The position numbers were made by a program, and so were the translations under genes. Under the pieces are notes generated by a model. It saw only the letters and a program-made list of their open reading frames with translations. It did no database searches and was not told the DNA's origin. From the NCBI RefSeq assembly GCF_029428875.1, contig NZ_JAJSOO010000001.1, forward strand, positions 4,588,001 to 4,652,000: a stretch of DNA of 64,000 bases, written 5' to 3'. Origin of the DNA: Streptomyces sp. JH34. GTDB taxonomy: Bacteria > Actinomycetota > Actinomycetes > Streptomycetales > Streptomycetaceae. Shown in pieces: positions 1-64,000 of this stretch (position 1 is the stretch's first letter; each line of letters begins with the position of its first letter).

Positions 1-99
1 CACGGGCCGGAGGAGTTCTATCTGCGGCTCGGGTTCCGGAAGACCGGCGAGATGAGCGAGGACGAGGTCGTCGGCGAGCTGGACCTGCCCCGCGGGTGA
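1..99 (+). CDS. GNAT-family N-acetyltransferase, C-terminal fragment (gene cut by window edge)
   Basis: The reading frame is open from the first base and ends with TGA at 97-99, giving 32 residues that end ...FYLRLGFRKTGEMSEDEVVG. The FYxRLGFxxTGE pattern is the usual last strand-helix of GNAT acetyltransferases, where the Tyr and the LGF segment pack near acetyl-CoA. The start, acceptor-binding part and substrate are outside the window, so only the superfamily can be named. Confidence 0.65.
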   Translation, partial: HGPEEFYLRLGFRKTGEMSEDEVVGELDLPRG

Positions 100-261
100 C
101 CCGTCCCCGGTGATCCACATGCGGTCCGTGGCCGGGGGCGCGAGGATCGGGGATACGGGCGGTGGCCCGGTTCGCGCCAAGGCCCTCTCGGGCCGGTTCT
201 CCCTTCCAGGCGCACCGGTCCGCCTCCCGGCCTGACGGTCAGGGGGGTCTGGAGGTGACGG

Positions 262-1242
262 ATGCCACGGCCCCTGTGGACGGGAGCGATCAGCTTCGGG
301 CTGGTCACCATCCCGATCAAGGTGGTGTCCGCCACCGAGAACCACTCGATCTCCTTCCACCAGTACCACCGCGAGGACATGGGCCGGATCCGCACCCGCA
401 AGGTGTGCGAGCTCGACGGCGAGGTCCTGTCGCAGGAGGAGATCGGCAAGGGTTACGAGGTCGCCAAGGACCGGACCGTGCCCGTCACGGACGAGGAGCT
501 CGACCGGATGCCGCTGCCCACGGCGAAGGCCATCGAGATCGTCGCGTTCGTCGAGGCCGACAGCATCGACCCCGTGCGGATCAGCGACAGCTACTACCTC
601 GCTGTCGACGGCCAGGTCGCCGCGAAGCCGTACGCGCTGCTGCGGAAGGCACTGGAGCGCAGCGACAAGGTCGCCGTCGCGAAGTTCGCCTGGCACAACC
701 GTGAGCGCCTCGGTCTGCTCCGGGTGCGGGAGGACGCGATCGTGCTCCACTCGATGCGCTGGCCGGACGAGATCCGCAGCCCGGAGACCCTCGCCCCGCG
801 GGAGACCGAGCTGGACGAGGACGAGATCGAGCGTGCCGTGCAGCTCACCGACAGCATGGCCCTGGACGACATCTCCGGCTTCCGCGACCGCTACCGGGAG
901 GCGCTGGAGGAACTGCTCGCGGCCAAGTCCGAGGGCAAGGCCCTTCCGGCTGCCGCGGGGGCCGAGGAGGAGGAACCGGGGAAGGTCATGGACCTGATGG
1001 CCGCCCTGAACGCGTCCGTGAAGGAGGCCAGGGAGACGCGGGGCGAGGACGCGACCGTGCACGAGATGACGCCGGGCAAGCCCCGCGCCCGGAAGAAGGC
1101 AGCCCCGGCGGGCAAGGAGACGGCGGCGAAGAGGACGGCGGGGAAGAAGGCGGCGGCGAAGAAGACCGCGTCGAAGAAGACGACGGCGGCGAGGAAGCAG
1201 CCGGCCGCGAAGACGGCCGCGAAGAAGCGCACCGCCTCCTGA
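262..1242 (+). CDS. ku: Ku protein, non-homologous end-joining DNA end-binding factor
   Basis: This is a 326-residue bacterial Ku homologue that would form a homodimeric ring around broken DNA ends and recruit an ATP-dependent ligase. The N-terminus (PRPLWTGAISFGLVTIPIKV) is the standard start of the family, and the Ku core runs to about residue 250. The last ~55 residues are a Lys/Ala-rich repeat tail (KKAAAKKTASKKT type) common in actinomycete Ku and thought to bind DNA. The ATG follows a strong GGAGG at 250-254. The next gene, convergent, is an ATP-dependent DNA ligase, which fits an end-joining module, although no LigD polymerase domain is present here. Confidence 0.93.
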   Translation: MPRPLWTGAISFGLVTIPIKVVSATENHSISFHQYHREDMGRIRTRKVCELDGEVLSQEEIGKGYEVAKDRTVPVTDEELDRMPLPTAKAIEIVAFVEADSIDPVRISDSYYLAVDGQVAAKPYALLRKALERSDKVAVAKFAWHNRERLGLLRVREDAIVLHSMRWPDEIRSPETLAPRETELDEDEIERAVQLTDSMALDDISGFRDRYREALEELLAAKSEGKALPAAAGAEEEEPGKVMDLMAALNASVKEARETRGEDATVHEMTPGKPRARKKAAPAGKETAAKRTAGKKAAAKKTASKKTTAARKQPAAKTAAKKRTAS

Positions 1243-1245
1243 GCG

Positions 1246-1271
1246 CCCCGGGGCCGGCGTGCGCCCCGGGG
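1246..1271. terminator. Possible shared hairpin between convergent Ku and ligase genes
   Basis: Two CCCCGGGG blocks (1246-1253 and 1264-1271) can pair across a 10-nt loop in the 37-nt gap between the two stop codons. No T-run follows, and each block is also self-complementary, so this is a weak call. Confidence 0.35.
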
Positions 1272-1279
1272 GAGGTCCG

Positions 1280-2239
1280 TCACCCGAGGTCGTCCGGGGC
1301 GAGGTCCGGCCGCAGCCGGTGCCAGGAGGGCTGCCGCAGCCGCCCCGCCTTCGTCCGGGTCGAGTAGCGCACCTCGCCGACGAGTCGGGGCAGCACCCAC
1401 CGCGCACCGGCGACCGGGGGTTTCTCGTCGAACGGGCAGGTGTCGACGGCGGCGACGCGGAGCAGCCCGGCGAGCCGGGTCCTCTCGGCGTCGCTCCACC
1501 CGGTGCCGACGCTGCCCGCGTAGCGCAGGCCGCCCGGGTGCCGTTCACCGACCAGCAGCGCCCCCGGCAGACCGCCCAGCCGGCCCCGCCCGGGCACCCA
1601 GCCACCGACGACCACGTCCACCGTGTGGGCATGGCGGATCTTGATCCACGTACGGGCGCGGACCCCCGGCTCGTACACCGAGCTCAGCCGCTTCGCGACC
1701 AGCCCCTCGAGACCGGCCTCCCGCGTCATCGTCAGCGCCTGCTCGCCGTGCCCCACGACGACGGCGGGCGTCGACCAGTGCGGACCGTCCAGCCCGAGCC
1801 CTTCGAGCGCCGCCCGCCGCTCGGTCCAGGGCAGCCGGACGAGGTTCCGGTCGCCCAGGAACACGGCGTCGAACAGCACCAGGTGCGCCGGTACCCGCTG
1901 CGCCATGCGGGCGGCCTTCGCGGGCGACCCCGAGAGGCCCATGCGCGATTGCAGCCGCTCGAAGTCGCTGCGCCCCTGGTCGTCCAGCGCGACGATCTCA
2001 CCGTCCAGTACCGCCGGCACGCCCCGGAGCGCGGGCCCGAGGGCGGCCAGGTCCGGATACGCCGGGGTGATGACGGCTCCCGACCTGGCCAGCAGCCTGA
2101 GCGAGCCGTCCCCCGGCAGATAGGCCATGGCACGCTGACCGTCCTGCTTCACCTCGTACGCCCACTGCTCGTCGACGGCGGCGGGCGGCAGACGACCGGG
2201 GGTGGCGAGCATCGGGGCGATCAGGGGCAGAGAGGCCAT
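1280..2239 (-). CDS. ATP-dependent DNA ligase (LigD ligase-domain / LigC type)
   Basis: This 319-residue protein would seal DNA nicks by an enzyme-AMP intermediate. Motif I is YEVKQDGQR with the adenylated lysine at about residue 31. DGEIV (motif III), EGLVAKR (motif IV) and WIKIRHA (motif V) follow in order, then an OB-fold tail. The length matches a stand-alone ligase domain, without the polymerase and nuclease domains of full LigD. It lies tail-to-tail with ku, so joint action in end joining is a reasonable inference. ATG at 2237-2239. Confidence 0.88.
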   Translation of the reverse strand: MASLPLIAPMLATPGRLPPAAVDEQWAYEVKQDGQRAMAYLPGDGSLRLLARSGAVITPAYPDLAALGPALRGVPAVLDGEIVALDDQGRSDFERLQSRMGLSGSPAKAARMAQRVPAHLVLFDAVFLGDRNLVRLPWTERRAALEGLGLDGPHWSTPAVVVGHGEQALTMTREAGLEGLVAKRLSSVYEPGVRARTWIKIRHAHTVDVVVGGWVPGRGRLGGLPGALLVGERHPGGLRYAGSVGTGWSDAERTRLAGLLRVAAVDTCPFDEKPPVAGARWVLPRLVGEVRYSTRTKAGRLRQPSWHRLRPDLAPDDLG

Positions 2240-2261
2240 GGCCGCAGCCTCTCAGCAGTAA

Positions 2262-2331
2262 CGTCACCGGGCCCGGAGACACCACGCCTACGCCGTCACG
2301 TCACGGGGCCCGGTGGCACCACCCCTACGCC
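2262..2331. repeat. Two imperfect 33-bp direct repeats, 37-bp period
   Basis: Copies at 2262-2294 and 2299-2331 share CGTCAC-GGGCCCGG-CACCAC-CCTACGCC with a few mismatches. They fill most of the gap between the ligase start and the end of the dihydrofolate reductase-like gene; the second copy overlaps that gene's stop codon. Each GGGCCC is palindromic. No function is evident. Confidence 0.6.
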
Positions 2332-2918
2332 GGGTCGACCGCACGGTAGGTGCACACGTGCACGCCCGTGCCGCTGATCGCCGTCGACACGAGTTCGAGG
2401 GGGCGCAGCGCACCGTCGCCGGGGAAGATCGTCTTGCCGCCGCCGACGATCACCGGCATGACCATCAGCCGCAGCTCGTCGGCCAGCCCCTCGCGCAGGA
2501 GGGTCCGCGCGAGCGTGGCGCTCCCCATGACCAGCAGGTCGCGGCCCTCGGCCGCGCGCAGCTCCCGGATACGGGTGAGGGCCGTCGCGCCCGGGACGAG
2601 GGTGGTGTGGGACCAGGTCAGTTCGTCCTCGCCCAGGGTGCCGGAGACGACGTGCTTGGGGATGGCGTTCATCCGGTCGGCGAAGGGGTCGCCCGCCCGC
2701 TCCGGCCACGCAGCGGCCATCGTCTGCCACGTACGGCGCCCGAAGAGCAGTGCGTCGGCGTCCTTCAGCGCGGTGTCGAACGCGCCGCCCACCACCTCGT
2801 CGAAGAAGGGGTGCGACCAGCCGCCCTGTGTGAAGCCGCCTTCGGTGTCCTCCTCGGGCCCGCCGGGGGCCTGTACGACGCCGTCCAGACTCATGAACTC
2901 ACTGATGACGATGCGCAT
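2325..2918 (-). CDS. Dihydrofolate reductase / RibD C-terminal family protein
   Basis: This 197-residue protein carries the RibD C-terminal reductase fold. It opens MRIVISEFMSLDGVVQAPGG, has the LLFGRRTWQ segment near residue 60, LLVMGSATLA near 125 and MPVIVGGGKTIFPG near 155, which build the NADPH site in this family. These stand-alone actinomycete paralogues (YwjB/YyaP-like) are not true folate enzymes and their substrate is generally unknown. The ATG at 2916-2918 gives the conserved N-terminus; the longer open frame upstream does not look coding. Confidence 0.85.
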   Translation of the reverse strand: MRIVISEFMSLDGVVQAPGGPEEDTEGGFTQGGWSHPFFDEVVGGAFDTALKDADALLFGRRTWQTMAAAWPERAGDPFADRMNAIPKHVVSGTLGEDELTWSHTTLVPGATALTRIRELRAAEGRDLLVMGSATLARTLLREGLADELRLMVMPVIVGGGKTIFPGDGALRPLELVSTAISGTGVHVCTYRAVDPA

Positions 2919-3018
2919 GATCCTCGGTCCTCTTTCCGCTCTGGTGTACGGCTGTGAAGACCGCCGCACACCGAGAAAGTAATCGGTGTGCGCTGTAGAC
3001 GAGTTGGGGACACCGGAA

Positions 3019-3243
3019 ATGCCGGGGACGGCTGTGCGCGGTCGTGGCAGCACCGTGACCGACGGCCTGTCCTCGCGCACCCTGGCCGAGATCACCCGGC
3101 TGGAGCTGAGCCGCGACCACCTCGCGCCCGGCGGGGTCAGCGAGGCCGTCCGCTGCTGGAAGGCACACGTGCGGCAGCCGCTGGGAGCGCTGTGGCGCGA
3201 CGGTGTGCGACAGCTCAGGTGCCCGGGGCCGCAGGGGCCGTGA
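3019..3243 (+). CDS. Small hypothetical protein, doubtful
   Basis: The frame from ATG 3019 (or an internal GTG near 3055) to 3243 has GC-rich third positions and encodes a 74-residue Leu/Arg-rich peptide with no family I recognise. It runs away from the reductase gene and its end overlaps the last 29 bases of the convergent cysteine hydrolase. No ribosome-binding site is clear. It may be a small regulator, a gene remnant or a chance frame. Confidence 0.35.
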   Translation: MPGTAVRGRGSTVTDGLSSRTLAEITRLELSRDHLAPGGVSEAVRCWKAHVRQPLGALWRDGVRQLRCPGPQGP

Positions 3244-3814
3244 ACCCGACGTCGGCGGAGCGGGCGGTGACATCGGCGTCCCTGCTGAGAGGCCACGCGG
3301 CGACCCGCGAGACCATGGCCGCGGGCACCACCGCGCTGATTCCGGGCTCCGCCGGTATGTCGTACGTCGCGTGGGCGTCGTACGGCAGGACCACGCGGTG
3401 TCCCAGCGCCACGGCCGTGCGCGCCGTCGCCTGGACGCACATCTCGGACATCAGGCCGCAGACGGCCAGTGACCGCACCCCGGACGAGGTCAACAGCCCC
3501 TCCAGGGACGTCTCCTGGAACGCGTCGTCGTGCGTCTTGCGGATCACCACGTCCCCGCGTCCCGCCTCGACGGGATGGTGGAGCTCCCAGCCGGCGGTGT
3601 GGGGCTCGTCGGCCGCCCCGGCGGGCCCGTCGTTCTGGACGTGCACGACGAGGGCCCCCGCCTCCCGTGCCCGAGCGATCATTTGCGCCGTCCGGTCCAC
3701 CAGACGCGCCGCCTCGGGCAGCGCCCCGTCACCACGGACGAAGGCACGCTGGACGTCGACAACGATGAGGGCTTCGAGGTGAGTCGGGTGCGGATGGTCT
3801 GCTCGGGAGGTCAT
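3215..3814 (-). CDS. Isochorismatase-family cysteine hydrolase
   Basis: This 199-residue protein of the isochorismatase-like fold hydrolyses small amides or enol ethers in characterised relatives; the substrate here is unknown. The pattern is clear: ALIVVDVQRAF with the catalytic Asp near residue 20, IRKTHDDAF with the catalytic Lys near 96, and SLAVCGLMSEMCVQATAR with the nucleophilic Cys of the SxxCV box near 125. The ATG at 3812-3814 starts just before the conserved core. It stands alone, separated from the mannanase behind it by a terminator. Confidence 0.88.
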   Translation of the reverse strand: MTSRADHPHPTHLEALIVVDVQRAFVRGDGALPEAARLVDRTAQMIARAREAGALVVHVQNDGPAGAADEPHTAGWELHHPVEAGRGDVVIRKTHDDAFQETSLEGLLTSSGVRSLAVCGLMSEMCVQATARTAVALGHRVVLPYDAHATYDIPAEPGISAVVPAAMVSRVAAWPLSRDADVTARSADVGFTAPAAPGT

Positions 3815-3907
3815 GCCGTCATCATGGCCCTCGGGTGGGGGCGTGGGACGTTTTTGGGGTGGCCCGTCGCGGGCGGGTGACCGTGGCGGCGGGGTCCGGG
3901 AAAAGGG

Positions 3908-3941
3908 CCGCCCGGCAGGGGTGCTGGCCCCTGCCGGGCGG
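3908..3941 (-). terminator. Rho-independent-type terminator of the mannanase gene
   Basis: A perfect 14-bp stem (CCGCCCGGCAGGGG and its complement) closes a 6-nt loop. Read on the minus strand it lies just after the mannanase stop and is followed by CCCTTTTCCC, a short U-run. Confidence 0.85.
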
Positions 3942-3954
3942 TGCGACGAGCGGG

Positions 3955-5631
3955 TCAGGCCGTCGTGCAGGCGGTGCCGCTGAGCGTGAAGGCGGTCGGG
4001 GTCGTGTTGGTGGCTCCCCTGGTGCCGGTGAAGCCGACCGTGACCGAGCCGTTCGCGGCGATCTGGGCCGTGTACGCGGCGGGGGCGACACCGACCTCGG
4101 CCCCGCTCTGCGTGGGGGTGCCGCCCCACATGTTCGACACGGTCTGCCCGTCGGCGAAGCTGAAGCCGAGGTTCCATCCGTTGATGACGGCGGTACCGGT
4201 GTTACGGATGGTGATCTCACCCTGGAACCCGCCCGGCCACTCGCCGACCACGCGGTATCCGACGGAGCAGCCCACGCCCGGCGTGGGGGTGGTCCTGTCG
4301 GTGGTGACGCCCACCGTGGCGGACCGTGCCGAGCGGTTGCCGGCGGCGTCGCGGGCGTAGACGGCGAACGAGTACGCCGTCTCCGCGGTGAGGCCGGTCA
4401 CGGTGACGGCGGTGGTGGTGGAGGAGGCGACGGAGGTCTCGGAGGCCCCGTTGACGCGGACGACGTCGTAACCGGCGATGGCAACGTTGTCGGTCGCGGC
4501 GGTCCAGGACAGGGTGGCCGAGGTGGCCGTCACCGCGGAGGCGGTCGGGGTCCCGGGGGCGGTCGGGGCCTGCGTGTCGCCCGGGGTGCCGCCACCGAAG
4601 ACGGTCGCCTCCTCGGAGGTCTGGGCGATGCCGTTCGCGCCGTGGAAGACGCGCTCGCCCCAGGAGCTCAGCCGGCTCGGGTCGAAGTCGACGGCGAGGT
4701 CGAGGATCGGGTCGGTGTTGCCGCTCCAGGACCACGCCAGGTAGCCGAGGCCGAGCTGCTCGGCGGTGGCCATCATGGTGTCCTCGTCCGGGTCGCCCCA
4801 CTGGTCTGCGGGGCCGCCGAACTCGCCGATGAGGAGGGGCAGTCCGGCGTCGACGAAGGCGTTCAGGTAGTCGGTGACCGCCTGGGCCGAGTTGTAGACG
4901 CTGTACATGTGGATCGAGAAGATCAGGTTGCCCGTGGTGTCGGCGTCGTACACGGCCTGGGCGTTGGCCCGCATGACGCCCTGCCAGTCCTGACCCCAGT
5001 TGGGCGCGTCCACCATGATCGTGTGGGCGAATCCCGCGCCGCGGAGCTTCTGCACCGCTGCGGTCGTCGGCGCGGTCCAGCCGGCGGGGTCGGTGTTGCC
5101 CCAGGGCTCGTTGCCGATGTTGACGATGACGTAGTCCTCCTGGCCGGCGAGGACGTCCTTGAGGCTGATCCAGTAGTCGGCCGCGTGGTCGAGGGTGCCC
5201 GCGGCGGCGTCCTCCCCGTAGCCGGTGGTGTCGTGCACCTCCAGCACGCAGATCAGCCGGTTGGTCCTGCAGTCGGCGATGATGCCCGCGACCTCGGCGG
5301 GGCCGTTGCGCGTCCAGCGGTGGCCGTCGGAGAGGACGACGCGGACGGTGTTCGCGCCGAAGGACTTGATGTCGGCCAGCGACTGCGTCTCGCCCGGGTA
5401 CCAGGTGTGCGCGTGGTTGACGCCGCGCATGACGAAGTCGTTGCCGTTGCCCTCCAGCAGGCGGCCGTCGCTGATGTGCAGACCGGTCGCCGCTGCCTCA
5501 GCCTGCGCCGGCCGGGCCTGGGCGGCCGCCGGCCCGAGCGCGCTTAGCAGGACGACTCCGAGAAGGGCTGCCATGGCCCTGAGGAGGAGGGGTAAGGGGC
5601 TCGTTCGTGCCGTTTTCGTTGCTGATCTCAC
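3955..5631 (-). CDS. Secreted GH5 endo-beta-1,4-mannanase with fibronectin III and CBM2 domains
   Basis: This exported glycoside hydrolase of about 558 residues resembles Streptomyces ManA-type mannanases and would cut beta-mannan chains outside the cell. After a signal peptide (charged start, then a hydrophobic core ending near AAAQARPAQA), the GH5 catalytic domain begins at GLHISDGRLLEGNG. VIVNIGNEPWG holds the acid/base Glu and LLIGEFGG the nucleophile Glu. A fibronectin III module (about 370-455) and a C-terminal family 2 cellulose-binding module with paired Cys and conserved Trp follow. The GTG at 5629-5631 is preceded by GGAG at good spacing. A CebR operator lies 50 bp upstream. Confidence 0.88.
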   Translation of the reverse strand: MRSATKTARTSPLPLLLRAMAALLGVVLLSALGPAAAQARPAQAEAAATGLHISDGRLLEGNGNDFVMRGVNHAHTWYPGETQSLADIKSFGANTVRVVLSDGHRWTRNGPAEVAGIIADCRTNRLICVLEVHDTTGYGEDAAAGTLDHAADYWISLKDVLAGQEDYVIVNIGNEPWGNTDPAGWTAPTTAAVQKLRGAGFAHTIMVDAPNWGQDWQGVMRANAQAVYDADTTGNLIFSIHMYSVYNSAQAVTDYLNAFVDAGLPLLIGEFGGPADQWGDPDEDTMMATAEQLGLGYLAWSWSGNTDPILDLAVDFDPSRLSSWGERVFHGANGIAQTSEEATVFGGGTPGDTQAPTAPGTPTASAVTATSATLSWTAATDNVAIAGYDVVRVNGASETSVASSTTTAVTVTGLTAETAYSFAVYARDAAGNRSARSATVGVTTDRTTPTPGVGCSVGYRVVGEWPGGFQGEITIRNTGTAVINGWNLGFSFADGQTVSNMWGGTPTQSGAEVGVAPAAYTAQIAANGSVTVGFTGTRGATNTTPTAFTLSGTACTTA

Positions 5632-5680
5632 TGCGACTCCAGAAGTGGGTGCCGGGTGACGCACGCATCGGATGGGGACG

Positions 5681-5694
5681 TGGGAGCGCTCCCA
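5681..5694. promoter_or_regulatory. CebR operator
   Basis: TGGGAGCGCTCCCA is a perfect 14-bp palindrome identical to the known CebR box, bound by the LacI-type repressor of cellulose and cello-oligosaccharide use in Streptomyces and released by cellobiose or cellotriose. It sits 50 bp upstream of the mannanase GTG, a position where repression of initiation is expected. Confidence 0.9.
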
Positions 5695-5969
5695 TAAAGC
5701 CATCTCGGCAGGGGCACGTCAAGAGATCGCGCATACTTCGGGGTCCTGCGCGGTGCGCTGCCCGCCCCGCGCCGACGGGTGCGGCGCGGGCAGGTCTCTC
5801 CGTTCGTTCGCGGGCTCCGGCACGGGTCACCCGCCCGGCGGTCCCTCGAGATCGGTTCCGGCGACGGCAGGCCGCGCGCCCGTGCCTCATGGACGCATTC
5901 TGCGGGGCTCCACCGACAGCCGACCGCACGGACGCCCGGCGCCCCGGGGCCCACGTGCAGTGCGGCCGG

Positions 5970-5998
5970 CTGACCTCCGCCGCTGCGACCGGTAGCGT
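5970..5998 (+). promoter_or_regulatory. Probable leaderless promoter of the AAC(3) gene
   Basis: CTGACC at 5970-5975 and TAGCGT at 5993-5998 are spaced 17 bp apart and fit a vegetative (HrdB-type) -35/-10 pair. The -10 ends 7 nt before the ATG at 6006, where transcription would normally begin, so the message would have almost no 5' leader. No ribosome-binding site is visible, in agreement. Confidence 0.6.
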
Positions 5999-6005
5999 CG
6001 CCACC

Positions 6006-6878
6006 ATGGACGGACCACACCCGGATCAGGCCGCCTTGCTCGCCCGCGCGGACGGCCCCGTCACCCGGAGCCGGCTCGTCGCCGACCTGCGCGCGCTCGG
6101 GCTCGCCGAGGGCGACACCGTGATGTTCCATACGCGGATGTCCGCCATCGGATACGTGGTCGGTGGCCCCCCGACCCTCATCGGCGCCCTGGGCGAGGCC
6201 GTGGGGGAGCGGGGGACCCTGATGGTGACCTGCGGCTGGAACGACGCCCTGCCGTACGGCTTCTCCGACTGGCCGCGCCCCTGGCAGGACGCCGTACGGG
6301 CCGAACCCTTCGCGTACGACCCGGTGCTGAGCGAGGCGGACCACGACAACGGGCGTCTCCCGGAGGCACTGCGCCGGTGGCCGGGCGCGGTCCGCAGCCG
6401 GCACCCCGACGTCAGCGTGGCCGCGCTGGGTGCCGCGGCCGTCGAGCTGACGGCCGACCACCCGTGGGACGACCCGCACGGCCCCGGCAGTCCGTTCGCC
6501 CGGCTGGTCGCCCTGGGCGGCAGGGTGCTGATGCTGGGCGCACCGCTGGAGACCCTCACCCTGCTGCATCACGCGGAGGCGCTGTCCGACGTGCCGGGCA
6601 AGCGCTTCGTGGAGTACGAGCAGCCGGTCCTGGAAGGCGGGCGGCGGGTCTGGCGCCGGTTCCGCGACATCGACTCCTCTCAGGGCGCCTTCGACTACTC
6701 CTCCGTCACGCCCGCCGGCCAGGACTCGTTCGAGACGATCGTCCGGGACCTGCTGGCCACCGGCGCCGGTCGCCGGGGCAGGGTCGGCGCCGCCGACAGC
6801 CTGCTCTTCGAAGCGGGTGAGGTCGTGGAGTTCGGACTCACCTGGCTCAGGGGGAAGCTGGGTGACGACGACGGGTAG
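6006..6878 (+). CDS. Aminoglycoside 3-N-acetyltransferase, AAC(3) family
   Basis: This 290-residue cytoplasmic enzyme of the AAC(3) antibiotic acetyltransferase family uses acetyl-CoA to modify the 3-amino group of deoxystreptamine aminoglycosides. Family signatures run throughout: MFHTRMSAIGYVVGG near 39, TLMVTCGWND near 72, VRSRHPDVSVAALG near 129, DHPWDDPHGPGSPFARL near 150 and LLHHAEALSDVPGKR near 188. It resembles the enzymes of producers such as S. fradiae, but no aminoglycoside biosynthesis genes are nearby, so it may be a stand-alone resistance gene or act on another amine. The ATG at 6006 fits the family start and the leaderless-type promoter. Confidence 0.88.
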   Translation: MDGPHPDQAALLARADGPVTRSRLVADLRALGLAEGDTVMFHTRMSAIGYVVGGPPTLIGALGEAVGERGTLMVTCGWNDALPYGFSDWPRPWQDAVRAEPFAYDPVLSEADHDNGRLPEALRRWPGAVRSRHPDVSVAALGAAAVELTADHPWDDPHGPGSPFARLVALGGRVLMLGAPLETLTLLHHAEALSDVPGKRFVEYEQPVLEGGRRVWRRFRDIDSSQGAFDYSSVTPAGQDSFETIVRDLLATGAGRRGRVGAADSLLFEAGEVVEFGLTWLRGKLGDDDG

Positions 6879-6895
6879 CCCGGGACCGGTGCACC

Positions 6896-7762
6896 TCAGG
6901 CCGCGGACCGCTCCACGGGGATCCACAGCTCGGCGTCCGCCCGGTCCCCGTCCGGGGAGAGCCGCACGCTCAGGATCTCGGGCCCCGGCCTGCTCCCGTA
7001 CGGGTTGGACGGGAACCACTGCGTGAACACGTCGCGCCACAGGTACTGGAGGGACTGCGGGAACGGGCCGGAGTTCTCGAAGACGGCCCACTGACCGGCC
7101 GGGACGTCCAGGGCGTCCATGTCCTCGGGCACCTCGGCGCCGGTCACCGCCCCGTGGTAGTAGTCGAGTTCGGTCCCTTCGGCCCGGCTCGGGTCGAGCT
7201 GGTCGCTGACCCCGACGATCCCGGACGGCTCCTGGTCGGCCAGTGCGGCGATGCGGCGCATCACGTCGGGGCCGATGCCCCGGATGAAGTCCGCCATCGC
7301 CGGGTTCGCCCCTTCATGGACGAGTGGTACGCGGGCCTTCCTGCCGACCACGCGGAATGCGGCCTTGTCCACGATCCTGTATCGCATGCTGCTGGTCCCT
7401 TCGACGATGAGACGGAAGGACATCCGTTGCTGGGAGTGCAGTGCCGCACCCGTGCGCCGGGCCTCGCCCGGCCCCACACCGTGCACGGCGCGGAACGCGC
7501 GGGCGAAGGCCTCACCCGAGCCGTATCCGTAGCGCGTCGCGATGTCGAGCAGCGTCCGCTCACCGGCGAGCACCTCGGCGCCCGCCACGGTCAGCCGTCT
7601 GCGCCGTACGTACTCCGACAGCGGTAGGCCCGCCAGCGCGGAGAACATGCGCCGGAAGTGGTACTCCGACGTCATCGCGACGCGTGCCAGGCCGGCCACG
7701 TCGAGCGGCTGGTCGAGGTGGGACTCGATGTGCTCCATGGCCTGGTTCAGCCGTTCCAGCAT
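6896..7762 (-). CDS. AraC-family regulator with GyrI-like effector-binding domain
   Basis: This 288-residue transcription factor has an N-terminal AraC/XylS double helix-turn-helix (LDVAGLARVAMTSEYHFRRMF near residue 20; IATRYGYGSGEAFARAFRAVHG near 75) and a C-terminal GyrI/SOUL-like effector-binding fold from about 125, like Rob or SbmC-type regulators that sense hydrophobic compounds. The ATG at 7760-7762 follows AAGGAG with ideal spacing. It is divergent from the MMPL exporter, an obvious candidate target, which is inferred only from position. Confidence 0.88.
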   Translation of the reverse strand: MLERLNQAMEHIESHLDQPLDVAGLARVAMTSEYHFRRMFSALAGLPLSEYVRRRRLTVAGAEVLAGERTLLDIATRYGYGSGEAFARAFRAVHGVGPGEARRTGAALHSQQRMSFRLIVEGTSSMRYRIVDKAAFRVVGRKARVPLVHEGANPAMADFIRGIGPDVMRRIAALADQEPSGIVGVSDQLDPSRAEGTELDYYHGAVTGAEVPEDMDALDVPAGQWAVFENSGPFPQSLQYLWRDVFTQWFPSNPYGSRPGPEILSVRLSPDGDRADAELWIPVERSAA

Positions 7763-8084
7763 TCCGGACTCCTTCCCCTGTCCTTCCTCACGGTAGGAGG
7801 GGCCCACCCCGCCTGACCCGACATCCTGTGCCCGGTGCGGTGGGGTCGGCGGGGCCCTGCGAGGGGGCCGCGCGAGCAGGCACCCGCGGCGATGCAGGTG
7901 GCGCCGACACCGTCCCCGACCGCGCGGCCGCACGGCGGGGCTCTCCTCGTCCCGGAGGACGACCGGGCTCCCCGCCTCGTGCCACGGCACCAGGCAGAAG
8001 TGACGGTAGGCGCACGACGCCGGGGACGTCCCGTTTCGCGAGTCTTGAGCAGTACCCCACATCGGATGCGGAGATCTCAGACTC
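7763..8084. other. Divergent intergenic region, AraC regulator / MMPL exporter
   Basis: This 322-bp gap is non-coding on both strands apart from shadow frames. I see no clear palindromic operator or convincing -35/-10 pair. It presumably holds both promoters. Confidence 0.5.
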
Positions 8085-10310
8085 GTGGCTACCTTCCTGT
8101 ATCGCATGGGCCGCGCCGCCTTCCGGCGGCGCGGCCTCGTCGTCCTGCTGTGGGCGGTGCTCCTCGGCGCCGTCGGAGCGGGCGCCGCCCAGGCACCCGC
8201 CGGTGGCGACGACGGCACCTCCTTCATGCCGGGCATCGAGGCGCAGAAGGCCTTCGACCTCATCGGCGAGCGCTTCCCGGGCTCGGACGCCGACGGTGCC
8301 GACGCGCGGATCGTGTTCATCGCGCCCGAGGGGCAGAAGGTCACCGCGGCCGGCCCTCGCGCCGCCATCGACACACTGGTCGAGGAGGCCGCCGGCCAGT
8401 CGCAGGTCGCCCGCGCCGTCGGTCCCTTCCAGGCCGGAGCGGTGAGCGAGGACGCCTCGACGGCGTACGCGACGGTCAGCTACAAGGTCGCCGCGGGCGA
8501 TCTCACCGACGCGGACAAGCAGGCGTTGGAGAGCGCCGTCGAAGAGGCCCGCGACGCGGGTCTCACCGTGGAGACGGGCGGAACCGCGCTCGCCACCCAG
8601 CCGGCCGCGGGCGGGGCGGGGGAGGCCGTCGGCATCGGACTCGCCGCCGTGGTCCTGCTGATCACCTTCGGTTCCGTCGCGGCGGCCGGGCTCCCCCTGC
8701 TCACCGCCGTCGTCGGCGTGGGGATCAGCATGTGCGCGATCCTCGCCCTCGGCAGCGCCTTCGGGCTGTCGATGACCACCGGCACGCTCGCCTCCATGCT
8801 CGGCCTCGCCGTCGGCATCGACTACGCCCTGCTCGTGGTGTCCCGCTACCGGGAGGAACGGGCGAACGGACACGAGCCCCGGGAGGCGGCGGGAGTCGCG
8901 ACCGGCACGGCGGGGTCCGCCGTGGTCTTCGCCGGTCTCACGGTCGTCATCGCGCTGGCCGGGCTCTCCGTGATCGGCGTACCGATGCTCACGAAGATGG
9001 GCCTGTGCGCCGCGGGGGCCGTCGTCCTCGCTGTCCTCGTCGCGCTGACGCTGGTGCCCGCGCTGCTCGGGATGTGGCCGGACGCCGTCCTGTCCCGGAA
9101 GGCGCGGCGGCGACCGGCCGGCCGTTCCGCGGGGGCCGAGAGCAACGGCGGTACGAGGTGGGCCCGTTTCGTGCTGCGCCGCCCGGTGCCGGTGCTGCTG
9201 GCCGGCGTCGCGGGCCTGGGCGTGATCGCCCTGCCCGCCGCCGATCTGCAGATGGGTATGCCGGGCGCCGAGGCCAAGCCGGTCTCCTCGACGGAGCGCC
9301 GGGCCTACGACGCGCTCGCCGACGGGTTCGGCGCGGGCTTCAACGGCCCGCTGACGGTCGTCGCCGACGTCGAGGGCGCGGCCGATCCGAAGGCCGCCGC
9401 CGCGACGATCGCCGAGCAGATCAAGGGCACCGACGGTGTCGTGTCCGTGTCCCCGGCGCGGTTCAACCCCGCGGGCGACGCCGCGCTCCTCTCGGTCGTG
9501 CCGTCCACCGGGCCGAGCGACGAGACCACGAAGGACCTCGTGCAGACCATCCGGGCCGAGCGGCCCGCGCTGGAGGCGGAGACCGGGGCGACCTTCGAGG
9601 TCACCGGTTCGACCGCGATGAACATCGACGTCGCCCAGGCACTTCAGGACGCCCTCGTCCCGTACCTGATCGTGATCGTGCTCCTGTCGCTGGTGCTGCT
9701 GATGGTCGTCTTCCGCTCGGTGCTGGTGCCCGTCAAGGCCGCCTTCGGGTTCCTGCTGTCGGTGCTCGCGTCGCTCGGCGCGGTCGTCGCCGTCTTCCAG
9801 TGGGGCTGGGGCGCCGGACTGCTGGGCGTGGAGCAGGCCGGGCCGATCATGAGCCTGATGCCGATCTTCCTGGTGGGCATCGTGTTCGGACTGGCCATGG
9901 ACTACGAGGTGTTCCTCGTCGCCCGGATGCGGGAGGCGTACGTCCACGGGGAGCGGCCGCCGCAGGCGGTGGTGACCGGCTTCCGGCACAGCGCCCGTGT
10001 CGTCACCGCCGCGGCGGTCATCATGATCGCGGTCTTCTCCGGGTTCGTCGGAGCCGGCGAGTCGATGATCAAGACGATCGGCTTCGGCCTCGCGGTCGCC
10101 GTGCTGTTCGACGCGTTCGTCGTCCGCATGGCGCTCGTGCCCGCCGTCCTCGCGCTGCTCGGGGACAAGGCCTGGTGGCTGCCCCGGTGGCTCGACCGGA
10201 TCCTGCCCCACGTCGACGTCGAGGGGGCAGGTCTCACCCGGACCCCGGCCCCGCCCGCGCAGGACCCCACGGGCACCGGTACCCGCCCGCAGGAACCCGC
10301 CCGCACCTGA
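8085..10310 (+). CDS. MMPL-family (RND superfamily) membrane exporter
   Basis: This 741-residue protein has the RND plan of two repeats, each with one membrane helix, a large external loop and five more helices. The two proton-relay regions are recognisable: LAVGIDYALLVVSRYREER near residue 245 and GLAMDYEVFLVARMREAY near 605. MMPL proteins export lipids, glycolipids or drugs; the substrate cannot be read from sequence. The GTG at 8085 gives the family start, with an ATG seven codons later as alternative. An AraC/GyrI regulator is divergent and a two-component pair follows behind a terminator. Confidence 0.9.
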   Translation: MATFLYRMGRAAFRRRGLVVLLWAVLLGAVGAGAAQAPAGGDDGTSFMPGIEAQKAFDLIGERFPGSDADGADARIVFIAPEGQKVTAAGPRAAIDTLVEEAAGQSQVARAVGPFQAGAVSEDASTAYATVSYKVAAGDLTDADKQALESAVEEARDAGLTVETGGTALATQPAAGGAGEAVGIGLAAVVLLITFGSVAAAGLPLLTAVVGVGISMCAILALGSAFGLSMTTGTLASMLGLAVGIDYALLVVSRYREERANGHEPREAAGVATGTAGSAVVFAGLTVVIALAGLSVIGVPMLTKMGLCAAGAVVLAVLVALTLVPALLGMWPDAVLSRKARRRPAGRSAGAESNGGTRWARFVLRRPVPVLLAGVAGLGVIALPAADLQMGMPGAEAKPVSSTERRAYDALADGFGAGFNGPLTVVADVEGAADPKAAAATIAEQIKGTDGVVSVSPARFNPAGDAALLSVVPSTGPSDETTKDLVQTIRAERPALEAETGATFEVTGSTAMNIDVAQALQDALVPYLIVIVLLSLVLLMVVFRSVLVPVKAAFGFLLSVLASLGAVVAVFQWGWGAGLLGVEQAGPIMSLMPIFLVGIVFGLAMDYEVFLVARMREAYVHGERPPQAVVTGFRHSARVVTAAAVIMIAVFSGFVGAGESMIKTIGFGLAVAVLFDAFVVRMALVPAVLALLGDKAWWLPRWLDRILPHVDVEGAGLTRTPAPPAQDPTGTGTRPQEPART

Positions 10311-10327
10311 GCGGGCCCGCGCCCGGC

Positions 10328-10362
10328 GGACCGCGGAGCCGTCTTCGGCGGCTCCGCGGTCC
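10328..10362 (+). terminator. Strong hairpin terminator after the MMPL gene
   Basis: A perfect 14-bp stem (GGACCGCGGAGCCG and its complement) with a 7-nt loop begins 17 nt after the MMPL stop. The T-run is minimal, as is common in Streptomyces. It suggests that the following histidine kinase has its own promoter. Confidence 0.8.
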
Positions 10363-10410
10363 GTGTCTGTCACGATGGCCGCACCTGGACATGACCCCGG
10401 AGAGCACACG

Positions 10411-11631
10411 ATGAGCACCACCTGGCAGCGCCGGGCGACGAGCAGCCCCCGCACCACCGAGGCCGCGAAGATCGTGCTGGTGTTCGTGACCGCCGTGGGC
10501 GGAGGCCTCCTCAGCCACTGGACGATGCCGGGCTCGCGCTCCCTGTGGCCCGTGGTCGTCCTCTCCGCCGTCGGCGCCGCGGCGCTGATCCGGCGCCGTC
10601 GTCACCCTCTTCCGGTCCTCGCGCTGACCACCCTGTGCGCCGTCACCGAGGGCACCATGGGCTACCTGATGACGCCCCTCCTGTTCAGCCCGCTGCTGAC
10701 CGCGCAGTACACCACCAACCTGCGGGTCAACCGTGTGACCGCCTGGAGCACGGCGGTCGCGGCGGCGGCGGCCACGATCGTGTCCGTCGTCGGGCACAGC
10801 GAACTCCACAGCGGCTGGATCATCGGCGTCGTCAACCCGGCGGCCTGGATCCTGCTCTCCGCCGCGCTCGGGAGCTACGTGCGCGTCCGTCGCGACTACG
10901 CCGCGGCGCGCACCGAGCACGCGGCCCGCGAACGCGAGGAGGAGGCGCGGCACCGCGTCGTCCAGGAGCGCATGCGCATCGCGCGGGAACTCCACGACGT
11001 CGTCGCCCATCACCTCGCCCTGGCCAACGCGCAGGCGGGTACCGCCGCCCACCTGGCGCGGACCGATCCGGAACAGGCGTACGCGATCCTGGACAAGCTC
11101 TCCGGGACCACGGCCGCCGCTCTGCGTGAACTCAAGTCCACCGTGGGCCTGTTGCGTCAGGACAGCGATGCCGACACCGACGACGGTCTGGCTCCCGCAC
11201 CCGGTCTGGAACAACTGCCCCACCTCGTGGCCGCCTGCGCGACGGCCGGCCTGGAGGTCTCCGTCGCCGTGGAGGGAGAGCCGCAGCCCCTGCCGCCGGG
11301 CCTCGACCTGACGGCGTACCGGATCGTCCAGGAAGCCCTGACCAACGTCACCAAGCACGCCGTCACCCGAACGGCCCGGGTACGGCTGGGGTACACCCCC
11401 CGTCTTCTGACCGTCACGGTCGCCAACGGCACCGCCCCCGCCGCCCGCCCCGCGGACCGGCCCGGCCCGGGTCACGGCTTCGGGCTCCTCGGGATGCGCG
11501 AGCGGGCCCTCGCCGCCGGTGGCACCTTCCACGCCGGGCCGCTCCCCGACGGCGGGTTCGACGTGACCTGCACCCTGCCCCTGGACGGTTCACTCCCCCC
11601 GGACACCCACGACGAAAGCACCGCCTCATGA
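10411..11631 (+). CDS. NarL-type sensor histidine kinase
   Basis: This 406-residue membrane kinase has about four to five hydrophobic segments in the first 150 residues and little extracellular loop, suggesting intramembrane sensing. The dimerisation box RIARELHDVVAHH places the phospho-accepting His at about residue 195, followed by the ATPase N box (QEALTNVTKHA near 310) and G box (GHGFGLLGMRERALAAGG near 355). The ATG at 10411 follows GGAGAG; the longer open frame is unlikely. Its last 4 bases overlap the response regulator start, so the two are translationally coupled. Confidence 0.9.
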   Translation: MSTTWQRRATSSPRTTEAAKIVLVFVTAVGGGLLSHWTMPGSRSLWPVVVLSAVGAAALIRRRRHPLPVLALTTLCAVTEGTMGYLMTPLLFSPLLTAQYTTNLRVNRVTAWSTAVAAAAATIVSVVGHSELHSGWIIGVVNPAAWILLSAALGSYVRVRRDYAAARTEHAAREREEEARHRVVQERMRIARELHDVVAHHLALANAQAGTAAHLARTDPEQAYAILDKLSGTTAAALRELKSTVGLLRQDSDADTDDGLAPAPGLEQLPHLVAACATAGLEVSVAVEGEPQPLPPGLDLTAYRIVQEALTNVTKHAVTRTARVRLGYTPRLLTVTVANGTAPAARPADRPGPGHGFGLLGMRERALAAGGTFHAGPLPDGGFDVTCTLPLDGSLPPDTHDESTAS

Positions 11632-12305
11632 CCATCCGTGTCCTGCTCGCCGACGACCAGGCCCTGCTGCGGGCGACGTTCCGCATCCTCATCGACTCGG
11701 ACCCCGGCATGACCGTGGTCGCCGAGGCCGCCGACGGCCGGGAGGCGATCGACCTGGCCCGTGAACTCGGTCCCGACGTGGTCCTCATGGACATCCGCAT
11801 GCCGGGCACCGACGGTCTGGCCGCCACCACCGACATCTGCTCCCGGCCCGAACTGGCGGCCACCCGCGTCCTGATCCTCACCACCTTCGAGAACGACCAG
11901 AACGTCGCCGAGGCCCTGCGCGCCGGTGCCAGCGGCTTCCTCGGCAAGGACGTCGGAGCGGACGTCCTGCTGACCGGCATCCGCACCGTGGCCGCGGGTG
12001 ACTCCCTGCTCTCCCCCACGGCGACCCGCGCGCTCATCACCCGCTTCCTCGCCACCCCCGACGACACGCCGCTCGCCCCGCCCGAGGGCCTGGCCGCTCT
12101 CACGGAGCGCGAACGCGAGGTCATGGCGCTGGCGGCCCACGGGAAGTCCAACGCCGACATCGCCGACCGGCTCGTCGTCAGCCCGCTGACGGTCCGCAGC
12201 CACATCCAGCGCGCCATGAACAAGCTCCACGCCCGCGACCGTGCCCAGCTCGTCGTCGTCGCCTACCAGAGCGGGCTGGTCCAGCCCCGCCCCTACGGCG
12301 GCTGA
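11628..12305 (+). CDS. NarL/FixJ-type response regulator
   Basis: This 225-residue partner of the preceding kinase is joined to it by an ATGA overlap. The receiver domain has the acidic pocket (LLADDQ), the phospho-acceptor Asp at about residue 55 (VVLMDIRMPG) and the switch Lys in GFLGKDVGAD. The LuxR-type helix-turn-helix follows from about 150 (LTEREREVMALAAHGKSNADIA). The target is unknown; the upstream MMPL exporter is the nearest candidate. Confidence 0.92.
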   Translation: MTIRVLLADDQALLRATFRILIDSDPGMTVVAEAADGREAIDLARELGPDVVLMDIRMPGTDGLAATTDICSRPELAATRVLILTTFENDQNVAEALRAGASGFLGKDVGADVLLTGIRTVAAGDSLLSPTATRALITRFLATPDDTPLAPPEGLAALTEREREVMALAAHGKSNADIADRLVVSPLTVRSHIQRAMNKLHARDRAQLVVVAYQSGLVQPRPYGG

Positions 12306-12338
12306 CGCGGCTGCCGAGACCGGTGAACGGCTGGCTGG

Positions 12339-13397
12339 TCAGGGCGAGTTGAGCATGTCCCTGAGCCCGGCGGCGAAGGCGCGGACGTCCTCCTCGGTGG
12401 GGCGGGCGACGGACGCCTCGGGTGCGGTGTCCCCGCCCGGGCGGCGGCACGGGCGGCAGAGACCGTCGGGGAGGGCTTCCGGGCGGCCCGGGGTGCCGCA
12501 CCGGGTGCACTCCAGCATCACGCGGTGTACGGGCGCGCCAGGGCGGGGAGGTGTCGGTGCGGTGGGCGCGTGCGGCGGGATCTTGTCGGCGAGGCGGCGG
12601 CGGACCAGGCCGACGGGGAAGTCGACCCGGTCGGGGAGTCCGGCGGTCAGGGCCTGCGTGAGGTAGTCCGTGTCGACGCCACGGGCGAGCCACTCGGCCG
12701 CCTTGGCCTCCAGGGCGGCGCAGTCGGCGGCGGACAGGGCCAGGCGGGAGTCGACCCGGCCGAGCCGCGCCAGCGCGAGATAGGCGGGGGAGGGGGCCTC
12801 GCGGCCCTCGCCGCTTCCCGGGGCCCGCTGCTGCGGCACGGTGTGCGCGGCGGGGGCGACAGGCGCGGCGGGCGCCGGGGCTGCGGGCGGCACCGGCGGG
12901 GGCGTGGGCTCGGCGTGCACCGGCTCAGCGTCCTCCACGGCGACCAAGGGAGGCGTGGGCGCGGGGGCAGGGGCGATCGCGGGCGCGGCGGCCAGGGTGG
13001 CGGTGACCTCGGTGGCGGCCCACCACTCGTTGTCGCGGGCCGTGCGTGACCAGAACGTCCGGGACACCCAGCGCACTTGGCCCGACTCGCCGACGAGGCA
13101 CCGCACTCGGCGCAGATGCCCGGCGGCGGCCAGAGCCCTGAGGGCGGAGCCGACGGCCTGCTGACCGTAGAGCGGCAGCTGCTTGGCGAGGCTCTTGACG
13201 TCCATGGAGGCGCCGTCGGGCAGTTGGTCGACGAACCCGGCGACGTACCGCTCGCGGGCGGGCAGCAGGGAGAAGTCAACGGCGCTGCGCGGGCGTTGGT
13301 CCGGCATGGAGCGCTTGCCGTAGCCGGACTTGGCCATCGGGTACGGGCGCGAGGATGCGGGGGCGCGCAGGGCGGGGCTACTGTGCTGAACAGCCAC
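12339..13397 (-). CDS. Winged-helix (MarR-like) protein with Pro/Ala linker and C-terminal Cys cluster
   Basis: This protein of about 352 residues is of a type common in Streptomyces and often annotated as MarR-like or HTH. An N-terminal winged helix (FSLLPARERYVAGFVDQLPDG, then SLAKQLPLYGQQAVGSALRALAAAG) is followed by a ~70-residue Pro/Ala-rich linker, a helical domain (about 235-290) and a zinc-ribbon-like tail with paired CxxC motifs (CTRCG and CRPC). It is probably a DNA-binding protein of unknown target. The start is uncertain: GTG at 13395-13397 has AAGGA upstream, but the frame is open to 13478. Confidence 0.72.
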   Translation of the reverse strand: MAVQHSSPALRAPASSRPYPMAKSGYGKRSMPDQRPRSAVDFSLLPARERYVAGFVDQLPDGASMDVKSLAKQLPLYGQQAVGSALRALAAAGHLRRVRCLVGESGQVRWVSRTFWSRTARDNEWWAATEVTATLAAAPAIAPAPAPTPPLVAVEDAEPVHAEPTPPPVPPAAPAPAAPVAPAAHTVPQQRAPGSGEGREAPSPAYLALARLGRVDSRLALSAADCAALEAKAAEWLARGVDTDYLTQALTAGLPDRVDFPVGLVRRRLADKIPPHAPTAPTPPRPGAPVHRVMLECTRCGTPGRPEALPDGLCRPCRRPGGDTAPEASVARPTEEDVRAFAAGLRDMLNSP

Positions 13398-13708
13398 GGG
13401 ATCGTCGTCCTTCGATCTTGCGGTGAGACCCCGGCCCGGTGCGACCAACACCTCGTCGGGGTCGTTCTGTTCTCGCACCGTAGGCAGTCGCCACGCTCCG
13501 CCGCAAGTTGGTCACGATTAGTCATACTTGCTGGCCGTGACGGGTCGGGGAGGGTGGGGAGGTTTTCCCGAAACCCTTCTTTTCCCTACCGGTTGAAGGC
13601 ATCGCTCGAATCCCGGACCTCGGATCCCGGCGCCCGGGTCCCGAAGCTCGGGTGCCGGGCGGAACACCTCATTCCGGGCCCCGGACGAGTGAACCTCCTC
13701 GGGGCGGA

Positions 13709-13738
13709 GCTCGGATCCCGGGACCCGAGCTCCGAGCG
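13709..13738. repeat. Nested inverted repeat (CGGAGCTCGG ... CCGAGCTCCG)
   Basis: The 10-bp arms CGGAGCTCGG and CCGAGCTCCG are exact complements around a central segment that itself contains CCCGGG, giving a cruciform-capable element of about 30 bp. Related but imperfect versions of the same words occur upstream at about 13616-13660. It is not followed by a T-run on either strand. Confidence 0.65.
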
Positions 13739-13748
13739 CCGGGGCGGG

Positions 13749-13818
13749 CGGCCGGTTCCGCGGAGCGGCACGTCCCCGGGAGGGCGCGGGTCGGCCGGTT
13801 CCGCGGAGCGGCACGTCC
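13749..13818. repeat. 27-bp exact direct repeat, 43-bp period
   Basis: Copies at 13749-13775 and 13792-13818 are identical; each begins CGGCCGGTTCCGCGGAGCGG and ends CACGTCC. Partial similarity continues beyond both copies. The repeat lies in non-coding DNA upstream of the methyltransferase gene. Confidence 0.85.
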
Positions 13819-14008
13819 GGGGAAGGCGCGCCGTGCGACCTCGCGGAAACCGGTGGAGACGTGCATCCGGAAGGTCTACGGTTGCCGGGTCGTAGATCCG
13901 TACGTTCGAACGAGGTGTTTTTGATGACGGTCCGATCCGCGGCGGTCGACTCCGGTCGGCTGTCCTCCGAAGACGCCATGACCTCATCGAACCGAAGGAA
14001 CACCTCTC

Positions 14009-14755
14009 GTGGATCTTCCACGCATTTTCACCGTTCGCGAAAGTAGCCACCGCATCCACAACCCGTTCACCCCTGGCAAGCTCGCCGCCCTGGGCCAGGC
14101 GCTGCACCTGGCGCCCCGGACCCGTGTGCTCGATCTCGCCAGTGGATCGGGCGAGATGCTGTGCACCTGGGCCCGTGACCACGGTGTCACCGGGACGGGG
14201 GTGGACATCAGCACGGTGTTCACCGAGCAGGCCCGCGCCCGCGCCGCCGAACTCGGTGTCGCGGACCAGGTCAGCTTCGTACACGGCGACGCCGTCGGCC
14301 ATGTCTCGGACGAGCCGGTCGATCTCGCCGCCTGCCTCGGCGCGACCTGGATCGGAAACGGCGCGGCCGGCACGATCGAGCTGCTCGGCAGGAGTCTGCG
14401 CCCCGGCGGCCTGATGCTGATCGGCGAGCCCTACTGGCGCCGGGAGGTGCCGGACGAGGAGACCGCCCGGGCCTGCCACGCCGGCAGCAAGGCCGAGTTC
14501 CGGCTGCTTCCGGAGCTGGTCGAGCAGTTCGGCGACCTCGGGTACGACGTCGTGGAGATGGTGCTGGCCGACGGGCACAGCTGGGACCGCTACCAGGCGG
14601 CTCAGTGGCTCAACCTCCGCCGCTGGCTCGACCGGAATCCCGATGACGAGCTGGCCGCGGAGGTGCGCTCCGAGCTCACCACCGAACCCGCGCGCTACAC
14701 GCGGTACCAGCGCGAATACCTCGGCTGGGGGGTCTTCGCACTGATGGCCCGCTGA
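14009..14755 (+). CDS. Class I SAM-dependent methyltransferase
   Basis: This 248-residue Rossmann-fold methyltransferase has motif I VLDLASGSGEML near residue 40, the acidic end of strand 2 in GTGVDIS near 65, and HGDAV near 92. The C-terminal part is Trp/Arg-rich (YQAAQWLNLRRWL) and probably forms a substrate lid. The methyl acceptor is not predictable. The GTG at 14009 follows GAAGGA at about 9 nt spacing. A strong terminator follows the stop, and the gene is convergent with the HelD-type gene. Confidence 0.88.
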   Translation: MDLPRIFTVRESSHRIHNPFTPGKLAALGQALHLAPRTRVLDLASGSGEMLCTWARDHGVTGTGVDISTVFTEQARARAAELGVADQVSFVHGDAVGHVSDEPVDLAACLGATWIGNGAAGTIELLGRSLRPGGLMLIGEPYWRREVPDEETARACHAGSKAEFRLLPELVEQFGDLGYDVVEMVLADGHSWDRYQAAQWLNLRRWLDRNPDDELAAEVRSELTTEPARYTRYQREYLGWGVFALMAR

Positions 14756-14768
14756 CGGCCTGATCGAC

Positions 14769-14802
14769 GCGGGTCCGGGCGGTGTATGCCGCCCGGACCC
14801 GC
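14769..14802 (+). terminator. Intrinsic terminator after the methyltransferase
   Basis: A perfect 14-bp stem (GCGGGTCCGGGCGG and its complement) closes a 6-nt loop and is followed by ACCCTTTTCCCC on the plus strand. It lies between two convergent genes. Confidence 0.88.
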
Positions 14803-14823
14803 ACCCTTTTCCCCGGCTCGCCC

Positions 14824-17061
14824 TCAGCGCAGCGACTCGGGCAGGTCCTCCCGGTGGACGATGCCCAGGCGCTGTGTGGCCCGGGTCAACGCCACGTACA
14901 GGTCGCTCGTCCCGAAGCGTCCGGGCTCCACGACCAGGACGTGGTCGAATTCGAGCCCCTTGGCCTCGCGCGGGCCGAGCAGCACCACGGGACGGGTGAG
15001 GTCGGGTTCGGCGCCGGCCGTGATCCCGTCGAGCGGTGCCGCGATCTCCTCGTGCAGTTCCCGCGGCGCGATCACCGCGAGACGCCCCTCCTCGGGCGTC
15101 AGCTCCTCGACGGCCCGGACCACCGCGCCCGCGAGATCCGCGCCGGCGTCCCGCGTCCACGGCGCCTCACCGGTGGAGCGCACCGAGCCGGGCGGCTCGA
15201 ACGACGGGTCCTGGGCGCGCACGACCTTCGCCGCCAGGTCCATGATCTCGGCGGGCGTACGGTAGTTGACCCCCAGCCGCACATGCTCGAAGCGGTCACC
15301 GACGTACGGCTCCAGGATCCGGTCCCACGAGCCGATGCCCGCCTCCTCCGAGGTCTGCGCAGGGGCACCCACCAGGGTCAGCGACCGGGTCGGTGACCGG
15401 CGCATCAGCAGCCGCCAGGCCATCGGCGACAGCTCCTGCGCCTCGTCGACGATGATGTGGCCGAACGCCCAGGTCCGGTCGGCCGCGGCACGCTCGGCGG
15501 CGCTCCGGTGGTCGGCCTCCTCCTGCCGCTCCGCCATCCGCTCGGCGTCGATGATGTCGTGCGCGGCGAGGACCTCCGAGTCCTCCTCGTCCTCGAACTC
15601 GTAGGTCTCCGAGCCCCGGGACAGATCCAGCACACCCTGCGCGTAGGCGACCCGCTCCTGGCGCTCCGCCTCGGCGGCGGCCCGCGCGGCGCTGTCGTCG
15701 TCGCCGAGCAGCTCGGCCGCCTCGTCGAGCAGCGGAACGTCGGCCGGGGTCCACTCCCCGTCGCCGGGGGCGCGCCGGATGGCCTCGGCGTCCTCGTCGG
15801 GTACGTACACCGGCTCGTCCAGGTAGTCGGCGAGGAACCCCTCGGGGGTGAGCAGCGGCCACAGTCCGCCGACGGCCGCGTGCACCTCCTCGCTCGTGGC
15901 GACGCTCTTGCCGAGCTGGGCGACGTCGTCCGGGCCGAGGAAGTTGGGGCCGCCGTACGGGTCCGCGCCGATGCGTTCGGTCAGTTGCTTCGTGAGGGCG
16001 TCGATGACGTGGAACGTGAAGTACGGCCGGGCCAGGTTGTGCGGCAACCGGGTCTCGCGGGCCGCCTGCCGTGCCTCGTAGGCGATCTCCCAGTCCAGGA
16101 CGAGGTCACCGTCGTCGTGCGGGACGATCAGCGGCGCGCCGGGCTCGGGCAGCGCCTGCCGATCGCGCACGGCGAGGGCCAGCGCCTCGGCCATGCCCGC
16201 ACCGCCCTTGACCGCCGCCGCGCGGGGGGTGTCGGTGCCGCGGGCGTGGACGCCCGGGAAGAGTTCCGCCTGCGTGGCGAGCATGACTCCGGTCTCACCG
16301 AGCGCGGGCAGTACCTCGCCGATGTAGCGCAGGAAGGCCGGGTTGGGGCCCACGACCAGGACCGCGCGCTTGGCCAGGAGCTCCCGGTGCTCGTACAGCA
16401 GGAAGGCCGCCCGGTGCAGGGCGACCGCCGTCTTGCCGGTGCCGGGCCCTCCCTCGACGACGAGGACACCGCGGTGCGGGGCACGGATGATGCGGTCCTG
16501 CTCGGCCTGGATGGTCCGCACGATGTCGCCCATGCGGCCGGTGCGGGCGGAGCTCAGGGCGGCGAGCAGCACGGCGTCGCCGCTCGGGTCCTCGAAGCCG
16601 GTGCGTTCGCGGTCCCCGAGGTCGAGGATCTCGTCGTGCAGCTCGGTCACCGCGCGGCCCTCGGTGGTGAGGTGTCTGCGCCGGCGCAGCCCCATGGGCG
16701 TGTGCCCGGTGGCGAGGTAGAAGGGCCGTGCCACCGGTGCACGCCAGTCGATCAGCAGGGGCGTGTGTTCGGTGTCGTCCTCGCGGATACCGATCCGGCC
16801 GATGTGGTGCGCGGCGCCGTCGCGAAGATCGATCCGGCCGAAGCACAGCGAGCCGTCCACCGCGTTCAGGGCGGCGAGCAGGCCGGAACGCTCGGCGACG
16901 AGCACATCGCGTTCGAGCCGGGCCTGCAAGCCGTTCCCCACCGGGGTCAACGCGTCCTCGATGCGCTGAGCGGTGTCCCCGCGCAGCGCGTCGACACGGT
17001 CGTAGAGCCGGTCGATGAATTCCTGCTCCTTCTGCAATTCGACGTTTTCGCGAGTTGACAA
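14824..17061 (-). CDS. HelD/HelR-type RNA polymerase-recycling ATPase (SF1 helicase-like)
   Basis: This 745-residue superfamily 1 ATPase is of the HelD group, which removes stalled RNA polymerase from DNA; actinomycete HelR members can also displace rifampicin from the enzyme. The N-terminal coiled-coil arm (about 1-60) precedes Walker A (EGGPGTGKTAVALHRAAFL near 200) and the Walker B-like FGHIIVDEAQELSPMAW near 540; VALTRATQRLGI lies near the C-terminus. Acidic inserts occur around 420-510. The start is TTG at 17059-17061, preceded by AGGGAG 5 nt away. The leader carries two hairpins. Confidence 0.88.
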   Translation of the reverse strand: MSTRENVELQKEQEFIDRLYDRVDALRGDTAQRIEDALTPVGNGLQARLERDVLVAERSGLLAALNAVDGSLCFGRIDLRDGAAHHIGRIGIREDDTEHTPLLIDWRAPVARPFYLATGHTPMGLRRRRHLTTEGRAVTELHDEILDLGDRERTGFEDPSGDAVLLAALSSARTGRMGDIVRTIQAEQDRIIRAPHRGVLVVEGGPGTGKTAVALHRAAFLLYEHRELLAKRAVLVVGPNPAFLRYIGEVLPALGETGVMLATQAELFPGVHARGTDTPRAAAVKGGAGMAEALALAVRDRQALPEPGAPLIVPHDDGDLVLDWEIAYEARQAARETRLPHNLARPYFTFHVIDALTKQLTERIGADPYGGPNFLGPDDVAQLGKSVATSEEVHAAVGGLWPLLTPEGFLADYLDEPVYVPDEDAEAIRRAPGDGEWTPADVPLLDEAAELLGDDDSAARAAAEAERQERVAYAQGVLDLSRGSETYEFEDEEDSEVLAAHDIIDAERMAERQEEADHRSAAERAAADRTWAFGHIIVDEAQELSPMAWRLLMRRSPTRSLTLVGAPAQTSEEAGIGSWDRILEPYVGDRFEHVRLGVNYRTPAEIMDLAAKVVRAQDPSFEPPGSVRSTGEAPWTRDAGADLAGAVVRAVEELTPEEGRLAVIAPRELHEEIAAPLDGITAGAEPDLTRPVVLLGPREAKGLEFDHVLVVEPGRFGTSDLYVALTRATQRLGIVHREDLPESLR

Positions 17062-17093
17062 AATCGCTCCCTGCCGGATATGGTGTTTCTAGT

Positions 17094-17116
17094 GGCCCCC
17101 TTTGAGGGGCCTTTTC
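17094..17116 (+). terminator. Hairpin with U-run on plus strand, within the HelD leader
   Basis: GGCCCC/GGGGCC (6-bp stem, 6-nt loop) is followed by TTTTCT on the plus strand, where no annotated gene runs into it. On the minus strand it lies about 35 nt upstream of the HelD TTG as a hairpin without a U-run. It could end an antisense transcript or shape the HelD leader. Confidence 0.55.
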
Positions 17117-17150
17117 TGTGGGTGCACAGAACGACCCAATATACGTGAGG

Positions 17151-17183
17151 AAATCCCCGGTCCGCAATTACGGCCGGGGATTT
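17151..17183. promoter_or_regulatory. Second hairpin upstream of the HelD-type gene
   Basis: AAATCCCCGG (17151-17160) and CCGGGGATTT (17174-17183) form a 10-bp perfect stem with a 13-nt loop. With the hairpin at 17094 it makes a two-stem region about 35-120 nt ahead of the HelD start. Neither stem is the simple overlapping gene end of a neighbour. Confidence 0.55.
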
Positions 17184-17282
17184 GTCGTGTTCGACGGCTC
17201 CTGGATCTCACTCCTGGCTCGCAGCGGCCCAACTGGCCGGTGATCCATGGGATTTGCCATGTCTGCATGGTCGGCGCGGCGC

Positions 17283-17288
17283 TAGAGT
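17283..17288 (+). promoter_or_regulatory. Possible -10 element of the DUF1707 gene (leaderless)
   Basis: TAGAGT matches the Streptomyces -10 pattern and ends 6 nt before the GTG at 17295, so transcription would start at or next to the start codon. No good -35 sits at 17-18 bp, and there is no ribosome-binding site. Confidence 0.35.
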
Positions 17289-17294
17289 GAGACG

Positions 17295-17837
17295 GTGCCC
17301 ACTCTTCCGGAAGACCCGTCCTCGCTGATCAGCGAAGACGACCGCGACGGTGCCACGCGGCGCCTCCAGGAGGCCTACGCCGAAGGGCACATCTCCCACC
17401 AGGCACTCGACGAGGGCCTCCATCAGGTGCTCTCCGCCAGGACGAACAGCGAGCTGGCGGCGCCCCTGGCCTCGCTGCCGGCGGAGAAGGCGCCCACCAC
17501 CTCCACGATCGCGGCCGCCTCCGGGCGGATCCGGCGGCGCGGCGCGTGGCAGGTGCCGCGGATCCTCAAAGTCGCGTCCGAATTCGGAAAGGTGCACCTC
17601 GACCTTTCCCGGGCGGTCATCGAGTATCCCGAGGTGGACATCGAATTGCAGCTCGGCACCGGCAGGGCGAAGATCACGGTGCCTCGCGACGCGGTCGTCG
17701 ATGTCGGCGATCTGCACACCGGATGGAAAGACGTCCGCTATCGATTCCGGCCGCCCTCCCGGCCCGGTGGGCCGAGGATCCGGATCACCGGGGCCATGGG
17801 GTTCGGGCGGTTGCGGATCCGCCACGCGCGGCGTTGA
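17295..17837 (+). CDS. DUF1707 (SHOCT-like) domain protein
   Basis: This 180-residue protein has the N-terminal DUF1707 helical hairpin (ISEDDRDGATRRLQEAYAEG then LDEGLHQVLSARTNSEL, about 12-60). The C-terminal half resembles a DUF2154/LiaF-like beta domain (VEYPEVDIELQLGTGRAKITVP). DUF1707 proteins are often membrane-associated, but no membrane helix is visible here. Function is unknown; the LiaF-like part hints at envelope stress. It is divergent from the HelD-type gene. Confidence 0.78.
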   Translation: MPTLPEDPSSLISEDDRDGATRRLQEAYAEGHISHQALDEGLHQVLSARTNSELAAPLASLPAEKAPTTSTIAAASGRIRRRGAWQVPRILKVASEFGKVHLDLSRAVIEYPEVDIELQLGTGRAKITVPRDAVVDVGDLHTGWKDVRYRFRPPSRPGGPRIRITGAMGFGRLRIRHARR

Positions 17838-18002
17838 GGTCCCACGCCGGCACCGGGACCACCGGGCCCGCGGCTTCTCCCGACCGCTCGGCTGCCGCGC
17901 CCACGGGGTGCCGTATGTCATGGACCTGCATTACAGGTGTCATGCACGTCCGATGACAGAGCGCACTGCCCCCGGCCCCGTATCGCCGGGAGTGTGGAGT
18001 GT

Positions 18003-18929
18003 ATGAACCCCGTCATCGAAACCGTCGGACTGAAACGGAGCTATCGCGACTTCGACGCCGTACGCGGCATCGACTTCTCGGTCGCTCGCGGAGAGCTGTT
18101 CGCCCTGCTGGGCACCAACGGCGCCGGTAAGACCTCGACACTCGAACTCCTCGAAGGCCAGGCCACCCCCACCGGCGGATCCGTCCGGGTGCTGGGGCAC
18201 GACCCGTACCGTGACCGGTCGGCGGTGCGGCACCGCATCGGCGTCATGCTGCAGGAAGGCGGCTTCCCGCCGGAGCTGACGGTCCTGGAGACCGTGCGGA
18301 TGTGGGCGGGCTGCACCAGCGGCGCACGCCCCGCCGACGAGGCCCTCGAACTGACCAACCTGTCCGACCGGCGCAAGGTCCGGGTCAAGCAGCTCTCCGG
18401 TGGCGAACGCCGGCGCCTCGACCTCTCGCTGGCCCTCCTCGGACGCCCCGAGGTGCTCTTCCTCGACGAGCCGACCACCGGCCTCGACGCGCAGTCCCGC
18501 CGGGACACCTGGGAACTGATCCGCGAACTGAAGCTCCAGGGCACGACCGTGCTCCTCACCACGCACTACCTGGAGGAGGCCGAACAGCTCGCCGACCGGC
18601 TGGCGATCATGCACCAGGGGCTCATCGCCACCACCGGGCGTGTGGCCGACGTGGTGGCCGAACGGCCCGCCCGGATCAGCTTCCGGCTGCCCGAGGACCG
18701 CCTCCTCGGTGAGCTCCCCCCGCTCCCGGCCATGGGCGTGACCCGGCACGAGACCGTGGGCGGGACGGTCCGCCTGGAGACCAGGGACCTCCAGCGCACA
18801 GCCACCGAACTGCTCACCTGGGCCCACCACACCGGCGTCACGCTGCACGGCCTCGACGCCCGGTCCGCATCACTCGAAGAGGCCTTCATGGAGATCGCCA
18901 AGGGCCTGGACCACGAGGAGACACGATGA
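18003..18929 (+). CDS. ABC-2 type exporter ATP-binding protein
   Basis: This 308-residue ATPase of the drug/lipid-export (DrrA-like) class has Walker A LLGTNGAGKTSTLELLEG near 38, the signature QLSGGERRRLDLSLAL near 132, Walker B VLFLDEPTTGLD near 152 and the switch His in LLTTHYLEEAEQ near 185. A C-terminal extension of about 90 residues is typical of this group. The ATG at 18003 has GGAG 4 nt upstream. Its stop overlaps the permease start by 4 bases. It heads a four-gene operon with its own two-component system. Confidence 0.92.
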   Translation: MNPVIETVGLKRSYRDFDAVRGIDFSVARGELFALLGTNGAGKTSTLELLEGQATPTGGSVRVLGHDPYRDRSAVRHRIGVMLQEGGFPPELTVLETVRMWAGCTSGARPADEALELTNLSDRRKVRVKQLSGGERRRLDLSLALLGRPEVLFLDEPTTGLDAQSRRDTWELIRELKLQGTTVLLTTHYLEEAEQLADRLAIMHQGLIATTGRVADVVAERPARISFRLPEDRLLGELPPLPAMGVTRHETVGGTVRLETRDLQRTATELLTWAHHTGVTLHGLDARSASLEEAFMEIAKGLDHEETR

Positions 18930-19738
18930 CGACCACCGCGCCCTCCCGCCCCGTGGACACGGCCCCGTCCGTGCGAAGCGGTTCCGCGTCCCGCATGGCC
19001 GCCCTCGGCCGCGCCGAACTGACCCTGCTCCTGCGCAGCCGGGCCGCACTCATCACCGCCCTCCTCGTCCCGGCCATCACGACCTTCTCGATGCGAGGCT
19101 TGGTCAACGGCCTGGACCTGGACGGCACAGGCCTGTCGATCGCCACCGTCCTCCTGCCCGGCTCGCTCGGCCTGGCCCTGATCTTCTCCGTCTACACGAA
19201 CCTCGTCGGCGTCTACGTCACACGCCGCGAGAGCCTCGTGCTCAAGCGGCTGCGCACGGGCGAGGTGCGCGACTGGGAGATCTTCACCGGGGGAGCGCTC
19301 CCCGCCCTGCTGCTCGCGTACGTGCAGTGCGCACTCCTGGTCATCGGCCTGACGGTGTTCCTGGACGCCCCCGCACCGGCGGCCCCGCACCTGATGGTCC
19401 TTGGGCTGCTGACCGGCGGCGCGATGCTCGTGGCCGCGGGCGCGCTGACCGCCGCGGTCACCCGGACGGCGGAGAGCGCGCAGCTGACGTTCCTGCCGTT
19501 CTGGCTGCTGAGCATGGCCGGCTCCGGGATGTTCGTACCGCGTGAGGTACTGCCGGGTGTCGTGGCCGACATCAGCGCCTGGCTGCCCTTCTCACCGGTG
19601 ATGGACCTGCTGCGGGGCGGCTGGACGGGCGACCTCGGCGCCGCTGACCAGGGCCGCGCCCTGCTCCTTGCCCTGGCCTGGACGGGACTGGCCGCCCTCG
19701 GCGTGCGGCGGTGGTTCCGCTGGGGCCCGCGCGGCTGA
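18926..19738 (+). CDS. ABC-2 type exporter permease
   Basis: This 270-residue membrane protein has about six hydrophobic segments and the ABC-2 permease layout (LVGVYVTRRESLVLKRLRTGE cytoplasmic loop, about 95-115; WLLSMAGSGMFVPREVLPG and WLPFSPVMDLLRGGW near the end). It pairs with the overlapping ATPase to form an exporter of unknown substrate, probably a peptide, lipid or drug. The histidine kinase starts 62 bp downstream. Confidence 0.9.
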   Translation: MTTTAPSRPVDTAPSVRSGSASRMAALGRAELTLLLRSRAALITALLVPAITTFSMRGLVNGLDLDGTGLSIATVLLPGSLGLALIFSVYTNLVGVYVTRRESLVLKRLRTGEVRDWEIFTGGALPALLLAYVQCALLVIGLTVFLDAPAPAAPHLMVLGLLTGGAMLVAAGALTAAVTRTAESAQLTFLPFWLLSMAGSGMFVPREVLPGVVADISAWLPFSPVMDLLRGGWTGDLGAADQGRALLLALAWTGLAALGVRRWFRWGPRG

Positions 19739-19800
19739 GCCCCGCGCACCCGGTGCCGCCCACGTGGTGCGACGGCCGCCGGACGGGGAAGTCGGGGATC

Positions 19801-21018
19801 ATGAGCGTGAGCGTGGAGGACTGGGTGGAGCGGCTCGGCGGCCGGGACGGCCCCGAGCGGTACCGCAGGTACGCGGTGGGCAGCGTCGGATTTCTCGCCC
19901 TGAGCGAAGTGGGTCTCTGGACGATCTGGGTGGCCCAGTCGGACGGCGAGGCCGCCGTGCTCGCCACCGTGGCCGTGCTGGGCGCGGTACACGCCGCGAC
20001 CCAGTTCGTACTGTGGCGCCGCGCCCTGCGCCACTACCTGGCCGCCGGGCCACGGCCCGCCCGGCTCGTGGCGCTGTACACGGCCCTGACCGTGGTCATG
20101 GCCGCTCTGGGATGCGTACTGCTGTCGTCCGGACGCATCGACGACGGCGACCTCACGTCCTACCTGGTGTGGCTGCTGATGTTCTGGGCCGGACCGCCCG
20201 CCCTCGCCCTGTCGCCCCGCCGGGGAGCGGCCCTGGTGGCGGTCGTCGCGGCCGCCGCCCTGGTGGGGGCGGGAGTGGCGGGGCTGCCCGGCCCGTCCCT
20301 GGTCCTCGCCGTCAGCGCCAGCGTGCTGATGGTGCCGTTCATGGCGGTCGCGTCCCGGGCGTCCGGCTGGAGCGTCCGGCTGATCGAGCAACTGGCCGCC
20401 GCACGTGAGACACAGGCCCGCCTGGCCGTCGCCGAGGAACGCCTGCGCTTCGGCCGTGACCTGCACGACGTGCTGGGCCGCAACCTCGCTGTCGTGGCGC
20501 TCAAGAGCGAACTCGCGGCACAGCTCGCGCGGCGCGGACTGCCCGAGGCGGAGGAGCACATGGTGGAGGTGCAGCGCATCGCGCGGGAGTCGCAGCGCGA
20601 GATCCGGTCGGTGGTACGCGGCTACCGCACCGCCGACCTCCACACCGAACTCGTCGGAGCACGCTCCGTCCTGGAGGCCGCGGGCATCGACTGCAGCATC
20701 GAGTACGGCCCCGCGGACCGCCTGCCCCCCGACGCGCAGTCCGCCCTCGGCTGGGTGGTGCGGGAGGGGACCACGAACGTCCTGCGCCACGCACAGGCCG
20801 CGACCCGCTGCACGATGGCACTGCGCACTGCGGGCCCGAGCACGGCGCTGCTGGTGATGGAGAACGACGGCGCGTCCGACGGCCCACCCGGTGGCGGCAC
20901 GGGCCTCGCGGGGCTGCGGGAACGGCTGACCGGCCCGGGTGGCACGCTGACCACCGAACAACGACCCGGCGGGATCTTCCGCCTCACCGCACGCATCCCC
21001 TGGGAAGAAGACGCATGA
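19801..21018 (+). CDS. DesK/NarL-type sensor histidine kinase
   Basis: This 405-residue kinase has about five to six membrane segments in the first 180 residues and no large sensor domain, as in kinases that sense membrane state. The dimerisation box RFGRDLHDVLGRNLAVV puts the phospho-His at about residue 222; the ATPase boxes (EGTTNVLRHA near 325, GTGLAGLRERLTGPGG near 365) are intact. It overlaps the response regulator by ATGA and follows the ABC exporter in one operon, so control of that exporter is likely. Confidence 0.9.
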   Translation: MSVSVEDWVERLGGRDGPERYRRYAVGSVGFLALSEVGLWTIWVAQSDGEAAVLATVAVLGAVHAATQFVLWRRALRHYLAAGPRPARLVALYTALTVVMAALGCVLLSSGRIDDGDLTSYLVWLLMFWAGPPALALSPRRGAALVAVVAAAALVGAGVAGLPGPSLVLAVSASVLMVPFMAVASRASGWSVRLIEQLAAARETQARLAVAEERLRFGRDLHDVLGRNLAVVALKSELAAQLARRGLPEAEEHMVEVQRIARESQREIRSVVRGYRTADLHTELVGARSVLEAAGIDCSIEYGPADRLPPDAQSALGWVVREGTTNVLRHAQAATRCTMALRTAGPSTALLVMENDGASDGPPGGGTGLAGLRERLTGPGGTLTTEQRPGGIFRLTARIPWEEDA

Positions 21019-21620
21019 TCACGGTCCTGCTCGCGGACGACGAGCACCTCATCCGCGGTGCGCTCGCCTCGCTCCTCACCCTGGAGGACGACATCACCGT
21101 CGTCGCCCAGGCCGGAACCGGTGACGAAGCACTGGCCATGGCCGTCGCGCACCGCCCCGACGTCGCCGTGCTCGACCTCCAGATGCCGGGCCTCGACGGC
21201 ATCGCGGTCGCCACGCGACTGCGCGACTCGCTGCCGGCCTGCGCCTCGATGATCGTCACCAGCCACGCCCGGGCGGGAGCCCTGAAACGCGCGCTGAGTG
21301 TGGGGGTGCGCGGCTTCGTGCCCAAGACGGTGTCGGCGCACGAGCTGGCCCAGATCATCCGCACGGTGCACACCGGCGGCCGTTACGTCGACCAGGAACT
21401 CGCCGCCGACGCCATCGCCGCCGGCGAATCACCCCTGACCCCCCGCGAGGCGGAACTCCTGTCGTACGCCGAGGACGGAGCACCGGTCGCGGACATCGCC
21501 ACCCGCGCCTCGCTGTCCAGCGGGACGGTCCGCAACTACCTCTCCTCCGCCGCGATGAAGCTCGGCGCGGAGAACCGGCACGTGGCGGCGCGCATGGCCA
21601 GGGAGCACGGCTGGCTCTGA
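21015..21620 (+). CDS. DesR-like (NarL/FixJ) response regulator
   Basis: This 201-residue regulator is coupled to the kinase by a 4-bp overlap. The receiver has LLADDEHLIRGAL, the phospho-acceptor Asp at about 54 (VAVLDLQMPGLDG) and the switch Lys in GFVPKTVSAHEL. The LuxR helix-turn-helix is at about 140-195 (LTPREAELLSYAEDGAPVADIA). It probably controls the exporter operon. Confidence 0.92.
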   Translation: MITVLLADDEHLIRGALASLLTLEDDITVVAQAGTGDEALAMAVAHRPDVAVLDLQMPGLDGIAVATRLRDSLPACASMIVTSHARAGALKRALSVGVRGFVPKTVSAHELAQIIRTVHTGGRYVDQELAADAIAAGESPLTPREAELLSYAEDGAPVADIATRASLSSGTVRNYLSSAAMKLGAENRHVAARMAREHGWL

Positions 21621-21701
21621 CACAGCGGCTGCACGGCCCGGACCTGAGGGAGGAATGCACCGGGGCCGGCCTGCCGCCTGGGTTCATCCGGCGGACAGCC
21701 C

Positions 21702-22076
21702 TTAGCGCATCAACGTCTCGAAGCCGGCGTCATCGCAGTACTTCGAGATGTGCGACTCCGCGTAGCCGTCGTCGTTGTTGATCGCCAGCACCGTCTCGTC
21801 CCCCAGGGCGCCGCCTTCGCCGACGGTCTCGTCCCGGAGTGGCCGCATGGCGAGGAAGACGTCCTGAGCGATGTCCCCGACCTCGTCGTACCCCGACGCA
21901 TCCGGTGCTTCGGTGTCCGCGGTGCTCTGGGCCCTCTGCCACTTCCCCAACTGCGTGCAGTAGCTCCGCTGCTGCTCGGTCAGCCGCTGCTCGTCGTCGC
22001 CCTCGGACGAGGAGCACCCTGCCACCACCGCCACCAGCGCGAGGGCCGGGATCACCGTCCTCAGCATGCGTACCAC
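21702..22076 (-). CDS. Small lipoprotein of unknown function
   Basis: This 124-residue protein has a lipoprotein signal: a short basic start, hydrophobic core and VVAGC lipobox with the acylated Cys at about residue 21. The mature part is acidic with a Cys pair (SYCTQLGKW and SKYCDDAG) that could form a disulfide. I recognise no family. The start may be GTG 22076 or the ATG three codons later. It lies convergent with the response regulator and is monocistronic. Confidence 0.7.
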   Translation of the reverse strand: MVRMLRTVIPALALVAVVAGCSSSEGDDEQRLTEQQRSYCTQLGKWQRAQSTADTEAPDASGYDEVGDIAQDVFLAMRPLRDETVGEGGALGDETVLAINNDDGYAESHISKYCDDAGFETLMR

Positions 22077-22328
22077 GTCGCCCCCCCCGGCCGGAACTGC
22101 GTCCGCTCGTCCGTGTCACCTACAACTTCCGCAGCAGGATACTCGCGTGGGGTACCTCGGCCGTCGCGGGCCGTAGGGAACGACGTACAGGCGGTCCGTC
22201 CTCCGCCATGGCGTCGCTCGCGGGCAGATGACGAGGTGACCGGCCCATGGCCACGATCGACAGCTGTCCAGGCCACGCGCGTACGGGAATGAGCACGGTC
22301 GATCACGGGGGGACAGGTGGGGACAGGT

Positions 22329-22664
22329 ATGGAGCATCGTGAACGGGGCCGCGAACCGTCGGAGGGGCTCGACGCACGGTTGCTGACGGCCGCACGCGGC
22401 GACGACCCGCAGGCGGTGAGGGAGCTTTTGGAAGCCGGAGCGCACGTGAACAGTACGGGCGGGGACGGCATCACCGCGCTGGGAGCGGCGGTGGCCGCGG
22501 ACTCCTACGAGACGGCCCGGGTGCTCCTGGACGCGGGCGCGGATGCCGACCTGCGGTCACGGGGCGGGCCGCTCCGGCGCCGATGGGGCGTCGAGGTGTG
22601 CGGGGCGCCGGTGTCCCCGGGGGAACCCGCTGGCCAACTGAGTACGCGTACCCACTCCTTGTAG
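22329..22664 (+). pseudogene. Ankyrin-repeat protein gene, probably truncated
   Basis: ATG 22329 opens a frame that reads well as an ankyrin protein for about 75 residues (LLTAARGDDPQAVRELLEAGAHVN, then GITALGAAVAADSYETARVLLDAGADADLRS). It then turns into low-quality Arg/Gly/Pro sequence and stops at 22664. Actinomycete relatives normally carry several more repeats. The loss is most easily explained by a deletion or frameshift near 22560-22580. If expressed it would be a one-and-a-half-repeat fragment. Confidence 0.6.
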
Positions 22665-22712
22665 AGCCACCGCACCCATCCGCTGCGCTCTCCACGGGCA
22701 TACCGTCCTCGT

Positions 22713-23375
22713 ATGCCCACAGAGACCGCCTCAGCCACCCCCGTACCGAACGAGCCCAGGCCTCGGACCCCCGTCCTCAAGGCCCTCGGATGGGGCGGTG
22801 CCGTGCTCCTGGTCGCATGCGCCGTCCTGGTCCTCAACCTCGCAGGAGGATCGACGGACTTCCCCCGCGCGGCGCCGGAGGACATGGCGGACCGGGCCTT
22901 CCAGCGTTCGCAGGAGGCCTACGACGTCCTGGAGTTCACCCGCACCGTGGCTCCGGGAGTCGAGGACCACGGCGTGAGCACGGAGAACACGCTCGGCTCC
23001 GGCTACTGCTACGGCGGCGGCATCAGCGACGAGACCGTCGACGGCGCCTACCGGATGAGCCACAGCTGGGCGCTGGACCACGTGCCGGCGAGCCAGGCCG
23101 TCCCCGGCATACGACGGCTGCACCAGCACCTCGAGGACGACGGCTGGGAGATCACGTCCTTTCGTGAGGGCGGCGCGAAGGGCGACTGGGACCTGCTCGT
23201 CCAGCGGGACGACGGGGACGAGCGGATGTCCTTCACCTGGGCCCCGGACCGTGAGTACTTCAGGGGCGGCGCCAGTGTGCCCTGCGCCTACGACCCCAAG
23301 TGGAAGGACAGCGACCTCGGCCTTCCGGGAGACGACCTGAGGCCACCCACCTTCGGACCGGCCGGGCGGGGTTAG
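22713..23375 (+). CDS. Membrane-anchored hypothetical protein
   Basis: This 220-residue protein has a cytoplasmic Pro-rich start, one hydrophobic helix at about 25-45 (GWGGAVLLVACAVLVLNLAGG) and an extracellular domain with two Cys (GYCYGG and VPCAYD). The external part has a mixed alpha/beta pattern with RRLHQHLEDDGWEITSFREGG. I recognise no family; similar single-pass secreted-type proteins are frequent in Streptomyces. Confidence 0.7.
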   Translation: MPTETASATPVPNEPRPRTPVLKALGWGGAVLLVACAVLVLNLAGGSTDFPRAAPEDMADRAFQRSQEAYDVLEFTRTVAPGVEDHGVSTENTLGSGYCYGGGISDETVDGAYRMSHSWALDHVPASQAVPGIRRLHQHLEDDGWEITSFREGGAKGDWDLLVQRDDGDERMSFTWAPDREYFRGGASVPCAYDPKWKDSDLGLPGDDLRPPTFGPAGRG

Positions 23376-23482
23376 GCGGGACCGGGTGGGCCGCGAGCCC
23401 ACGCCCGGCCGGCGAAGCGCCTGCCCGGTACCTCCCCGAGCTTCTCGGCCTCGCCCAGGTTGCCGAGGATCCCGGGCCCGCA

Positions 23483-23986
23483 TCACAGGCCCACGGTGTG
23501 ATGGCGAGAGGCGCTCCTGGCGGCGATGGTTCCGCACGCGGGCGTGGTGGGGGCCGCGGACAACGCACACTCCGCCCAGACGGTCTTGCCCGGGCCGACA
23601 CGCTCTCGGACGCCCCAACGGGTGGCGACGGCATCGACGATGACCAGCCCACGGCCGGAGACCGTCTCCGGGGAGGGCGTGAGGAGGGCGGGCCGGCCGG
23701 GGTGGGTGTCGGACACCTCGATACGGATGACCCCCCGGTGGCTGTCGTGCATCAACAGCAGAGCGAAGTCGCGGCCGGGGACGCGCCCGTGCGACACCGC
23801 GTTCGCAGCGAGTTCGGCCACGACGATCGTCGCCGTGTCATGTTCGCCCGTGCCGCGTGGGTGGCCCCACTCGACGAGTTGGAGTGCGCTGAGCAGGCGA
23901 GCGAGGCGGGCTCCGCGGCGGGTGGCGGAGAAGCGCTGGGCGAACACGTGGAACCCGGCGGCGGTCTGGTTGTCCGGAGCTGACAT
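23483..23986 (-). CDS. RsbW/anti-sigma-like ATP-binding protein (HATPase_c_2)
   Basis: This GHKL-fold protein of about 167 residues is of the type found beside WhiJ-like regulators in Streptomyces. The N box VVAELAANAVSHG (near 55) and the G1 box IEVSDTHPGRPAL (near 88) are clear, and GRGLVIVDAVATRWGVRE (near 110) gives the second glycine box. Such proteins are presumed serine kinases or anti-sigma factors, few of them tested. The start is the ATG at 23984-23986, with a longer open frame upstream. It is divergent from the XRE gene. Confidence 0.82.
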   Translation of the reverse strand: MSAPDNQTAAGFHVFAQRFSATRRGARLARLLSALQLVEWGHPRGTGEHDTATIVVAELAANAVSHGRVPGRDFALLLMHDSHRGVIRIEVSDTHPGRPALLTPSPETVSGRGLVIVDAVATRWGVRERVGPGKTVWAECALSAAPTTPACGTIAARSASRHHTVGL

Positions 23987-24187
23987 GGGCTCAGCCTGGA
24001 GGGCCGTCAAATCCTGGCGGCAGGCACGGAGCCGATACAGATCGGCCTGTACTGGTGCACTCCTTGGAGCTGAACCTTCACCTTGCGTAATCATGGGTGC
24101 GGTCGGGGTCGACGAACAGCGTCGGCGATGCACGGCATGGCACGGTGACCCGCGCGACGGGCGCGGCGCAGGGAGAGGCGGCTGCGA

Positions 24188-25045
24188 ATGACTTCGGGCA
24201 ACGTTGGTGGGGGCGTCGGCGGAAACTGCGGTGAGCCGGAGATGTCCGACAGCCTCAGGACGTTCGGGGCGGTGCTCAAGGCCCTGCGCGACGAGGCCCG
24301 CCTCACGCAGGAGCAGTTCGCCCCGCTGGTGCAGTACTCGACGGCGTACATCGCGAAGATCGAGCAGGGCAAACGGTTCCCTCCACGAGACTTGCTCGAC
24401 CGCTCGGAGGAGGTGCTTGGGGCGACAGCGGCGCGGGTGCTCGCGGCGGCGTCACGAAGCCTGACGCGGAAGGTGGGGCTGGCGTCATGGTTCCAGCAGT
24501 GGGCGGCTGTCGAGGAGGAGGCGATCTCACTCCTCTCGTACGAATCCAGCGTGATTCCGGGACTCCTGCAACCCGAGTTGTACATCCGTGCGCTCTTCGA
24601 CAGGCGTCTCCCACCTCTCGCGGACGAGCAGTTCGAGCACCAGGTGTGTGCCCGACTGGAGCGGCAACGCCTGCTGGTGGAGCGGCCGGGCACCACATTC
24701 AGCTTCATCATCGAACAGGCCCTGCTGGAACGCCGCATGGGAGGCGACGAGGTGACACGGGCGCTCCTCGACCACCTGCTCAGGGTGGGCCGCCTGCGGA
24801 ACGTTGAGGTCCAGGCGATGCCGCTGATCCAGGAGGACCACTCGGGCTTCGAAGGCCCACTCTCACTTGCCGAGACGGTGGAGAACCGATGGGTCGGATA
24901 CGTCGAGGCGCATGACAGCAGCAGGCTGATCACGGACCCGAAAGCCGCAGGCGCCATGCTCCAGCGCTATGGCAAGATGCGCTCGCAGGCTCTGAGCCAT
25001 CAAGCCACCACGAGCCTGCTGGAGCAGATGCGAGGAGCGCTATGA
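24188..25045 (+). CDS. XRE-family regulator with DUF5753 (WhiJ-like)
   Basis: This 285-residue protein has an N-terminal helix-turn-helix (LKALRDEARLTQEQFAPLVQYSTAYIAKIEQGKR, about 30-63) and a C-terminal DUF5753 domain (about 95-275), presumed to bind a ligand or partner. This is the WhiJ family, expanded in Streptomyces and linked to development and antibiotic control. It overlaps the DUF397 gene by ATGA, and an RsbW-like gene is divergent, completing the usual trio. Confidence 0.9.
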   Translation: MTSGNVGGGVGGNCGEPEMSDSLRTFGAVLKALRDEARLTQEQFAPLVQYSTAYIAKIEQGKRFPPRDLLDRSEEVLGATAARVLAAASRSLTRKVGLASWFQQWAAVEEEAISLLSYESSVIPGLLQPELYIRALFDRRLPPLADEQFEHQVCARLERQRLLVERPGTTFSFIIEQALLERRMGGDEVTRALLDHLLRVGRLRNVEVQAMPLIQEDHSGFEGPLSLAETVENRWVGYVEAHDSSRLITDPKAAGAMLQRYGKMRSQALSHQATTSLLEQMRGAL

Positions 25046-25263
25046 GCACCACTGAACTTGCTTGGTTCAAGAGCAGCTACAGCGGTGGCGGCGGAGGCAA
25101 CTGCGTCGAGATCGCGGTTGGCCCTGAGGCTGTACGGGTCCGGGATTCAAAGGACACGCGGCGGCCGGCGCTGATGGTCTCTCCTCGGGCATGGTCCGCA
25201 TTCACGGAGCTTGCGGCCGAAGAACGCCTACACGAAGTAAGCGACAGCGCAATCGTTGCCTGA
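25042..25263 (+). CDS. DUF397 small protein, partner of the WhiJ-like regulator
   Basis: This 73-residue DUF397 protein has the signature WFKSSYSGGGGGNCVEIA and a second block VRVRDSKDTRRPALMVSPRAWSAF. DUF397 proteins are nearly always encoded next to DUF5753 XRE regulators and are thought to modulate them. Translation is coupled through the 4-bp overlap with the preceding gene. Confidence 0.92.
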   Translation: MSTTELAWFKSSYSGGGGGNCVEIAVGPEAVRVRDSKDTRRPALMVSPRAWSAFTELAAEERLHEVSDSAIVA

Positions 25264-25526
25264 TTTATTCGTTCTCGCGGGACAGGCGCAAGGGGCGATC
25301 TGCCGGGTCTAAGAGCACTCGGACGCCATCAGCGACTGAAACTCCGAACAGCGATAGCCATCGGCTTGCTGCAAAGCTAGGAACGGTTCATGAGTGCGCG
25401 GCCACGAGCCTTTTCGAGGCCCTGGACAGCCAGATTCCATTTATTGGCCTCGGAGTGACTCCGACGCACGGCGTGACAGGGTGACCGCGGTGGTTTCTGC
25501 CAGTTGAGGCACGTAGCACCGAGTGG

Positions 25527-28500
25527 TCACCCGGCGGCGATAGCTGAGTACGCCAGTACGTCGGCAGGCATCTGGTGACGAAGCTCCCACACAATTCCCA
25601 TGGGCTTACTGCCCTTGTGTTCCACGTAGTCAGCTGGACCGAGCAGCATCCATGGCTGTGGGCCCCCTATATCCGTCTTCTTGTAGCGACGGACGAACAG
25701 CAGGACGTGTGTTTCCCGTTCCTTGTGTGTCTGGTAACGGATGCCAGTGGGTGAAGACTCTGAGGTCTGGTTCTGAGACTCCCAGTGGAACAGGAAGTCG
25801 CTCCTGGCGTAGTCCTTGTACCGGGTCTCGGGGGAGAAGTCCTTCTCGTCCTTCTCGAGGGTGATGAGAAGGGCGTCCGTCTGGATACCTTCGCACCACT
25901 TCACCCCTTCGCGGAAGTGCCCCGGCATGAAGCCGCCTACGGTGGACTGGCCAAGAGCAGGAAGAATCTCCTCGCGACTGTACGACGCGTGAACAGTCAA
26001 GGGGAGACCGGTGTGCCTCCCAAGGAGGGGGAGGGGGACGTGGTCTGCCTGTTCGAGGACGTGCGCGAGTACCTGGTGCAACTCGTCACGGAAGGCCTTT
26101 TGGGTGGCGAGAGTGATGAACCCCTCCTGATAGCTGGTGAAACCTCCGCCCAGCGGCCAGAGCGAGAAGAAGAACATGCGCGCATACGCCTGTTCTTGCT
26201 CAGAGAGCTGGTCGTAGGTCGGGGCCTCGTCGGCCAGGAGCTTGCTGTACGCGGCGACGCGCAGAGGATCGTCTACATGCAGAAAGGCAGAGACGCGCTT
26301 CAAGAGTGCGGCTTCGCCATCTGGAGCCACGCCGTTGAGGATATTTGCCCTGCGGAGCAGACCCGTCCAGGAATTCCCGCTGCCTCGGTAAAGCTCCTTG
26401 ATTTCTCGGCCACTCTCCTTGAGGTATTCGGTGATACGTGGCTCAGCGTACTGAGACACCTCCTTGGCCAGTTGCGTTACGTTGACGCTGATCTGGTTGC
26501 GAATGTTCTCTATGATCAGATTTTTTGCTTTGGATTCAAGTATGATCTGGCAGCCGGAGGGGAGCTGCGGGAAGCCTTGCTCGATGTTCTTCAGTAGGCG
26601 GTTCCTGGTGAGGTTGGTGAGCGCGCGGAACGGTTCCTCGAAACGGAACTCCCTGCGGTGTTGCCCGATGAAGTCCAGAACCGTGAGTACGGCCTTGTCT
26701 TCGGTGCGGCGAAGTCCGCGGCCCAGTTGCTGCAGGAAGACGGTGGCGCTGGAGGTGGGACGCAGCAAGAGCAAGGTGTCGACATCGGGGATGTCGAGCC
26801 CTTCATTGAAAAGGTCCACCGAGAAGATCACCTGCAGCCGACCCGATCGCAGATCGTCGAGGGCCGCCTTCCGCTCGTGGCGTGAGGTTTCACCGGAGAG
26901 AGCGCGCGCATTGAGTCCGGAACGGTGGAAGAAGTTGGCCATGAAGTGCGCATGCGCCACCGAGACGCAGAATCCCAGGGCCCGCATGGAGCCCGGGTCG
27001 GCCACCTTGTCGATCACTGCCTGTACGACCAGGCGTGCGCGGGCGTCGTCGCCGGTGAAAAGATTGCTGAGGGCAGATGAGTCGTATGCTCCGCGCTTCC
27101 ACCCGATCGCGCGCATGTCAGTGTTGTCGGCGACACCGAAGTAGTGAAAAGGGCTGAGTAGTTCGTTCTCCAGCGCCTCCCAGAGGCGCATCTCCGCCGC
27201 GATTCTTCCGTCGAAGAACTCATCCTGGACGTTCAGTCCGTCCATGCGCTCAGGTGTCGCCGTGAGACCGAGCATCTCCCGCGGGACGAAGTGGTCGAGA
27301 ATCCTGCGGTAAGTGGGTGAAGTGCTGTGATGAAACTCATCGATCACGATGACGTCGAAATGACCAGGATCGAAGCGCTCGAGCACAGGAGTGTTCAGAG
27401 ACTGGACACTGGCGAAGACATGAGTCCAGTTGTCTGGTATCTCACCCGCGTAGAAGAGTTCGCCGAAATTGGCGTCGATCAATACGTTCTGGTAAACCCG
27501 CAGCGACTGTTCGAGGATCTCCTTGCGGTGGGCCACGAACAGCAGTCGGGGCTCCCGGCCCAGTGTCTGGCGTAGACGCTTGAAGTCCAGAGCCGCCATC
27601 ACGGTCTTTCCCGTGCCTGTCGCAGCCACGAGAAGATTGCGGTGGCGGTCATGAACGGTTCGCTCAACCTCAAGGCGTTCGAGCATGTCGCGTTGATGCG
27701 GGTAGGGGCGAACTTCTAGACCGGAAAGTGTGATCGTGCCGCGGTCCTGCTGTGAACCGCCAGCGTGGGACAGGGCCTCGTCGAGCCGCTTGGCATCGGT
27801 ATCGGGGTCATACGGCTCAAACGCCTGCTCGCTCCAGTACGCGTCGAATGTGGCCTCGAACTTCCGGAGGACAGCGGGCGTGGCAACGGACGAGAGGCGT
27901 ACGTTCCACTCAAGGCCGTCGAGGAGGGCAGCCTTGGAAAGGTTCGAGCTGCCTACGTAAGCCGTGTCGAAGCCGCTCGCCCTCCGGAAGAGCCATGCCT
28001 TGGCGTGGAGTCGAGTGGAGCGAAGCTCGTAGTTGACCTTCACCTCCGCGCCGAAATCTCGGACGAGGCGGTCCAGCGCGCGGCGTTCCGTGGCGCCGAT
28101 ATACGTGGTGGTCAGCACGCGGATCGGGACACCGCGAGCATGCGCGGAGGCGAGGGACTCCTCGAGAACGCGGAGGCCGTGCCACTTGACGAACGCGCAC
28201 AGGAGATCAACGCGATCGGCTGTGGCCAACTCGGCGCGAAGCTCGAAGCCGAGACTCGGGTCCTCCGGCGAGTTGGTGATGAGAGCCGTATCGGACAGCG
28301 GTGTCGCTGGGCGGATGGCGTAGACACCGGGAGCTTCCTGCTGAGCGACCGAAAGCAGCTGGCGAGGCGGCCCGTCTGTGACGAGGTCGATCCACTGTGT
28401 GGCGCCCTCAAGCGTATTAATGGACTCCAAGATGTGGTTGGCGGCGAGCACTTGCTCCGTTGGTGAGAGCCCTTGCAGGACCTGCCGTACCGTGTCGCCG

Positions 28501-28664
28501 ATGTGGCGGGCGAGAACATGGGGTACAGATTCAGGACTGACGGGACCGTCGATGGAGCGCCAACCTGTGCCGTTGAGCTGCTTCATCCGCTCTTCGAGCC
28601 GGTGGGTGATGAGCGTTTCGTAGAGCCCGACCACGGGGGCGGTTCCTGAATAGTCGCTGGGCAT
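25527..28664 (-). CDS. PLD nuclease - DEAD/DEAH helicase - DUF3427 protein
   Basis: This 1045-residue fusion resembles restriction-type helicases. A phospholipase D-like nuclease domain (about 150-290) has one HKD-type motif (HAKAWLFRR then YVGSSNLSKAAL). The SF2 helicase core has Walker A AATGTGKTVMAAL near 347, a DEFHH box near 441, LTATPERMDG, and motif VI QQLGRGLRRTEDK. The last ~160 residues are DUF3427 (LEKDEKDFSPETRYKDYA, FHWESQNQT, ILLF-type strand, MLLGPADYVEH). Such genes are suspected of a nucleic-acid defence role, largely unproven. It is monocistronic, and its third positions are visibly more AT-rich than the neighbours, consistent with transfer. Confidence 0.88.
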   Translation of the reverse strand: MPSDYSGTAPVVGLYETLITHRLEERMKQLNGTGWRSIDGPVSPESVPHVLARHIGDTVRQVLQGLSPTEQVLAANHILESINTLEGATQWIDLVTDGPPRQLLSVAQQEAPGVYAIRPATPLSDTALITNSPEDPSLGFELRAELATADRVDLLCAFVKWHGLRVLEESLASAHARGVPIRVLTTTYIGATERRALDRLVRDFGAEVKVNYELRSTRLHAKAWLFRRASGFDTAYVGSSNLSKAALLDGLEWNVRLSSVATPAVLRKFEATFDAYWSEQAFEPYDPDTDAKRLDEALSHAGGSQQDRGTITLSGLEVRPYPHQRDMLERLEVERTVHDRHRNLLVAATGTGKTVMAALDFKRLRQTLGREPRLLFVAHRKEILEQSLRVYQNVLIDANFGELFYAGEIPDNWTHVFASVQSLNTPVLERFDPGHFDVIVIDEFHHSTSPTYRRILDHFVPREMLGLTATPERMDGLNVQDEFFDGRIAAEMRLWEALENELLSPFHYFGVADNTDMRAIGWKRGAYDSSALSNLFTGDDARARLVVQAVIDKVADPGSMRALGFCVSVAHAHFMANFFHRSGLNARALSGETSRHERKAALDDLRSGRLQVIFSVDLFNEGLDIPDVDTLLLLRPTSSATVFLQQLGRGLRRTEDKAVLTVLDFIGQHRREFRFEEPFRALTNLTRNRLLKNIEQGFPQLPSGCQIILESKAKNLIIENIRNQISVNVTQLAKEVSQYAEPRITEYLKESGREIKELYRGSGNSWTGLLRRANILNGVAPDGEAALLKRVSAFLHVDDPLRVAAYSKLLADEAPTYDQLSEQEQAYARMFFFSLWPLGGGFTSYQEGFITLATQKAFRDELHQVLAHVLEQADHVPLPLLGRHTGLPLTVHASYSREEILPALGQSTVGGFMPGHFREGVKWCEGIQTDALLITLEKDEKDFSPETRYKDYARSDFLFHWESQNQTSESSPTGIRYQTHKERETHVLLFVRRYKKTDIGGPQPWMLLGPADYVEHKGSKPMGIVWELRHQMPADVLAYSAIAAG

Positions 28665-28751
28665 GGCCGAGTCCCCTCATCTCGTCACGTACACGAGCAG
28701 TTGTATCAAGGGCCACTGACGGTGGTATCGCCGATGGCTCGCCCAGTGCAT

Positions 28752-29669
28752 TCAGTTGGTGTTTCCCCGCGCCCCCTCCACCATCCCCTCCACCCCGTCC
28801 AGCACCCGCGCCAGGCCGAACTCGAAGAGGGTGCCCAGTTCCAGCTCGAAGTCGGCGGTGCCGAAGAACGTGGACAGGACCGGGTAGGCCGCGGTCGCCT
28901 GGATCGCGTCCATGCGGGGTTCCATCGACGTCATCCACTCCTCCGCCGTCATGCCGCTGTCCTGGCGCGCCTGGGACTCCAGCTCGACGGCCATCGCGAT
29001 GCCCTGGGCGTAGCCGAGGATCGTGAGGTGGATGTGCAGCATCTGTTCCGGGGTGAGGCCGAGGCCGGTCAGGGCGGCCAGGGCCCGTTCCGTGTACTGC
29101 ATCGCGTTCGGGGAGGCCATCGGGCGGGTCAGGCCGGCCATGGCGCGTGCCAGCCAGGGGTGACGGGCGTACTGCTTCCACAGCCAGCGCGCCTCCCGTT
29201 CCAGGTGGGGGCGCCAGCCTTTCGGCGGGGGGCCTGTCGGGCCGCTGCCGAACACCGCCTCCGCCATCAGCCGGACGAGCTCGCCCTTGCTCGGGACGTG
29301 GCGGTAGAGCGCCATGGTGGACGTGCCGAACTCCGTCGCGATGCGCCGCATCGAGAGCGCGGCGAGGCCCTCCGCGTCCACGAGCTCTATCGCCGTACGG
29401 ATGACCCGCTCCCGGCTCAGCTGGCGGGCGGGTGTCGTCACGCGTTCCCGGCGGCTCTCCGCGACCACCGTGCCGATGCCGGGCACCGCCCGCACCAGCC
29501 CCTCCTGGTTCAGCGCCCCGAGCGCCTTCGTCGCGGTGGCCATCGCGACGCCCCACTCCTGGGTGATCCGGCGGGTGGAGGGGACCGGATCGCCCGGGCC
29601 GAGCTCACCCGACTCGATGCGGCGGCGGATCTCCCCGGCGATCCGGAGGTAGGGCGGCTCGGTCGGCAT
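28752..29669 (-). CDS. Chimeric GntR (N-terminal) - TetR repressor
   Basis: This 305-residue regulator joins two DNA-binding modules. A GntR winged helix is at about 1-70 (YLRIAGEIRRRIESGELGPGDPVPSTRRI). A complete TetR unit follows: helix-turn-helix at about 85-130 (SMRRIATEFGTSTMALYRHVPSKGEL) and the tetracycline-repressor C-terminal domain to the end. It is divergent from an MFS drug exporter, and a pair of inverted GTGCAC-centred sites lies between them. It probably represses the exporter and itself and is released by an exported compound. Confidence 0.88.
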   Translation of the reverse strand: MPTEPPYLRIAGEIRRRIESGELGPGDPVPSTRRITQEWGVAMATATKALGALNQEGLVRAVPGIGTVVAESRRERVTTPARQLSRERVIRTAIELVDAEGLAALSMRRIATEFGTSTMALYRHVPSKGELVRLMAEAVFGSGPTGPPPKGWRPHLEREARWLWKQYARHPWLARAMAGLTRPMASPNAMQYTERALAALTGLGLTPEQMLHIHLTILGYAQGIAMAVELESQARQDSGMTAEEWMTSMEPRMDAIQATAAYPVLSTFFGTADFELELGTLFEFGLARVLDGVEGMVEGARGNTN

Positions 29670-29681
29670 GGGGGCACCGTA

Positions 29682-29739
29682 CTAGTGCACCTGGTGCTGT
29701 CGTAACCCGTCCACGTGCGACTTCTGGCGGGTGCACTAG
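29682..29739. promoter_or_regulatory. Inverted operator pair for the GntR-TetR regulator
   Basis: CTAGTGCACC at 29682-29691 and GGTGCACTAG at 29730-29739 are exact inverse copies 38 bp apart in the divergent gap. On the minus strand the first overlaps a TACGGT -10-like hexamer just before the regulator ATG. On the plus strand the second overlaps TAGGTT, a -10-like hexamer for the exporter. Binding would block both promoters. Confidence 0.7.
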
Positions 29740-29783
29740 GTTGCTGTTTGCGGTGTACGGGGCAGCCCGCTTCCGTACCGAGT

Positions 29784-31352
29784 ATGGAGAACACACCCGG
29801 CCCCCTCGCGGGCCGCAAGGAATGGACCGCCCTCGGCGTCCTGATGCTGCCGCTGCTCCTTGTCTCGATGGACGTGTCCATCCTCTACTTCGCCATCCCG
29901 TACATCAGTCAGGACCTGGAGCCCAGCGCCACGCAGCAGTTGTGGATCCTGGACATGTACGGCTTCGTGCTCGCCGGCCTGCTCATCGTCATGGGGTCCC
30001 TCGGCGACCGCATCGGGCGGCGCACGCTGGTCCTGGCGGGAGCGGCCGTGTTCGGAGCGGCCTCGGTGGCCGCCGCGTACGCGCACTCCGCCGAAGTGCT
30101 CATCGCCGTACGCGCGTTGCTCGGCCTCGGTGGCGCCGCTCTGATGCCCTCCACGCTCGCGCTGATCCGCAACCTCTTCCACGACGCGAAGCAGCGCGGG
30201 AAGGCGGTGACCCTCTGGACGGGCGTCATGACCGCCGGTATCTCGCTCGGTCCCGTCGTCAGCGGGCTGCTGCTCGAACACTTCTGGTGGGGATCGGTCT
30301 TCCTCATCAACCTGCCCGCCATGGTGCTGCTGCTCGTGCTGGTGCCCTTCCTGGTGCCGGAGACCGCGACCACCGTCGGCGGGCGCTTCGACCTGATCAG
30401 CGCCGCGCTCTCGCTCGGTGCCCTGCTCGCGGTCATCTACGGCATCAAGGAATGGGCCCGGCACGGTTACGAGCCGTTGCCCGCGCTCTGCGTCCTCGTG
30501 GGGCTCGTGCTCGGCGCCGTCTTCGTACGACGGCAGAAGCGCATCGCCCACCCGATGATCGACCTCGGTCTGATCGGACGGCGTTCCTTCGGCGGTCCCG
30601 TGCTGGCGGATCTGCTCGCCATGTTCGCGACGGTGGGCATGGCCGTCTTCTTCACCCAGTACCTGCAGTCCGTGCTCGGCCTCAGCCCCCTGACCGCCGC
30701 GCTGTGGAGCCTGGTGCCGGCGGCGGGCGTCGCCGTCATGGCACCGGTCGGCGCCGTACTCGCCCAGCGGATCGACCGTGCGTACGTCATGGCGGGCGGC
30801 TTCCTCGTCGCGGCCTGCGGCTTCCTCTGGCTGTCGCAGCTGCGTACGGACTCGCCCCTGTGGGTCGCCCTCGTCGGCGGGGCCGTCTACGCGGGCGGCC
30901 TGGTCGCCGCCATGACCCTGGCCAATGAACTCGCGCTGGGCGCGGCCCCGCCCGAGCGTGCCGGGTCGGCGGCGGCCGTGCTGGAGTCGGGGCAGGAACT
31001 GGGCGGGGCCCTGGGCATGGCGATCCTGGGATCCGTCGGCGCCGCCGTGTACAGCCGGGACATGGCGGACGCCCTGCCCGCGGGAACGCCGCACGCGGAC
31101 GCGGTACGCGAGACCCTGGGCGGCGCGTCCGCCGTCGCGGCCGAACTGCCGCCCGCGGCGGCAAACGCCGTGCTGACGGCCGCGCGAGACGCCTTCACCC
31201 ACGGGCTGGGCATCGCGGCGGTCGGCGCGGCCCTGGTCATGGCATGCGCCGCCGCCCTCTCGGTCGGCTTCCTGCGGGGCGCCGGTGGGACGACCGCGTC
31301 CTCGTCGGCACCGGACGCCGAACCGAGGAGCACGAGCTCGGTCCCGCACTGA
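29784..31352 (+). CDS. MFS drug exporter, DHA2 (14-helix, QacA/SmvA-like) family
   Basis: This 522-residue membrane transporter has the DHA2 plan of about 14 helices. Helix 1 carries LPLLLVSMDVSILYFAIPYIS, the loop 2-3 motif reads GSLGDRIGRRTLVLAG, and motif C in helix 5 reads GVMTAGISLGPVVSGLL. It is a proton-driven antiporter for cationic or amphipathic drugs by family. The ATG at 29784 fits the family start, although no good ribosome-binding site precedes it. It is controlled by the divergent GntR-TetR protein. Confidence 0.9.
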   Translation: MENTPGPLAGRKEWTALGVLMLPLLLVSMDVSILYFAIPYISQDLEPSATQQLWILDMYGFVLAGLLIVMGSLGDRIGRRTLVLAGAAVFGAASVAAAYAHSAEVLIAVRALLGLGGAALMPSTLALIRNLFHDAKQRGKAVTLWTGVMTAGISLGPVVSGLLLEHFWWGSVFLINLPAMVLLLVLVPFLVPETATTVGGRFDLISAALSLGALLAVIYGIKEWARHGYEPLPALCVLVGLVLGAVFVRRQKRIAHPMIDLGLIGRRSFGGPVLADLLAMFATVGMAVFFTQYLQSVLGLSPLTAALWSLVPAAGVAVMAPVGAVLAQRIDRAYVMAGGFLVAACGFLWLSQLRTDSPLWVALVGGAVYAGGLVAAMTLANELALGAAPPERAGSAAAVLESGQELGGALGMAILGSVGAAVYSRDMADALPAGTPHADAVRETLGGASAVAAELPPAAANAVLTAARDAFTHGLGIAAVGAALVMACAAALSVGFLRGAGGTTASSSAPDAEPRSTSSVPH

Positions 31353-31434
31353 CGAACGGGTACGCCAAGGGGCTTGTCCAGCTCCCTCGTCGGGCATCTA
31401 TGACCTGGAAGTCATCTAGAGGAATGATGGGTAA

Positions 31435-31614
31435 ATGCCACCTGTGAGCGTCCACTTGAAGCCCAAGACCGGTAAAGAGATCACCCTCGACGACCTGCGT
31501 GAGCTTGTGGAGAAGGCCAAGGGCGTGCCCGGCAAAAGCCCGATTCTCGTCACCGTCGTCAACAGCAGCCGACCCGCGAAGGTCAGCCTTCTGAACATCG
31601 ACATAGCGGACTGA
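31435..31614 (+). CDS. Small hypothetical protein (59 aa)
   Basis: ATG 31435 opens a 59-residue frame with coding-like composition. It reads as a compact alpha/beta protein: a strand with Lys (SVHLKPKTGKEITLD), a helix (DLRELVEKAKG) and two strands (ILVTVVNSSRPAKVSLLNIDIA). An AGAGGA lies about 11 nt upstream; GTG 31444 is an alternative start. It is less GC-rich than its neighbours. I do not recognise the family; the helix-strand pattern resembles small phage- or plasmid-borne proteins. Its stop codon is embedded in a tandem repeat. Confidence 0.6.
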   Translation: MPPVSVHLKPKTGKEITLDDLRELVEKAKGVPGKSPILVTVVNSSRPAKVSLLNIDIAD

Positions 31615-31686
31615 GTTCGGCCGGAGTGACAGTGGACCGAGTCCGGCCAGGAGCGACAGCGGACTGAGCCCGGCCGAGTGACCGAG
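31608..31686. repeat. Three tandem 26-27-bp imperfect repeats
   Basis: Units at 31608-31633, 31634-31660 and 31661-31686 share the pattern GGACyGAGyyCGGCC followed by AGyGAC. The first unit contains the stop codon of the small ORF, and the array fills most of the gap to the convergent SUKH-like gene. It is too short and too variable to be a CRISPR array. Confidence 0.8.
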
Positions 31687-31709
31687 TACGCGCGGGGTGC
31701 CGGCCGCTG

Positions 31710-32267
31710 TCACCGGCACATCGCGTAGATGTCCTCCTTGAAGGTGGGGAACTCCGCCCGGGCCTCCGTGACGATCTCCTCAGCCGTCCGTCGCGGTGTC
31801 GTCGCGTGGCGTTCGGCGAGACGGGCCAGAGGCTCCTCGGGACGGGACACGAGCTCCTCGGCGAGCGCGGCTTCCATCGGGCCGTAGCCGTCGGCCAGGA
31901 CCCACAGGAAGTCGGAGAGGCTGCCCGCCACCACCCCGCACTCGCCCTCCGAGCCGAGGAACACGATCGGCTGGTCGGCGAGGGAACGGCCGGGCCGGGC
32001 GCGCCAGACCATGGCCCGGCCGCCCGCGCCGTCCTGGCCGAAGGGGAGGTAGGCGTCGCCTTCCGCCTCGGGGTTTCCCGTCCAGCTCCTGAACAGGCCG
32101 GTCGTCCACTCGGCCGACTCGAAGTACGCGGTCGGCTCGAAGTCGAAGCGGTGGTACTCGTCCTCGTCCTCGTCGACGCTGAGGTAGTGGTCGTCGTAGA
32201 AGTCCACCTCGGCCACCGCGGCAAGGGCGGCAGGGAAGACGCGGTCCGTATCAGTCGCGCTGCTCAT
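31710..32267 (-). CDS. SMI1/KNR4 (SUKH)-like protein
   Basis: This 185-residue acidic protein has a middle section (YLPFGQDGAGG, QPIVFLGSEGECGVVAGSLSDFLWVLADG, about 90-145) that fits the SUKH superfamily. Bacterial members often act as immunity proteins to secreted nuclease toxins. No toxin gene is adjacent, so it could be an orphan immunity gene or a housekeeping member. The ATG at 32265-32267 starts directly before the conserved N-terminus. Confidence 0.72.
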   Translation of the reverse strand: MSSATDTDRVFPAALAAVAEVDFYDDHYLSVDEDEDEYHRFDFEPTAYFESAEWTTGLFRSWTGNPEAEGDAYLPFGQDGAGGRAMVWRARPGRSLADQPIVFLGSEGECGVVAGSLSDFLWVLADGYGPMEAALAEELVSRPEEPLARLAERHATTPRRTAEEIVTEARAEFPTFKEDIYAMCR

Positions 32268-32463
32268 GGCCGCAGACTATGCGCCCCCACCGACACGGAG
32301 CCGGAGTCCGGCGTGGCACGGGCCGGGCCCGCCTCCGGTCGCGTGCGGCGGAGCTGGGACCGATGCTTGTTGCGTACGTGCCGACGTGTGCGGAGGCCCG
32401 TTTCCGGGTTCCGTGCGCGGAGGTCCGGTCCGGGTCCCGTGAGGGGGCGAAGGAGCTGCGCTC

Positions 32464-34776
32464 ATGGCTGATGCGCCCTTGATGGTCGTGGACGGCGCCG
32501 GCGTGGTCACCGGGTGGAGCCGGGCGGCCGAGCGGCGGTTCGGCCCGACGACCGCCGCCGCGCTGGGCCTGCGCCTGATGGACGTCCTGGCGGGCGACAC
32601 CCGGCGGTCGGACGGGGACGGCGAGGCGCCCCCGTCACTGCGGTTCGAGCCCCTCGCGGGGGCCGGGTGGGCCGTATGGGCCGCCGACGAGAGCCCCGGA
32701 ACCGGCCGTGACGACGACGCGATCGGGGCGGCCCTGCTGGACGTGATGTTCTCGCAGGCGCGCGTGCGGGTCCATCTGCTCGATCCGGACCTTCGCGTCC
32801 TGCGGATCAGCGACCCCTCCGCGGACCCCGGCACGGACGACAGCGAGAGGCTGCGCGGGCGGCCCTTCCGCGACGTGTGCGCCGTCGAGGAACCGGAGAA
32901 GGCGGAGGCATTCGTACGGGAGGTCCTGCGCACCGGGGTACCCGGGGTCGACCGGCCCTTCCGGGCCGCCCGCGGCGACGTGTCCGGCGGGCACCGTACC
33001 CTCGCGCTGACGGCGTTCCGGCTCCAGAAGGGAAACGGGGCGCGGCCCGGGGCCGACGGCACGGTGCTCGGGGTCACCGTGTCCGTCGTCGACATCAGCG
33101 AACAGGTCAGACGCCTGCGCCGGGACGTGGCGCTCGACGCGGTCCGCGACGACGTGGGCGGGACGCTGGACGTCGACTCCACCTGCCGTGACCTCGTGGA
33201 GGCGCTCGTCCCCGACTACGCGGACGTCGGCGTCGTCGAGGTCGTCGACGCGGTGCTGCGCGGCGAGACGCCCGACCCCGGGCCGCTCGGCCTGGAGGTA
33301 CCGCTGAGGCGCGCGGCGTACGGCGGCATCGGGCAGGCCGCCCACCCGGTCGGGGACATACGGACGGTGGCCCCCGGGACCCCCTACCACCGGGCACTGT
33401 CCGACCTGAAGATCCGCGTCCTGTCGCTGGAGGACGCCCCGTGGGCAGACGCCGACGCCGCGCGCGCGGGCTCCCTGCGGAACGTCGGTGCGCACACACT
33501 GCTGGTGGCACCGCTCATGGTGCACGGGGCGGTCCTCGGGCTGGTCAGCCTCTACCGGTGCGGCGACTCCGAACCGTTCACCGAGGCGGACGTCCCGGTG
33601 GTGTCGGCGATGGCCTCCCGCGTCGCCCTCGGGATCGACAACGCCCGCCGCTACGTGCACGAGTACACCATCGCCAGTGCCCTCCAGCGCCGGCTGCTGC
33701 CGCAGAGCACCGCGCCCCAGCCGGCCGTGGAGACGGACCATCTGCTGCTGCCCGGCGGGGACGCCGGCCACTGGTTCGACACGATCGCCCTGTCCGGGGC
33801 GCGAACGGGCCTCGTCATCGGGGAGGTGTCCGAGCGCGGCATCCACGCGGCCACCACCATGGGGCAGTTGCGCACCGTCGTCCACGCGCTCGCCGCCCTG
33901 GACCTGGAGCCCGACGAGCTCCTCGCCCGCCTGTACGACACGGCGGCGAGGCTCGCGGAGGAACGGGCCCAACTGCCCCAGAGCGACCCGCTGAACCAGG
34001 AACCGCTGGCCGCGACCTGCGCGTACGCGGTGTACGACCCGTTCACCGAGACGTGCGCCGTGGCGTCGGCCGGCCACCCCGCCCCCCTCGTCGTCGAACC
34101 CGACGGTGCCGCCTACGTCGTCGGGCTGCCCGTCGGACCGCCGTTGGGGACCTCCGAGCGGGCACCCGTCGCCGCCGTCTCCCTGTCGCTGAAGGAAGGC
34201 AGCCTGGTCGTGCTCCACAGCAACGCGCTGCGCGGCCACGCGCAGCCCTCCTCGGGTGCGCTGCGCCAGGCACTCCTGCCCACGAACCGGCCGATGCGCG
34301 ACCTGTGCGACGGGGTGGCCCACGCACTGCCGGACGACCCGGACCTCCGCGGCGCCGCTCTGCTGGTGGCCCGGACGCACGCCATGCCCCAGGACCGGTA
34401 CGCCGCCTGGGAGCTGCCCTACGACAGGTCGGCCCCGGCGACGGCGCGCCGCCTCACGTCCAAGACGCTGGCGGACTGGCACCTGGAGGGCGACACGGGC
34501 GACGCGACCGAGCTCATCGTCAGTGAGCTGGTGACCAACGCGGTGCGCTACGGCAGTCCGCCGGTGGAGCTCCGACTCATCCTCGACCGGGGTCTGACCT
34601 GCGAGATCCGGGACGGCAGCACCACCGCGCCGTACATGAAGTACGCCGGGGCGGTCGACGAGGGCGGGCGGGGGCTCTTCATCATCTCCCAGCTCGCCTC
34701 GCTCTGGGGCACCCGCTACGCCCCCGAGGGCAAGACCGTCTGGTCGGAACAGACGATCCCCGGGAAAGGGGCCTGA
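32464..34776 (+). CDS. PAS-GAF-SpoIIE-like-HATPase multidomain sensor, phosphatase probably inactive
   Basis: This 770-residue cytoplasmic signalling protein has PAS-like segments (about 1-60 and 85-215), a GAF domain (about 230-400), a SpoIIE/PP2C-like domain (about 410-635) and a C-terminal RsbW-like ATPase (about 640-765; N box ELVTNAVRYG, G box DEGGRGLFIISQLASLWG). In the PP2C part the usual metal-binding acids are replaced: GDWYD reads GHWFD (His436), GDV reads GEV (Glu454), TDG reads SNA (Asn587), and DDxALL reads RGAALL (Arg629-Gly630). It may keep kinase or anti-sigma activity but not phosphatase activity. GAAGGAG precedes the ATG. Confidence 0.85.
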   Translation: MADAPLMVVDGAGVVTGWSRAAERRFGPTTAAALGLRLMDVLAGDTRRSDGDGEAPPSLRFEPLAGAGWAVWAADESPGTGRDDDAIGAALLDVMFSQARVRVHLLDPDLRVLRISDPSADPGTDDSERLRGRPFRDVCAVEEPEKAEAFVREVLRTGVPGVDRPFRAARGDVSGGHRTLALTAFRLQKGNGARPGADGTVLGVTVSVVDISEQVRRLRRDVALDAVRDDVGGTLDVDSTCRDLVEALVPDYADVGVVEVVDAVLRGETPDPGPLGLEVPLRRAAYGGIGQAAHPVGDIRTVAPGTPYHRALSDLKIRVLSLEDAPWADADAARAGSLRNVGAHTLLVAPLMVHGAVLGLVSLYRCGDSEPFTEADVPVVSAMASRVALGIDNARRYVHEYTIASALQRRLLPQSTAPQPAVETDHLLLPGGDAGHWFDTIALSGARTGLVIGEVSERGIHAATTMGQLRTVVHALAALDLEPDELLARLYDTAARLAEERAQLPQSDPLNQEPLAATCAYAVYDPFTETCAVASAGHPAPLVVEPDGAAYVVGLPVGPPLGTSERAPVAAVSLSLKEGSLVVLHSNALRGHAQPSSGALRQALLPTNRPMRDLCDGVAHALPDDPDLRGAALLVARTHAMPQDRYAAWELPYDRSAPATARRLTSKTLADWHLEGDTGDATELIVSELVTNAVRYGSPPVELRLILDRGLTCEIRDGSTTAPYMKYAGAVDEGGRGLFIISQLASLWGTRYAPEGKTVWSEQTIPGKGA

Positions 34777-34787
34777 GCCGGAGGGAC

Positions 34788-35015
34788 CTATGCCCGGGCC
34801 TGGCCGGCCGCCTTGTCCTCGGCGAGCGTGTGCGCGACCAGCGCGTTGGCGTGGCCGTGGCCCAGGCCGTGTTCGGACTTCAGCCAGGCGACGATCTCCA
34901 TGTGCCTGGTCAGTGGCGAAGCGCGTACGAGGTCCTTCCACTCCGCGATCGGGCGGCCGTGCTTCTTCTCGATCGAGGGGAAGTAGCCGGCGGGGCCCTT
35001 CACTGCTTCGGTCAT
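34788..35015 (-). CDS. DUF4287 domain protein
   Basis: This 75-residue protein of the DUF4287 family has the characteristic AGYFPSIEKKHGRPIAEWKDLV and the KSEHGLGHGHANALVAH segment, thought to be a small helical domain. Some relatives carry an extra DUF5655 (ligand- or nucleic-acid-binding) domain, absent here. Function is unknown. It is convergent with the SpoIIE-like gene, with only 11 bp between the stop codons. Confidence 0.88.
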   Translation of the reverse strand: MTEAVKGPAGYFPSIEKKHGRPIAEWKDLVRASPLTRHMEIVAWLKSEHGLGHGHANALVAHTLAEDKAAGQARA

Positions 35016-35252
35016 GGCGTCGCGTCCCGTCGTCAGGGGGCCGTCGTGGTGGGCACCACGAGGCGGTCGTGAGTCTGTCAGTGCGTATGACCGAGGGCGG
35101 AGGCAGAACTCATCGGCGGACGCGCGACAGCCCTCAGAGAACCCGGAACAAAGGGGTGCCGGGTGTCAACGCCCGTGAAATACTTGTGTGTTCAGAGACC
35201 AGCCCCTTGCGGGGCGAGGGCGATGGGGCCGATGAGGCCAATGGGGGCGGGA

Positions 35253-35792
35253 ATGGCGGACGGGGCGGACACGGGCGCGCGGGAGCCGGTGCGGGACAAA
35301 GTCGAGTTACGGATCGCCGTGAGCGGGACGCACACCCGGCGCGACGACCTCGAAGCCCTCCACACCTGGCTGAAGACCGCGCCGCTCCTGGAGGACGCGC
35401 TCGAACGGGGCGAGGCCGGCCTGGCGCGTGAGGACTCGCTCACACAGACCGAGGCGATGAGCGGGGAGCTGATCCAGGACATCATCCTCGTCGTCTCCGT
35501 CGAGGTGGCGCGCTCCGTGTCCGAGAACGCGTGGCGGTCCGTGGAGACCTGGCTGCGCAACCGACGCCGGTTCGCCGACCCCGAGGAGACACCCCGCGTC
35601 ACCCTCGACGGGCCGTCCGAGGGCCCGGGCTCCGGCCTGAGCCGCGACACAGGCAGCGCTGCCACGGGCACGGGGGACACCGGCAGCCGCGGCACCCGCG
35701 CAGGCCGCGACGGGGGCCCGGACGCCGTGCCGGGTTCCGGATCCGGCGGGCCGGCCCGGCCGCGCGGCGGCGACGAGCCCGGTCAGGACTAG
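35253..35792 (+). CDS. EACC1 family (effector-associated constant component) protein
   Basis: This protein of about 179 residues has an EACC1-type core at about 15-115: VELRIAVSGTHTRRDDLEALHTWL, a variable acidic middle, then a helix ending VARSVSENAWRSVETWLRNRR and a short strand RVTLDG. The remainder is a Gly/Arg/Asp-rich disordered tail. EACC1 was named in computational surveys of NTP-dependent conflict systems as an adaptor found beside effectors such as caspases. The start is uncertain: ATG 35253 fits the family, but ATG 35241 and GTG 35163 are in frame. The caspase gene starts 5 nt after its stop. Confidence 0.78.
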   Translation: MADGADTGAREPVRDKVELRIAVSGTHTRRDDLEALHTWLKTAPLLEDALERGEAGLAREDSLTQTEAMSGELIQDIILVVSVEVARSVSENAWRSVETWLRNRRRFADPEETPRVTLDGPSEGPGSGLSRDTGSAATGTGDTGSRGTRAGRDGGPDAVPGSGSGGPARPRGGDEPGQD

Positions 35793-35797
35793 CGGCC

Positions 35798-38440
35798 GTG
35801 CCGCCGTACGACGCGCGCGGCGAGGCGAACAGAGCCAAGCGGCACCGAGCCGTGCTGATCGGGGTGGAGCACTACGAGGGCGCCCGGAACGACCTTCCGG
35901 CCGTCGCCAGGAACCTCCGGCTCATGCGGGAGGCGCTGACCGCCGAACGCACCGGCATGCTCCGGCCGGACGACCTCGTGGAGGTCCCCTCCGACGGCGG
36001 CCCGGCGGCCACCGTCGGCCCCCTGGGGGTGCGCGCCGCCCTGGCCGCGGCCCGCGAGGAGGTCGACGGCCTGCTGGTGGTCTACTTCGCCGGGCACGGC
36101 ATCGTCCGCCCCGACGGCAGCGACCTCAACCTGATGTTCACCGAATCCCGGGTTACCAGGGACCGGCGCCACCCCTTCGTGGACACCCTGTCCTGGCGCG
36201 ACGACATCATGCCCGAGCTGCGCTACGCCCGCGCCGACTGGGTCGTCGTCATCCTCGACTGCTGCTTCGCCGGAAACGCACTCTGGGCCTTCAGCCCCGC
36301 CGCCGGACAGAACTTCGCGCTGCTGACCGCGGCGGAACCGGGCGTGGAGATCCCGTCCGGCGATCCCGCCACGGGCACGGAGTTCACGGCCTCCCTGCAC
36401 CGGCTGCTGACCACGGGGCAGGGGGAGCCGGTCACCTTCACGCGGATCGTCACCGGCGTCCGCCAGGCCATGGCGCCGTACAAGGCCGTCGACGGGCATC
36501 CGTGGGTCCCGGACGAGAGGCGGCACGGCGACGACGTGGTGCTCGCGCGCGCCGCGGGCCCCGGGCCCGCGGTGAAGCCGGGGGGACACCGCTCGCAGAA
36601 CCGGGCCACGAGATGGGGGCGGCGACCGGCCGCCCTCCTCCGCCGTGTGACGTGGACGGCCGCCGTCGTGACGGCGGCCGTCGTCGCTCTGGTCGGCGGA
36701 GGGACGTGGTACCTCCTGGGCGCTTCCGCCGACGGCGCCTGTGCTTCGCCCCTCGAGCTGCGGGTGCTCACCGACCCCGATCTCGGACCCACGGTGCAGA
36801 AGGCCGCCGACGCCTATCCCAAGAGGGACGCCCACGGCTGCCGGTCCGTCGGCATCAACGTGTACGACGCCAAGGCCACCGACGCGGTGTCCGCCCTCCG
36901 TTCCTCCTCGCTCTGGCAGGAACCGCCTGCCGCCTGCCCGGCCTCCGGCGCCTGCCCGCGGCCCCAGCGGGACATCGGCGCGCAGCCCGACATCTGGATC
37001 CCGGCCGCCGGCAGCGCATGGCAACGGGCCACGGCCGAAGGGGCGGGCGGCGGTACCGGGAAGCCGTCCGCGGGCACGGGAAGGAGTGTCGTGGAGCTCG
37101 ACCGCCTGGGTTCCGTCGCCTACACGCCGATGGTCCTCGGGGTGCCGGACACCCTGCTTCTGGCGCAGAGCCTGCAGACCGACGATCCTCTCGGCAAGAT
37201 CATCACCGGGCTGGAGGCCGCCCAGGAGGTCGACGTCCTGCGTCCCGACCCCGAGGTCACGGAGGCCGCTCTGCTGGCGACCGACGCGCTCTACGCCACC
37301 TCCGCCGACGGGCACGCGGCCACGGTCGAACAGGGCATGGCGGGGGTGCTGCGGCCCATGCCCTCCACCGCGCGGGAACTGATGTGCGCCCTCGCCGACG
37401 GTACGCACAACGACCTGGAGGACCGGGCGGCGGTGCTCGTGCCGGAGCAGACCCTGGCGCAGTTCAACCTCTCGGCGGGCGAGGCCGGCCGCCCCGCCTG
37501 CGCGACGGAGGCGCTGGCGCACCGGGTGGCCCACTACCCCTCCGACGTGCCGATGCTGGACCTGCCCTTCGTCCGGGTCACCTGGGCCGGCGCCGACCGG
37601 GACGCCGACGCCCGCAAGGCTGCCGTCGAGGACTTCTACGACTGGCTGACCACGGACCGGGAGGCCCAGAAGTGCTTCACCGACGACGGTTTCCGCGGCG
37701 TCGGCAAGGGCGGGCCGGCGCAGCCCGGTGACGACTCGGTGCTGCGCTCCGAGGACAACACGACGGCCGTGCGCGAACGGATCCCCACGACCGGCCCGGA
37801 CGCCGACGCGTCGGCGTCACTGACCGAGACCCTGAGCCGCTACCGGGGTGCGCTCGGGCCCGGCCGGGTGCTCTACCTCCTCGACGACTCGACCTCGATG
37901 GCGGACAAACGGCTCTGGGACGGCACCGGGGGCGCCAAGGAACTGGTGGCCCGCTCGATGGGCTCCCTGGGGTCCAAGGACGCGTACGGGGTGTGGACGG
38001 CCGCGGTCGACGCGAAGAAGCCGATGACGGAACTCGTGGCTCTCGGGCCGCACGCCAGGGCCGGTGCGCAGAAGGCCGTCGCCGGCGCCGGGACAGCCGC
38101 CTTCGACGCGCGGATCGGGGAGGGGCTCGGCGCGGCGCTCACGGCCCTGCGCGGTGACTCCGCCGCGCCCGAACAGCCGCGGCTCCTCGTGCTGGTCACC
38201 GACGGCGAGGACTTCGAAGCGGTCGGGAGGGGCGAACAGGGGAGACTGGTCGCCGAGGCGGGGAGGACACCGCCCGTCAGGGTCGTGACGGTGTCGCTGC
38301 AGGACGGTGCCTGCACACGCGGCCGGTTCGGCGACCGGCTGGCCGTGGCGAGCGGCGGACGCTGCCTGGATCCCGGCGACGACATCGCGGCCGAACTGGC
38401 GGCGGAGGTCGCCAAGACCGGTACGGGGGACGCGGAATGA
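35798..38440 (+). CDS. Caspase-like protease with membrane helix, extracellular solute-binding and vWA domains
   Basis: This is an 880-residue single-pass membrane protein. The N-terminal peptidase C14 domain (about 15-255) has the catalytic His100 in VVYFAGHGIV and Cys156 in ILDCCFAGNAL. A membrane helix follows at about 284-306. The external part (about 310-665) looks like a periplasmic-binding-protein fold (PDIWIPAAGSAW, VAYTPMVLGVPDTL). A von Willebrand A domain follows, with an intact MIDAS DDSTS at 696-700 and VLVTDGEDF near 808. The fusion would place a death protease inside the cell and a ligand/metal-binding sensor outside. The GTG at 35798 has AGGA upstream; the longer frame overlaps EACC1. 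It overlaps the next gene by ATGA. Confidence 0.82.
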   Translation: MPPYDARGEANRAKRHRAVLIGVEHYEGARNDLPAVARNLRLMREALTAERTGMLRPDDLVEVPSDGGPAATVGPLGVRAALAAAREEVDGLLVVYFAGHGIVRPDGSDLNLMFTESRVTRDRRHPFVDTLSWRDDIMPELRYARADWVVVILDCCFAGNALWAFSPAAGQNFALLTAAEPGVEIPSGDPATGTEFTASLHRLLTTGQGEPVTFTRIVTGVRQAMAPYKAVDGHPWVPDERRHGDDVVLARAAGPGPAVKPGGHRSQNRATRWGRRPAALLRRVTWTAAVVTAAVVALVGGGTWYLLGASADGACASPLELRVLTDPDLGPTVQKAADAYPKRDAHGCRSVGINVYDAKATDAVSALRSSSLWQEPPAACPASGACPRPQRDIGAQPDIWIPAAGSAWQRATAEGAGGGTGKPSAGTGRSVVELDRLGSVAYTPMVLGVPDTLLLAQSLQTDDPLGKIITGLEAAQEVDVLRPDPEVTEAALLATDALYATSADGHAATVEQGMAGVLRPMPSTARELMCALADGTHNDLEDRAAVLVPEQTLAQFNLSAGEAGRPACATEALAHRVAHYPSDVPMLDLPFVRVTWAGADRDADARKAAVEDFYDWLTTDREAQKCFTDDGFRGVGKGGPAQPGDDSVLRSEDNTTAVRERIPTTGPDADASASLTETLSRYRGALGPGRVLYLLDDSTSMADKRLWDGTGGAKELVARSMGSLGSKDAYGVWTAAVDAKKPMTELVALGPHARAGAQKAVAGAGTAAFDARIGEGLGAALTALRGDSAAPEQPRLLVLVTDGEDFEAVGRGEQGRLVAEAGRTPPVRVVTVSLQDGACTRGRFGDRLAVASGGRCLDPGDDIAAELAAEVAKTGTGDAE

Positions 38441-39873
38441 CGTACGGCGACCGTCGGTCCGGCCACCGCCGGGCCAGGACGGCGGTGGTGCTCTGCTGTC
38501 TCCTCGCGTTCGTCTCCGCGGCCTGCACCGGCGGGTCCGGGGGTTCCGGGGAGTCCGGCCAGGACGGAACGGCGGCGGGCCCCATCGTCGTCGCCAGCGG
38601 GCTCGACGTCACCGGTTCCGGCAGTGTGCGGCAGCAGTTGATAGAGGAGTGGAACCGCAGGCACGCCGGATCGAAGGACCAGCAGGCCAAGCTCGTGGAG
38701 CTGCCCGGTGGCGCGGACCAGCAGCGCAGCCAGCTCCTCGGCGCCCTGCAGTCCGGCAGTGCCCGCTACGACGTGGTGAACCTCGACATCACCTGGATCC
38801 CCGAGTTCGCCGAGGCCGGACTGATCAGCCCGCTGCCCGTCGCGGGGAGCGGCGCCGCCACCGAGGACGCCGACTTCATCCGGCAGGTCCACGCCACCAC
38901 CGTGTGGAAGGGCCGCTCCTACGCCCGGCCGTTCAACACCGACGTGGGGCTGCTCTACTACCGGCCCGACCTCCTGACCCAGGCCGACATAGAGGCGGAC
39001 AAACAGCCCACCGCCAACTGGACGTGGGACCAGCTCTACTCCTCGGTGAAGACCCTTGGCCTGAACCCGGTCCGCCGCGACGAACGGGCGGGCTGGACCA
39101 CGCAGTTGAAGCAGTACGAGGGGCTGACCGTCAACACCGTCGAGGCGTTCGCCGACGCCGGGGTCCACCTCACCGACAGCGACGGCCGGTACAGCTCCGG
39201 CCCGGAGGACCTGAAGAAGGGGCTCGACTCGCTCCTCGACCGCGTCGGCCGGGGCCGCGTCCAGCCCGCCGCGCTCACCTCCGACGAGACGGCGTCCCTC
39301 ACCGACTTCGCCGAGGGCCGTGCCGTCTTCCTGCGCCACTGGCCCTACGCCTACGGAGCCCTGGGGAGCCTGATGAAGGCGAAGGAGTACGCCGTGAACC
39401 GGCTGCCGGGGAAAGCCGTGCTAGGCGGGCAGAACCTCGCCGTCACCGCCGACTCGCCGCGCGCCGGGAACGCCCGGGCCCTCATCACCTTCCTGACCTC
39501 GCGGGAGAGCGAGCGCTGCCTGCTCGACGCGGGCTTCGCCGCGACCCGGGCCTCCGTCTACGGCAGCACGCCGAAGCCGTGCTGGCCACGCGTTGCCGCC
39601 GCCCTCCGCCCTGCCGGGGGCTCGTCGAAGGCGGCGGCGACGGAGGCAGGGACCACGGGGCGACAGGGGACCCAGGCGCGCGAAGCGTACATCCGGCTCC
39701 TCGGCGCGGCGCTGACCGAGGCCGTGCAGCGGCCGCGCACCCCGTACTACGGGGCGTTCACCCAGGTCCTGCAGTCCCACGTGCACGCGCTGCTGGCCGC
39801 CGAGAGACCCGACACCGCGGCGGCCGCCGACCATCTCGACCACGCACTCCGGGACGTGTTCGCGGGCAGGTGA
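38437..39873 (+). CDS. Orphan extracellular solute-binding lipoprotein
   Basis: This 478-residue lipoprotein has a twin-Arg-rich start, hydrophobic core and SAAC lipobox (Cys30), then a family 1-type sugar-binding fold (ARYDVVNLDITWIPEFAEAGLI near 108, ARPFNTDVGLLYYRPDLL near 165, YAYGALGSLMKAKEY near 310). No ABC permease or ATPase is adjacent. It is coupled to the caspase gene by a 4-bp overlap and shares its external fold type, so it is more likely a sensor subunit of the cassette than a transporter part. The last ~90 residues form a helical extension beyond the usual SBP length. Confidence 0.82.
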   Translation: MTYGDRRSGHRRARTAVVLCCLLAFVSAACTGGSGGSGESGQDGTAAGPIVVASGLDVTGSGSVRQQLIEEWNRRHAGSKDQQAKLVELPGGADQQRSQLLGALQSGSARYDVVNLDITWIPEFAEAGLISPLPVAGSGAATEDADFIRQVHATTVWKGRSYARPFNTDVGLLYYRPDLLTQADIEADKQPTANWTWDQLYSSVKTLGLNPVRRDERAGWTTQLKQYEGLTVNTVEAFADAGVHLTDSDGRYSSGPEDLKKGLDSLLDRVGRGRVQPAALTSDETASLTDFAEGRAVFLRHWPYAYGALGSLMKAKEYAVNRLPGKAVLGGQNLAVTADSPRAGNARALITFLTSRESERCLLDAGFAATRASVYGSTPKPCWPRVAAALRPAGGSSKAAATEAGTTGRQGTQAREAYIRLLGAALTEAVQRPRTPYYGAFTQVLQSHVHALLAAERPDTAAAADHLDHALRDVFAGR

Positions 39874-39913
39874 GAGGGGCTGGGGCCCTCCCACCCGCGG
39901 TGTGCGGGACTTC

Positions 39914-40921
39914 TCAGCTCACCCCGTGGCACGAGCGGTAGGGACGCCCCGAACCGCACCAGCACGCCGCGCTCCGTGCCGGCGGCCACGGGACGGCGCG
40001 GCCCCGGGCCGCGAGCGTCGTCGCGTACTGGGGGAGCAGATCGGGGTCGGAGGGGGACGCGGCCTCCGAGGCGGCGAACGCCTCGTAGGAGGGGACCGTG
40101 CCCGTCACGATGCCGAGGTTCGGTGTGCCCGCGGCGTGCAGATCCCGCAACGCGGCCTCCAGGCGCGCCAGATGGTCCTCGTGCGAGACGTACTCCTGGG
40201 CCAGCTCCGGGTAGGCGGCGAGGAGTTCACGCAGCTCGTCCTCGGGCCAGTGCAGTACGGCGACGGGGAACGGACGGGACAACGCGCTGCGGTAGGTGCC
40301 CAGTTCGGCGCGCAGTCGGTTGATCTCCGCCCGCAGCTCGCCCGGGTCCGAGGAGCCGAGGGCCCACAGGCGCTTCGGGTCGTGCAGCTCGTCGAGGGGG
40401 ACGGCGGCCGTGTGGAGGGTGTCGGCCAGCTCGTCCCACGCGTCATGGGCGACACCCATCAGCCTGCGCACCCGGTGCCGCCCGATCAGCAGCGACTCGG
40501 TGGCGTACGGGACTTCCTCGCCCGGCGCGAGGAGGAGCGTCAGCGCGGTCGAGAAGAAGTCGTGGGCCGCCTCGAGCTCGTCGTGCGCCTCGAGGGTCTC
40601 CGCGGCGATCTCCCACGGTGCCGCGTCGAGCGGACCGGCGGCGCGGATGCCGTCGATGATCGCGCGGGCCTCCGCCTCGTGGCCGTACTCCCACAGGTTG
40701 GACGCCTTGAGTGCCTTGACCCGGTGCGGGTTCTCGATGGCGATGTCGGTGGAGGCCAGCAGTTCGTCGTAGAGGGTGCTCGCGCGGGCGCGCTCTCCGG
40801 CGAGCTCCAGGTGGGCCGCGGCTTGGAGGAACAGCGGTTCGTGGTCCTCGGGATACTGCCCCGCGGTGCGGAGCAGGCGCTCGGCTTCGGTGATGTGGTC
40901 GGCAGGCGTGTCGGGGCGCAT
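39914..40921 (-). CDS. Helical (TPR-like) protein with C-terminal SEC-C motif
   Basis: This 335-residue protein begins with TPR-like helix pairs (AERLLRTAGQYPEDHEPLFLQAAAHLELAGERARASTLYDELL, about 13-55). It ends in a SEC-C zinc-binding motif (CWCGSGRPYRSCHG), as found in SecA tails and many small proteins that contact ribosomes or nucleic acid. The middle part has no family I recognise. The ATG at 40919-40921 was chosen; a GTG two codons upstream is possible. It converges on the caspase cassette. Confidence 0.8.
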   Translation of the reverse strand: MRPDTPADHITEAERLLRTAGQYPEDHEPLFLQAAAHLELAGERARASTLYDELLASTDIAIENPHRVKALKASNLWEYGHEAEARAIIDGIRAAGPLDAAPWEIAAETLEAHDELEAAHDFFSTALTLLLAPGEEVPYATESLLIGRHRVRRLMGVAHDAWDELADTLHTAAVPLDELHDPKRLWALGSSDPGELRAEINRLRAELGTYRSALSRPFPVAVLHWPEDELRELLAAYPELAQEYVSHEDHLARLEAALRDLHAAGTPNLGIVTGTVPSYEAFAASEAASPSDPDLLPQYATTLAARGRAVPWPPARSAACWCGSGRPYRSCHGVS

Positions 40922-41046
40922 GGCCACACGGTACTGCGGGACCGGGGTGAGGTGAGAGGGCGCGGGCCGCAGTGCTGATGAAGGCTGGAGGGCGGTGGGG
41001 AGAACACCCGGCCCGGAGCCCGGGGGCGTGCGGGCCGGGATGGCGC

Positions 41047-42450
41047 TCAGTGCTCCCGGAGGAGGAGGACGCCCGCCGTGGCCACGACCGCCATGACGGC
41101 GGACAGCAGCACCGCCCCGTCGGCGCCCGCCGGAGTCGTCGCCACCGCGATCGTCACGGCCACACCCGCGGAGGAGCCGAGGTAGCGGGCGGTGTTGTTG
41201 GCGCCGGACCCCATGGCCGCGCGTTCCGCCGGTACGGACTCGACCGCCAGGCGGGGCAGTGCCGCGTTGATCAGGCCGCTGCCCGCGCCCGCCACGACCA
41301 GGGCCGGGACGAGCCGCGCCCACACCGACGCCCCCGTGTCGCCCGGTGCGCCGGTCAGCGTCCCCAGCATCGGCAGCACCGCCACCGCGTGGAACGCGAA
41401 ACCGGCCGCCATCTGGTGCCGGGCCGAGACCCGGCCCGTCAGCCGCCGCGACTGCAGGGCCACGGCGAACGACGTACCGGACCAGAGCAGGAACAGCCAG
41501 GCCGAGTCGAGCGCGGACATCGAGAGCGCGTGCTGGAGCAGGGTCGGCAGATAGCTGAACAGGCCGATCACGGAGAGCCCCGTGAACAGGCCACCCACCG
41601 CCGATGCCAGGAAGGCGCGGCTGCGGAACAGCGCCAGGTCGATCAGCGGGGCCGCCGCGCGGCGCTCCACCACGGCGAACACGGCGGTCAGCGCCAGGGC
41701 CGCGAGCAGCAGCAGCCCGACGGGCGCGCGCAGCCAGCCGTCACGGCCGAGTGTCAGCGCCGTCAGCAGCGCGGTCATCGCCAGACCGAGCACGGCGGCG
41801 CCCACGATGTCGGGCCGCCCGGCGCGGGGCGCGCGGGACTCGGTGAGCGTCCGGACCGCGAATATCCCGGTGACGAGGGCGCCGAGGCCCAGGGCGAGGT
41901 ACGTGAGCCGCCAGTCGAGGCCGCCGAGCGAGCCCGCGAGCAGTGGGCCCAGTGCGATCCCGGCGCTGACGAACGCGCCCCACACCCCCATGGCCTTGAT
42001 CCGCGCATGGCCGACCGGATAGGCGCCGACCAGCAGCCCGAGGCTCGTGGCCAGGATCGCCGCACTCGCGGCGCCCTGACCGGCCCGGGCGAGGGTGAAG
42101 CCGACGGTGTTCGTGGTGAGGGCGCCGAGCGCGGTGGTCACGCCGAGGCCGAAGGTGCCGATGAGGAACAGCCTGCGACGGCCGAAGTCGTCGGCCAGGC
42201 TGCCCGCCACCAGCAGCAGCACCGCGAGACCGAGCGGCGCCCCGTTGAGCAGCCACGCCTGGGCGGCCGGCGGGGTGGCGAAGGCGGCGGAGAGGGCGGG
42301 GAGCGCCGCCATCGGCGCGGTGTAGTTCATCAGCGCTACGGCGGTGGCGGCGCTGGTGACGGCGAGGGTCGCACCGGGCCGGTGCGGCGGGCGGAGGCGG
42401 ACGGGCCGTGGCGCGGGAGCGGTGGCGGTCCGTACGGGCTGCTGGGTCAT
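41047..42450 (-). CDS. MFS exporter (DHA family)
   Basis: This 467-residue transporter has about 12-14 membrane helices. The loop 2-3 motif is present as GSLADDFGRRRLFLIG and motif C as GVWGAFVSAGIALGPLLAG. It is a drug or metabolite efflux pump by family. The ATG at 42448-42450 follows GGAGG at 6 nt. The divergent HxlR regulator and the large inverted repeat between them indicate inducible control. Confidence 0.9.
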   Translation of the reverse strand: MTQQPVRTATAPAPRPVRLRPPHRPGATLAVTSAATAVALMNYTAPMAALPALSAAFATPPAAQAWLLNGAPLGLAVLLLVAGSLADDFGRRRLFLIGTFGLGVTTALGALTTNTVGFTLARAGQGAASAAILATSLGLLVGAYPVGHARIKAMGVWGAFVSAGIALGPLLAGSLGGLDWRLTYLALGLGALVTGIFAVRTLTESRAPRAGRPDIVGAAVLGLAMTALLTALTLGRDGWLRAPVGLLLLAALALTAVFAVVERRAAAPLIDLALFRSRAFLASAVGGLFTGLSVIGLFSYLPTLLQHALSMSALDSAWLFLLWSGTSFAVALQSRRLTGRVSARHQMAAGFAFHAVAVLPMLGTLTGAPGDTGASVWARLVPALVVAGAGSGLINAALPRLAVESVPAERAAMGSGANNTARYLGSSAGVAVTIAVATTPAGADGAVLLSAVMAVVATAGVLLLREH

Positions 42451-42499
42451 GACGTCCCTCCGGGGATCGGCCCGCCTGCTGACCAGGCTCATGGCCGAA

Positions 42500-42561
42500 G
42501 GTTCGTTGAATGAACCTACTGAGCGGCACACGCTAGCACGGGTAGGTTCATTCACCGAACC
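42500..42561. promoter_or_regulatory. Paired HxlR operator, GGTTC-N7-GAACC twice
   Basis: Two 17-bp sites of the form GGTTC-N7-GAACC lie at 42500-42516 and 42545-42561. They face each other as a 20-bp inverted repeat (42500-42519 against 42542-42561, 19 of 20 matching). They occupy the divergent gap between the MFS exporter and the HxlR regulator; the second ends 15 bp before the regulator start. Confidence 0.82.
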
Positions 42562-42576
42562 GAAGGGGGTAAAGTC

Positions 42577-43116
42577 GTGTCCATGGCTCTCGGCAAGGAC
42601 TACGCGGCACAGCAGTGCTCGATCGCCCGCGCTCTCGAAGTGGTCGGCGAACGCTGGACCCTGCTCGTCGTGCGCGACGCCTTCTACGGCGTACGCCGCT
42701 ACAACGACTTCCTCGGCCACCTCGGCATCCCACGCGCCGTCCTGGCCTCCCGCCTCCAGGCCCTCACCGAGGCCGGGGTCCTGGCCAAGGTGCGCTACCA
42801 GGAGTCGCCGCCGCGCGACGAGTACGTCCTCACCGACAGCGGCAAGGCCCTCTGGCCCACCGTGCGCTCCCTCGGTCTCTGGGGCCGCGAGCACATCGAG
42901 GGCACCCTCCCCATGCGCCTCTTCTTCCACGCCGACTGCGGCACCGAGCTCGGCGTCTACGGGCAGTGCCCGGCCTGCGGCAACACCGGCGTACCGCTGG
43001 AGGACGTGGAGATGCGGCCCGGCACCGGACTCGACCCCGATCCCGAGGACCCCGTCAGCCGGGCGCTGCTCTCCCCCCGCCGGCTCCTTCAGCCGCTGGA
43101 CGCCGATCGTGTATAA
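42577..43116 (+). CDS. HxlR-family transcriptional regulator
   Basis: This 179-residue winged-helix regulator has the HxlR core QQCSIARALEVVGERWTLLVVRDAFYGVRRYNDF (about 12-45), LASRLQALTEAGVLAKVRY and DEYVLTDSGKALWP. A C-terminal extension (about 120-150) carries a possible metal site (FFHADCG and CPACG). HxlR proteins respond to aldehydes, quinones or redox state. The GTG at 42577 has GAAGGGGG upstream; an ATG two codons later is also possible. It probably represses the divergent exporter. Confidence 0.9.
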   Translation: MSMALGKDYAAQQCSIARALEVVGERWTLLVVRDAFYGVRRYNDFLGHLGIPRAVLASRLQALTEAGVLAKVRYQESPPRDEYVLTDSGKALWPTVRSLGLWGREHIEGTLPMRLFFHADCGTELGVYGQCPACGNTGVPLEDVEMRPGTGLDPDPEDPVSRALLSPRRLLQPLDADRV

Positions 43117-43159
43117 CGGCTGAAGGACACGATCGAACGCGAAGCGAGGGGGAGGGCCG

Positions 43160-43492
43160 ATGAACGACGACATGAACCGCGTACGCCGGGCAGTCGTCCG
43201 CCTCTTCCGCCCCGCCGCCTTCCTCGTCCTGTTCCTGACCGAGGTACTCCTCGCCGAGGGCGGCGGCTTCTCCGCCGCCGTCGCGCTCGCCGCCACCGCG
43301 GCCGCCGGCTCGGCCCTCCTCGTCTGCGCCGTCATCAGCGCCCGCTGCGCCGCCCCCGTGCCCCGTACGAGAGTGCGCACCGCCATGCGCGACCGGGAGA
43401 AGCGCACCGCGTTCCTCCCGCAACGCGACCCCGACGCCCGGGGCCGCACCAGGCCCCGAGCGCCCGGGACCGCCCTCCTGACGACCGCGTAG
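43160..43492 (+). CDS. DUF6412 small membrane protein
   Basis: This 110-residue protein has two adjacent hydrophobic helices (LFRPAAFLVLFLTEVLLAE and AVALAATAAAGSALLVCAV, about 15-60) and a basic Arg/Pro-rich tail. It matches small Streptomyces proteins encoded directly upstream of the second YidC, as here (86 bp gap). Function is unknown, perhaps in membrane insertion. Confidence 0.75.
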   Translation: MNDDMNRVRRAVVRLFRPAAFLVLFLTEVLLAEGGGFSAAVALAATAAAGSALLVCAVISARCAAPVPRTRVRTAMRDREKRTAFLPQRDPDARGRTRPRAPGTALLTTA

Positions 43493-43577
43493 AGGGCACA
43501 TCCGTCACGCCCCCCGCGCGGGTCGTCCTGCCGAGTCATCACTCCCCGGCACGACGAGACCCCCGGAGGGCTCACCC

Positions 43578-44348
43578 ATGTCCGCTTTCATGTCCGCTTT
43601 CGCGAGCCTGGTCGGCGCCTTCGCCGACCTGCTCCAGCCGCTCTTCCAGAACGCGTCCACCGCCGCCGCGATCGTCCTGTTCACCGCCCTCGTGCGGCTC
43701 GCCGTCCACCCCCTCTCGCGGGCGGCGGCGCGCGGGCAGAAGGCCCGCACCAAGCTCCAGCCGCAGATCGCCGAACTGCGCAAGAAGCACTCCAAGAACC
43801 CCGACCGGATGCAGAAGGCGCTCATGGAGCTCCACGCGAAGGAGAAGGTCTCGCCCCTCTCCGGATGCCTGCCGAGCCTGCTCCAGATGCCCGCCTTCTT
43901 CCTGCTGTACCACCTCTTCTCCAGTCAGAGCATCGGCGGCGACCCGAACTCGCTGCTCGGCCACGAGCTCTTCGGCGCCCCGCTCGGCGAGCGCTGGCAC
44001 CACGCGCTCTCCGCGGGCGGGCCCTTCGGCCAGCAGGGACTCGTCTACCTCGGGCTCTTCGTGATCGTCGCCGCCGTCGCCACCTTCAACTACGGACGCA
44101 CCAAGCGGCAGATGGCGGCGAACCCCATGACGCCGGCCACCGGCCCGGACGGACAGCCCGTCCCCGGCATGGGCGCGATGACGAAGGTCATGCCGCTGAT
44201 GTCCTTCCTGACCCTCGTCTCCGTCGCCTACGTGCCGCTCGCGGCGGCTCTGTACATCGTCACGAGTACCACCTGGACGGCCCTGGAGCGCGCCTACCTC
44301 TACCGGGAGACCCCGGCCGCCGAGGCCGCCGTCGCCCCCGCCGTCTGA
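43578..44348 (+). CDS. YidC/Oxa1-family membrane protein insertase (second paralogue type)
   Basis: This 256-residue integral membrane insertase has the YidC core: an N-terminal helix with FTALVRLAVHPLSRAAARGQKA, a cytoplasmic coiled hairpin (LQPQIAELRKKHSKNPDRMQKALMELHAKEKVSPLSGCLPSLLQMPAFF) and further helices to about 240. It is shorter than the essential YidC near the replication origin and lacks a long C-terminal basic tail. ATG 43578 follows GGAGGG. It inserts membrane proteins by family role; clients are unknown. Confidence 0.9.
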   Translation: MSAFMSAFASLVGAFADLLQPLFQNASTAAAIVLFTALVRLAVHPLSRAAARGQKARTKLQPQIAELRKKHSKNPDRMQKALMELHAKEKVSPLSGCLPSLLQMPAFFLLYHLFSSQSIGGDPNSLLGHELFGAPLGERWHHALSAGGPFGQQGLVYLGLFVIVAAVATFNYGRTKRQMAANPMTPATGPDGQPVPGMGAMTKVMPLMSFLTLVSVAYVPLAAALYIVTSTTWTALERAYLYRETPAAEAAVAPAV

Positions 44349-44473
44349 GCGGTCCGGGTCCAGTGCGTGAACAGGGTCTTGCGGAGTGATCCGATGTCTT
44401 GGAGGATCAGCCAAGCCCTTCGTCGGCCGCAACCCATCGACGGGCTCGAACACGACCAAGGGGAGATGGACCG

Positions 44474-45334
44474 TTGAAGCTTCTTCGAGTGGGTGCCGCG
44501 GGTTCGGAACGCCCTGCGCTGCTGGACCGTAACGGGACCTTGCGTGACCTTTCGGGCCTCGTCGCCGACATCGACGGCGAGCTCCTCGCCGACGCCTCGG
44601 CGCTGGCCCGGGTACGCGAGGCGGCACAGACGCCCGACGTTCTTCCCCCGCTCGACGCGGACGGCCTCCGGGTCGGACCGCCTCTCGGGCGGATCGGCAA
44701 GATCGTGTGCATCGGGCTGAACTACCACGACCACGCGGCCGAGACGGGAGCCGCGATCCCGGACGAGCCGATCCTGTTCTTCAAGGCCCCCGACACCGTC
44801 GTCGGCCCCGAGGACACCGTCCTCGTACCGCGCCGCAGCCGCAAGACCGACTGGGAGGTCGAGCTCGCCGTCGTCATCGGCCGCACCGCCCGCTACCTGG
44901 AGACCGCCGAGGAGGCGCTCGGGCACGTCGCCGGATACGCGACCTCCCACGACGTCTCCGAGCGGGAGTTCCAGATCGAGCGCGGCGGCACCTGGGACAA
45001 GGGCAAGAACTGCGAGACGTTCAACCCGCTCGGTCCCTGGCTGGTCACAGCCGACGAGGTGCCCGACCCGCAGGCGCTGCCGCTGAAGCTGTGGGTCAAC
45101 GGGGAGCTGAAGCAGGACGGCACGACGGCGCAGCAGATCTTCCCGGTCGGCGAGGTGGTGCGCTATCTGAGCCACTTCATGACGCTCTACCCGGGCGACG
45201 TGATCAACACCGGCACCCCCGCCGGTGTGGCCATGGGCCACCCCGAGCCGAAGCCCTATCTCCGCGCGGGCGACGTCGTGGAGCTCGAGATCGAGGGGCT
45301 CGGACGCCAGCGCCAGGAACTCAAGGACGCCTGA
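44474..45334 (+). CDS. Fumarylacetoacetate hydrolase (FAH) family protein
   Basis: This 286-residue metal-dependent hydrolase or isomerase is of the FAH fold. The catalytic domain from about 75 has IVCIGLNYHDHAAETG, the acidic metal-binding segment TDWEVELAVVIG, and GDVINTGTPAGVAMG near 245. Relatives cleave C-C bonds in acylpyruvates or aromatic breakdown products; the substrate here is open. The start is TTG at 44474 with GGGGAG upstream, giving the family opening KLLRVG. It is followed by a strong terminator. Confidence 0.9.
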   Translation: MKLLRVGAAGSERPALLDRNGTLRDLSGLVADIDGELLADASALARVREAAQTPDVLPPLDADGLRVGPPLGRIGKIVCIGLNYHDHAAETGAAIPDEPILFFKAPDTVVGPEDTVLVPRRSRKTDWEVELAVVIGRTARYLETAEEALGHVAGYATSHDVSEREFQIERGGTWDKGKNCETFNPLGPWLVTADEVPDPQALPLKLWVNGELKQDGTTAQQIFPVGEVVRYLSHFMTLYPGDVINTGTPAGVAMGHPEPKPYLRAGDVVELEIEGLGRQRQELKDA

Positions 45335-45348
45335 GGCTGTCCGCACAA

Positions 45349-45380
45349 AAGCGGCCGCCGGGGTCTCCCGGCGGCCGCTT
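45349..45380. terminator. Bidirectional terminator between FAH gene and UPF0303 gene
   Basis: AAGCGGCCGCCGGG and its exact complement form a 14-bp stem with a 4-nt loop. It sits between the FAH stop and the stop of the convergent gene at 45415. Confidence 0.85.
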
Positions 45381-45414
45381 CGGCCGTCCCCCACGCCTGA
45401 GGGTGCGCCTTCCC

Positions 45415-45894
45415 TCAGTCCTGCGGGCGCGCCGTGAACTGCTCCAGCGCCCGCACCACCAGCGCGTGGTCCTCGGCCTGCGGCAGACCGGACACCGTGA
45501 CCGAACCGATCACGCCCGCACCCTCCACGGCGATCGGGAACGAGCCGCCGTGCGCGGCGTACACGTCCAGGTCCAGTCGCGAGGACTGCTCGAACGTCGT
45601 GCCCTTCGCCCGGAAACGGGTCCCGACGAGGTACGAGCTCTCCCCGTACCGCTCCACGACCCTGCGCTTGCGGTCGATCCAGGCGTCGTTGTCCGCGCTC
45701 GAACCCGGCAGCGCCGCGTGGAAGAGCTGCTGGGCGCCCCGCCGGATGTCGATCGCGACCGGGGCGTGCCGCTCACGGGCCAGTGCGACCAGCAGACCGC
45801 CCAAGGCGTACGCGTCGTCGTAGCCGAAGCGCGGCAGCGTCAGACGCCGCTCCTGCGCGATCAGCTCGGACACGGTCGGTGCATCGGTGCTCAT
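45415..45894 (-). CDS. UPF0303 / heme-degrading-domain family protein
   Basis: This 159-residue protein of the UPF0303 group has the Haem_degrading-like (GlcG/HbpS) fold. It contains PVAIDIRRGAQQLFHAALPGSSADNDAWIDRKRRVV (about 45-82) and AAHGGSFPIAVEGAGVIGSVTVSGLPQAEDHALVV near the end, the family signature. Molecular function is not established. It overlaps the stop of the Gfo/Idh/MocA gene by ATGA and is co-transcribed with it. Confidence 0.88.
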   Translation of the reverse strand: MSTDAPTVSELIAQERRLTLPRFGYDDAYALGGLLVALARERHAPVAIDIRRGAQQLFHAALPGSSADNDAWIDRKRRVVERYGESSYLVGTRFRAKGTTFEQSSRLDLDVYAAHGGSFPIAVEGAGVIGSVTVSGLPQAEDHALVVRALEQFTARPQD

Positions 45895-46997
45895 GCGTGC
45901 TGCTCCTCGTCGTCGTGGGGAAGGAGGGTCACGGACACGCCCTCGCGGGCCGAGCGCCGTGCCGCCTCCAGGACGTCGAGCGCGGCGGCGGCCTGCAGCG
46001 CCGTCACCGGGTTCTCGCCCTCACCGCGCAGGGCGGAGGCCACAGCGGCGTAGTACGCGGGGTAGTCACCCGGCAGCGTGCGGACCGGGTCGCCGCCGCC
46101 GGTCAGCGGGGACTCACCGGAACCGACCCGCCCCCACAGCTCCACGGGCTCCTCGCCCCACGGCTCGCCGGCCGTCGGACGCGCACCCTCGCGCAGAGCC
46201 GCCTCCTGCGGGTCCAGGCCGTACTTCACATAGCCGGCCTTCGAACCGAGCACCCTGAACCGCGGGCCGAGCTGCGCCGTGGTGGCGCTCGCGTACAGGT
46301 GCGAGCGCACCCCGTTGACGTGTGTGATCGCGATGAAGGTGTCGTCGTCGGCCGCCGCGCCCGGGCGGCGCACATCCGACTCCGCGTACACCTGCACCGC
46401 CGGTCCGAACAGGGTGAGCGCCTGGTCGACGACATGGCTGCCCAGGTCGTACAGCAGCCCGCCGATCTCCTCCGGGTCGCCCGACTCGCGCCAGCCGCCC
46501 TTCAGCTGCGGGCGCCACCGCTCGAAGCGCGACTCGAAACGCAGCACCTCGCCGAGCTCGCCCTGCTCGATCAGGCCGGCCAGCGTGAGGAAGTCGTTGT
46601 CCCAGCGGCGGTTCTGGAACACGGAGAGCAGCAGCCCCCGCTCCGCGGCCAGCGCGGCCAGCTCGCGCGCCTCGGCGGCCGTACCGGCGAGGGGCTTGTC
46701 CACGACCACCGGAAGCCCCGCCTCCAGGGCGGCCTTCGCGAGGGGGACGTGGGTCCTGTTCGGCGAGGCGATCACGATCAGGTCCAGCTCGTCCGCGCGC
46801 TTCCACAGCTCCTCGGGCGAGGAGACCAGCCGCAGGCCGGGGAACTCGGCGCGGGCCTGAGCCTGCCGCTCCTCGTTCGACGTGACGACCGTGTCGAGGA
46901 CGAGGCCCCCGGTCGCGGAGACCAGCGGGGCGTGGAAGACGGAACCCGCCAGGCCGTAGCCGACGAGCCCGACGCGGAGAGGAGCGTTGGCAGTCAT
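45891..46997 (-). CDS. Gfo/Idh/MocA-family oxidoreductase
   Basis: This NAD(P)-dependent dehydrogenase of about 368 residues acts on sugars, inositols or related alcohols by family. The N-terminal Rossmann fold has VGLVGYGLAGSVFHAPL and the EKP-type motif VVVDKPLAG near 95, whose Lys contacts substrate and nucleotide. The C-terminal domain has GGLLYDLGSHVVDQALTLFG near 175, with the catalytic His. The ATG at 46995-46997 was chosen; GTG 47006 is alternative. It is divergent from a ROK regulator and followed by the overlapping UPF0303 gene. Confidence 0.88.
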   Translation of the reverse strand: MTANAPLRVGLVGYGLAGSVFHAPLVSATGGLVLDTVVTSNEERQAQARAEFPGLRLVSSPEELWKRADELDLIVIASPNRTHVPLAKAALEAGLPVVVDKPLAGTAAEARELAALAAERGLLLSVFQNRRWDNDFLTLAGLIEQGELGEVLRFESRFERWRPQLKGGWRESGDPEEIGGLLYDLGSHVVDQALTLFGPAVQVYAESDVRRPGAAADDDTFIAITHVNGVRSHLYASATTAQLGPRFRVLGSKAGYVKYGLDPQEAALREGARPTAGEPWGEEPVELWGRVGSGESPLTGGGDPVRTLPGDYPAYYAAVASALRGEGENPVTALQAAAALDVLEAARRSAREGVSVTLLPHDDEEQHA

Positions 46998-47010
46998 GCG
47001 AACCACTTAA

Positions 47011-47023
47011 GCAACGCTGTTGC
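47011..47023. promoter_or_regulatory. Probable ROK operator GCAACgctGTTGC
   Basis: This perfect 5-3-5 palindrome lies in the 56-bp divergent gap, 14 bp from the oxidoreductase start and 30 bp from the ROK start. The position suits repression of both promoters. Confidence 0.6.
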
Positions 47024-47053
47024 CAAAGTGCAAGCGATGGGGACAATGGTGCG

Positions 47054-48247
47054 GTGAACAGGAGTAACAGCAGGAGCGACGGGGCGAATCTCCCTGCCCT
47101 GCGCCACCACAACGCGTCGCTCGTCCTCGACCTGCTGCGCGTGGCCGGTGAGCAGGGCATCAGCCGGCTGGAGCTCGCCGAGCGCACCGGACTCACCCCG
47201 CAGGCCGTCAGCAAGATCACCGCCCGGCTCAGGGCGGAGGGCCTCGCCGCGGAGGCGGGCCGGCTCGCCTCCACCGGGGGCAAGCCCCGCACCGTCCTGC
47301 GCCTGGTCCCGGACGCCGGATACGCGGTCGGGCTCCACCTGGACCGCGACGAACTCACCGCCGTCCTCGCCGACCTCGCCGGCACCACGGTCGCGACCCG
47401 CGCCTTCCCGCTCGACCTCGGAGCCCCGGCAGCCGAGGTCCTCACCACGGCCGCCCACGCGGTGCAGACGGTACGGGCGGACGCCCCACGGCCCCCCGGG
47501 ACCGCGGCCCCCCAGGTCTTCGGCGTGGGCGCAGCCCTGCCCGGCCCGCTGGACCACAGGGGCGGGGTGCTGCACCGGGTCACCGGCTTCCCGCAGTGGG
47601 ACGGCTACCCGCTTCGCGACGCCCTCGCCGAACGGACCGGGCTGCCCGTCGTCGTCGACAAGGACACCAACGCCGCCGCCCTCGGCCTCGCACTGAGGGA
47701 GCGGGCCGACGCCGACTTCGCCTATCTCCACCTGGGTACCGGGCTCGGCGCCGGGCTCGTCCTCGGAGGGGCCGTGCACCGCGGAGCCCGCACCGGCGCC
47801 GGGGAGTTCGGCCACCAGACGCTCCAACTGGACGGCCCCCCGTGCGACTGCGGCGGACGCGGCTGCATCGAGGCGCTCTGCCTGACGGCCGACTCCCGCG
47901 GCGACATCGCCGAGGCGGCCCGGGTCCTCGGAGCGGGCGCCGCCAACCTCGTCGGGCTCCTCGACATCGACCGGGTGGTCCTCGGCGGGCGCACCGTCGC
48001 CGCCCACGAGGACGCCTACGTGAGCGGGGTCCGCGCCGTCATCGAGGAGCGCGCGCGGCGGGAGGGCGTCACCGCCGCGGTCCCCGTCACCGTGGCCGGC
48101 GGCGGGGACCGGTCCGTCGCGGAGGGAGCGGCCCAGCTGGTGCTCGCCCCGCTCTTCGGCCGGGCCGGGGAGGGCGGCGGCGAGCGGACCCCGGTCGCAC
48201 AGGGGCGGCAGGGGGGCACCGGGCGGGGCCGATCGAGCGGATCGTGA
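47054..48247 (+). CDS. ROK-family transcriptional regulator / sugar kinase fold
   Basis: This 397-residue protein has an N-terminal MarR-like winged helix (SRLELAERTGLTPQAVSKITARLRAEGL, about 38-65) followed by a ROK kinase-like domain. The sugar-site Asp is in FGVGAALPGPLD and VVVDKDTNAAALGLAL, the phosphate loop is LGTGLGAGLVLGG, and the zinc motif CDCGGRGCIEALC is complete near 272. It probably represses the divergent Gfo/Idh/MocA operon and is released by a sugar or sugar phosphate. Start GTG at 47054. Confidence 0.9.
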   Translation: MNRSNSRSDGANLPALRHHNASLVLDLLRVAGEQGISRLELAERTGLTPQAVSKITARLRAEGLAAEAGRLASTGGKPRTVLRLVPDAGYAVGLHLDRDELTAVLADLAGTTVATRAFPLDLGAPAAEVLTTAAHAVQTVRADAPRPPGTAAPQVFGVGAALPGPLDHRGGVLHRVTGFPQWDGYPLRDALAERTGLPVVVDKDTNAAALGLALRERADADFAYLHLGTGLGAGLVLGGAVHRGARTGAGEFGHQTLQLDGPPCDCGGRGCIEALCLTADSRGDIAEAARVLGAGAANLVGLLDIDRVVLGGRTVAAHEDAYVSGVRAVIEERARREGVTAAVPVTVAGGGDRSVAEGAAQLVLAPLFGRAGEGGGERTPVAQGRQGGTGRGRSSGS

Positions 48248-48420
48248 CCCCCGAACGGGCGGTGCACGCCGCCGAGCGATGGCGGCCCCGTGCGCGCGCG
48301 TGACAGCGTCGCGCACTGAAACGTGTCGCCATGGCCGTACGTCCGGCCGCGTGTGGCGGTGCCGCCGCCCCAGCGGGTGGCCCCGCCCGGCCGTTCGCGA
48401 GCAGCGAAGGGTGATCCACC

Positions 48421-49287
48421 ATGTCCAGCAGACCCCCCGCACGGCTGCGCGACGGCCGTGCCCTCACCCGCCTCGGACTCGCCGCCGGGCTGGTCGTCCC
48501 GGTGAGCCTCCTCGGTGTCCCGGCCGCCGTCGCCATCCCGGTCACCGTGCCCGCCGCGACCGGTGCCGTGGCCCTCGGGGCCCCGGACCTTCCCGCCTGC
48601 GGCGATCCGGACGCCGAGGACTTCCCCATCGAGACACGGATCCACGGTGGCCCCGACACCTACGCCTCCGGCGGCGGCTACGGGACCTGGTTCCTCGACC
48701 TCACCAACACGACCTCTGAGTCGTGCCACTCCATCCACCCCGTCCTGGTGCTCACCGACGAGGACCGGACGCTCACGGCCGAGCAGATCCAGCTGGAGTT
48801 CACCGAGCGGGCGCACCCCGACGAGGAACACCGGGTGAGCTGGGAGTCCACCGACCGTGACGAACAGATCGGCGTCTTCGGCAGCGGGGAGCACGACGAC
48901 GACTTCCCCGGCTTCACCGTCCCCGCGAAGCAGACCGTGACGGTCGAGGTCCGGATGGCGTTCACCTCCGACACCCGGCCGGGCGAGGTCACGGCCCACG
49001 CCGCCATCGTCCAGCGGCGCACCGCCGAGGACGACGCGGAGCGGACCGGCGGCGACGGGGACTGGGTGGGTGAGTCCGCCGCCTACTCCTTCGTCGTCGT
49101 CGACGGCGGAATCGAGGCGCCGGGGGACGACGGGGCCACGATGGACGCGGAGGGCGACCCCGTGCCGGAACTCGCCCGCACCGGCCAGGCCCGCGCGCTC
49201 CGGGCCGGTCTCGCCGCCGTCACGCTCGTCCTCACCGGAGCGGCCGCCCTGCTCTGGTCCCGGCGCCTGCGCGCAGGACGCCGCTGA
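48421..49287 (+). CDS. Secreted cell-wall protein with LAxTG sorting signal
   Basis: This 288-residue surface protein has a signal peptide (basic start, LGLAAGLVVPVSLLGVPAAVA) and an acidic beta-rich domain with a possible disulfide (PACGDPD and SESCHSI). The classical sorting tail comprises LARTG near 253, a hydrophobic helix and RRLRAGRR. LAxTG is the motif preferred by Streptomyces class E sortases, so wall anchoring is likely. The nearest sortase (50861) is class F, so its anchoring enzyme may lie elsewhere. GAAGGG precedes the ATG. Confidence 0.8.
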   Translation: MSSRPPARLRDGRALTRLGLAAGLVVPVSLLGVPAAVAIPVTVPAATGAVALGAPDLPACGDPDAEDFPIETRIHGGPDTYASGGGYGTWFLDLTNTTSESCHSIHPVLVLTDEDRTLTAEQIQLEFTERAHPDEEHRVSWESTDRDEQIGVFGSGEHDDDFPGFTVPAKQTVTVEVRMAFTSDTRPGEVTAHAAIVQRRTAEDDAERTGGDGDWVGESAAYSFVVVDGGIEAPGDDGATMDAEGDPVPELARTGQARALRAGLAAVTLVLTGAAALLWSRRLRAGRR

Positions 49288-49434
49288 TCATCCGGTACGC
49301 CAGGTCTGTGTGATCAACCGGTTCCGTCCGCAAGAACGGGCAGCCTAAAATCGGGGGCGTCGGCGCTGCACAACGCGGTGCCGCCGGCGTCCAGCACCTC
49401 TGAGTGCACAGCGCGTACGGCAGGAGCCCGTCAC

Positions 49435-50229
49435 ATGGCAGAGCGCAAGCCGATCGAATCCTGGCTGACCGACATGGACGGTGTCCTCATCCACGAGGGC
49501 ACGCCGATCCCCGGGGCCGACGCCTTCATCAAGCGGCTGCGGGATTCCGGACTGCCCTTCCTGGTCCTCACCAACAACTCCATCTACACCGCCCGCGACC
49601 TGCACGCGCGCCTCAAGCGCATGGGGCTGGACGTGCCCGTGGAGAACATCTGGACCTCCGCCCTGGCCACCGCCCAGTTCCTCGACGACCAGCGGCCGCG
49701 CGGCACGGCGTACGTCATCGGCGAGGCGGGCCTCACCACGGCGCTGCACGACATCGGCTACGTGCTCACCGACCACGAGCCCGATTACGTCGTTCTCGGG
49801 GAAACCCGCACCTACAGCTTCGAGGCACTCACCAAGGCGATCCGGCTGATCAACGGCGGTGCCCGCTTCATCTGCACCAACCCCGACGAGACCGGCCCGT
49901 CCGCCGAGGGCCCGCTGCCCGCGACCGGTTCCGTCGCGGCGCTGATCACCAAGGCCACCGGCAAGGCGCCGTACTTCGCGGGCAAGCCCAACCCGCTGAT
50001 GATGCGGACCGGGCTCAACGCGATCGGCGCCCACTCCGAGACCTCCGCCATGATCGGCGACCGGATGGACACCGACGTGCTGGCCGGCCTGGAGGCGGGG
50101 ATGCAGACCTTCCTGGTCCTCACCGGCCTGACCACGGAGGCCGACATGGACCGCTACCCGTTCCGGCCCTCCACGGTGGTCGACTCGATCGCGGACCTCG
50201 TCGACCTGGTCGACCTGCCCATGCCGTGA
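49435..50229 (+). CDS. HAD-IIA family hydrolase (NagD-like)
   Basis: This 264-residue phosphatase of the HAD IIA subfamily has motif I WLTDMDGVLIHEG with the nucleophile Asp13 and acid/base Asp15, motif II VLTNNS near 45, the substrate-side Lys in AGKPNPLMM near 180 and motif IV MIGDRMDTDVLAG near 202. Relatives remove phosphate from nucleotides or small sugars. The ATG at 49435 has AGGAG at 8 nt. Monocistronic. Confidence 0.92.
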   Translation: MAERKPIESWLTDMDGVLIHEGTPIPGADAFIKRLRDSGLPFLVLTNNSIYTARDLHARLKRMGLDVPVENIWTSALATAQFLDDQRPRGTAYVIGEAGLTTALHDIGYVLTDHEPDYVVLGETRTYSFEALTKAIRLINGGARFICTNPDETGPSAEGPLPATGSVAALITKATGKAPYFAGKPNPLMMRTGLNAIGAHSETSAMIGDRMDTDVLAGLEAGMQTFLVLTGLTTEADMDRYPFRPSTVVDSIADLVDLVDLPMP

Positions 50230-50295
50230 CCCGAGCGGGCTACAGCGGATGCGGGACGGCCTCGCAGGCGTGAACCTTCCTTCAGGAGGTTTACG

Positions 50296-50859
50296 ATGCG
50301 TTCACTGCCCCTCACTTTCTGTGCCGCGATCGTGGCCGGGACGATAGCCCTTCCCACGTCCGCCGCACTGGCCGCTCCGCAGGCCGACGACCCCTCGGGC
50401 GAGAAGCGTCCGGGAACGGTCTCGGTCAGCCCGTCCCGTGTCTCCCCCGGCGGGGAGGTGGAACTCCGGGTCGACGTCTGTGGCAAGGACAGGTCGGCCC
50501 GAGGCAACTCCGAGGCCTTCGCCTCGGAAGCGCGCTTCGAACCGGCCGACGGCAAAGGCCTCGTCGCCCACGCCCGGATCCGTTCGGACGCCGCACCCGA
50601 CGACTACGAGATCTGGGTGACCTGCAAGGACGGCCACGGCAAGGCCACCGGCACGGTCACGGTCGTCCATCACGGCCGCCCCTCGCCCGTCGCCCCCGTA
50701 CGGGCCGGCGGTGGAGGCACCGCGGTGCTCGCCGAGGAGGCCGCTGCCGACGAGGGCCCCGGCACCCGGCACGCGGTGATCGGTCTCGGACTGGGCGCCG
50801 TCGCGGCCGTCGCCGTCGCGTTCCGCGGCGTGCGCCGCCGTCGCTCGGCGCTCCACTGA
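50296..50859 (+). CDS. Membrane-anchored surface protein, partner of class F sortase
   Basis: This 187-residue exported protein has a signal peptide (IVAGTIALPTSAALA), a single beta-sandwich-like domain (SVSPSRVSPGGEVELRVDVCG ... YEIWVTCKDGHGKATGTVTVV, with a likely disulfide), a Gly-rich stretch and a C-terminal helix plus RRRR. No LPxTG-like motif is visible before the helix, so it may stay in the membrane. A very strong AGGAGG precedes the ATG. The sortase starts 1 nt after its stop, so the two form one operon, a common Streptomyces pair. Confidence 0.78.
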   Translation: MRSLPLTFCAAIVAGTIALPTSAALAAPQADDPSGEKRPGTVSVSPSRVSPGGEVELRVDVCGKDRSARGNSEAFASEARFEPADGKGLVAHARIRSDAAPDDYEIWVTCKDGHGKATGTVTVVHHGRPSPVAPVRAGGGGTAVLAEEAAADEGPGTRHAVIGLGLGAVAAVAVAFRGVRRRRSALH

Positions 50860-50860
50860 C

Positions 50861-51538
50861 ATGTCCGCCCCGGAGCGCCCCGCCGGAACCGGCCGCCTGC
50901 TGACGGGTGTCACCTGGGCCGTTCTCCTGCTGGGGCTGTGGCTGTGGGGCCGCGCCGCCACCGCCGGCAACTCGGCCCCGACGACCGGTGACGTCGCCGC
51001 GGTCGGCCGCCCCCTGGGCGTACCACTGCCCCCGGCCCACGATCCGCTCGACGGAGCCGCGCCGCAGCGGGTCCAGATCCCCTCCGTCGGGATCGACGCG
51101 ACCGTCGTGCCGCGCGGCCTCGACGCCGAAGGGGCGATCGAGCCCCCGCCGTTCGAGACGCCGAAGGCCGTCGGCTGGTATGCGGACGGCACCGAACCGG
51201 GGACGGAGGGCGCCGCTCTCTTCGTCGGTCATGTCGACACCGAGACGAAGCCCGCCGTGTTCTACGGGCTCAGTGCCGCGAAGCCCGGCGAGAAGGTCCG
51301 GGTGAGCCGGTCCGACGGGAAGACCGCCGAGTTCACCATCGACGACGTGCAGGTCTTCACCCGGGAACGTTTCGACGCGCAGAAGGCGTACGGACCGCGT
51401 GAGGACGGGCGGGCGGAGCTGCGGCTGATCACCTGCGGCGGTACGTACGACCACAAGTCCCGTGCGTACACGGCCAATGTCGTCGTCTCCGCGTACCTGA
51501 CGGCGGAGAAGTCCGCGCGGGAGTCCCGCACCACCTGA
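50861..51538 (+). CDS. Class F sortase
   Basis: This 225-residue membrane-bound transpeptidase has an N-terminal anchor (LLTGVTWAVLLLGLWLWGRAA) and the sortase barrel: the catalytic His in LFVGHVDTE near 127, Cys in LRLITCGGTYD near 189 and an Arg downstream in YDHKSRAYTANVVV. Class F enzymes attach surface proteins to the wall or cut them; targets are poorly known. It is in an operon with the membrane-anchored protein upstream. Confidence 0.9.
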   Translation: MSAPERPAGTGRLLTGVTWAVLLLGLWLWGRAATAGNSAPTTGDVAAVGRPLGVPLPPAHDPLDGAAPQRVQIPSVGIDATVVPRGLDAEGAIEPPPFETPKAVGWYADGTEPGTEGAALFVGHVDTETKPAVFYGLSAAKPGEKVRVSRSDGKTAEFTIDDVQVFTRERFDAQKAYGPREDGRAELRLITCGGTYDHKSRAYTANVVVSAYLTAEKSARESRTT

Positions 51539-51900
51539 CGTGCCACGTCCGAACCGCCCGCGACGGGACACCTGGCCCGGTCGGCGTCCGCTCCCCCTCG
51601 GAGTCGCCGGCCGGGCCGGTCCTCGACCGCAGGCGTCCGGGCCGCGGGAGTGGCCCGGACACGGCGCGGGAGGTCGGGCCGTGCACTGACACGACACTGT
51701 AGGGCGACGACGCCCGGAGCCCCGAGTGGTTCCGGCAGGATGTCCGGATCCGGGCGGGAGCGTTTCGCGGGCCGGCCGGGCCTGCGGCCGGTGAGCCCGC
51801 CGGCACGAGGGGCGGCGGATCAGGGCGGTCAGGCCGGGATCGGCCGAAACCTCCGGTGCCACCGTTCGGTTCGCGCTCCGCCGCGCATCGGTGGCGCATG
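51539..51900. other. Intergenic stretch after the sortase
   Basis: About 360 bp without credible coding potential or clear signals. I see no terminator hairpin with a U-run. It borders the structured leader region that follows. Confidence 0.5.
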
Positions 51901-52462
51901 CCACGACTGACCCGTGGCAGATACCGACTATCTCATCACCCAGGTTCCGGAAATCTATGTCGGCGGGAGTAGACATTGGGTCATGACGTGGATATGGTTT
52001 CTCTCGTAGCCAGAGAGACGGCAGGGCCCGGCAGAGACGAACTGCCGGGCGGCAGCATCCGCAGTGAGCAGGACGGTACGGCGGTGGAGTTCCGAAGCCA
52101 TGGTTGTTGCAGGGCGGCGACGGGACTGACGGCCGGACCGGGTGGCCCGCAGTCGTCAGGGGCCGCCGTGAGCAGTACCAGATGTACGCAAGTGATTGAT
52201 CCAGAGGGAAGGACGGAGGAACCAGGCGCCATCAGGATCGCCCGGGTGGAAGCGTTGAGCCCGGGTACCGCAGGACATCGATAGTGAGGTGGTCTCCGGT
52301 CAAGCAACCGCGATCCCCGCGTACCCGACAGCTTCCAGGTCGGGTCGGCGGAAACAGAGGGCCGACGCAGTAACCACGGTCGGCAGGTGGTGTAGTTGTT
52401 TCTTCGGGGCCCGGGTGCCGTACGGCACCCGGGCCCCTCGAGCGTTCCACAGAGAGGTGTAC
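51901..52462 (+). ncRNA. Candidate structured leader RNA upstream of the MerR-like gene
   Basis: This ~560-bp stretch has mixed third-position composition in all frames, so it does not look coding. It contains a series of plus-strand stem-loops: 9-bp stem at 52026-52050, 7-bp at 52323-52345, 6-bp at 52361-52384, and a 32-nt perfect palindrome at 52406-52437. Purine-rich unpaired runs (GAGGGAAGGACGGAGGAACC, near 52204) lie between them. This layout suggests a cis-regulatory RNA or attenuator, or a separate small RNA ending at the palindrome. No known riboswitch class is recognised. Confidence 0.4.
52406..52437 (+). terminator. 32-nt perfect palindrome ahead of the MerR-like gene
   Basis: A 15-bp GC-rich stem (GGGGCCCGGGTGCCG and its complement) closes on TA and ends 25 nt before the MerR-like ATG. 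It is strong enough to act as a terminator or attenuator, although only C/T-mixed bases follow. Confidence 0.6.
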
Positions 52463-52798
52463 ATGACAGCAGGCGACTCGTTCGGTCGTCTCGACGACGA
52501 CGACTACCCCGCCTACACCATGGGCCGGGCCGCCGAGATGCTCGGCACCACGCAGGGCTTCCTCCGCGCCGTCGGCGAAGCTCGCCTGATCACCCCGCTC
52601 CGTTCCGAGGGTGGACACCGGCGCTACTCCCGCTACCAGTTGCGCATCGCCGCCCGAGCCCGGGAACTCGTCGACCAGGGCACACCCATCGAAGCCGCCT
52701 GTCGCATCGTCATCCTCGAAGACCAGCTCGAAGAAGCCCAGCGCATCAACGCCGAATACCGCGCCGCCGCTTCGGGGAACCCGACGGCCGCGGGCTGA
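52463..52798 (+). CDS. MerR/BldC-like helix-turn-helix protein
   Basis: This 111-residue protein has a single MerR-type winged helix (YTMGRAAEMLGTTQGFLRAVGEARLITPLRSEGGHRRYSRYQLRIAARARELVDQG, about 17-75) and a short helix with EDQLEEAQRINAEY. It lacks the long dimerisation coil and effector domain of true MerR proteins and resembles BldC-like small regulators. The ATG at 52463 is preceded by AGAGAGGTG. It lies upstream of the cold-shock gene, as commonly seen in Streptomyces. Confidence 0.85.
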   Translation: MTAGDSFGRLDDDDYPAYTMGRAAEMLGTTQGFLRAVGEARLITPLRSEGGHRRYSRYQLRIAARARELVDQGTPIEAACRIVILEDQLEEAQRINAEYRAAASGNPTAAG

Positions 52799-53277
52799 GA
52801 CGGTCCGGCCCTCCGTCCGGCACGCCATGAACGCCGGTCGGCGGGTGTGGCGGAATCGGGACGGAGGGCGGCGGCCCTGAACGCATCAGGGCGGGTTCGC
52901 CGGTCGCGTCGGACGGGGGCGGGCGCCGCCGCGGTACCCGTGCCCGCCGAAGCGCAGGTGGGGCCACTGCTTCCGGGAACACTGTGTCGCGCGTGAGGCA
53001 ATATCTATTACCGCGGGACGAGAGTTAAATGCGCCGCGCGGGCAGCGTGTTTATCACAGCGAACGAATTTGCTCTACCGGCCGTACGCGGGTCACTACCT
53101 CGTGCTACTCTCGGTCGCAGTTGCAGTTGTGGTTCCCGAAAACTTCAACGCGTGCGCCGACAGTTACTCGCGGAAGCGTTTTTATATATCCGGTTTTTCT
53201 CCGGGTGGGGCATCATCGCGGCGACCCGGTATCCGTGATTGCGGGTGTCGGCGTACTGCCCCGCAAGGAGACAAGAC
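52799..53277. other. Long intergenic region and cold-shock leader
   Basis: About 480 bp. The first 190 bp is GC-rich with no recognisable element. From about 52990 it becomes AT-richer (CAATATCTATTA, GAGTTAAATG, TTTTTATATATCCGG), an unusual composition for this genome. It probably holds the promoter and long 5' untranslated region of the cold-shock gene; csp messages often carry such leaders. No coding frame is credible. Confidence 0.55.
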
Positions 53278-53481
53278 ATGGCGTCCGGCACTGTGAAGTG
53301 GTTCAACGCGGCCAAGGGTTTCGGCTTCATCGAGCAGGACGGTGGAGGCGCTGATGTGTTCGCACACTTCTCGAACATCGCCGCCCAGGGCTTCCGTGAG
53401 CTGCTCGAAGGCCAGAGGGTCACCTTCGACATCGTGCCGAGCCAGAAGGGCCCGACGGCCGAGAACATCGTTCCCGCCTGA
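53278..53481 (+). CDS. CspA-family cold-shock protein
   Basis: This 67-residue single-stranded nucleic-acid-binding protein of the OB fold has RNP1 KGFGFI and RNP2 DVFAHFS, both intact ([28 protein letters not shown]). It acts as an RNA chaperone and is usually abundant in Streptomyces. AAGGAG lies 8 nt before the ATG. A strong terminator follows 15 nt after the stop. Confidence 0.95.
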
Positions 53482-53794
53482 CGTCGGCGCGCACGTGCAG
53501 CTGGGGCCCGCATCCCTCGGGGTGCGGGCCCCAGCTGCGGGAATTTCCTCCAGTGATGCCATCTGTGGGGCAGAGTCGCTCCCAGCTCTTCTCCAGGGGT
53601 CCACGCTGTTTCGGGGCCGCGCGGGCCGAAATCCGGTATCTCGCACCCGAGGGCGGCACCCATTTTCATCGTCTGCGCCCCGCACGGAATCAACCGCATG
53701 GCGACTTCGCTTTCGAATTCGATTCCGGCCCGTGGGCGGCGGCCTGAAAACCTTTGTGATCAGGAAATGTACCCACCACTGCCGGAGGCACCCT
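53482..53794. other. Gap between cold-shock and CBS genes, terminator only
   Basis: A 313-bp gap. It contains the cold-shock terminator and then about 250 bp with no plausible gene. In other Streptomyces a DEAD-box RNA helicase gene is often found at this place, but no helicase motif or remnant is visible here. Confidence 0.6.
53497..53538 (+). terminator. Terminator of the cold-shock gene
   Basis: A perfect 16-bp stem (GCAGCTGGGGCCCGCA and its complement) has a 10-nt loop that can itself pair CCC with GGG. It ends in GGGAATTTCC with only a short T-run. Confidence 0.82.
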
Positions 53795-54199
53795 TTGACG
53801 CTGGTTCAGATGCAGTCCCGCTCGACAGACGGCACCCGCTCACACAGGACTGCGGCAGACCCGGCGGACCCGGGCGCACCGCAGGTGTGCGACGACATGA
53901 CCATCGAAGTCGCTCTGGCCGTCATGGCCGGGGCCCGCACGGGGCACCTGGTCGTCTGCGACAACGACGGCCTGTGCGTCCACCTGGTCACCCTGGACCA
54001 GCTCACCGCGGTCCGTGACAGTTCCGCGTACACGGACCGGGTCCAGCTGCGTGACATCCTCGGCGACAGTGGGCCGTTCACCTCACCCGTGACCACGGTC
54101 GTCGCGACCGAGGACGCGCTCCTGGACCGCCGGCTCACGGCACTGCCGGTCGTCGCGCACCAGGGCAGCGCTCGGGGCCTCCTCGCCGTTGCCCGCTGA
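53795..54199 (+). CDS. CBS-domain-containing protein (SCO5919-like)
   Basis: This 134-residue protein has a degenerate CBS pair: CDDMTIEVALAVMAGARTGHLVVCDNDGLCVHLVTLDQL (about 30-70) and a second half ending in LPVVAHQGSARGLLAVAR. CBS pairs bind adenine nucleotides. The start is TTG at 53795 with GGAGG 6 nt upstream, which restores the family opening TLVQMQ; an ATG five codons later is less well placed. It lies between the cold-shock gene and the SCO5918-family gene. Confidence 0.8.
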   Translation: MTLVQMQSRSTDGTRSHRTAADPADPGAPQVCDDMTIEVALAVMAGARTGHLVVCDNDGLCVHLVTLDQLTAVRDSSAYTDRVQLRDILGDSGPFTSPVTTVVATEDALLDRRLTALPVVAHQGSARGLLAVAR

Positions 54200-54248
54200 A
54201 CCGCCTCACCGCGGTGGAACCATCCTCTCCTTCTCCCTGTGAGGCATC

Positions 54249-54560
54249 ATGCGCTGTGTCATCGCCCGCTTCCCGTTCGACCTCACCAAGAGCGGCGTCA
54301 TGGAAGCGATGAAGGGCGTCAAGCCCGAACAGGTCACCGGCGAGTCCGTGATCATCGGCCGCCGCACCTACCCGGTCAAGCAGGTCGGGCAGCTCATCAC
54401 GGGCCAGGACCGCCGCGATTTCAGCGCCGGTGAAGTTCTCCGGGCCATGACCCGGCTCGGCTTCACCTGCCCCGGACCGCGTCAGGACGCCGAGGCCAAG
54501 CCTGTCCTCAGCCCGCTCCAGCATGCTTCCGAGATGCTCGGCGCCCCTGCCGCCGTCTGA
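54249..54560 (+). CDS. SCO5918-family protein
   Basis: This 103-residue basic protein belongs to a Streptomyces-specific family named after S. coelicolor SCO5918. It is identified by MRCVIARFPFDLTKSGVMEAMKGVKPE and GESVIIGRRTYPVKQVGQLITGQDRRDFSAGEV. Function is unknown; the constant neighbourhood of cold-shock genes suggests RNA or translation at low temperature. GAGG lies 5 nt before the ATG. A strong terminator follows. Confidence 0.9.
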   Translation: MRCVIARFPFDLTKSGVMEAMKGVKPEQVTGESVIIGRRTYPVKQVGQLITGQDRRDFSAGEVLRAMTRLGFTCPGPRQDAEAKPVLSPLQHASEMLGAPAAV

Positions 54561-54594
54561 CCGACGGGCAGCCCGCGCCGCCGACTGAACAACG

Positions 54595-54632
54595 GTGAGG
54601 GTCCGGCCGGCATCCGCCGGCCGGACCCTCAC
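54595..54632. terminator. Bidirectional terminator after the SCO5918-family gene
   Basis: A perfect 16-bp stem (GTGAGGGTCCGGCCGG and its complement) has a 6-nt loop and is followed by CCTT. It is shared with the convergent gene ending at 54670. Confidence 0.88.
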
Positions 54633-54669
54633 CCTTGCCGCGTGGCCCGTCGGCACGCGGCGCGGTGTC

Positions 54670-55029
54670 TCACTGGTCGGAGTAGCTGAAGTCGCCCACC
54701 GTCCAGGCGCTGACGTCTTCGATCGCCACGCGGTACATGCCGCCTGTCTCCGGGATCCCCACCGTGCCCTGCAGAATGCGCGCCACATGGAAATGCAGAT
54801 GTGTGGGCGCCTTCTCCTCGGATGCCCGAGTGGTGAAGGCGGCGGAGAACGCATTGAGGCGCGCCGAGTCCGCGAGGACCTCGGACACCCGCTGCCTCCA
54901 GACGGCTTCAGGAGCCAGCCGACCCGTGATGACAGCGCCGCCGGCAACCACGGTCAGAGTCATCTGGTTGCTGTGCCCGGACTCCACCAAGGCCGCGACT
55001 TCGACAAGCAGTTCGTCAGGTTTCGACAT
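54670..55029 (-). CDS. Hypothetical protein, possibly GvpU-like
   Basis: This 119-residue protein has the plan of gas-vesicle accessory protein GvpU: a strand pair with MTLTVVAGGAVITGRLAPEAVW near 24, a middle helix, then THLHFHVARILQGTVGIPETGGMYRVAIEDVSAWTVGDF near the end. The similarity is by pattern only. No other gas-vesicle gene is in the window, so it may be an orphan with another role. The ATG at 55027-55029 is the only sensible start. Confidence 0.5.
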   Translation of the reverse strand: MSKPDELLVEVAALVESGHSNQMTLTVVAGGAVITGRLAPEAVWRQRVSEVLADSARLNAFSAAFTTRASEEKAPTHLHFHVARILQGTVGIPETGGMYRVAIEDVSAWTVGDFSYSDQ

Positions 55030-55348
55030 GACAAGCGATTCTAGTCAACGCCGCTCGTCCCGCGTCGCGGCCTCCCGGCATGCGGATGCGGAGGGAACCC
55101 GCGGCTGGGCCGTCCGGGAAGGAGGCCTGGTGCCGCCGGTCGGCCGACGCGGTCGACGTCATGGGCACCCGCCCGCACGCGGTGGCCCTGCATGACTCCT
55201 GCCTGTGCGCACGGCGGTGGGGTCTCTGCCCGTGACACCGCTGATCCGTGTCCGTCCCTCGCCCCGGAGACTCGCGGATGCCCGCTCCGCGCCGTCGTGC
55301 ACAGCAGCGAGGCCCCCTCACACTCGGTGAGGGGGCCTCGCTTTGGCG
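55030..55348. other. Gap upstream of the GvpU-like gene, with tRNA terminator
   Basis: About 320 bp. Apart from the tRNA terminator at 55307-55341 it holds only shadow frames. It should contain the promoter of the minus-strand gene at 55029. Confidence 0.5.
55307..55341 (-). terminator. Terminator of the first tRNA-Lys gene
   Basis: A perfect 15-bp stem (GCGAGGCCCCCTCAC and its complement) with a 5-nt loop lies 7 nt beyond the 3' end of the tRNA on the minus strand. Confidence 0.85.
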
Positions 55349-55422
55349 TGCGCCGTCAGGGACTCGAACCCCGGACCCGCTGATTAAGAGTCAGCTGCTC
55401 TAACCAACTGAGCTAACGGCGC
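55349..55422 (-). tRNA. tRNA-Lys (anticodon CTT), copy 1
   Basis: The minus strand folds as a 74-nt tRNA: acceptor GCGCCGT/ACGGCGC with discriminator A, D-arm GCTCAGTTGGTTAGAGC, anticodon loop CTCTTAA giving CTT, and T-arm with GGTTCGAGTCC. No CCA is encoded. It is identical to the copy at 59566. Confidence 0.97.
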
Positions 55423-55592
55423 CTGCTGACCTGGAGAACTTTACCCGACGTGCGGGACTGCTCCTGACCAATTCCTCTTCGATGCGGCCTGTCGGATGGT
55501 CGTTTTGTCCCTTTAGTCAGTCAACATGAGATATGCCGTGAATGTTGATCGATGGAAGATCTGGACGACTGCCGAAGGGAAAGAGGAGCCGC

Positions 55593-56876
55593 ATGACTGT
55601 GCCGGTCTTCGAGGAGTACGAACCCCCTGACGACTGCGGCTGTCCGGGCTGCGCCCGGCGTCGTCGTACCGCCGCGACGCTGCCCGTACGGCATGGTGGC
55701 CACCGCGGCGCGCACGGCGCGCGGCGGGCGCTGGTCATGGTCACCGCGGCCGGCGTGGTCCTGTCCTGCGGGGCGGGCCAGGCCGCCGCGACCGCCGCCG
55801 GACGGGGCGCGCGCGCCGACACGGCGGTGGACCCACAGCCGGGCAGTCCGCAGGGCGCGGTGGGGCCCCTCAGTGGCAGTGGAGCCTCGGGACCGCCCTC
55901 CGCCCCGGGCACCGCGCAGCGCACGACGACCCGGACCGACATCGTCAACCGCGCCCAGAAGTGGGTGACGGCGAAGGTCCCGTACGACATGGCGGCGTAC
56001 TGGTCGGACGGCTACCGCCAGGACTGCTCGGGTTTCGTGTCGATGGCGTGGAACCTCGGCACGAACGAGTGGACCGGCAGCCTCGCCGACTTCGGTACGA
56101 AGATCGCCCGAGCCGATCTGGAGCCCGGCGACATCCTCCTCTTCCACAATCCGGCGGACCCCTCGGTGGGATCGCACGTCACGGTCTTCGGCGGCTGGAC
56201 CGACCTCACGCACACCCACTACCTCGCCTACGAGCAGACCAGCCCGCACGCGAGGAAGGCGACGACGCCGATGGCGTACTGGAGCAACTCCTCGAAGTAC
56301 GTCGCCTACCGCTACAAGGGGATCGTCAGCGGCGCGAGCGGCAGCGGGTCGACCGGGTTCCCCGGGGCCTCGAAGTTCGGCCCCGGGAAGAACAACGCGC
56401 ACGTGACCCGGCTCGGGCAGCTGCTGATCGCCCAGGGCGGCAAGCGCTTCTACACGACGGGTGCGGGGCCGCGCTGGAGCGACGCGGACAAGCGGGCGAC
56501 GCAGGCGTTCCAGCTGGCACAGGGGTGGAAGGGCGAGGAGGCGGACGGCCTCCCGGGCCCGGGCACCTGGAGCCTGCTGGTCAAGGGCACCGGGCACAGG
56601 ATCCCCGCCGCCGGGACCGGCAGCACCCCGGGCGGCACCGTGGCCTACCCGGGGAAGAGGTTCTTCGCTCCCGGGCAGTCCAACGACCACGTGCGGAAGC
56701 TCGGTGACCGGCTGGTGAAGAGGGGATACGGCACGCACTACGTGACGGGCCCCGGCCCGCACTGGACGGAGGCGGACCGCCGCAACGTCGAGGCGTTCCA
56801 GCGTGCCCAGGGCTGGAGCGGCAGCGCGGCCGACGGCTATCCGGGACCGGAGACATGGCGGCGGCTCTTCGCGTGA
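55593..56876 (+). CDS. Secreted NlpC/P60-like protein with two peptidoglycan-binding domains
   Basis: This 427-residue protein starts with a Cys-rich cytoplasmic tag (DDCGCPGCARRRR) and a hydrophobic export segment (LVMVTAAGVVLSCGAGQAAA). The NlpC/P60-like domain (about 110-255) has the nucleophile Cys in YRQDCSGFVSMAW and a His in VGSHVTVFGGW. Two C-terminal repeats (about 275-345 and 360-427) carry AFQLAQGW and AFQRAQGWSG, as in peptidoglycan-binding domains. It probably trims or binds the cell wall. GAGGAG precedes the ATG at 55593; the next gene follows after 22 bp. Confidence 0.88.
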   Translation: MTVPVFEEYEPPDDCGCPGCARRRRTAATLPVRHGGHRGAHGARRALVMVTAAGVVLSCGAGQAAATAAGRGARADTAVDPQPGSPQGAVGPLSGSGASGPPSAPGTAQRTTTRTDIVNRAQKWVTAKVPYDMAAYWSDGYRQDCSGFVSMAWNLGTNEWTGSLADFGTKIARADLEPGDILLFHNPADPSVGSHVTVFGGWTDLTHTHYLAYEQTSPHARKATTPMAYWSNSSKYVAYRYKGIVSGASGSGSTGFPGASKFGPGKNNAHVTRLGQLLIAQGGKRFYTTGAGPRWSDADKRATQAFQLAQGWKGEEADGLPGPGTWSLLVKGTGHRIPAAGTGSTPGGTVAYPGKRFFAPGQSNDHVRKLGDRLVKRGYGTHYVTGPGPHWTEADRRNVEAFQRAQGWSGSAADGYPGPETWRRLFA

Positions 56877-56898
56877 CGGCTGAAGTGACGGAACGGAC

Positions 56899-58746
56899 AT
56901 GACGGAGGCGGGAATGCGATCCACGGAGAACGTACGGGGCGAGTGGGACGAGCTGGGCGAGCGGGAGACGCGGGTGCTCGTGCCCGGGCCCGGCACGGGG
57001 GGCGCGCCGGGGCAGGCGGTGACGGGCGACCACGGGGTACGCCTCCCGGAGCCCGGCGCGGAGCCGGAGCCGGTGGTGGTGGTGGTTCCGCCGGATGCCC
57101 CGGTGGACGCCGTGCCTCCGGAGGAAGTACCGGCGGCGGCTGATCCCCTCGTGGAGGAGGCGCTTCCCGCGGTGGATGCCCCGCCTTGCGCGACGGCGGC
57201 ATGCTCCGGGTGCCCGGAGCACCCGGAATCCTCCCCGGAGCCCGGGCCCGCGGCCGTGGCGGACGAGGACGTCCCGGCCGATCTGGGACCGGCCCTGGAC
57301 GCGGTGGCAGTGGTCGGCCTGGCCGCACCGGTGGAACTCGATCTCGACGTGGGTGCGGGGCCGGAACCCGGTCCGAGTGCGCCGGCCCCGGGCCCGCGTC
57401 CCGGACCGGTGCCGCCGGAGCCGCTGTTGCCGCAGCCGGCGCTGATGGAGCAGGTGCCGGATTCGCTGCCCGGCACGGTGGCGGACCCCGGCGAGGGCGC
57501 GGAGGAGGACCCCGGTGGCGGGGTGCCTGGCCTCGGGAGGACCGCGCCCGGTACGCCCCGGCTGTCCGGTGACGAGATGGGCGCCCCCGTGGCGCTCACC
57601 GTCGGTGCCGCGGACCCGGTCGCCTGGTGGGGTACCGCGCGGCGGCAGCCCGTCATCGCCACCGAGACCACCGCGACCATCCCCGTGCACCTGCTCTTCC
57701 GCGACGACGGCCCCGGCACCAGGGTCGCCGGCCCGGGCGGCACCACCGCGGGGACCGGCGCCGCGCGGCGCCCCGGCGACCGCCGTCCCCCCGTGCCGCG
57801 ATCGCCCCAGGTGCAGGCTCCCACCAGGCCCTCACCCCTCGCCGACCCCCGGCTCACCGAGCGGCCCGGCCCCGTGCTGCCCGGGTGGGCCGCGCTGTTC
57901 ACGGCGGCCGCCGGGGTGGCCGCCGGGCTCGCCGTGCTGTGGTGGCAGGGCGCGCTGCCCGCCGCCGTGACCGGCCGGCTCGGACTGGGGGCGCGTCCGG
58001 ACGGCGGCATCGGGACCGGGGCCTGGGCCCTGCTCGCCCTGCTGGTGGTCGTGGTGCTGTTCACGTGCTGCGGTCTGGGGCGGGGCCGGGCCGGACACGC
58101 CTCGGTGCTGACACTCTGCGGCGGCTACCGGGGGAGCGTCCGGCGCACCGGCCTCCTCTGGATCTCCCCGCTGCTGCGGCGCCGACGGATCGACGTGCGC
58201 CTGCGGCACTGGCGCAGCGAGCCGCTGCCCGCCGTGGACGCCAGCGGCACCGCGCTGCGGGTCGAGATCCTCGTCGTCTGGCGGGTGAAGGACACCGCGC
58301 GCGCCGCGCTCGGCGTCGCGGACCACGAGCGCTATCTGCGCGACCAGGTGGAGGCGGCCCTGGCCCGGGTCCTCTCGCAGCTGCCCGCCGACGCCTTCCA
58401 CGAGGACACCCACACCCTCCGCGACGCGGAGGCGGTGGGCGACGCCCTGACCCGGATGCTGAAGGCGGACTGCGCGCCCGTGGGCGTCGAGGTGTACTCC
58501 GCGCAGCCGACCGGTATCGAGTACGCCCCGGAGGTCGCCGCGGCGATGCGGCGGTGCCGGGTGGCGGCCATCGACGCGAAGCACCGGGACGGGGTGCTGA
58601 CCTCCGTGGTCGACGCCGTGGACGACACGGTCGGCAGGCTGACGGCACGCGGCATCGTCGAGCTCGACGCCTACGAGCACAAGGCGCTGGTCAGAGATCT
58701 GACGGTGGCCTTCTACACCGGCCGGAGCGGTGGGGACGGGGTGTGA
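56899..58746 (+). CDS. SPFH/Band-7 domain membrane protein with long disordered N-terminus
   Basis: This 615-residue protein has about 330 residues of Pro/Glu/Ala-rich low-complexity sequence, two membrane helices (about 335-352 and 375-395; LLALLVVVVLFTCCGLG) and a C-terminal SPFH domain (about 400-605; SVLTLCGGYRGSVRRTGLLWISPLL, VEILVVWRVKDTARAALGV, YLRDQVEAALARVLSQLPADA). SPFH proteins form flotillin-like membrane scaffolds. It probably acts with the wall enzyme upstream, from which it is 22 bp away. ATG 56914 is an alternative start. Confidence 0.82.
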   Translation: MTEAGMRSTENVRGEWDELGERETRVLVPGPGTGGAPGQAVTGDHGVRLPEPGAEPEPVVVVVPPDAPVDAVPPEEVPAAADPLVEEALPAVDAPPCATAACSGCPEHPESSPEPGPAAVADEDVPADLGPALDAVAVVGLAAPVELDLDVGAGPEPGPSAPAPGPRPGPVPPEPLLPQPALMEQVPDSLPGTVADPGEGAEEDPGGGVPGLGRTAPGTPRLSGDEMGAPVALTVGAADPVAWWGTARRQPVIATETTATIPVHLLFRDDGPGTRVAGPGGTTAGTGAARRPGDRRPPVPRSPQVQAPTRPSPLADPRLTERPGPVLPGWAALFTAAAGVAAGLAVLWWQGALPAAVTGRLGLGARPDGGIGTGAWALLALLVVVVLFTCCGLGRGRAGHASVLTLCGGYRGSVRRTGLLWISPLLRRRRIDVRLRHWRSEPLPAVDASGTALRVEILVVWRVKDTARAALGVADHERYLRDQVEAALARVLSQLPADAFHEDTHTLRDAEAVGDALTRMLKADCAPVGVEVYSAQPTGIEYAPEVAAAMRRCRVAAIDAKHRDGVLTSVVDAVDDTVGRLTARGIVELDAYEHKALVRDLTVAFYTGRSGGDGV

Positions 58747-58794
58747 CCGCCTCCGGTCGCCCGGGGGCGCGCCGAAACCCGGCCCACATCGGTC

Positions 58795-58841
58795 TGGACA
58801 TGTCCATGTCGTGTCAATAATCTGGACTTGGTCTAGACCGC
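58795..58841. promoter_or_regulatory. DasR-type (dre) site and nearby palindrome upstream of the LPMO gene
   Basis: ACTTGGTCTAGACCGC at 58826-58841 centres on the perfect GGTCTAGACC core of DasR-responsive elements (consensus ACTGGTCTAGACCACT). A separate 12-bp palindrome TGGACATGTCCA lies at 58795-58806. DasR is the GntR-type repressor of chitin and GlcNAc use, released by phosphorylated glucosamine. The site is about 70 bp before the LPMO ATG. Confidence 0.8.
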
Positions 58842-58911
58842 ACGGGCGGTACGCGCGGCACCGCTCCGGACATCCCCAGAACTTCCCCCACGTTCTCGAG
58901 GAGCGACACTC

Positions 58912-59502
58912 ATGCGGAAAAGGGCAAGCGCGGCCGTCATCGGCCTGGCGATAGCGGGCGTCTCCATGTTCGCGACCGGCAGCGCCACCAGTCACGGCTA
59001 CACGGATTCCCCCATCAGCCGGCAGAAGCTCTGTGCCAACGGCACGGTCGCCAACTGCGGCAACATCCAGTGGGAGCCGCAGAGCGTCGAGGGGCCCAAG
59101 GGCTTCCCGGCGGCAGGACCGGCGGACGGCAGGATCTGCTCCGGCGGGAACAGCCAGTTCGCCCAGCTCGACGACCCGCGCGGTGGGGCCTGGCCCGCCA
59201 CCAAGGTCACCGCGGGGCAGGGCTACAGCTTCCGCTGGCAGTTCACCGCCCGGCACTCCACGAGCGACTTCCGGTACTACATCACCAAGAACGGCTGGGA
59301 CTCCACCAAGCCGCTCACCAGGGCCGCCCTGGAATCGCAGCCCTTCATGACGGTGCCGTACGGGAACCAGCAGCCCCCGGCGACGCTGACGCACCAGGGC
59401 TCGATGCCCACCCAGAAGACCGGCAGGCACATCGTCCTGGCCGTCTGGAACGTCGCGGACACCACCAACGCGTTCTACGCGTGCTCCGACGTCCAGTTCT
59501 GA
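58912..59502 (+). CDS. AA10 lytic polysaccharide monooxygenase (chitin-active type)
   Basis: This 196-residue secreted copper enzyme oxidatively cleaves crystalline chitin or cellulose. Signal peptide cleavage before HGYTDSPISRQ would expose His28 as the first residue of the copper-binding histidine brace; the second His is in FTARHSTSDFRYYI near 118. Four Cys are placed as in single-domain AA10 proteins, and no carbohydrate-binding module is attached. GAGGAGCG lies upstream of the ATG. The DasR-type site points to chitin as the inducing substrate. Confidence 0.93.
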   Translation: MRKRASAAVIGLAIAGVSMFATGSATSHGYTDSPISRQKLCANGTVANCGNIQWEPQSVEGPKGFPAAGPADGRICSGGNSQFAQLDDPRGGAWPATKVTAGQGYSFRWQFTARHSTSDFRYYITKNGWDSTKPLTRAALESQPFMTVPYGNQQPPATLTHQGSMPTQKTGRHIVLAVWNVADTTNAFYACSDVQF

Positions 59503-59520
59503 CAGGACGCGGCACGAAGC

Positions 59521-59557
59521 ACAGTGGGCGGTCTCCCGGAAGGAGACCGCCCACTGT
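59521..59557. terminator. Shared terminator of LPMO gene and second tRNA-Lys
   Basis: A perfect 16-bp stem (ACAGTGGGCGGTCTCC and its complement) with a 5-nt loop lies between the LPMO stop and the 3' end of the opposing tRNA. Confidence 0.88.
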
Positions 59558-59565
59558 GGTGTCTG

Positions 59566-59639
59566 TGCGCCGTCAGGGACTCGAACCCCGGACCCGCTGA
59601 TTAAGAGTCAGCTGCTCTAACCAACTGAGCTAACGGCGC
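59566..59639 (-). tRNA. tRNA-Lys (anticodon CTT), copy 2
   Basis: Base-for-base the same 74 nt as the copy at 55349, including acceptor, anticodon CTT and discriminator A. The identity also extends for nine bases on the 5' side (CCTGCTGAC on the plus strand) before diverging. Same orientation as copy 1. Confidence 0.97.
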
Positions 59640-59775
59640 CTGCTGACTCGAAAATAATACCTGGTCCCCAGGGGTGCTGATGACACGCGCCCGCACCCTG
59701 CCGCACTCCGCCCGGAAGCCCCACGCCCCTGGGCCCGGCGCCGCCCCGGGTGGACGCGGGCAGGACGATCCCCGC

Positions 59776-60534
59776 TCAGAGGGCCAGTGACAGCAGGACC
59801 GGTGCCGCGCGCCGGTTCAGGGTGGCCGCGGCGGCCCGCAGCCGGTGCGCGTGCTCGATCGGCAGGGACAGGGCCAGGCAACCGGCCGACGAGCCCGCCG
59901 TCAGCGGGACGGCCGCGCACACCGTGCCCACGGCGTACTCCTGCAGATCGAGCACCGGCACCGTCGCCGGCTGGCTGTCCAGCTTCGAGAAGAGCACCTT
60001 CTCGCTCGTGATCGTCCGGGACGTCAGCCGCGCGATCCGGTGGCGTGCCATGTGGTCGCGGCGGCCGTTCTGGTCGAGCTGTGTCAGCAGGCACTTGCCG
60101 ATCGCGCTGGCGTGCGCCGCCGAGCGGAAGTCCACCCACTCGTTGACGGCGGGCGTGCGCGGTCCGTCGGCCACCTGTGTGACGCGGATCTCGCCGTCGA
60201 CGTAGCGGCTGACGTAGACCGCCGCGCCGACCGAATCCCGCAGCTGCACCAGCGTCTGCTGGAGCTTCGCCTCCAGGGCCCGCCTGCGGGCGGTGCCGGA
60301 GCCGAGCTCCAGCAGCGAGGATCCGGCGACGTACGCGCCGTCGGCGATCTGCTCGACGTACCCCTCGCGGCGCAGGGTCAGCAGGAGAGGGGCCAGATGC
60401 CCGGCAGGGAGGCCCGTCTCCCGGGAGATCCGGGCCGTCGTCACCCCGTCGCCGTGCGCGGACACCGACTCCAGCACCCGCAGGGCGTAGTGCACCGAAT
60501 GGAACGGCGCCTGCGGCTCGGGCTTCAACGCCAC
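59776..60534 (-). CDS. IclR-family transcriptional regulator
   Basis: This 252-residue protein has an N-terminal winged helix (SVHYALRVLESVSAHGDGVTTARISRETGLPAGHLAPLLLTLRREGYV, about 13-60) and a C-terminal ligand domain (about 75-250; SAAHASAIGKCLLTQLD with the conserved Ala-Gly-type loop, CAAVPLTAGSSAGCLALSLP). The GTG at 60532-60534 has GGAGG upstream. It lies 176 bp downstream of ehuA on the same strand and may regulate ectoine uptake, by position only. Confidence 0.88.
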   Translation of the reverse strand: MALKPEPQAPFHSVHYALRVLESVSAHGDGVTTARISRETGLPAGHLAPLLLTLRREGYVEQIADGAYVAGSSLLELGSGTARRRALEAKLQQTLVQLRDSVGAAVYVSRYVDGEIRVTQVADGPRTPAVNEWVDFRSAAHASAIGKCLLTQLDQNGRRDHMARHRIARLTSRTITSEKVLFSKLDSQPATVPVLDLQEYAVGTVCAAVPLTAGSSAGCLALSLPIEHAHRLRAAAATLNRRAAPVLLSLAL

Positions 60535-60710
60535 GGTTCCCCCTCCAGGGCCTCTACCAGGTTGTGACCGGAAGCTCGCGGTCCACGATAGTCGCCAAGT
60601 GGCCGAATTACAGGCCCTGTAGAGGAGTTGGCGTCACACCCCGGCTCCGTCAGCTGGGGCGCATCCGGTCGGCATATGCCGTTGTCATGAGCTTCACGCC
60701 GAAGGGGAGG

Positions 60711-61544
60711 TCACAGCACCGCGTTGAGGAACTCGCGCGTACGTTCGTGCTCGGGGTCGGTGAATATTTTCTCCGGTGTGCCGGACTCCACGACCCGTCC
60801 CGCGTCGAACATCAGGACCTTCTCCGAGACGTCCCGGGCGAAGTTCATCTCGTGGGTCACGCAGAGCATCGTGATGTCGGTGGTCCTGGCGATGTCGCCC
60901 AGCAGGTCCAGCACCCCGGCGACGAGTTCGGGGTCGAGGGCCGACGTCACCTCGTCGAGCAGCAGGATCTCCGGCCGCATGGCCAGCGCCCTGGCGATGG
61001 CGACGCGCTGCTGCTGACCGCCGGAGAGCTGGGAGGGGTGGGCGTCGACCTTCCCGGAGAGCCCGACCAGGTCGAGCAGCTCCCGGGCCCGCGACTCCGC
61101 CTCGTCCTTGTCCATGCCGAGGACGTTGACCGGCGCCTCGGTGATGTTCTGGAGGACCTTCATGTTCGGGAAGAGATTGAACTGCTGGAAGACCATCCCG
61201 ATCTTCTTCCGGGACTCGCGCAGCTCCTTCTCGCCCGCGGGCCTCAGCGAACCGTCCGGCCTGCGCACGTGCGAGAGGGGCGAGCCGTCCACCCAGATCA
61301 CGCCGTCACTGACCTTCTCCAGCGTCATCAGCAGCCGCAGGATGGTGGTCTTGCCCGATCCGCTGGGCCCGATCAGCGTGACGTGCTCGCCGCGCCGCAC
61401 GCCGAAGTCCAGCTCGTCCAGGACCACGTGGTCGCCGTAGCGCTTGACGACCTTGTCGAAGCGGACGAGCGGCTCGACACCGGTGAGCAGCGGGTCCGCA
61501 GCCGCGTCGGTGACCTTCTCGAGGGGGGCGGGTTCAGTGGCCAA
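60711..61544 (-). CDS. ehuA: Ectoine/hydroxyectoine ABC transporter ATP-binding protein EhuA
   Basis: This 277-residue ATPase of the polar amino acid class has Walker A LIGPSGSGKTTILRLL near 57, Q-loop FQQFNLFPN, signature QLSGGQQQRVAIARAL near 172, Walker B EILLLDEVTSALDPE near 192 and H-loop CVTHEMNFARD. The EVTSALDPE and HEMNFA forms are typical of amino-acid importers. Gene order B-C-D-A with overlaps marks it as the ehu system for the osmolytes ectoine and hydroxyectoine. Its start overlaps ehuD by 11 bp. Confidence 0.85.
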   Translation of the reverse strand: MATEPAPLEKVTDAAADPLLTGVEPLVRFDKVVKRYGDHVVLDELDFGVRRGEHVTLIGPSGSGKTTILRLLMTLEKVSDGVIWVDGSPLSHVRRPDGSLRPAGEKELRESRKKIGMVFQQFNLFPNMKVLQNITEAPVNVLGMDKDEAESRARELLDLVGLSGKVDAHPSQLSGGQQQRVAIARALAMRPEILLLDEVTSALDPELVAGVLDLLGDIARTTDITMLCVTHEMNFARDVSEKVLMFDAGRVVESGTPEKIFTDPEHERTREFLNAVL

Positions 61545-62178
61545 GGCGCTTCTCCAGCTTTCTCATCAGCAGCGACGTGGGGTAGCTCGCGACCAGGAAG
61601 ACCAGTCCGGCGAGTGTGAATGCCTCGGTGTAGGCGAAGTGGTCGGCGCCGTAGCCGCGGGCCTCGAAGACCATTTCGTGCACCGTGATCACGGCGAGGA
61701 AAGGGGTCTCCTTGAACATCGAGATCGCGTAGTTGCCGAGTGCGGGCAGCACGTTGCGCACCGCCTGCGGCAGGATCACGGCCCGCCAGGTCCGGCGGGG
61801 CGACATCGAGAGCGCCCGGCAGGCCTCCCACTGGCCCTTCGGCACGCCGTCGATCCCGGCCCGGTACACCTCGGAGGTGTACGTGGCGTAGTGGACGCCC
61901 AGGACCACGATGCCGATCGTCAGCGGTTCCACGGAGGTGAAGAGGGCCGCCGCGCCGACCAGCTGGACCAGCAGAGGGGTGGCGCGCACGAACTCCATCA
62001 CCGCCTTCACGGGCACCGTCACGAACCGGGAGGGCGCACGGCCGGCCACGGCGATGGCGAGCCCGAGCACCGCCGCCACGAGCGTGCCGAGCACGGTGGC
62101 GAGCAGGGTGACCCGGAATCCTTCGAGCAGCAGGGGAAGGGCGTCCCCGGCGGCGTCCCAGTCGAATGTCCGGTTCAC
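61534..62178 (-). CDS. ehuD: Ectoine ABC transporter permease EhuD
   Basis: This 214-residue membrane protein has about five helices and the polar amino acid permease signature EFVRATPLLVQLVGAAALF near 64. The EAA loop reads QWEACRALSMSPRRTWRAVILPQAVRNVLPALGNYAISMFKETPFLAVI. Its ATG overlaps the ehuC stop by 4 bases. With EhuC it forms the membrane channel. Confidence 0.85.
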   Translation of the reverse strand: MNRTFDWDAAGDALPLLLEGFRVTLLATVLGTLVAAVLGLAIAVAGRAPSRFVTVPVKAVMEFVRATPLLVQLVGAAALFTSVEPLTIGIVVLGVHYATYTSEVYRAGIDGVPKGQWEACRALSMSPRRTWRAVILPQAVRNVLPALGNYAISMFKETPFLAVITVHEMVFEARGYGADHFAYTEAFTLAGLVFLVASYPTSLLMRKLEKRLGH

Positions 62179-62909
62179 CGGGCACCTCCGGCCGTGGTGA
62201 CGGCTTCCGCCGTGCGGGTCCTGAACAGGCCGCGCCCGCCGGTGTGGAGGCCGAGCCGGCGCTTGGCCGACCGCTCCAGCAGGTTCATCAGCAGGGTCAG
62301 TGTGTAGGCGAGCACGAAGTAGACGACCAGCAGCAGCAGATACGCGGTGACGGTCTCACCGGTGAGGCTGCGGATGTGCTCGATCGTGGTCATGAAGTCG
62401 GCGGCGGAGATCAGCCACAGCAGCGGCGTGCACTTCAGCAGCTGGATCAGCAGGTTGGTGAAGGGCGGGATCATCTGCACCCATGCCTGGGGCAGGATCA
62501 CCTTCCGCATCCGGTGCAGCGGCGTCATGTTCAGCGCCACGGCCGCCTCGTACTGGGCGCGGGGCACGGAGTTGACCGCGCCGCGCACGATCTCGGCGCC
62601 GTACGCCCCGTAGTTCAGGCCGAACGCGACGACACCGCAGAGCAGCGGGGTCAGCTCGTAGCCCGTCAGCTGAGGCATGGCGTAGTAGAGCCAGAACAGC
62701 TGGATGTACAGCGAGGTGCCGCGGAAGAACTCCACGACGGTCCGGGAGACCCCGCGCACCAGCAGCAGCCTGCTGCCGGCCGCCAGACCCAGGGTGAACG
62801 ACAGGAGGAGGGTGAGCAGGGAGCCCAGGACGGTGGCCTGGGCCGTCACCCACAGGCCGGCGCCGACCTGGGGCAGTTCGTCGAGAAGGGTGGAGAAGAA
62901 GTCACTCAT
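62175..62909 (-). CDS. ehuC: Ectoine ABC transporter permease EhuC
   Basis: This 244-residue membrane protein has the family signature VVEFFRGTSLYIQLFWLYYAMPQ near 58 and the EAA loop AQYEAAVALNMTPLHRMRKVILPQAWVQMIPPFTNLLIQLLKCTPLLWLIS. About five helices. It starts 19 bp after ehuB and overlaps ehuD. The substrate is inferred from operon similarity to ehuABCD, not from residues in this subunit. Confidence 0.85.
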   Translation of the reverse strand: MSDFFSTLLDELPQVGAGLWVTAQATVLGSLLTLLLSFTLGLAAGSRLLLVRGVSRTVVEFFRGTSLYIQLFWLYYAMPQLTGYELTPLLCGVVAFGLNYGAYGAEIVRGAVNSVPRAQYEAAVALNMTPLHRMRKVILPQAWVQMIPPFTNLLIQLLKCTPLLWLISAADFMTTIEHIRSLTGETVTAYLLLLVVYFVLAYTLTLLMNLLERSAKRRLGLHTGGRGLFRTRTAEAVTTAGGAR

Positions 62910-62928
62910 ACGGTGTGGTCCGCCCTTG

Positions 62929-63831
62929 TCAGCCCTTGCACAGGTCGGCCGTCTTGAGTGTGGCCGGCGGGATCTCGGTGGCGCCGAAGCCGTAGTCCTG
63001 GAGCAGTTCGACGTAGCGCGACCGGTCCGAGACGATCTTCTTGAGCTCGCGGTTGAAGGAGTCGCGCAGGTCCTCGTTGCCCTGGCGGAAGACCGCGCCG
63101 CCCGGGGAGAACTGCTGCTCGCCGTCCAGCTCGGGGACGAACGCCTCGGTGACCTCGGTGTCCGGGTTGGTCTTGGCGAGCCAGCGCAGCGAGATGCCGG
63201 TGAGCAGGAAGGCGTCGATCCGGCCGCCCTTGACGGCGTCCGCGCCGTCCTGCGGCTTCTGCAGCGTCTTGATCTTGCCCTCGGCGATGCCCGCGCCCTT
63301 GGCGTACGAGGCCTCGACCGCGCCCGACATCACGCCGACGGTGATCCCCGCCGCCTTCGCGGACGCCAGGTCGGTGACCTTCCTCGGGTTGCCCTTCTTC
63401 ACCATCAGGGCGGTGGGGGAGATGAACTCCGGCTCGGAGAAGAGGGCGTTGGCGCACCGCTCGGGGGTGATCGCCATGCCCGCGCTGACCACGTCGTACT
63501 TGCCCGCCTGCAGGCCGGGGATGAGGCCGTCCCACTCCGAGAGGGTGGGCTTCAGCTCGTCGACGCCGAGCGCCTTGAATATCTCCCGGTGCAGGGTGGG
63601 GGCCTCTCCCTTGAGCTCCTTGCCCTCCATGAAGCCGTACGGGGCCTCGTTGGCGTACGCGACCCGGACGAAGCCCTGCTTGCGGAGCTTGTCGAGCGCG
63701 CCCTCACCGTCAGCGGCGCCGGCGTCGGTCTTGCTGCACGCGGAGAGCAGGCCCGGAACGACGAGCAGACCTCCCACGGCCGCGGATCGATTGAGGAAGC
63801 CCCGGCGGGACAGGTGAGGGAAGTCAGCCAT
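62929..63831 (-). CDS. ehuB: Ectoine/hydroxyectoine ABC transporter substrate-binding protein EhuB
   Basis: This 300-residue solute-binding lipoprotein has an N-terminus that combines a twin-arginine motif (SRRGFLN, Arg9-Arg10) with the lipobox LSAC (Cys32), so it is probably Tat-exported and lipidated. The binding fold has VRVAYANEAPYGFMEGKELKGEAPTL near 55, KYDVVSAGMAITPERCANALFSEPEF near 110 and GEQQFSPGGAVFRQGNEDL near 235, matching the EhuB family. The ATG at 63829-63831 has AGGAG upstream. It heads the ehuBCDA operon. Confidence 0.87.
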   Translation of the reverse strand: MADFPHLSRRGFLNRSAAVGGLLVVPGLLSACSKTDAGAADGEGALDKLRKQGFVRVAYANEAPYGFMEGKELKGEAPTLHREIFKALGVDELKPTLSEWDGLIPGLQAGKYDVVSAGMAITPERCANALFSEPEFISPTALMVKKGNPRKVTDLASAKAAGITVGVMSGAVEASYAKGAGIAEGKIKTLQKPQDGADAVKGGRIDAFLLTGISLRWLAKTNPDTEVTEAFVPELDGEQQFSPGGAVFRQGNEDLRDSFNRELKKIVSDRSRYVELLQDYGFGATEIPPATLKTADLCKG

Positions 63832-64000
63832 GGTTCGCGGTCTCCTGGAGAAATCGGGGATGTTCGAACGGTCCGGACAGGGTGAGCACCTGCCCGATCC
63901 GGGGCGCCTATGCAGCAAGCGCCGCCATGTAATCGAACGGTGGCCGGAGGGTGACCTTCCCGTGTCTCGTCATGGGCGCAGGGCGACGGCCGGGTCGCAG
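63832..64000. other. Upstream region of ehuB, to the window edge
   Basis: 169 bp. It should hold the ehu promoter. A minus-strand frame from the edge to a stop at 63908 is open but too short to judge. No clear IclR-type palindrome is seen. Confidence 0.4.

What the first reader, a model, noticed from the sequence alone, without database searches (positions are those of the whole stretch)
35798..38440. One polypeptide joins a caspase, a membrane helix, a periplasmic-binding-protein fold and a vWA domain
The sequence shows an intact His100/Cys156 dyad, a single strong hydrophobic helix at about 284-306 and an external vWA MIDAS (DDSTS 696-700). The SBP-plus-vWA ectodomain is known from Streptomyces proteins of unknown role; its fusion to a protease on the other side of the membrane makes it look like a receptor protease. 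Metal-dependent vWA binding could dimerise the ectodomains and so the caspases.
Basis: partly seen in the sequence, partly recalled or inferred. Interest (0 to 1): 0.75.

Follow-up and report, generated by a model that had tools for sequence, protein, structure and literature searches.

The report
Membrane-spanning caspase with paired binding lipoprotein
A Streptomyces gene really does encode a caspase-type protease joined through one membrane helix to a binding domain outside the cell, and its relatives nearly always travel with the same two partner genes, so it looks like a receptor-controlled version of a predicted bacterial cell-death or defence system first described in 2020.

Summary
ORF 35798-38440 (880 aa) reads caspase (about 1-252), one membrane helix (about 287-306), a type II solute-binding fold (about 315-660) and a vWA domain (about 680-876). 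AlphaFold2 and structure comparison support all three folds. The His100/Cys156 dyad and the DxSxS motif are invariant in 49 full-length homologues, and no second membrane helix is seen. The gene before it encodes EACC1 in all 57 homologous loci. The gene after it encodes a maltose/trehalose-binding-type lipoprotein in 54 of 55 loci with enough sequence. This places it in the EACC1-caspase 'System 4' of Kaur et al. 2020 (PMC7159879), which already mentions TM plus extracellular PBP variants and, separately, vWA variants. It is therefore a new variant of a known kind. What goes beyond that paper's text: the near-obligate third gene, the PBP-vWA combination, a caspase-to-membrane linker of 39-275 residues, stable chromosomal location, and a model in which EACC1 is a soluble ferredoxin-like domain rather than a membrane helix. 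Best reading: ligand binding outside brings ectodomains together and activates the caspases by proximity. The direction of signalling is inferred, not shown.

The parts
35165..35195 (+). conserved upstream element GTCAACnnnCGTGAAATAnTnnnnnGTTC, possible promoter or operator
   Evidence: Aligned in the 12 near relatives, with few changes; single match in window, chance expectation 0. Function inferred.
35253..35792 (+). EACC1 gene (likely start ATG 35253; the open frame with a start codon begins at 35163)
   Evidence: PF19953 E 0.0024, below cut-off; 29 of 34 orthologues match PF19953, best 1.5e-6; present before the caspase in 57/57 loci; AF2 core is beta-alpha-beta-beta-alpha-beta
35798..38440 (+). 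caspase-TM-SBP-vWA gene, 880 aa
35798..36553 (+). cytoplasmic caspase domain, residues about 1-252; dyad H100/C156; NCBIfam EACC1-associated caspase
   Evidence: (NF047832 E 3.3e-32, 111.7 bits, below its 140-bit cut-off)
36554..36655 (+). flexible linker, residues about 253-286; caspase-to-helix length 39-275 aa across homologues
   Evidence: pLDDT under 50 at 257-288; lengths
36656..36715 (+). single transmembrane helix, residues about 287-306
   Evidence: net charge +4.5 on the N side, -0.6 on the C side (means of 49)
36740..37777 (+). extracellular type II SBP domain, residues about 315-660
37835..38425 (+). extracellular vWA domain, residues about 680-876; MIDAS DDSTS 696-700 and D802
38437..39873 (+). 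orphan solute-binding lipoprotein (SBP_bac_1), start overlaps the caspase stop (ATGA)
   Evidence: Pfam E 1.8e-26; nearest solved structures maltose/trehalose-binding proteins, LpqY; follows the caspase in 54/55 assessable loci

Best explanation
This is a three-gene EACC1-caspase operon whose variable module is a membrane-spanning sensor. The EACC1 protein and the caspase lie in the cytoplasm. The SBP-vWA ectodomain and the lipoprotein lie outside. The lipoprotein, probably a binder of a sugar or a sugar-containing compound, and/or the receptor's own SBP domain captures a ligand. Liganded ectodomains then associate with each other or with the lipoprotein, perhaps through the vWA domain. Because caspase and membrane helix are joined by a long disordered linker, the signal is most likely passed by bringing caspases together (proximity activation), not by a rigid conformational push. 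EACC1 is the cytoplasmic partner: regulator, adaptor or first substrate. The active caspase cleaves its own linker or cytoplasmic targets, leading to cell death or growth arrest of the hyphal compartment. Shown by computation: domain order, invariant catalytic residues, single helix and topology signals, operon conservation. Inferred: ligand class, proximity activation, direction of signalling, role of EACC1, outcome.
For: Anatomy. Topology: one helix with positive side toward the caspase; six invariant cysteines in the ectodomain (315, 348, 530, 568, 839, 856), while the caspase domain has only C155 and C156, as expected if the ectodomain is outside with disulfides. Operon: EACC1 57/57, lipoprotein 54/55, start at or within a few bases of the caspase stop in most of the loci listed. 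The lipoprotein has no permease gene beside it and is the best-conserved part between clades: LP 51.6%, SBP 42.8%, vWA 39.0%, caspase 34.7%, EACC1 25.7%. A conserved outside and faster-changing inside fits a sensor of one constant ligand better than a variable effector. No lipoprotein like this one was found beside the stand-alone SBP-vWA proteins, so its linkage goes with the caspase form. Linker 39-275 aa.
Against: No ligand, cleavage or phenotype is known. Kaur et al. propose the opposite direction: EACC1 senses and the caspase releases the C-terminal domain. Lipoprotein-receptor contact is not shown; the distance-matrix correlations among modules are all high (0.82-0.95) and cannot separate contact from shared ancestry. 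The MIDAS Thr is lost in most homologues, which weakens metal-dependent vWA binding. Catalytic residues do not prove activity.
Confidence: 0.5

Rival explanations
1. Inside-out model (after Kaur et al. 2020): EACC1 senses an invader inside the cell, the caspase is activated and cuts its own linker, and the C-terminal part is the deployed effector.
For: Published proposal for EACC1 systems. EACC1 is present in every locus and the disordered linker is a natural cleavage site.
Against: Cutting the cytoplasmic linker would leave the ectodomain anchored by its own helix, the same layout as the stand-alone TM-SBP-vWA proteins, so nothing is obviously released outside. The ectodomain is more conserved between clades than the caspase, unlike a variable effector. 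The model leaves the conserved lipoprotein without a role.
Confidence: 0.27
2. A developmental or stress-signalling protease in Streptomyces, not an anti-invader system: external nutrient or cell-wall sugar status is read and the caspase processes a regulator.
For: Locus is chromosomal and largely syntenic within each clade (SEC-C gene downstream in 10 of the near relatives; shared upstream genes in up to 24 of 37 distant loci); none on plasmids or phages at the limits used; lipoprotein of the maltose/trehalose-binding type.
Against: Present in only 14 of 61 Streptomyces genomes sampled, which is patchy for a core developmental function. EACC1 systems as a class are predicted conflict systems.
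Confidence: 0.2
3. The caspase has no signalling link to the ectodomain; the fusion only anchors it at the membrane.
For: The linker is long, disordered and very variable in length.
Against: The same elaborate ectodomain and the same lipoprotein gene are kept across Streptomycetaceae; simple anchoring needs neither.
Confidence: 0.03

Closest known systems
EACC1-caspase two-gene system ('System 4'), Kaur et al. 2020 eLife 9:e52696 (PMC7159879)
   Same: EACC1 gene 5', N-terminal caspase in the 3' gene, variable C-terminal part; the paper mentions variants with TM helices followed by an extracellular PBP domain, and variants with vWA.
   Different: Here the C-terminal part combines PBP and vWA, and a third gene for a binding lipoprotein is almost always present; the paper's text describes two genes and 'lipoprotein' occurs there only in a reference title. 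The EACC1 model is a soluble fold, not a membrane helix.
Stand-alone TM-SBP-vWA proteins of other actinobacteria (L105, L106, L108)
   Same: Short cytoplasmic tail, one helix, SBP_bac_11 and/or VWA domains in the same order.
   Different: No caspase, and no related binding lipoprotein found in the flanking DNA searched.
Binding-protein-assisted receptors such as LuxP-LuxQ or ChvE-VirA (from general knowledge)
   Same: An orphan solute-binding protein paired with a single receptor that signals across the membrane.
   Different: The output there is a histidine kinase; here it is a caspase. Functional analogy only.
Plant metacaspases and MALT1 paracaspase
   Same: Caspase fold (6w8r Z 22.5, MALT1 3uo8 Z 21.8) and an Asp two residues before the catalytic Cys (D154, invariant), which in those families goes with cleavage after Arg/Lys (general knowledge).
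   Different: Bacterial, membrane-tethered, EACC1-associated; specificity not tested.

Membership tests
EACC1-caspase system (Kaur et al. 2020) | EACC1 gene directly 5' of the caspase gene | tested here: met
   57/57 loci; PF19953 matches 29/34 members; the window copy alone is below the gathering score (18.3 against 23.6 bits)
EACC1-caspase system (Kaur et al. 2020) | EACC1-associated type caspase at the N-terminus of the 3' gene | tested here: met
   NF047832 E 3.3e-32 over 17-225, 111.7 bits, below the curated 140-bit cut-off; Peptidase_C14 above its cut-off
EACC1-caspase system (Kaur et al. 2020) | Variable C-terminal module, differing between systems | tested here: met
   Same genome carries a second EACC1 plus caspase pair with an unrelated C-terminal part (L079:3003-5010)
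EACC1-caspase system (Kaur et al. 2020) | EACC1 contains a conserved transmembrane helix | tested here: inconclusive
   AF2 gives a ferredoxin-like core with the hydrophobic stretch split over a strand and a helix; hydropathy of the window copy only 1.44; one model from 34 sequences
EACC1-caspase system (Kaur et al. 2020) | Counter-invader function through autoproteolysis | not testable with these tools
   A prediction in the paper; no experiment found in the searched library
Catalytically competent C14 peptidase | His/Cys dyad | tested here: met
   H100 and C156 49/49
Catalytically competent C14 peptidase | Proteolytic activity | not testable with these tools
   Needs an assay
Type II solute-binding fold | SBP fold between residues 310 and 665 | tested here: met
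   (5um2 Z 23.0, rmsd 4.0, 288 aligned)
vWA domain with complete MIDAS | DxSxS plus Thr plus Asp | tested here: inconclusive
   DxSxS and D802 invariant; Thr position about 766 is Thr in only 9/49 by this alignment
ABC-transporter binding protein (lipoprotein gene) | Permease and ATPase genes alongside | tested here: not met
   No permease family among the neighbouring ORFs scanned; the next gene downstream is a SEC-C-motif gene on the other strand
Catalogued anti-phage defence system (PADLOC) | Match to a specific system model | tested here: inconclusive
   Only a generic caspase model, E 5.7e-5; nothing for EACC1 or the lipoprotein

The most novel reading that the evidence does not exclude
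A bacterial counterpart of a death receptor: an external ligand, presented by a dedicated binding lipoprotein, directly triggers a cytoplasmic caspase fused to the receptor through one membrane helix, with a soluble EACC1 adaptor as the inner partner.
Probability: 0.35. Interest if true: 0.85.

Novelty: new variant of a known kind. Interest (0 to 1): 0.52.

Why it matters
EACC1-caspase systems are predicted death or immunity modules of multicellular bacteria, and no experimental trigger was found in the papers searched. This variant carries a recognisable extracellular binding module and a dedicated binding protein, so its trigger can be sought directly with purified domains. If ligand binding outside activates the caspase, bacteria would have a one-polypeptide receptor-to-caspase route, and the question of what EACC1 systems sense becomes testable. 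The soluble EACC1 model, if right, also changes the published picture of the constant component.

Tried and rejected
Chance or artefact of a long open frame: rejected, because the fusion stays in one frame in 50 of 57 loci and 7 are interrupted by frameshifts or gaps in mostly draft genomes. Second helix returning the vWA inside: rejected. Catalytically dead caspase: no sign in this family. Mobile element: no hit in plasmids or phages, and flanks are conserved within clades. Distance-matrix comparison of modules to show contact: uninformative, all correlations high. Searching PDB by sequence with the single protein: no hit. EACC1 fold search: no Foldseek hit under E 0.001, best VIA Z 7.9 and a spread of ferredoxin-like folds, so no specific relative is claimed; a TRADD-N/RRM relation was considered but not supported by a hit. 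The vWA hit in the same genome (L078/L080) is by eye a magnesium/cobalt-chelatase-like protein. The 1230-aa frame in L107 probably has a spurious N-terminal half. Dimer or complex prediction could not be run.

Full report
Observation. The open frame at 35798-38440 on the + strand encodes 880 residues. Pfam finds Peptidase_C14 at 15-236 and SBP_bac_11 at 321-633. The vWA domain falls below Pfam's reach in this copy but is found in 18 of 44 homologues. AlphaFold2 on a 44-sequence alignment gave mean pLDDT 84.9, with low confidence only in the linker (257-288), around the membrane exit (298-313), a loop (416-426) and the last four residues. Structure comparison matched residues 315-689 to sulfate-binding proteins (Z 23.0), 15-254 to metacaspase 4 (Z 22.5) and 680-876 to a bacterial vWA structure (Z 22.3).

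Conservation. A scan of GTDB genomes returned 74 related loci, all Streptomycetaceae by record title. In 57 of them both the caspase and the ectodomain are covered; in 50 these lie in one open frame and in 7 they are interrupted. Across 49 aligned full-length proteins, including this one, H100, D154, C155, C156, D696, S698, S700, D728 and D802 are invariant. The usual third MIDAS residue, Thr, is not conserved, so a full metal site cannot be assumed in the family.

Topology. The family-averaged hydropathy has one clear peak, 1.91 at residues 289-307; the ectodomain never exceeds 0.82. The 20 residues before the helix carry on average +4.5 net charge and the 15 after it -0.6. Six cysteines are invariant in the ectodomain and only C155/C156 occur in the caspase part. 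This fits a cytoplasmic caspase and an external SBP-vWA part. Stand-alone relatives in other actinobacteria have the same helix-SBP-vWA layout with a short cytoplasmic tail.

Surroundings. The gene before the caspase, likely 35253-35792, is EACC1: weak for the window copy alone (E 0.0024), clear for the family (29 of 34 members match PF19953). A model built from near relatives found it before the caspase in 56 loci, and a family-wide model found the last one. NCBIfam assigns the caspase to 'caspase, EACC1-associated type' at E 3.3e-32, below its curated cut-off. The gene after it, 38437-39873, overlaps the caspase stop codon by ATGA and encodes an SBP_bac_1 protein (E 1.8e-26) whose nearest solved relatives are maltose- and trehalose-binding proteins including LpqY. 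It is present in 54 of 55 loci whose contig extends far enough; the remaining one keeps only a remnant. A lipobox-like motif was found in 37 of 48 by a simple pattern. No transporter genes accompany it.

Distribution. 14 of 61 sampled genomes of the genus carry the ectodomain. In a phylum sample, the only strong hits were in the same genus; weaker hits elsewhere were stand-alone SBP-vWA proteins or partial matches. No plasmid or phage carries a relative at the limits used. Flanking genes are shared within each clade. The operon is thus a stable chromosomal locus with patchy presence.

EACC1. Kaur et al. describe EACC1 as one conserved membrane helix with short extensions. The AlphaFold2 model of this clade's EACC1 gives a well-supported beta-alpha-beta-beta-alpha-beta core in which the hydrophobic stretch is split between the third strand and the second helix. 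In the window copy that stretch has hydropathy of only 1.44 and contains Glu and Asp. Fold comparison gave only generic ferredoxin-like matches. I take this as a lead that EACC1 may be a soluble domain, not as proof.

Mechanism. The long, disordered, length-variable linker (39-275 residues) argues against rigid transmission through the membrane and for proximity activation or tethering. Between the two clades the lipoprotein and SBP are more conserved than the caspase and EACC1, which suits a constant external cue. The published inside-out model remains possible, but cutting the cytoplasmic linker would not release the ectodomain. I give the outside-in receptor model 0.5.

Comparison and novelty. 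Kaur et al. 2020 (PMC7159879) already report EACC1-caspase proteins with TM helices followed by an extracellular PBP domain and, separately, vWA-bearing variants. The finding is therefore a variant of a known predicted system. The near-obligate lipoprotein gene, the PBP-vWA combination, the family-wide conservation analysis and the EACC1 model go beyond the text of that paper; its source data tables were not examined.

Noticed in passing
L079:3003-5010 (own genome, C1 about 2343502-2345509): A second EACC1 plus caspase pair in the same genome; the C-terminal part looks Sel1/TPR-like by eye but had no Pfam hit beyond the caspase.
   Followed up: partly
window 35165-35195: A well-conserved element GTCAACnnnCGTGAAATAnTnnnnnGTTC upstream of EACC1 in the 12 near relatives, possibly a promoter of an alternative sigma factor or an operator.
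   Followed up: partly
L108:1-7370: Two stand-alone TM-SBP-vWA genes near a gene that looks like PspA by eye, in another actinobacterium; may hint at a membrane-stress role of the module.
   Followed up: no
EACC1 family (A3), window 35253-35792: Predicted ferredoxin-like fold conflicts with the published description as a transmembrane helix.
   Followed up: partly
window 55348-55422 and 59565-59639: Two tRNA-Lys genes with the same CTT anticodon about 4.2 kb apart on the minus strand.
   Followed up: no
L064-L075: A different group of long (about 1300-1800 aa) Streptomyces caspase proteins with related caspase domains, without a detectable EACC1 gene beside them.
   Followed up: partly
L009, L011, L042, L047, L051, L061, L063: Seven homologous loci have the fusion broken into different frames; sequencing error or decay not separated.
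   Followed up: no
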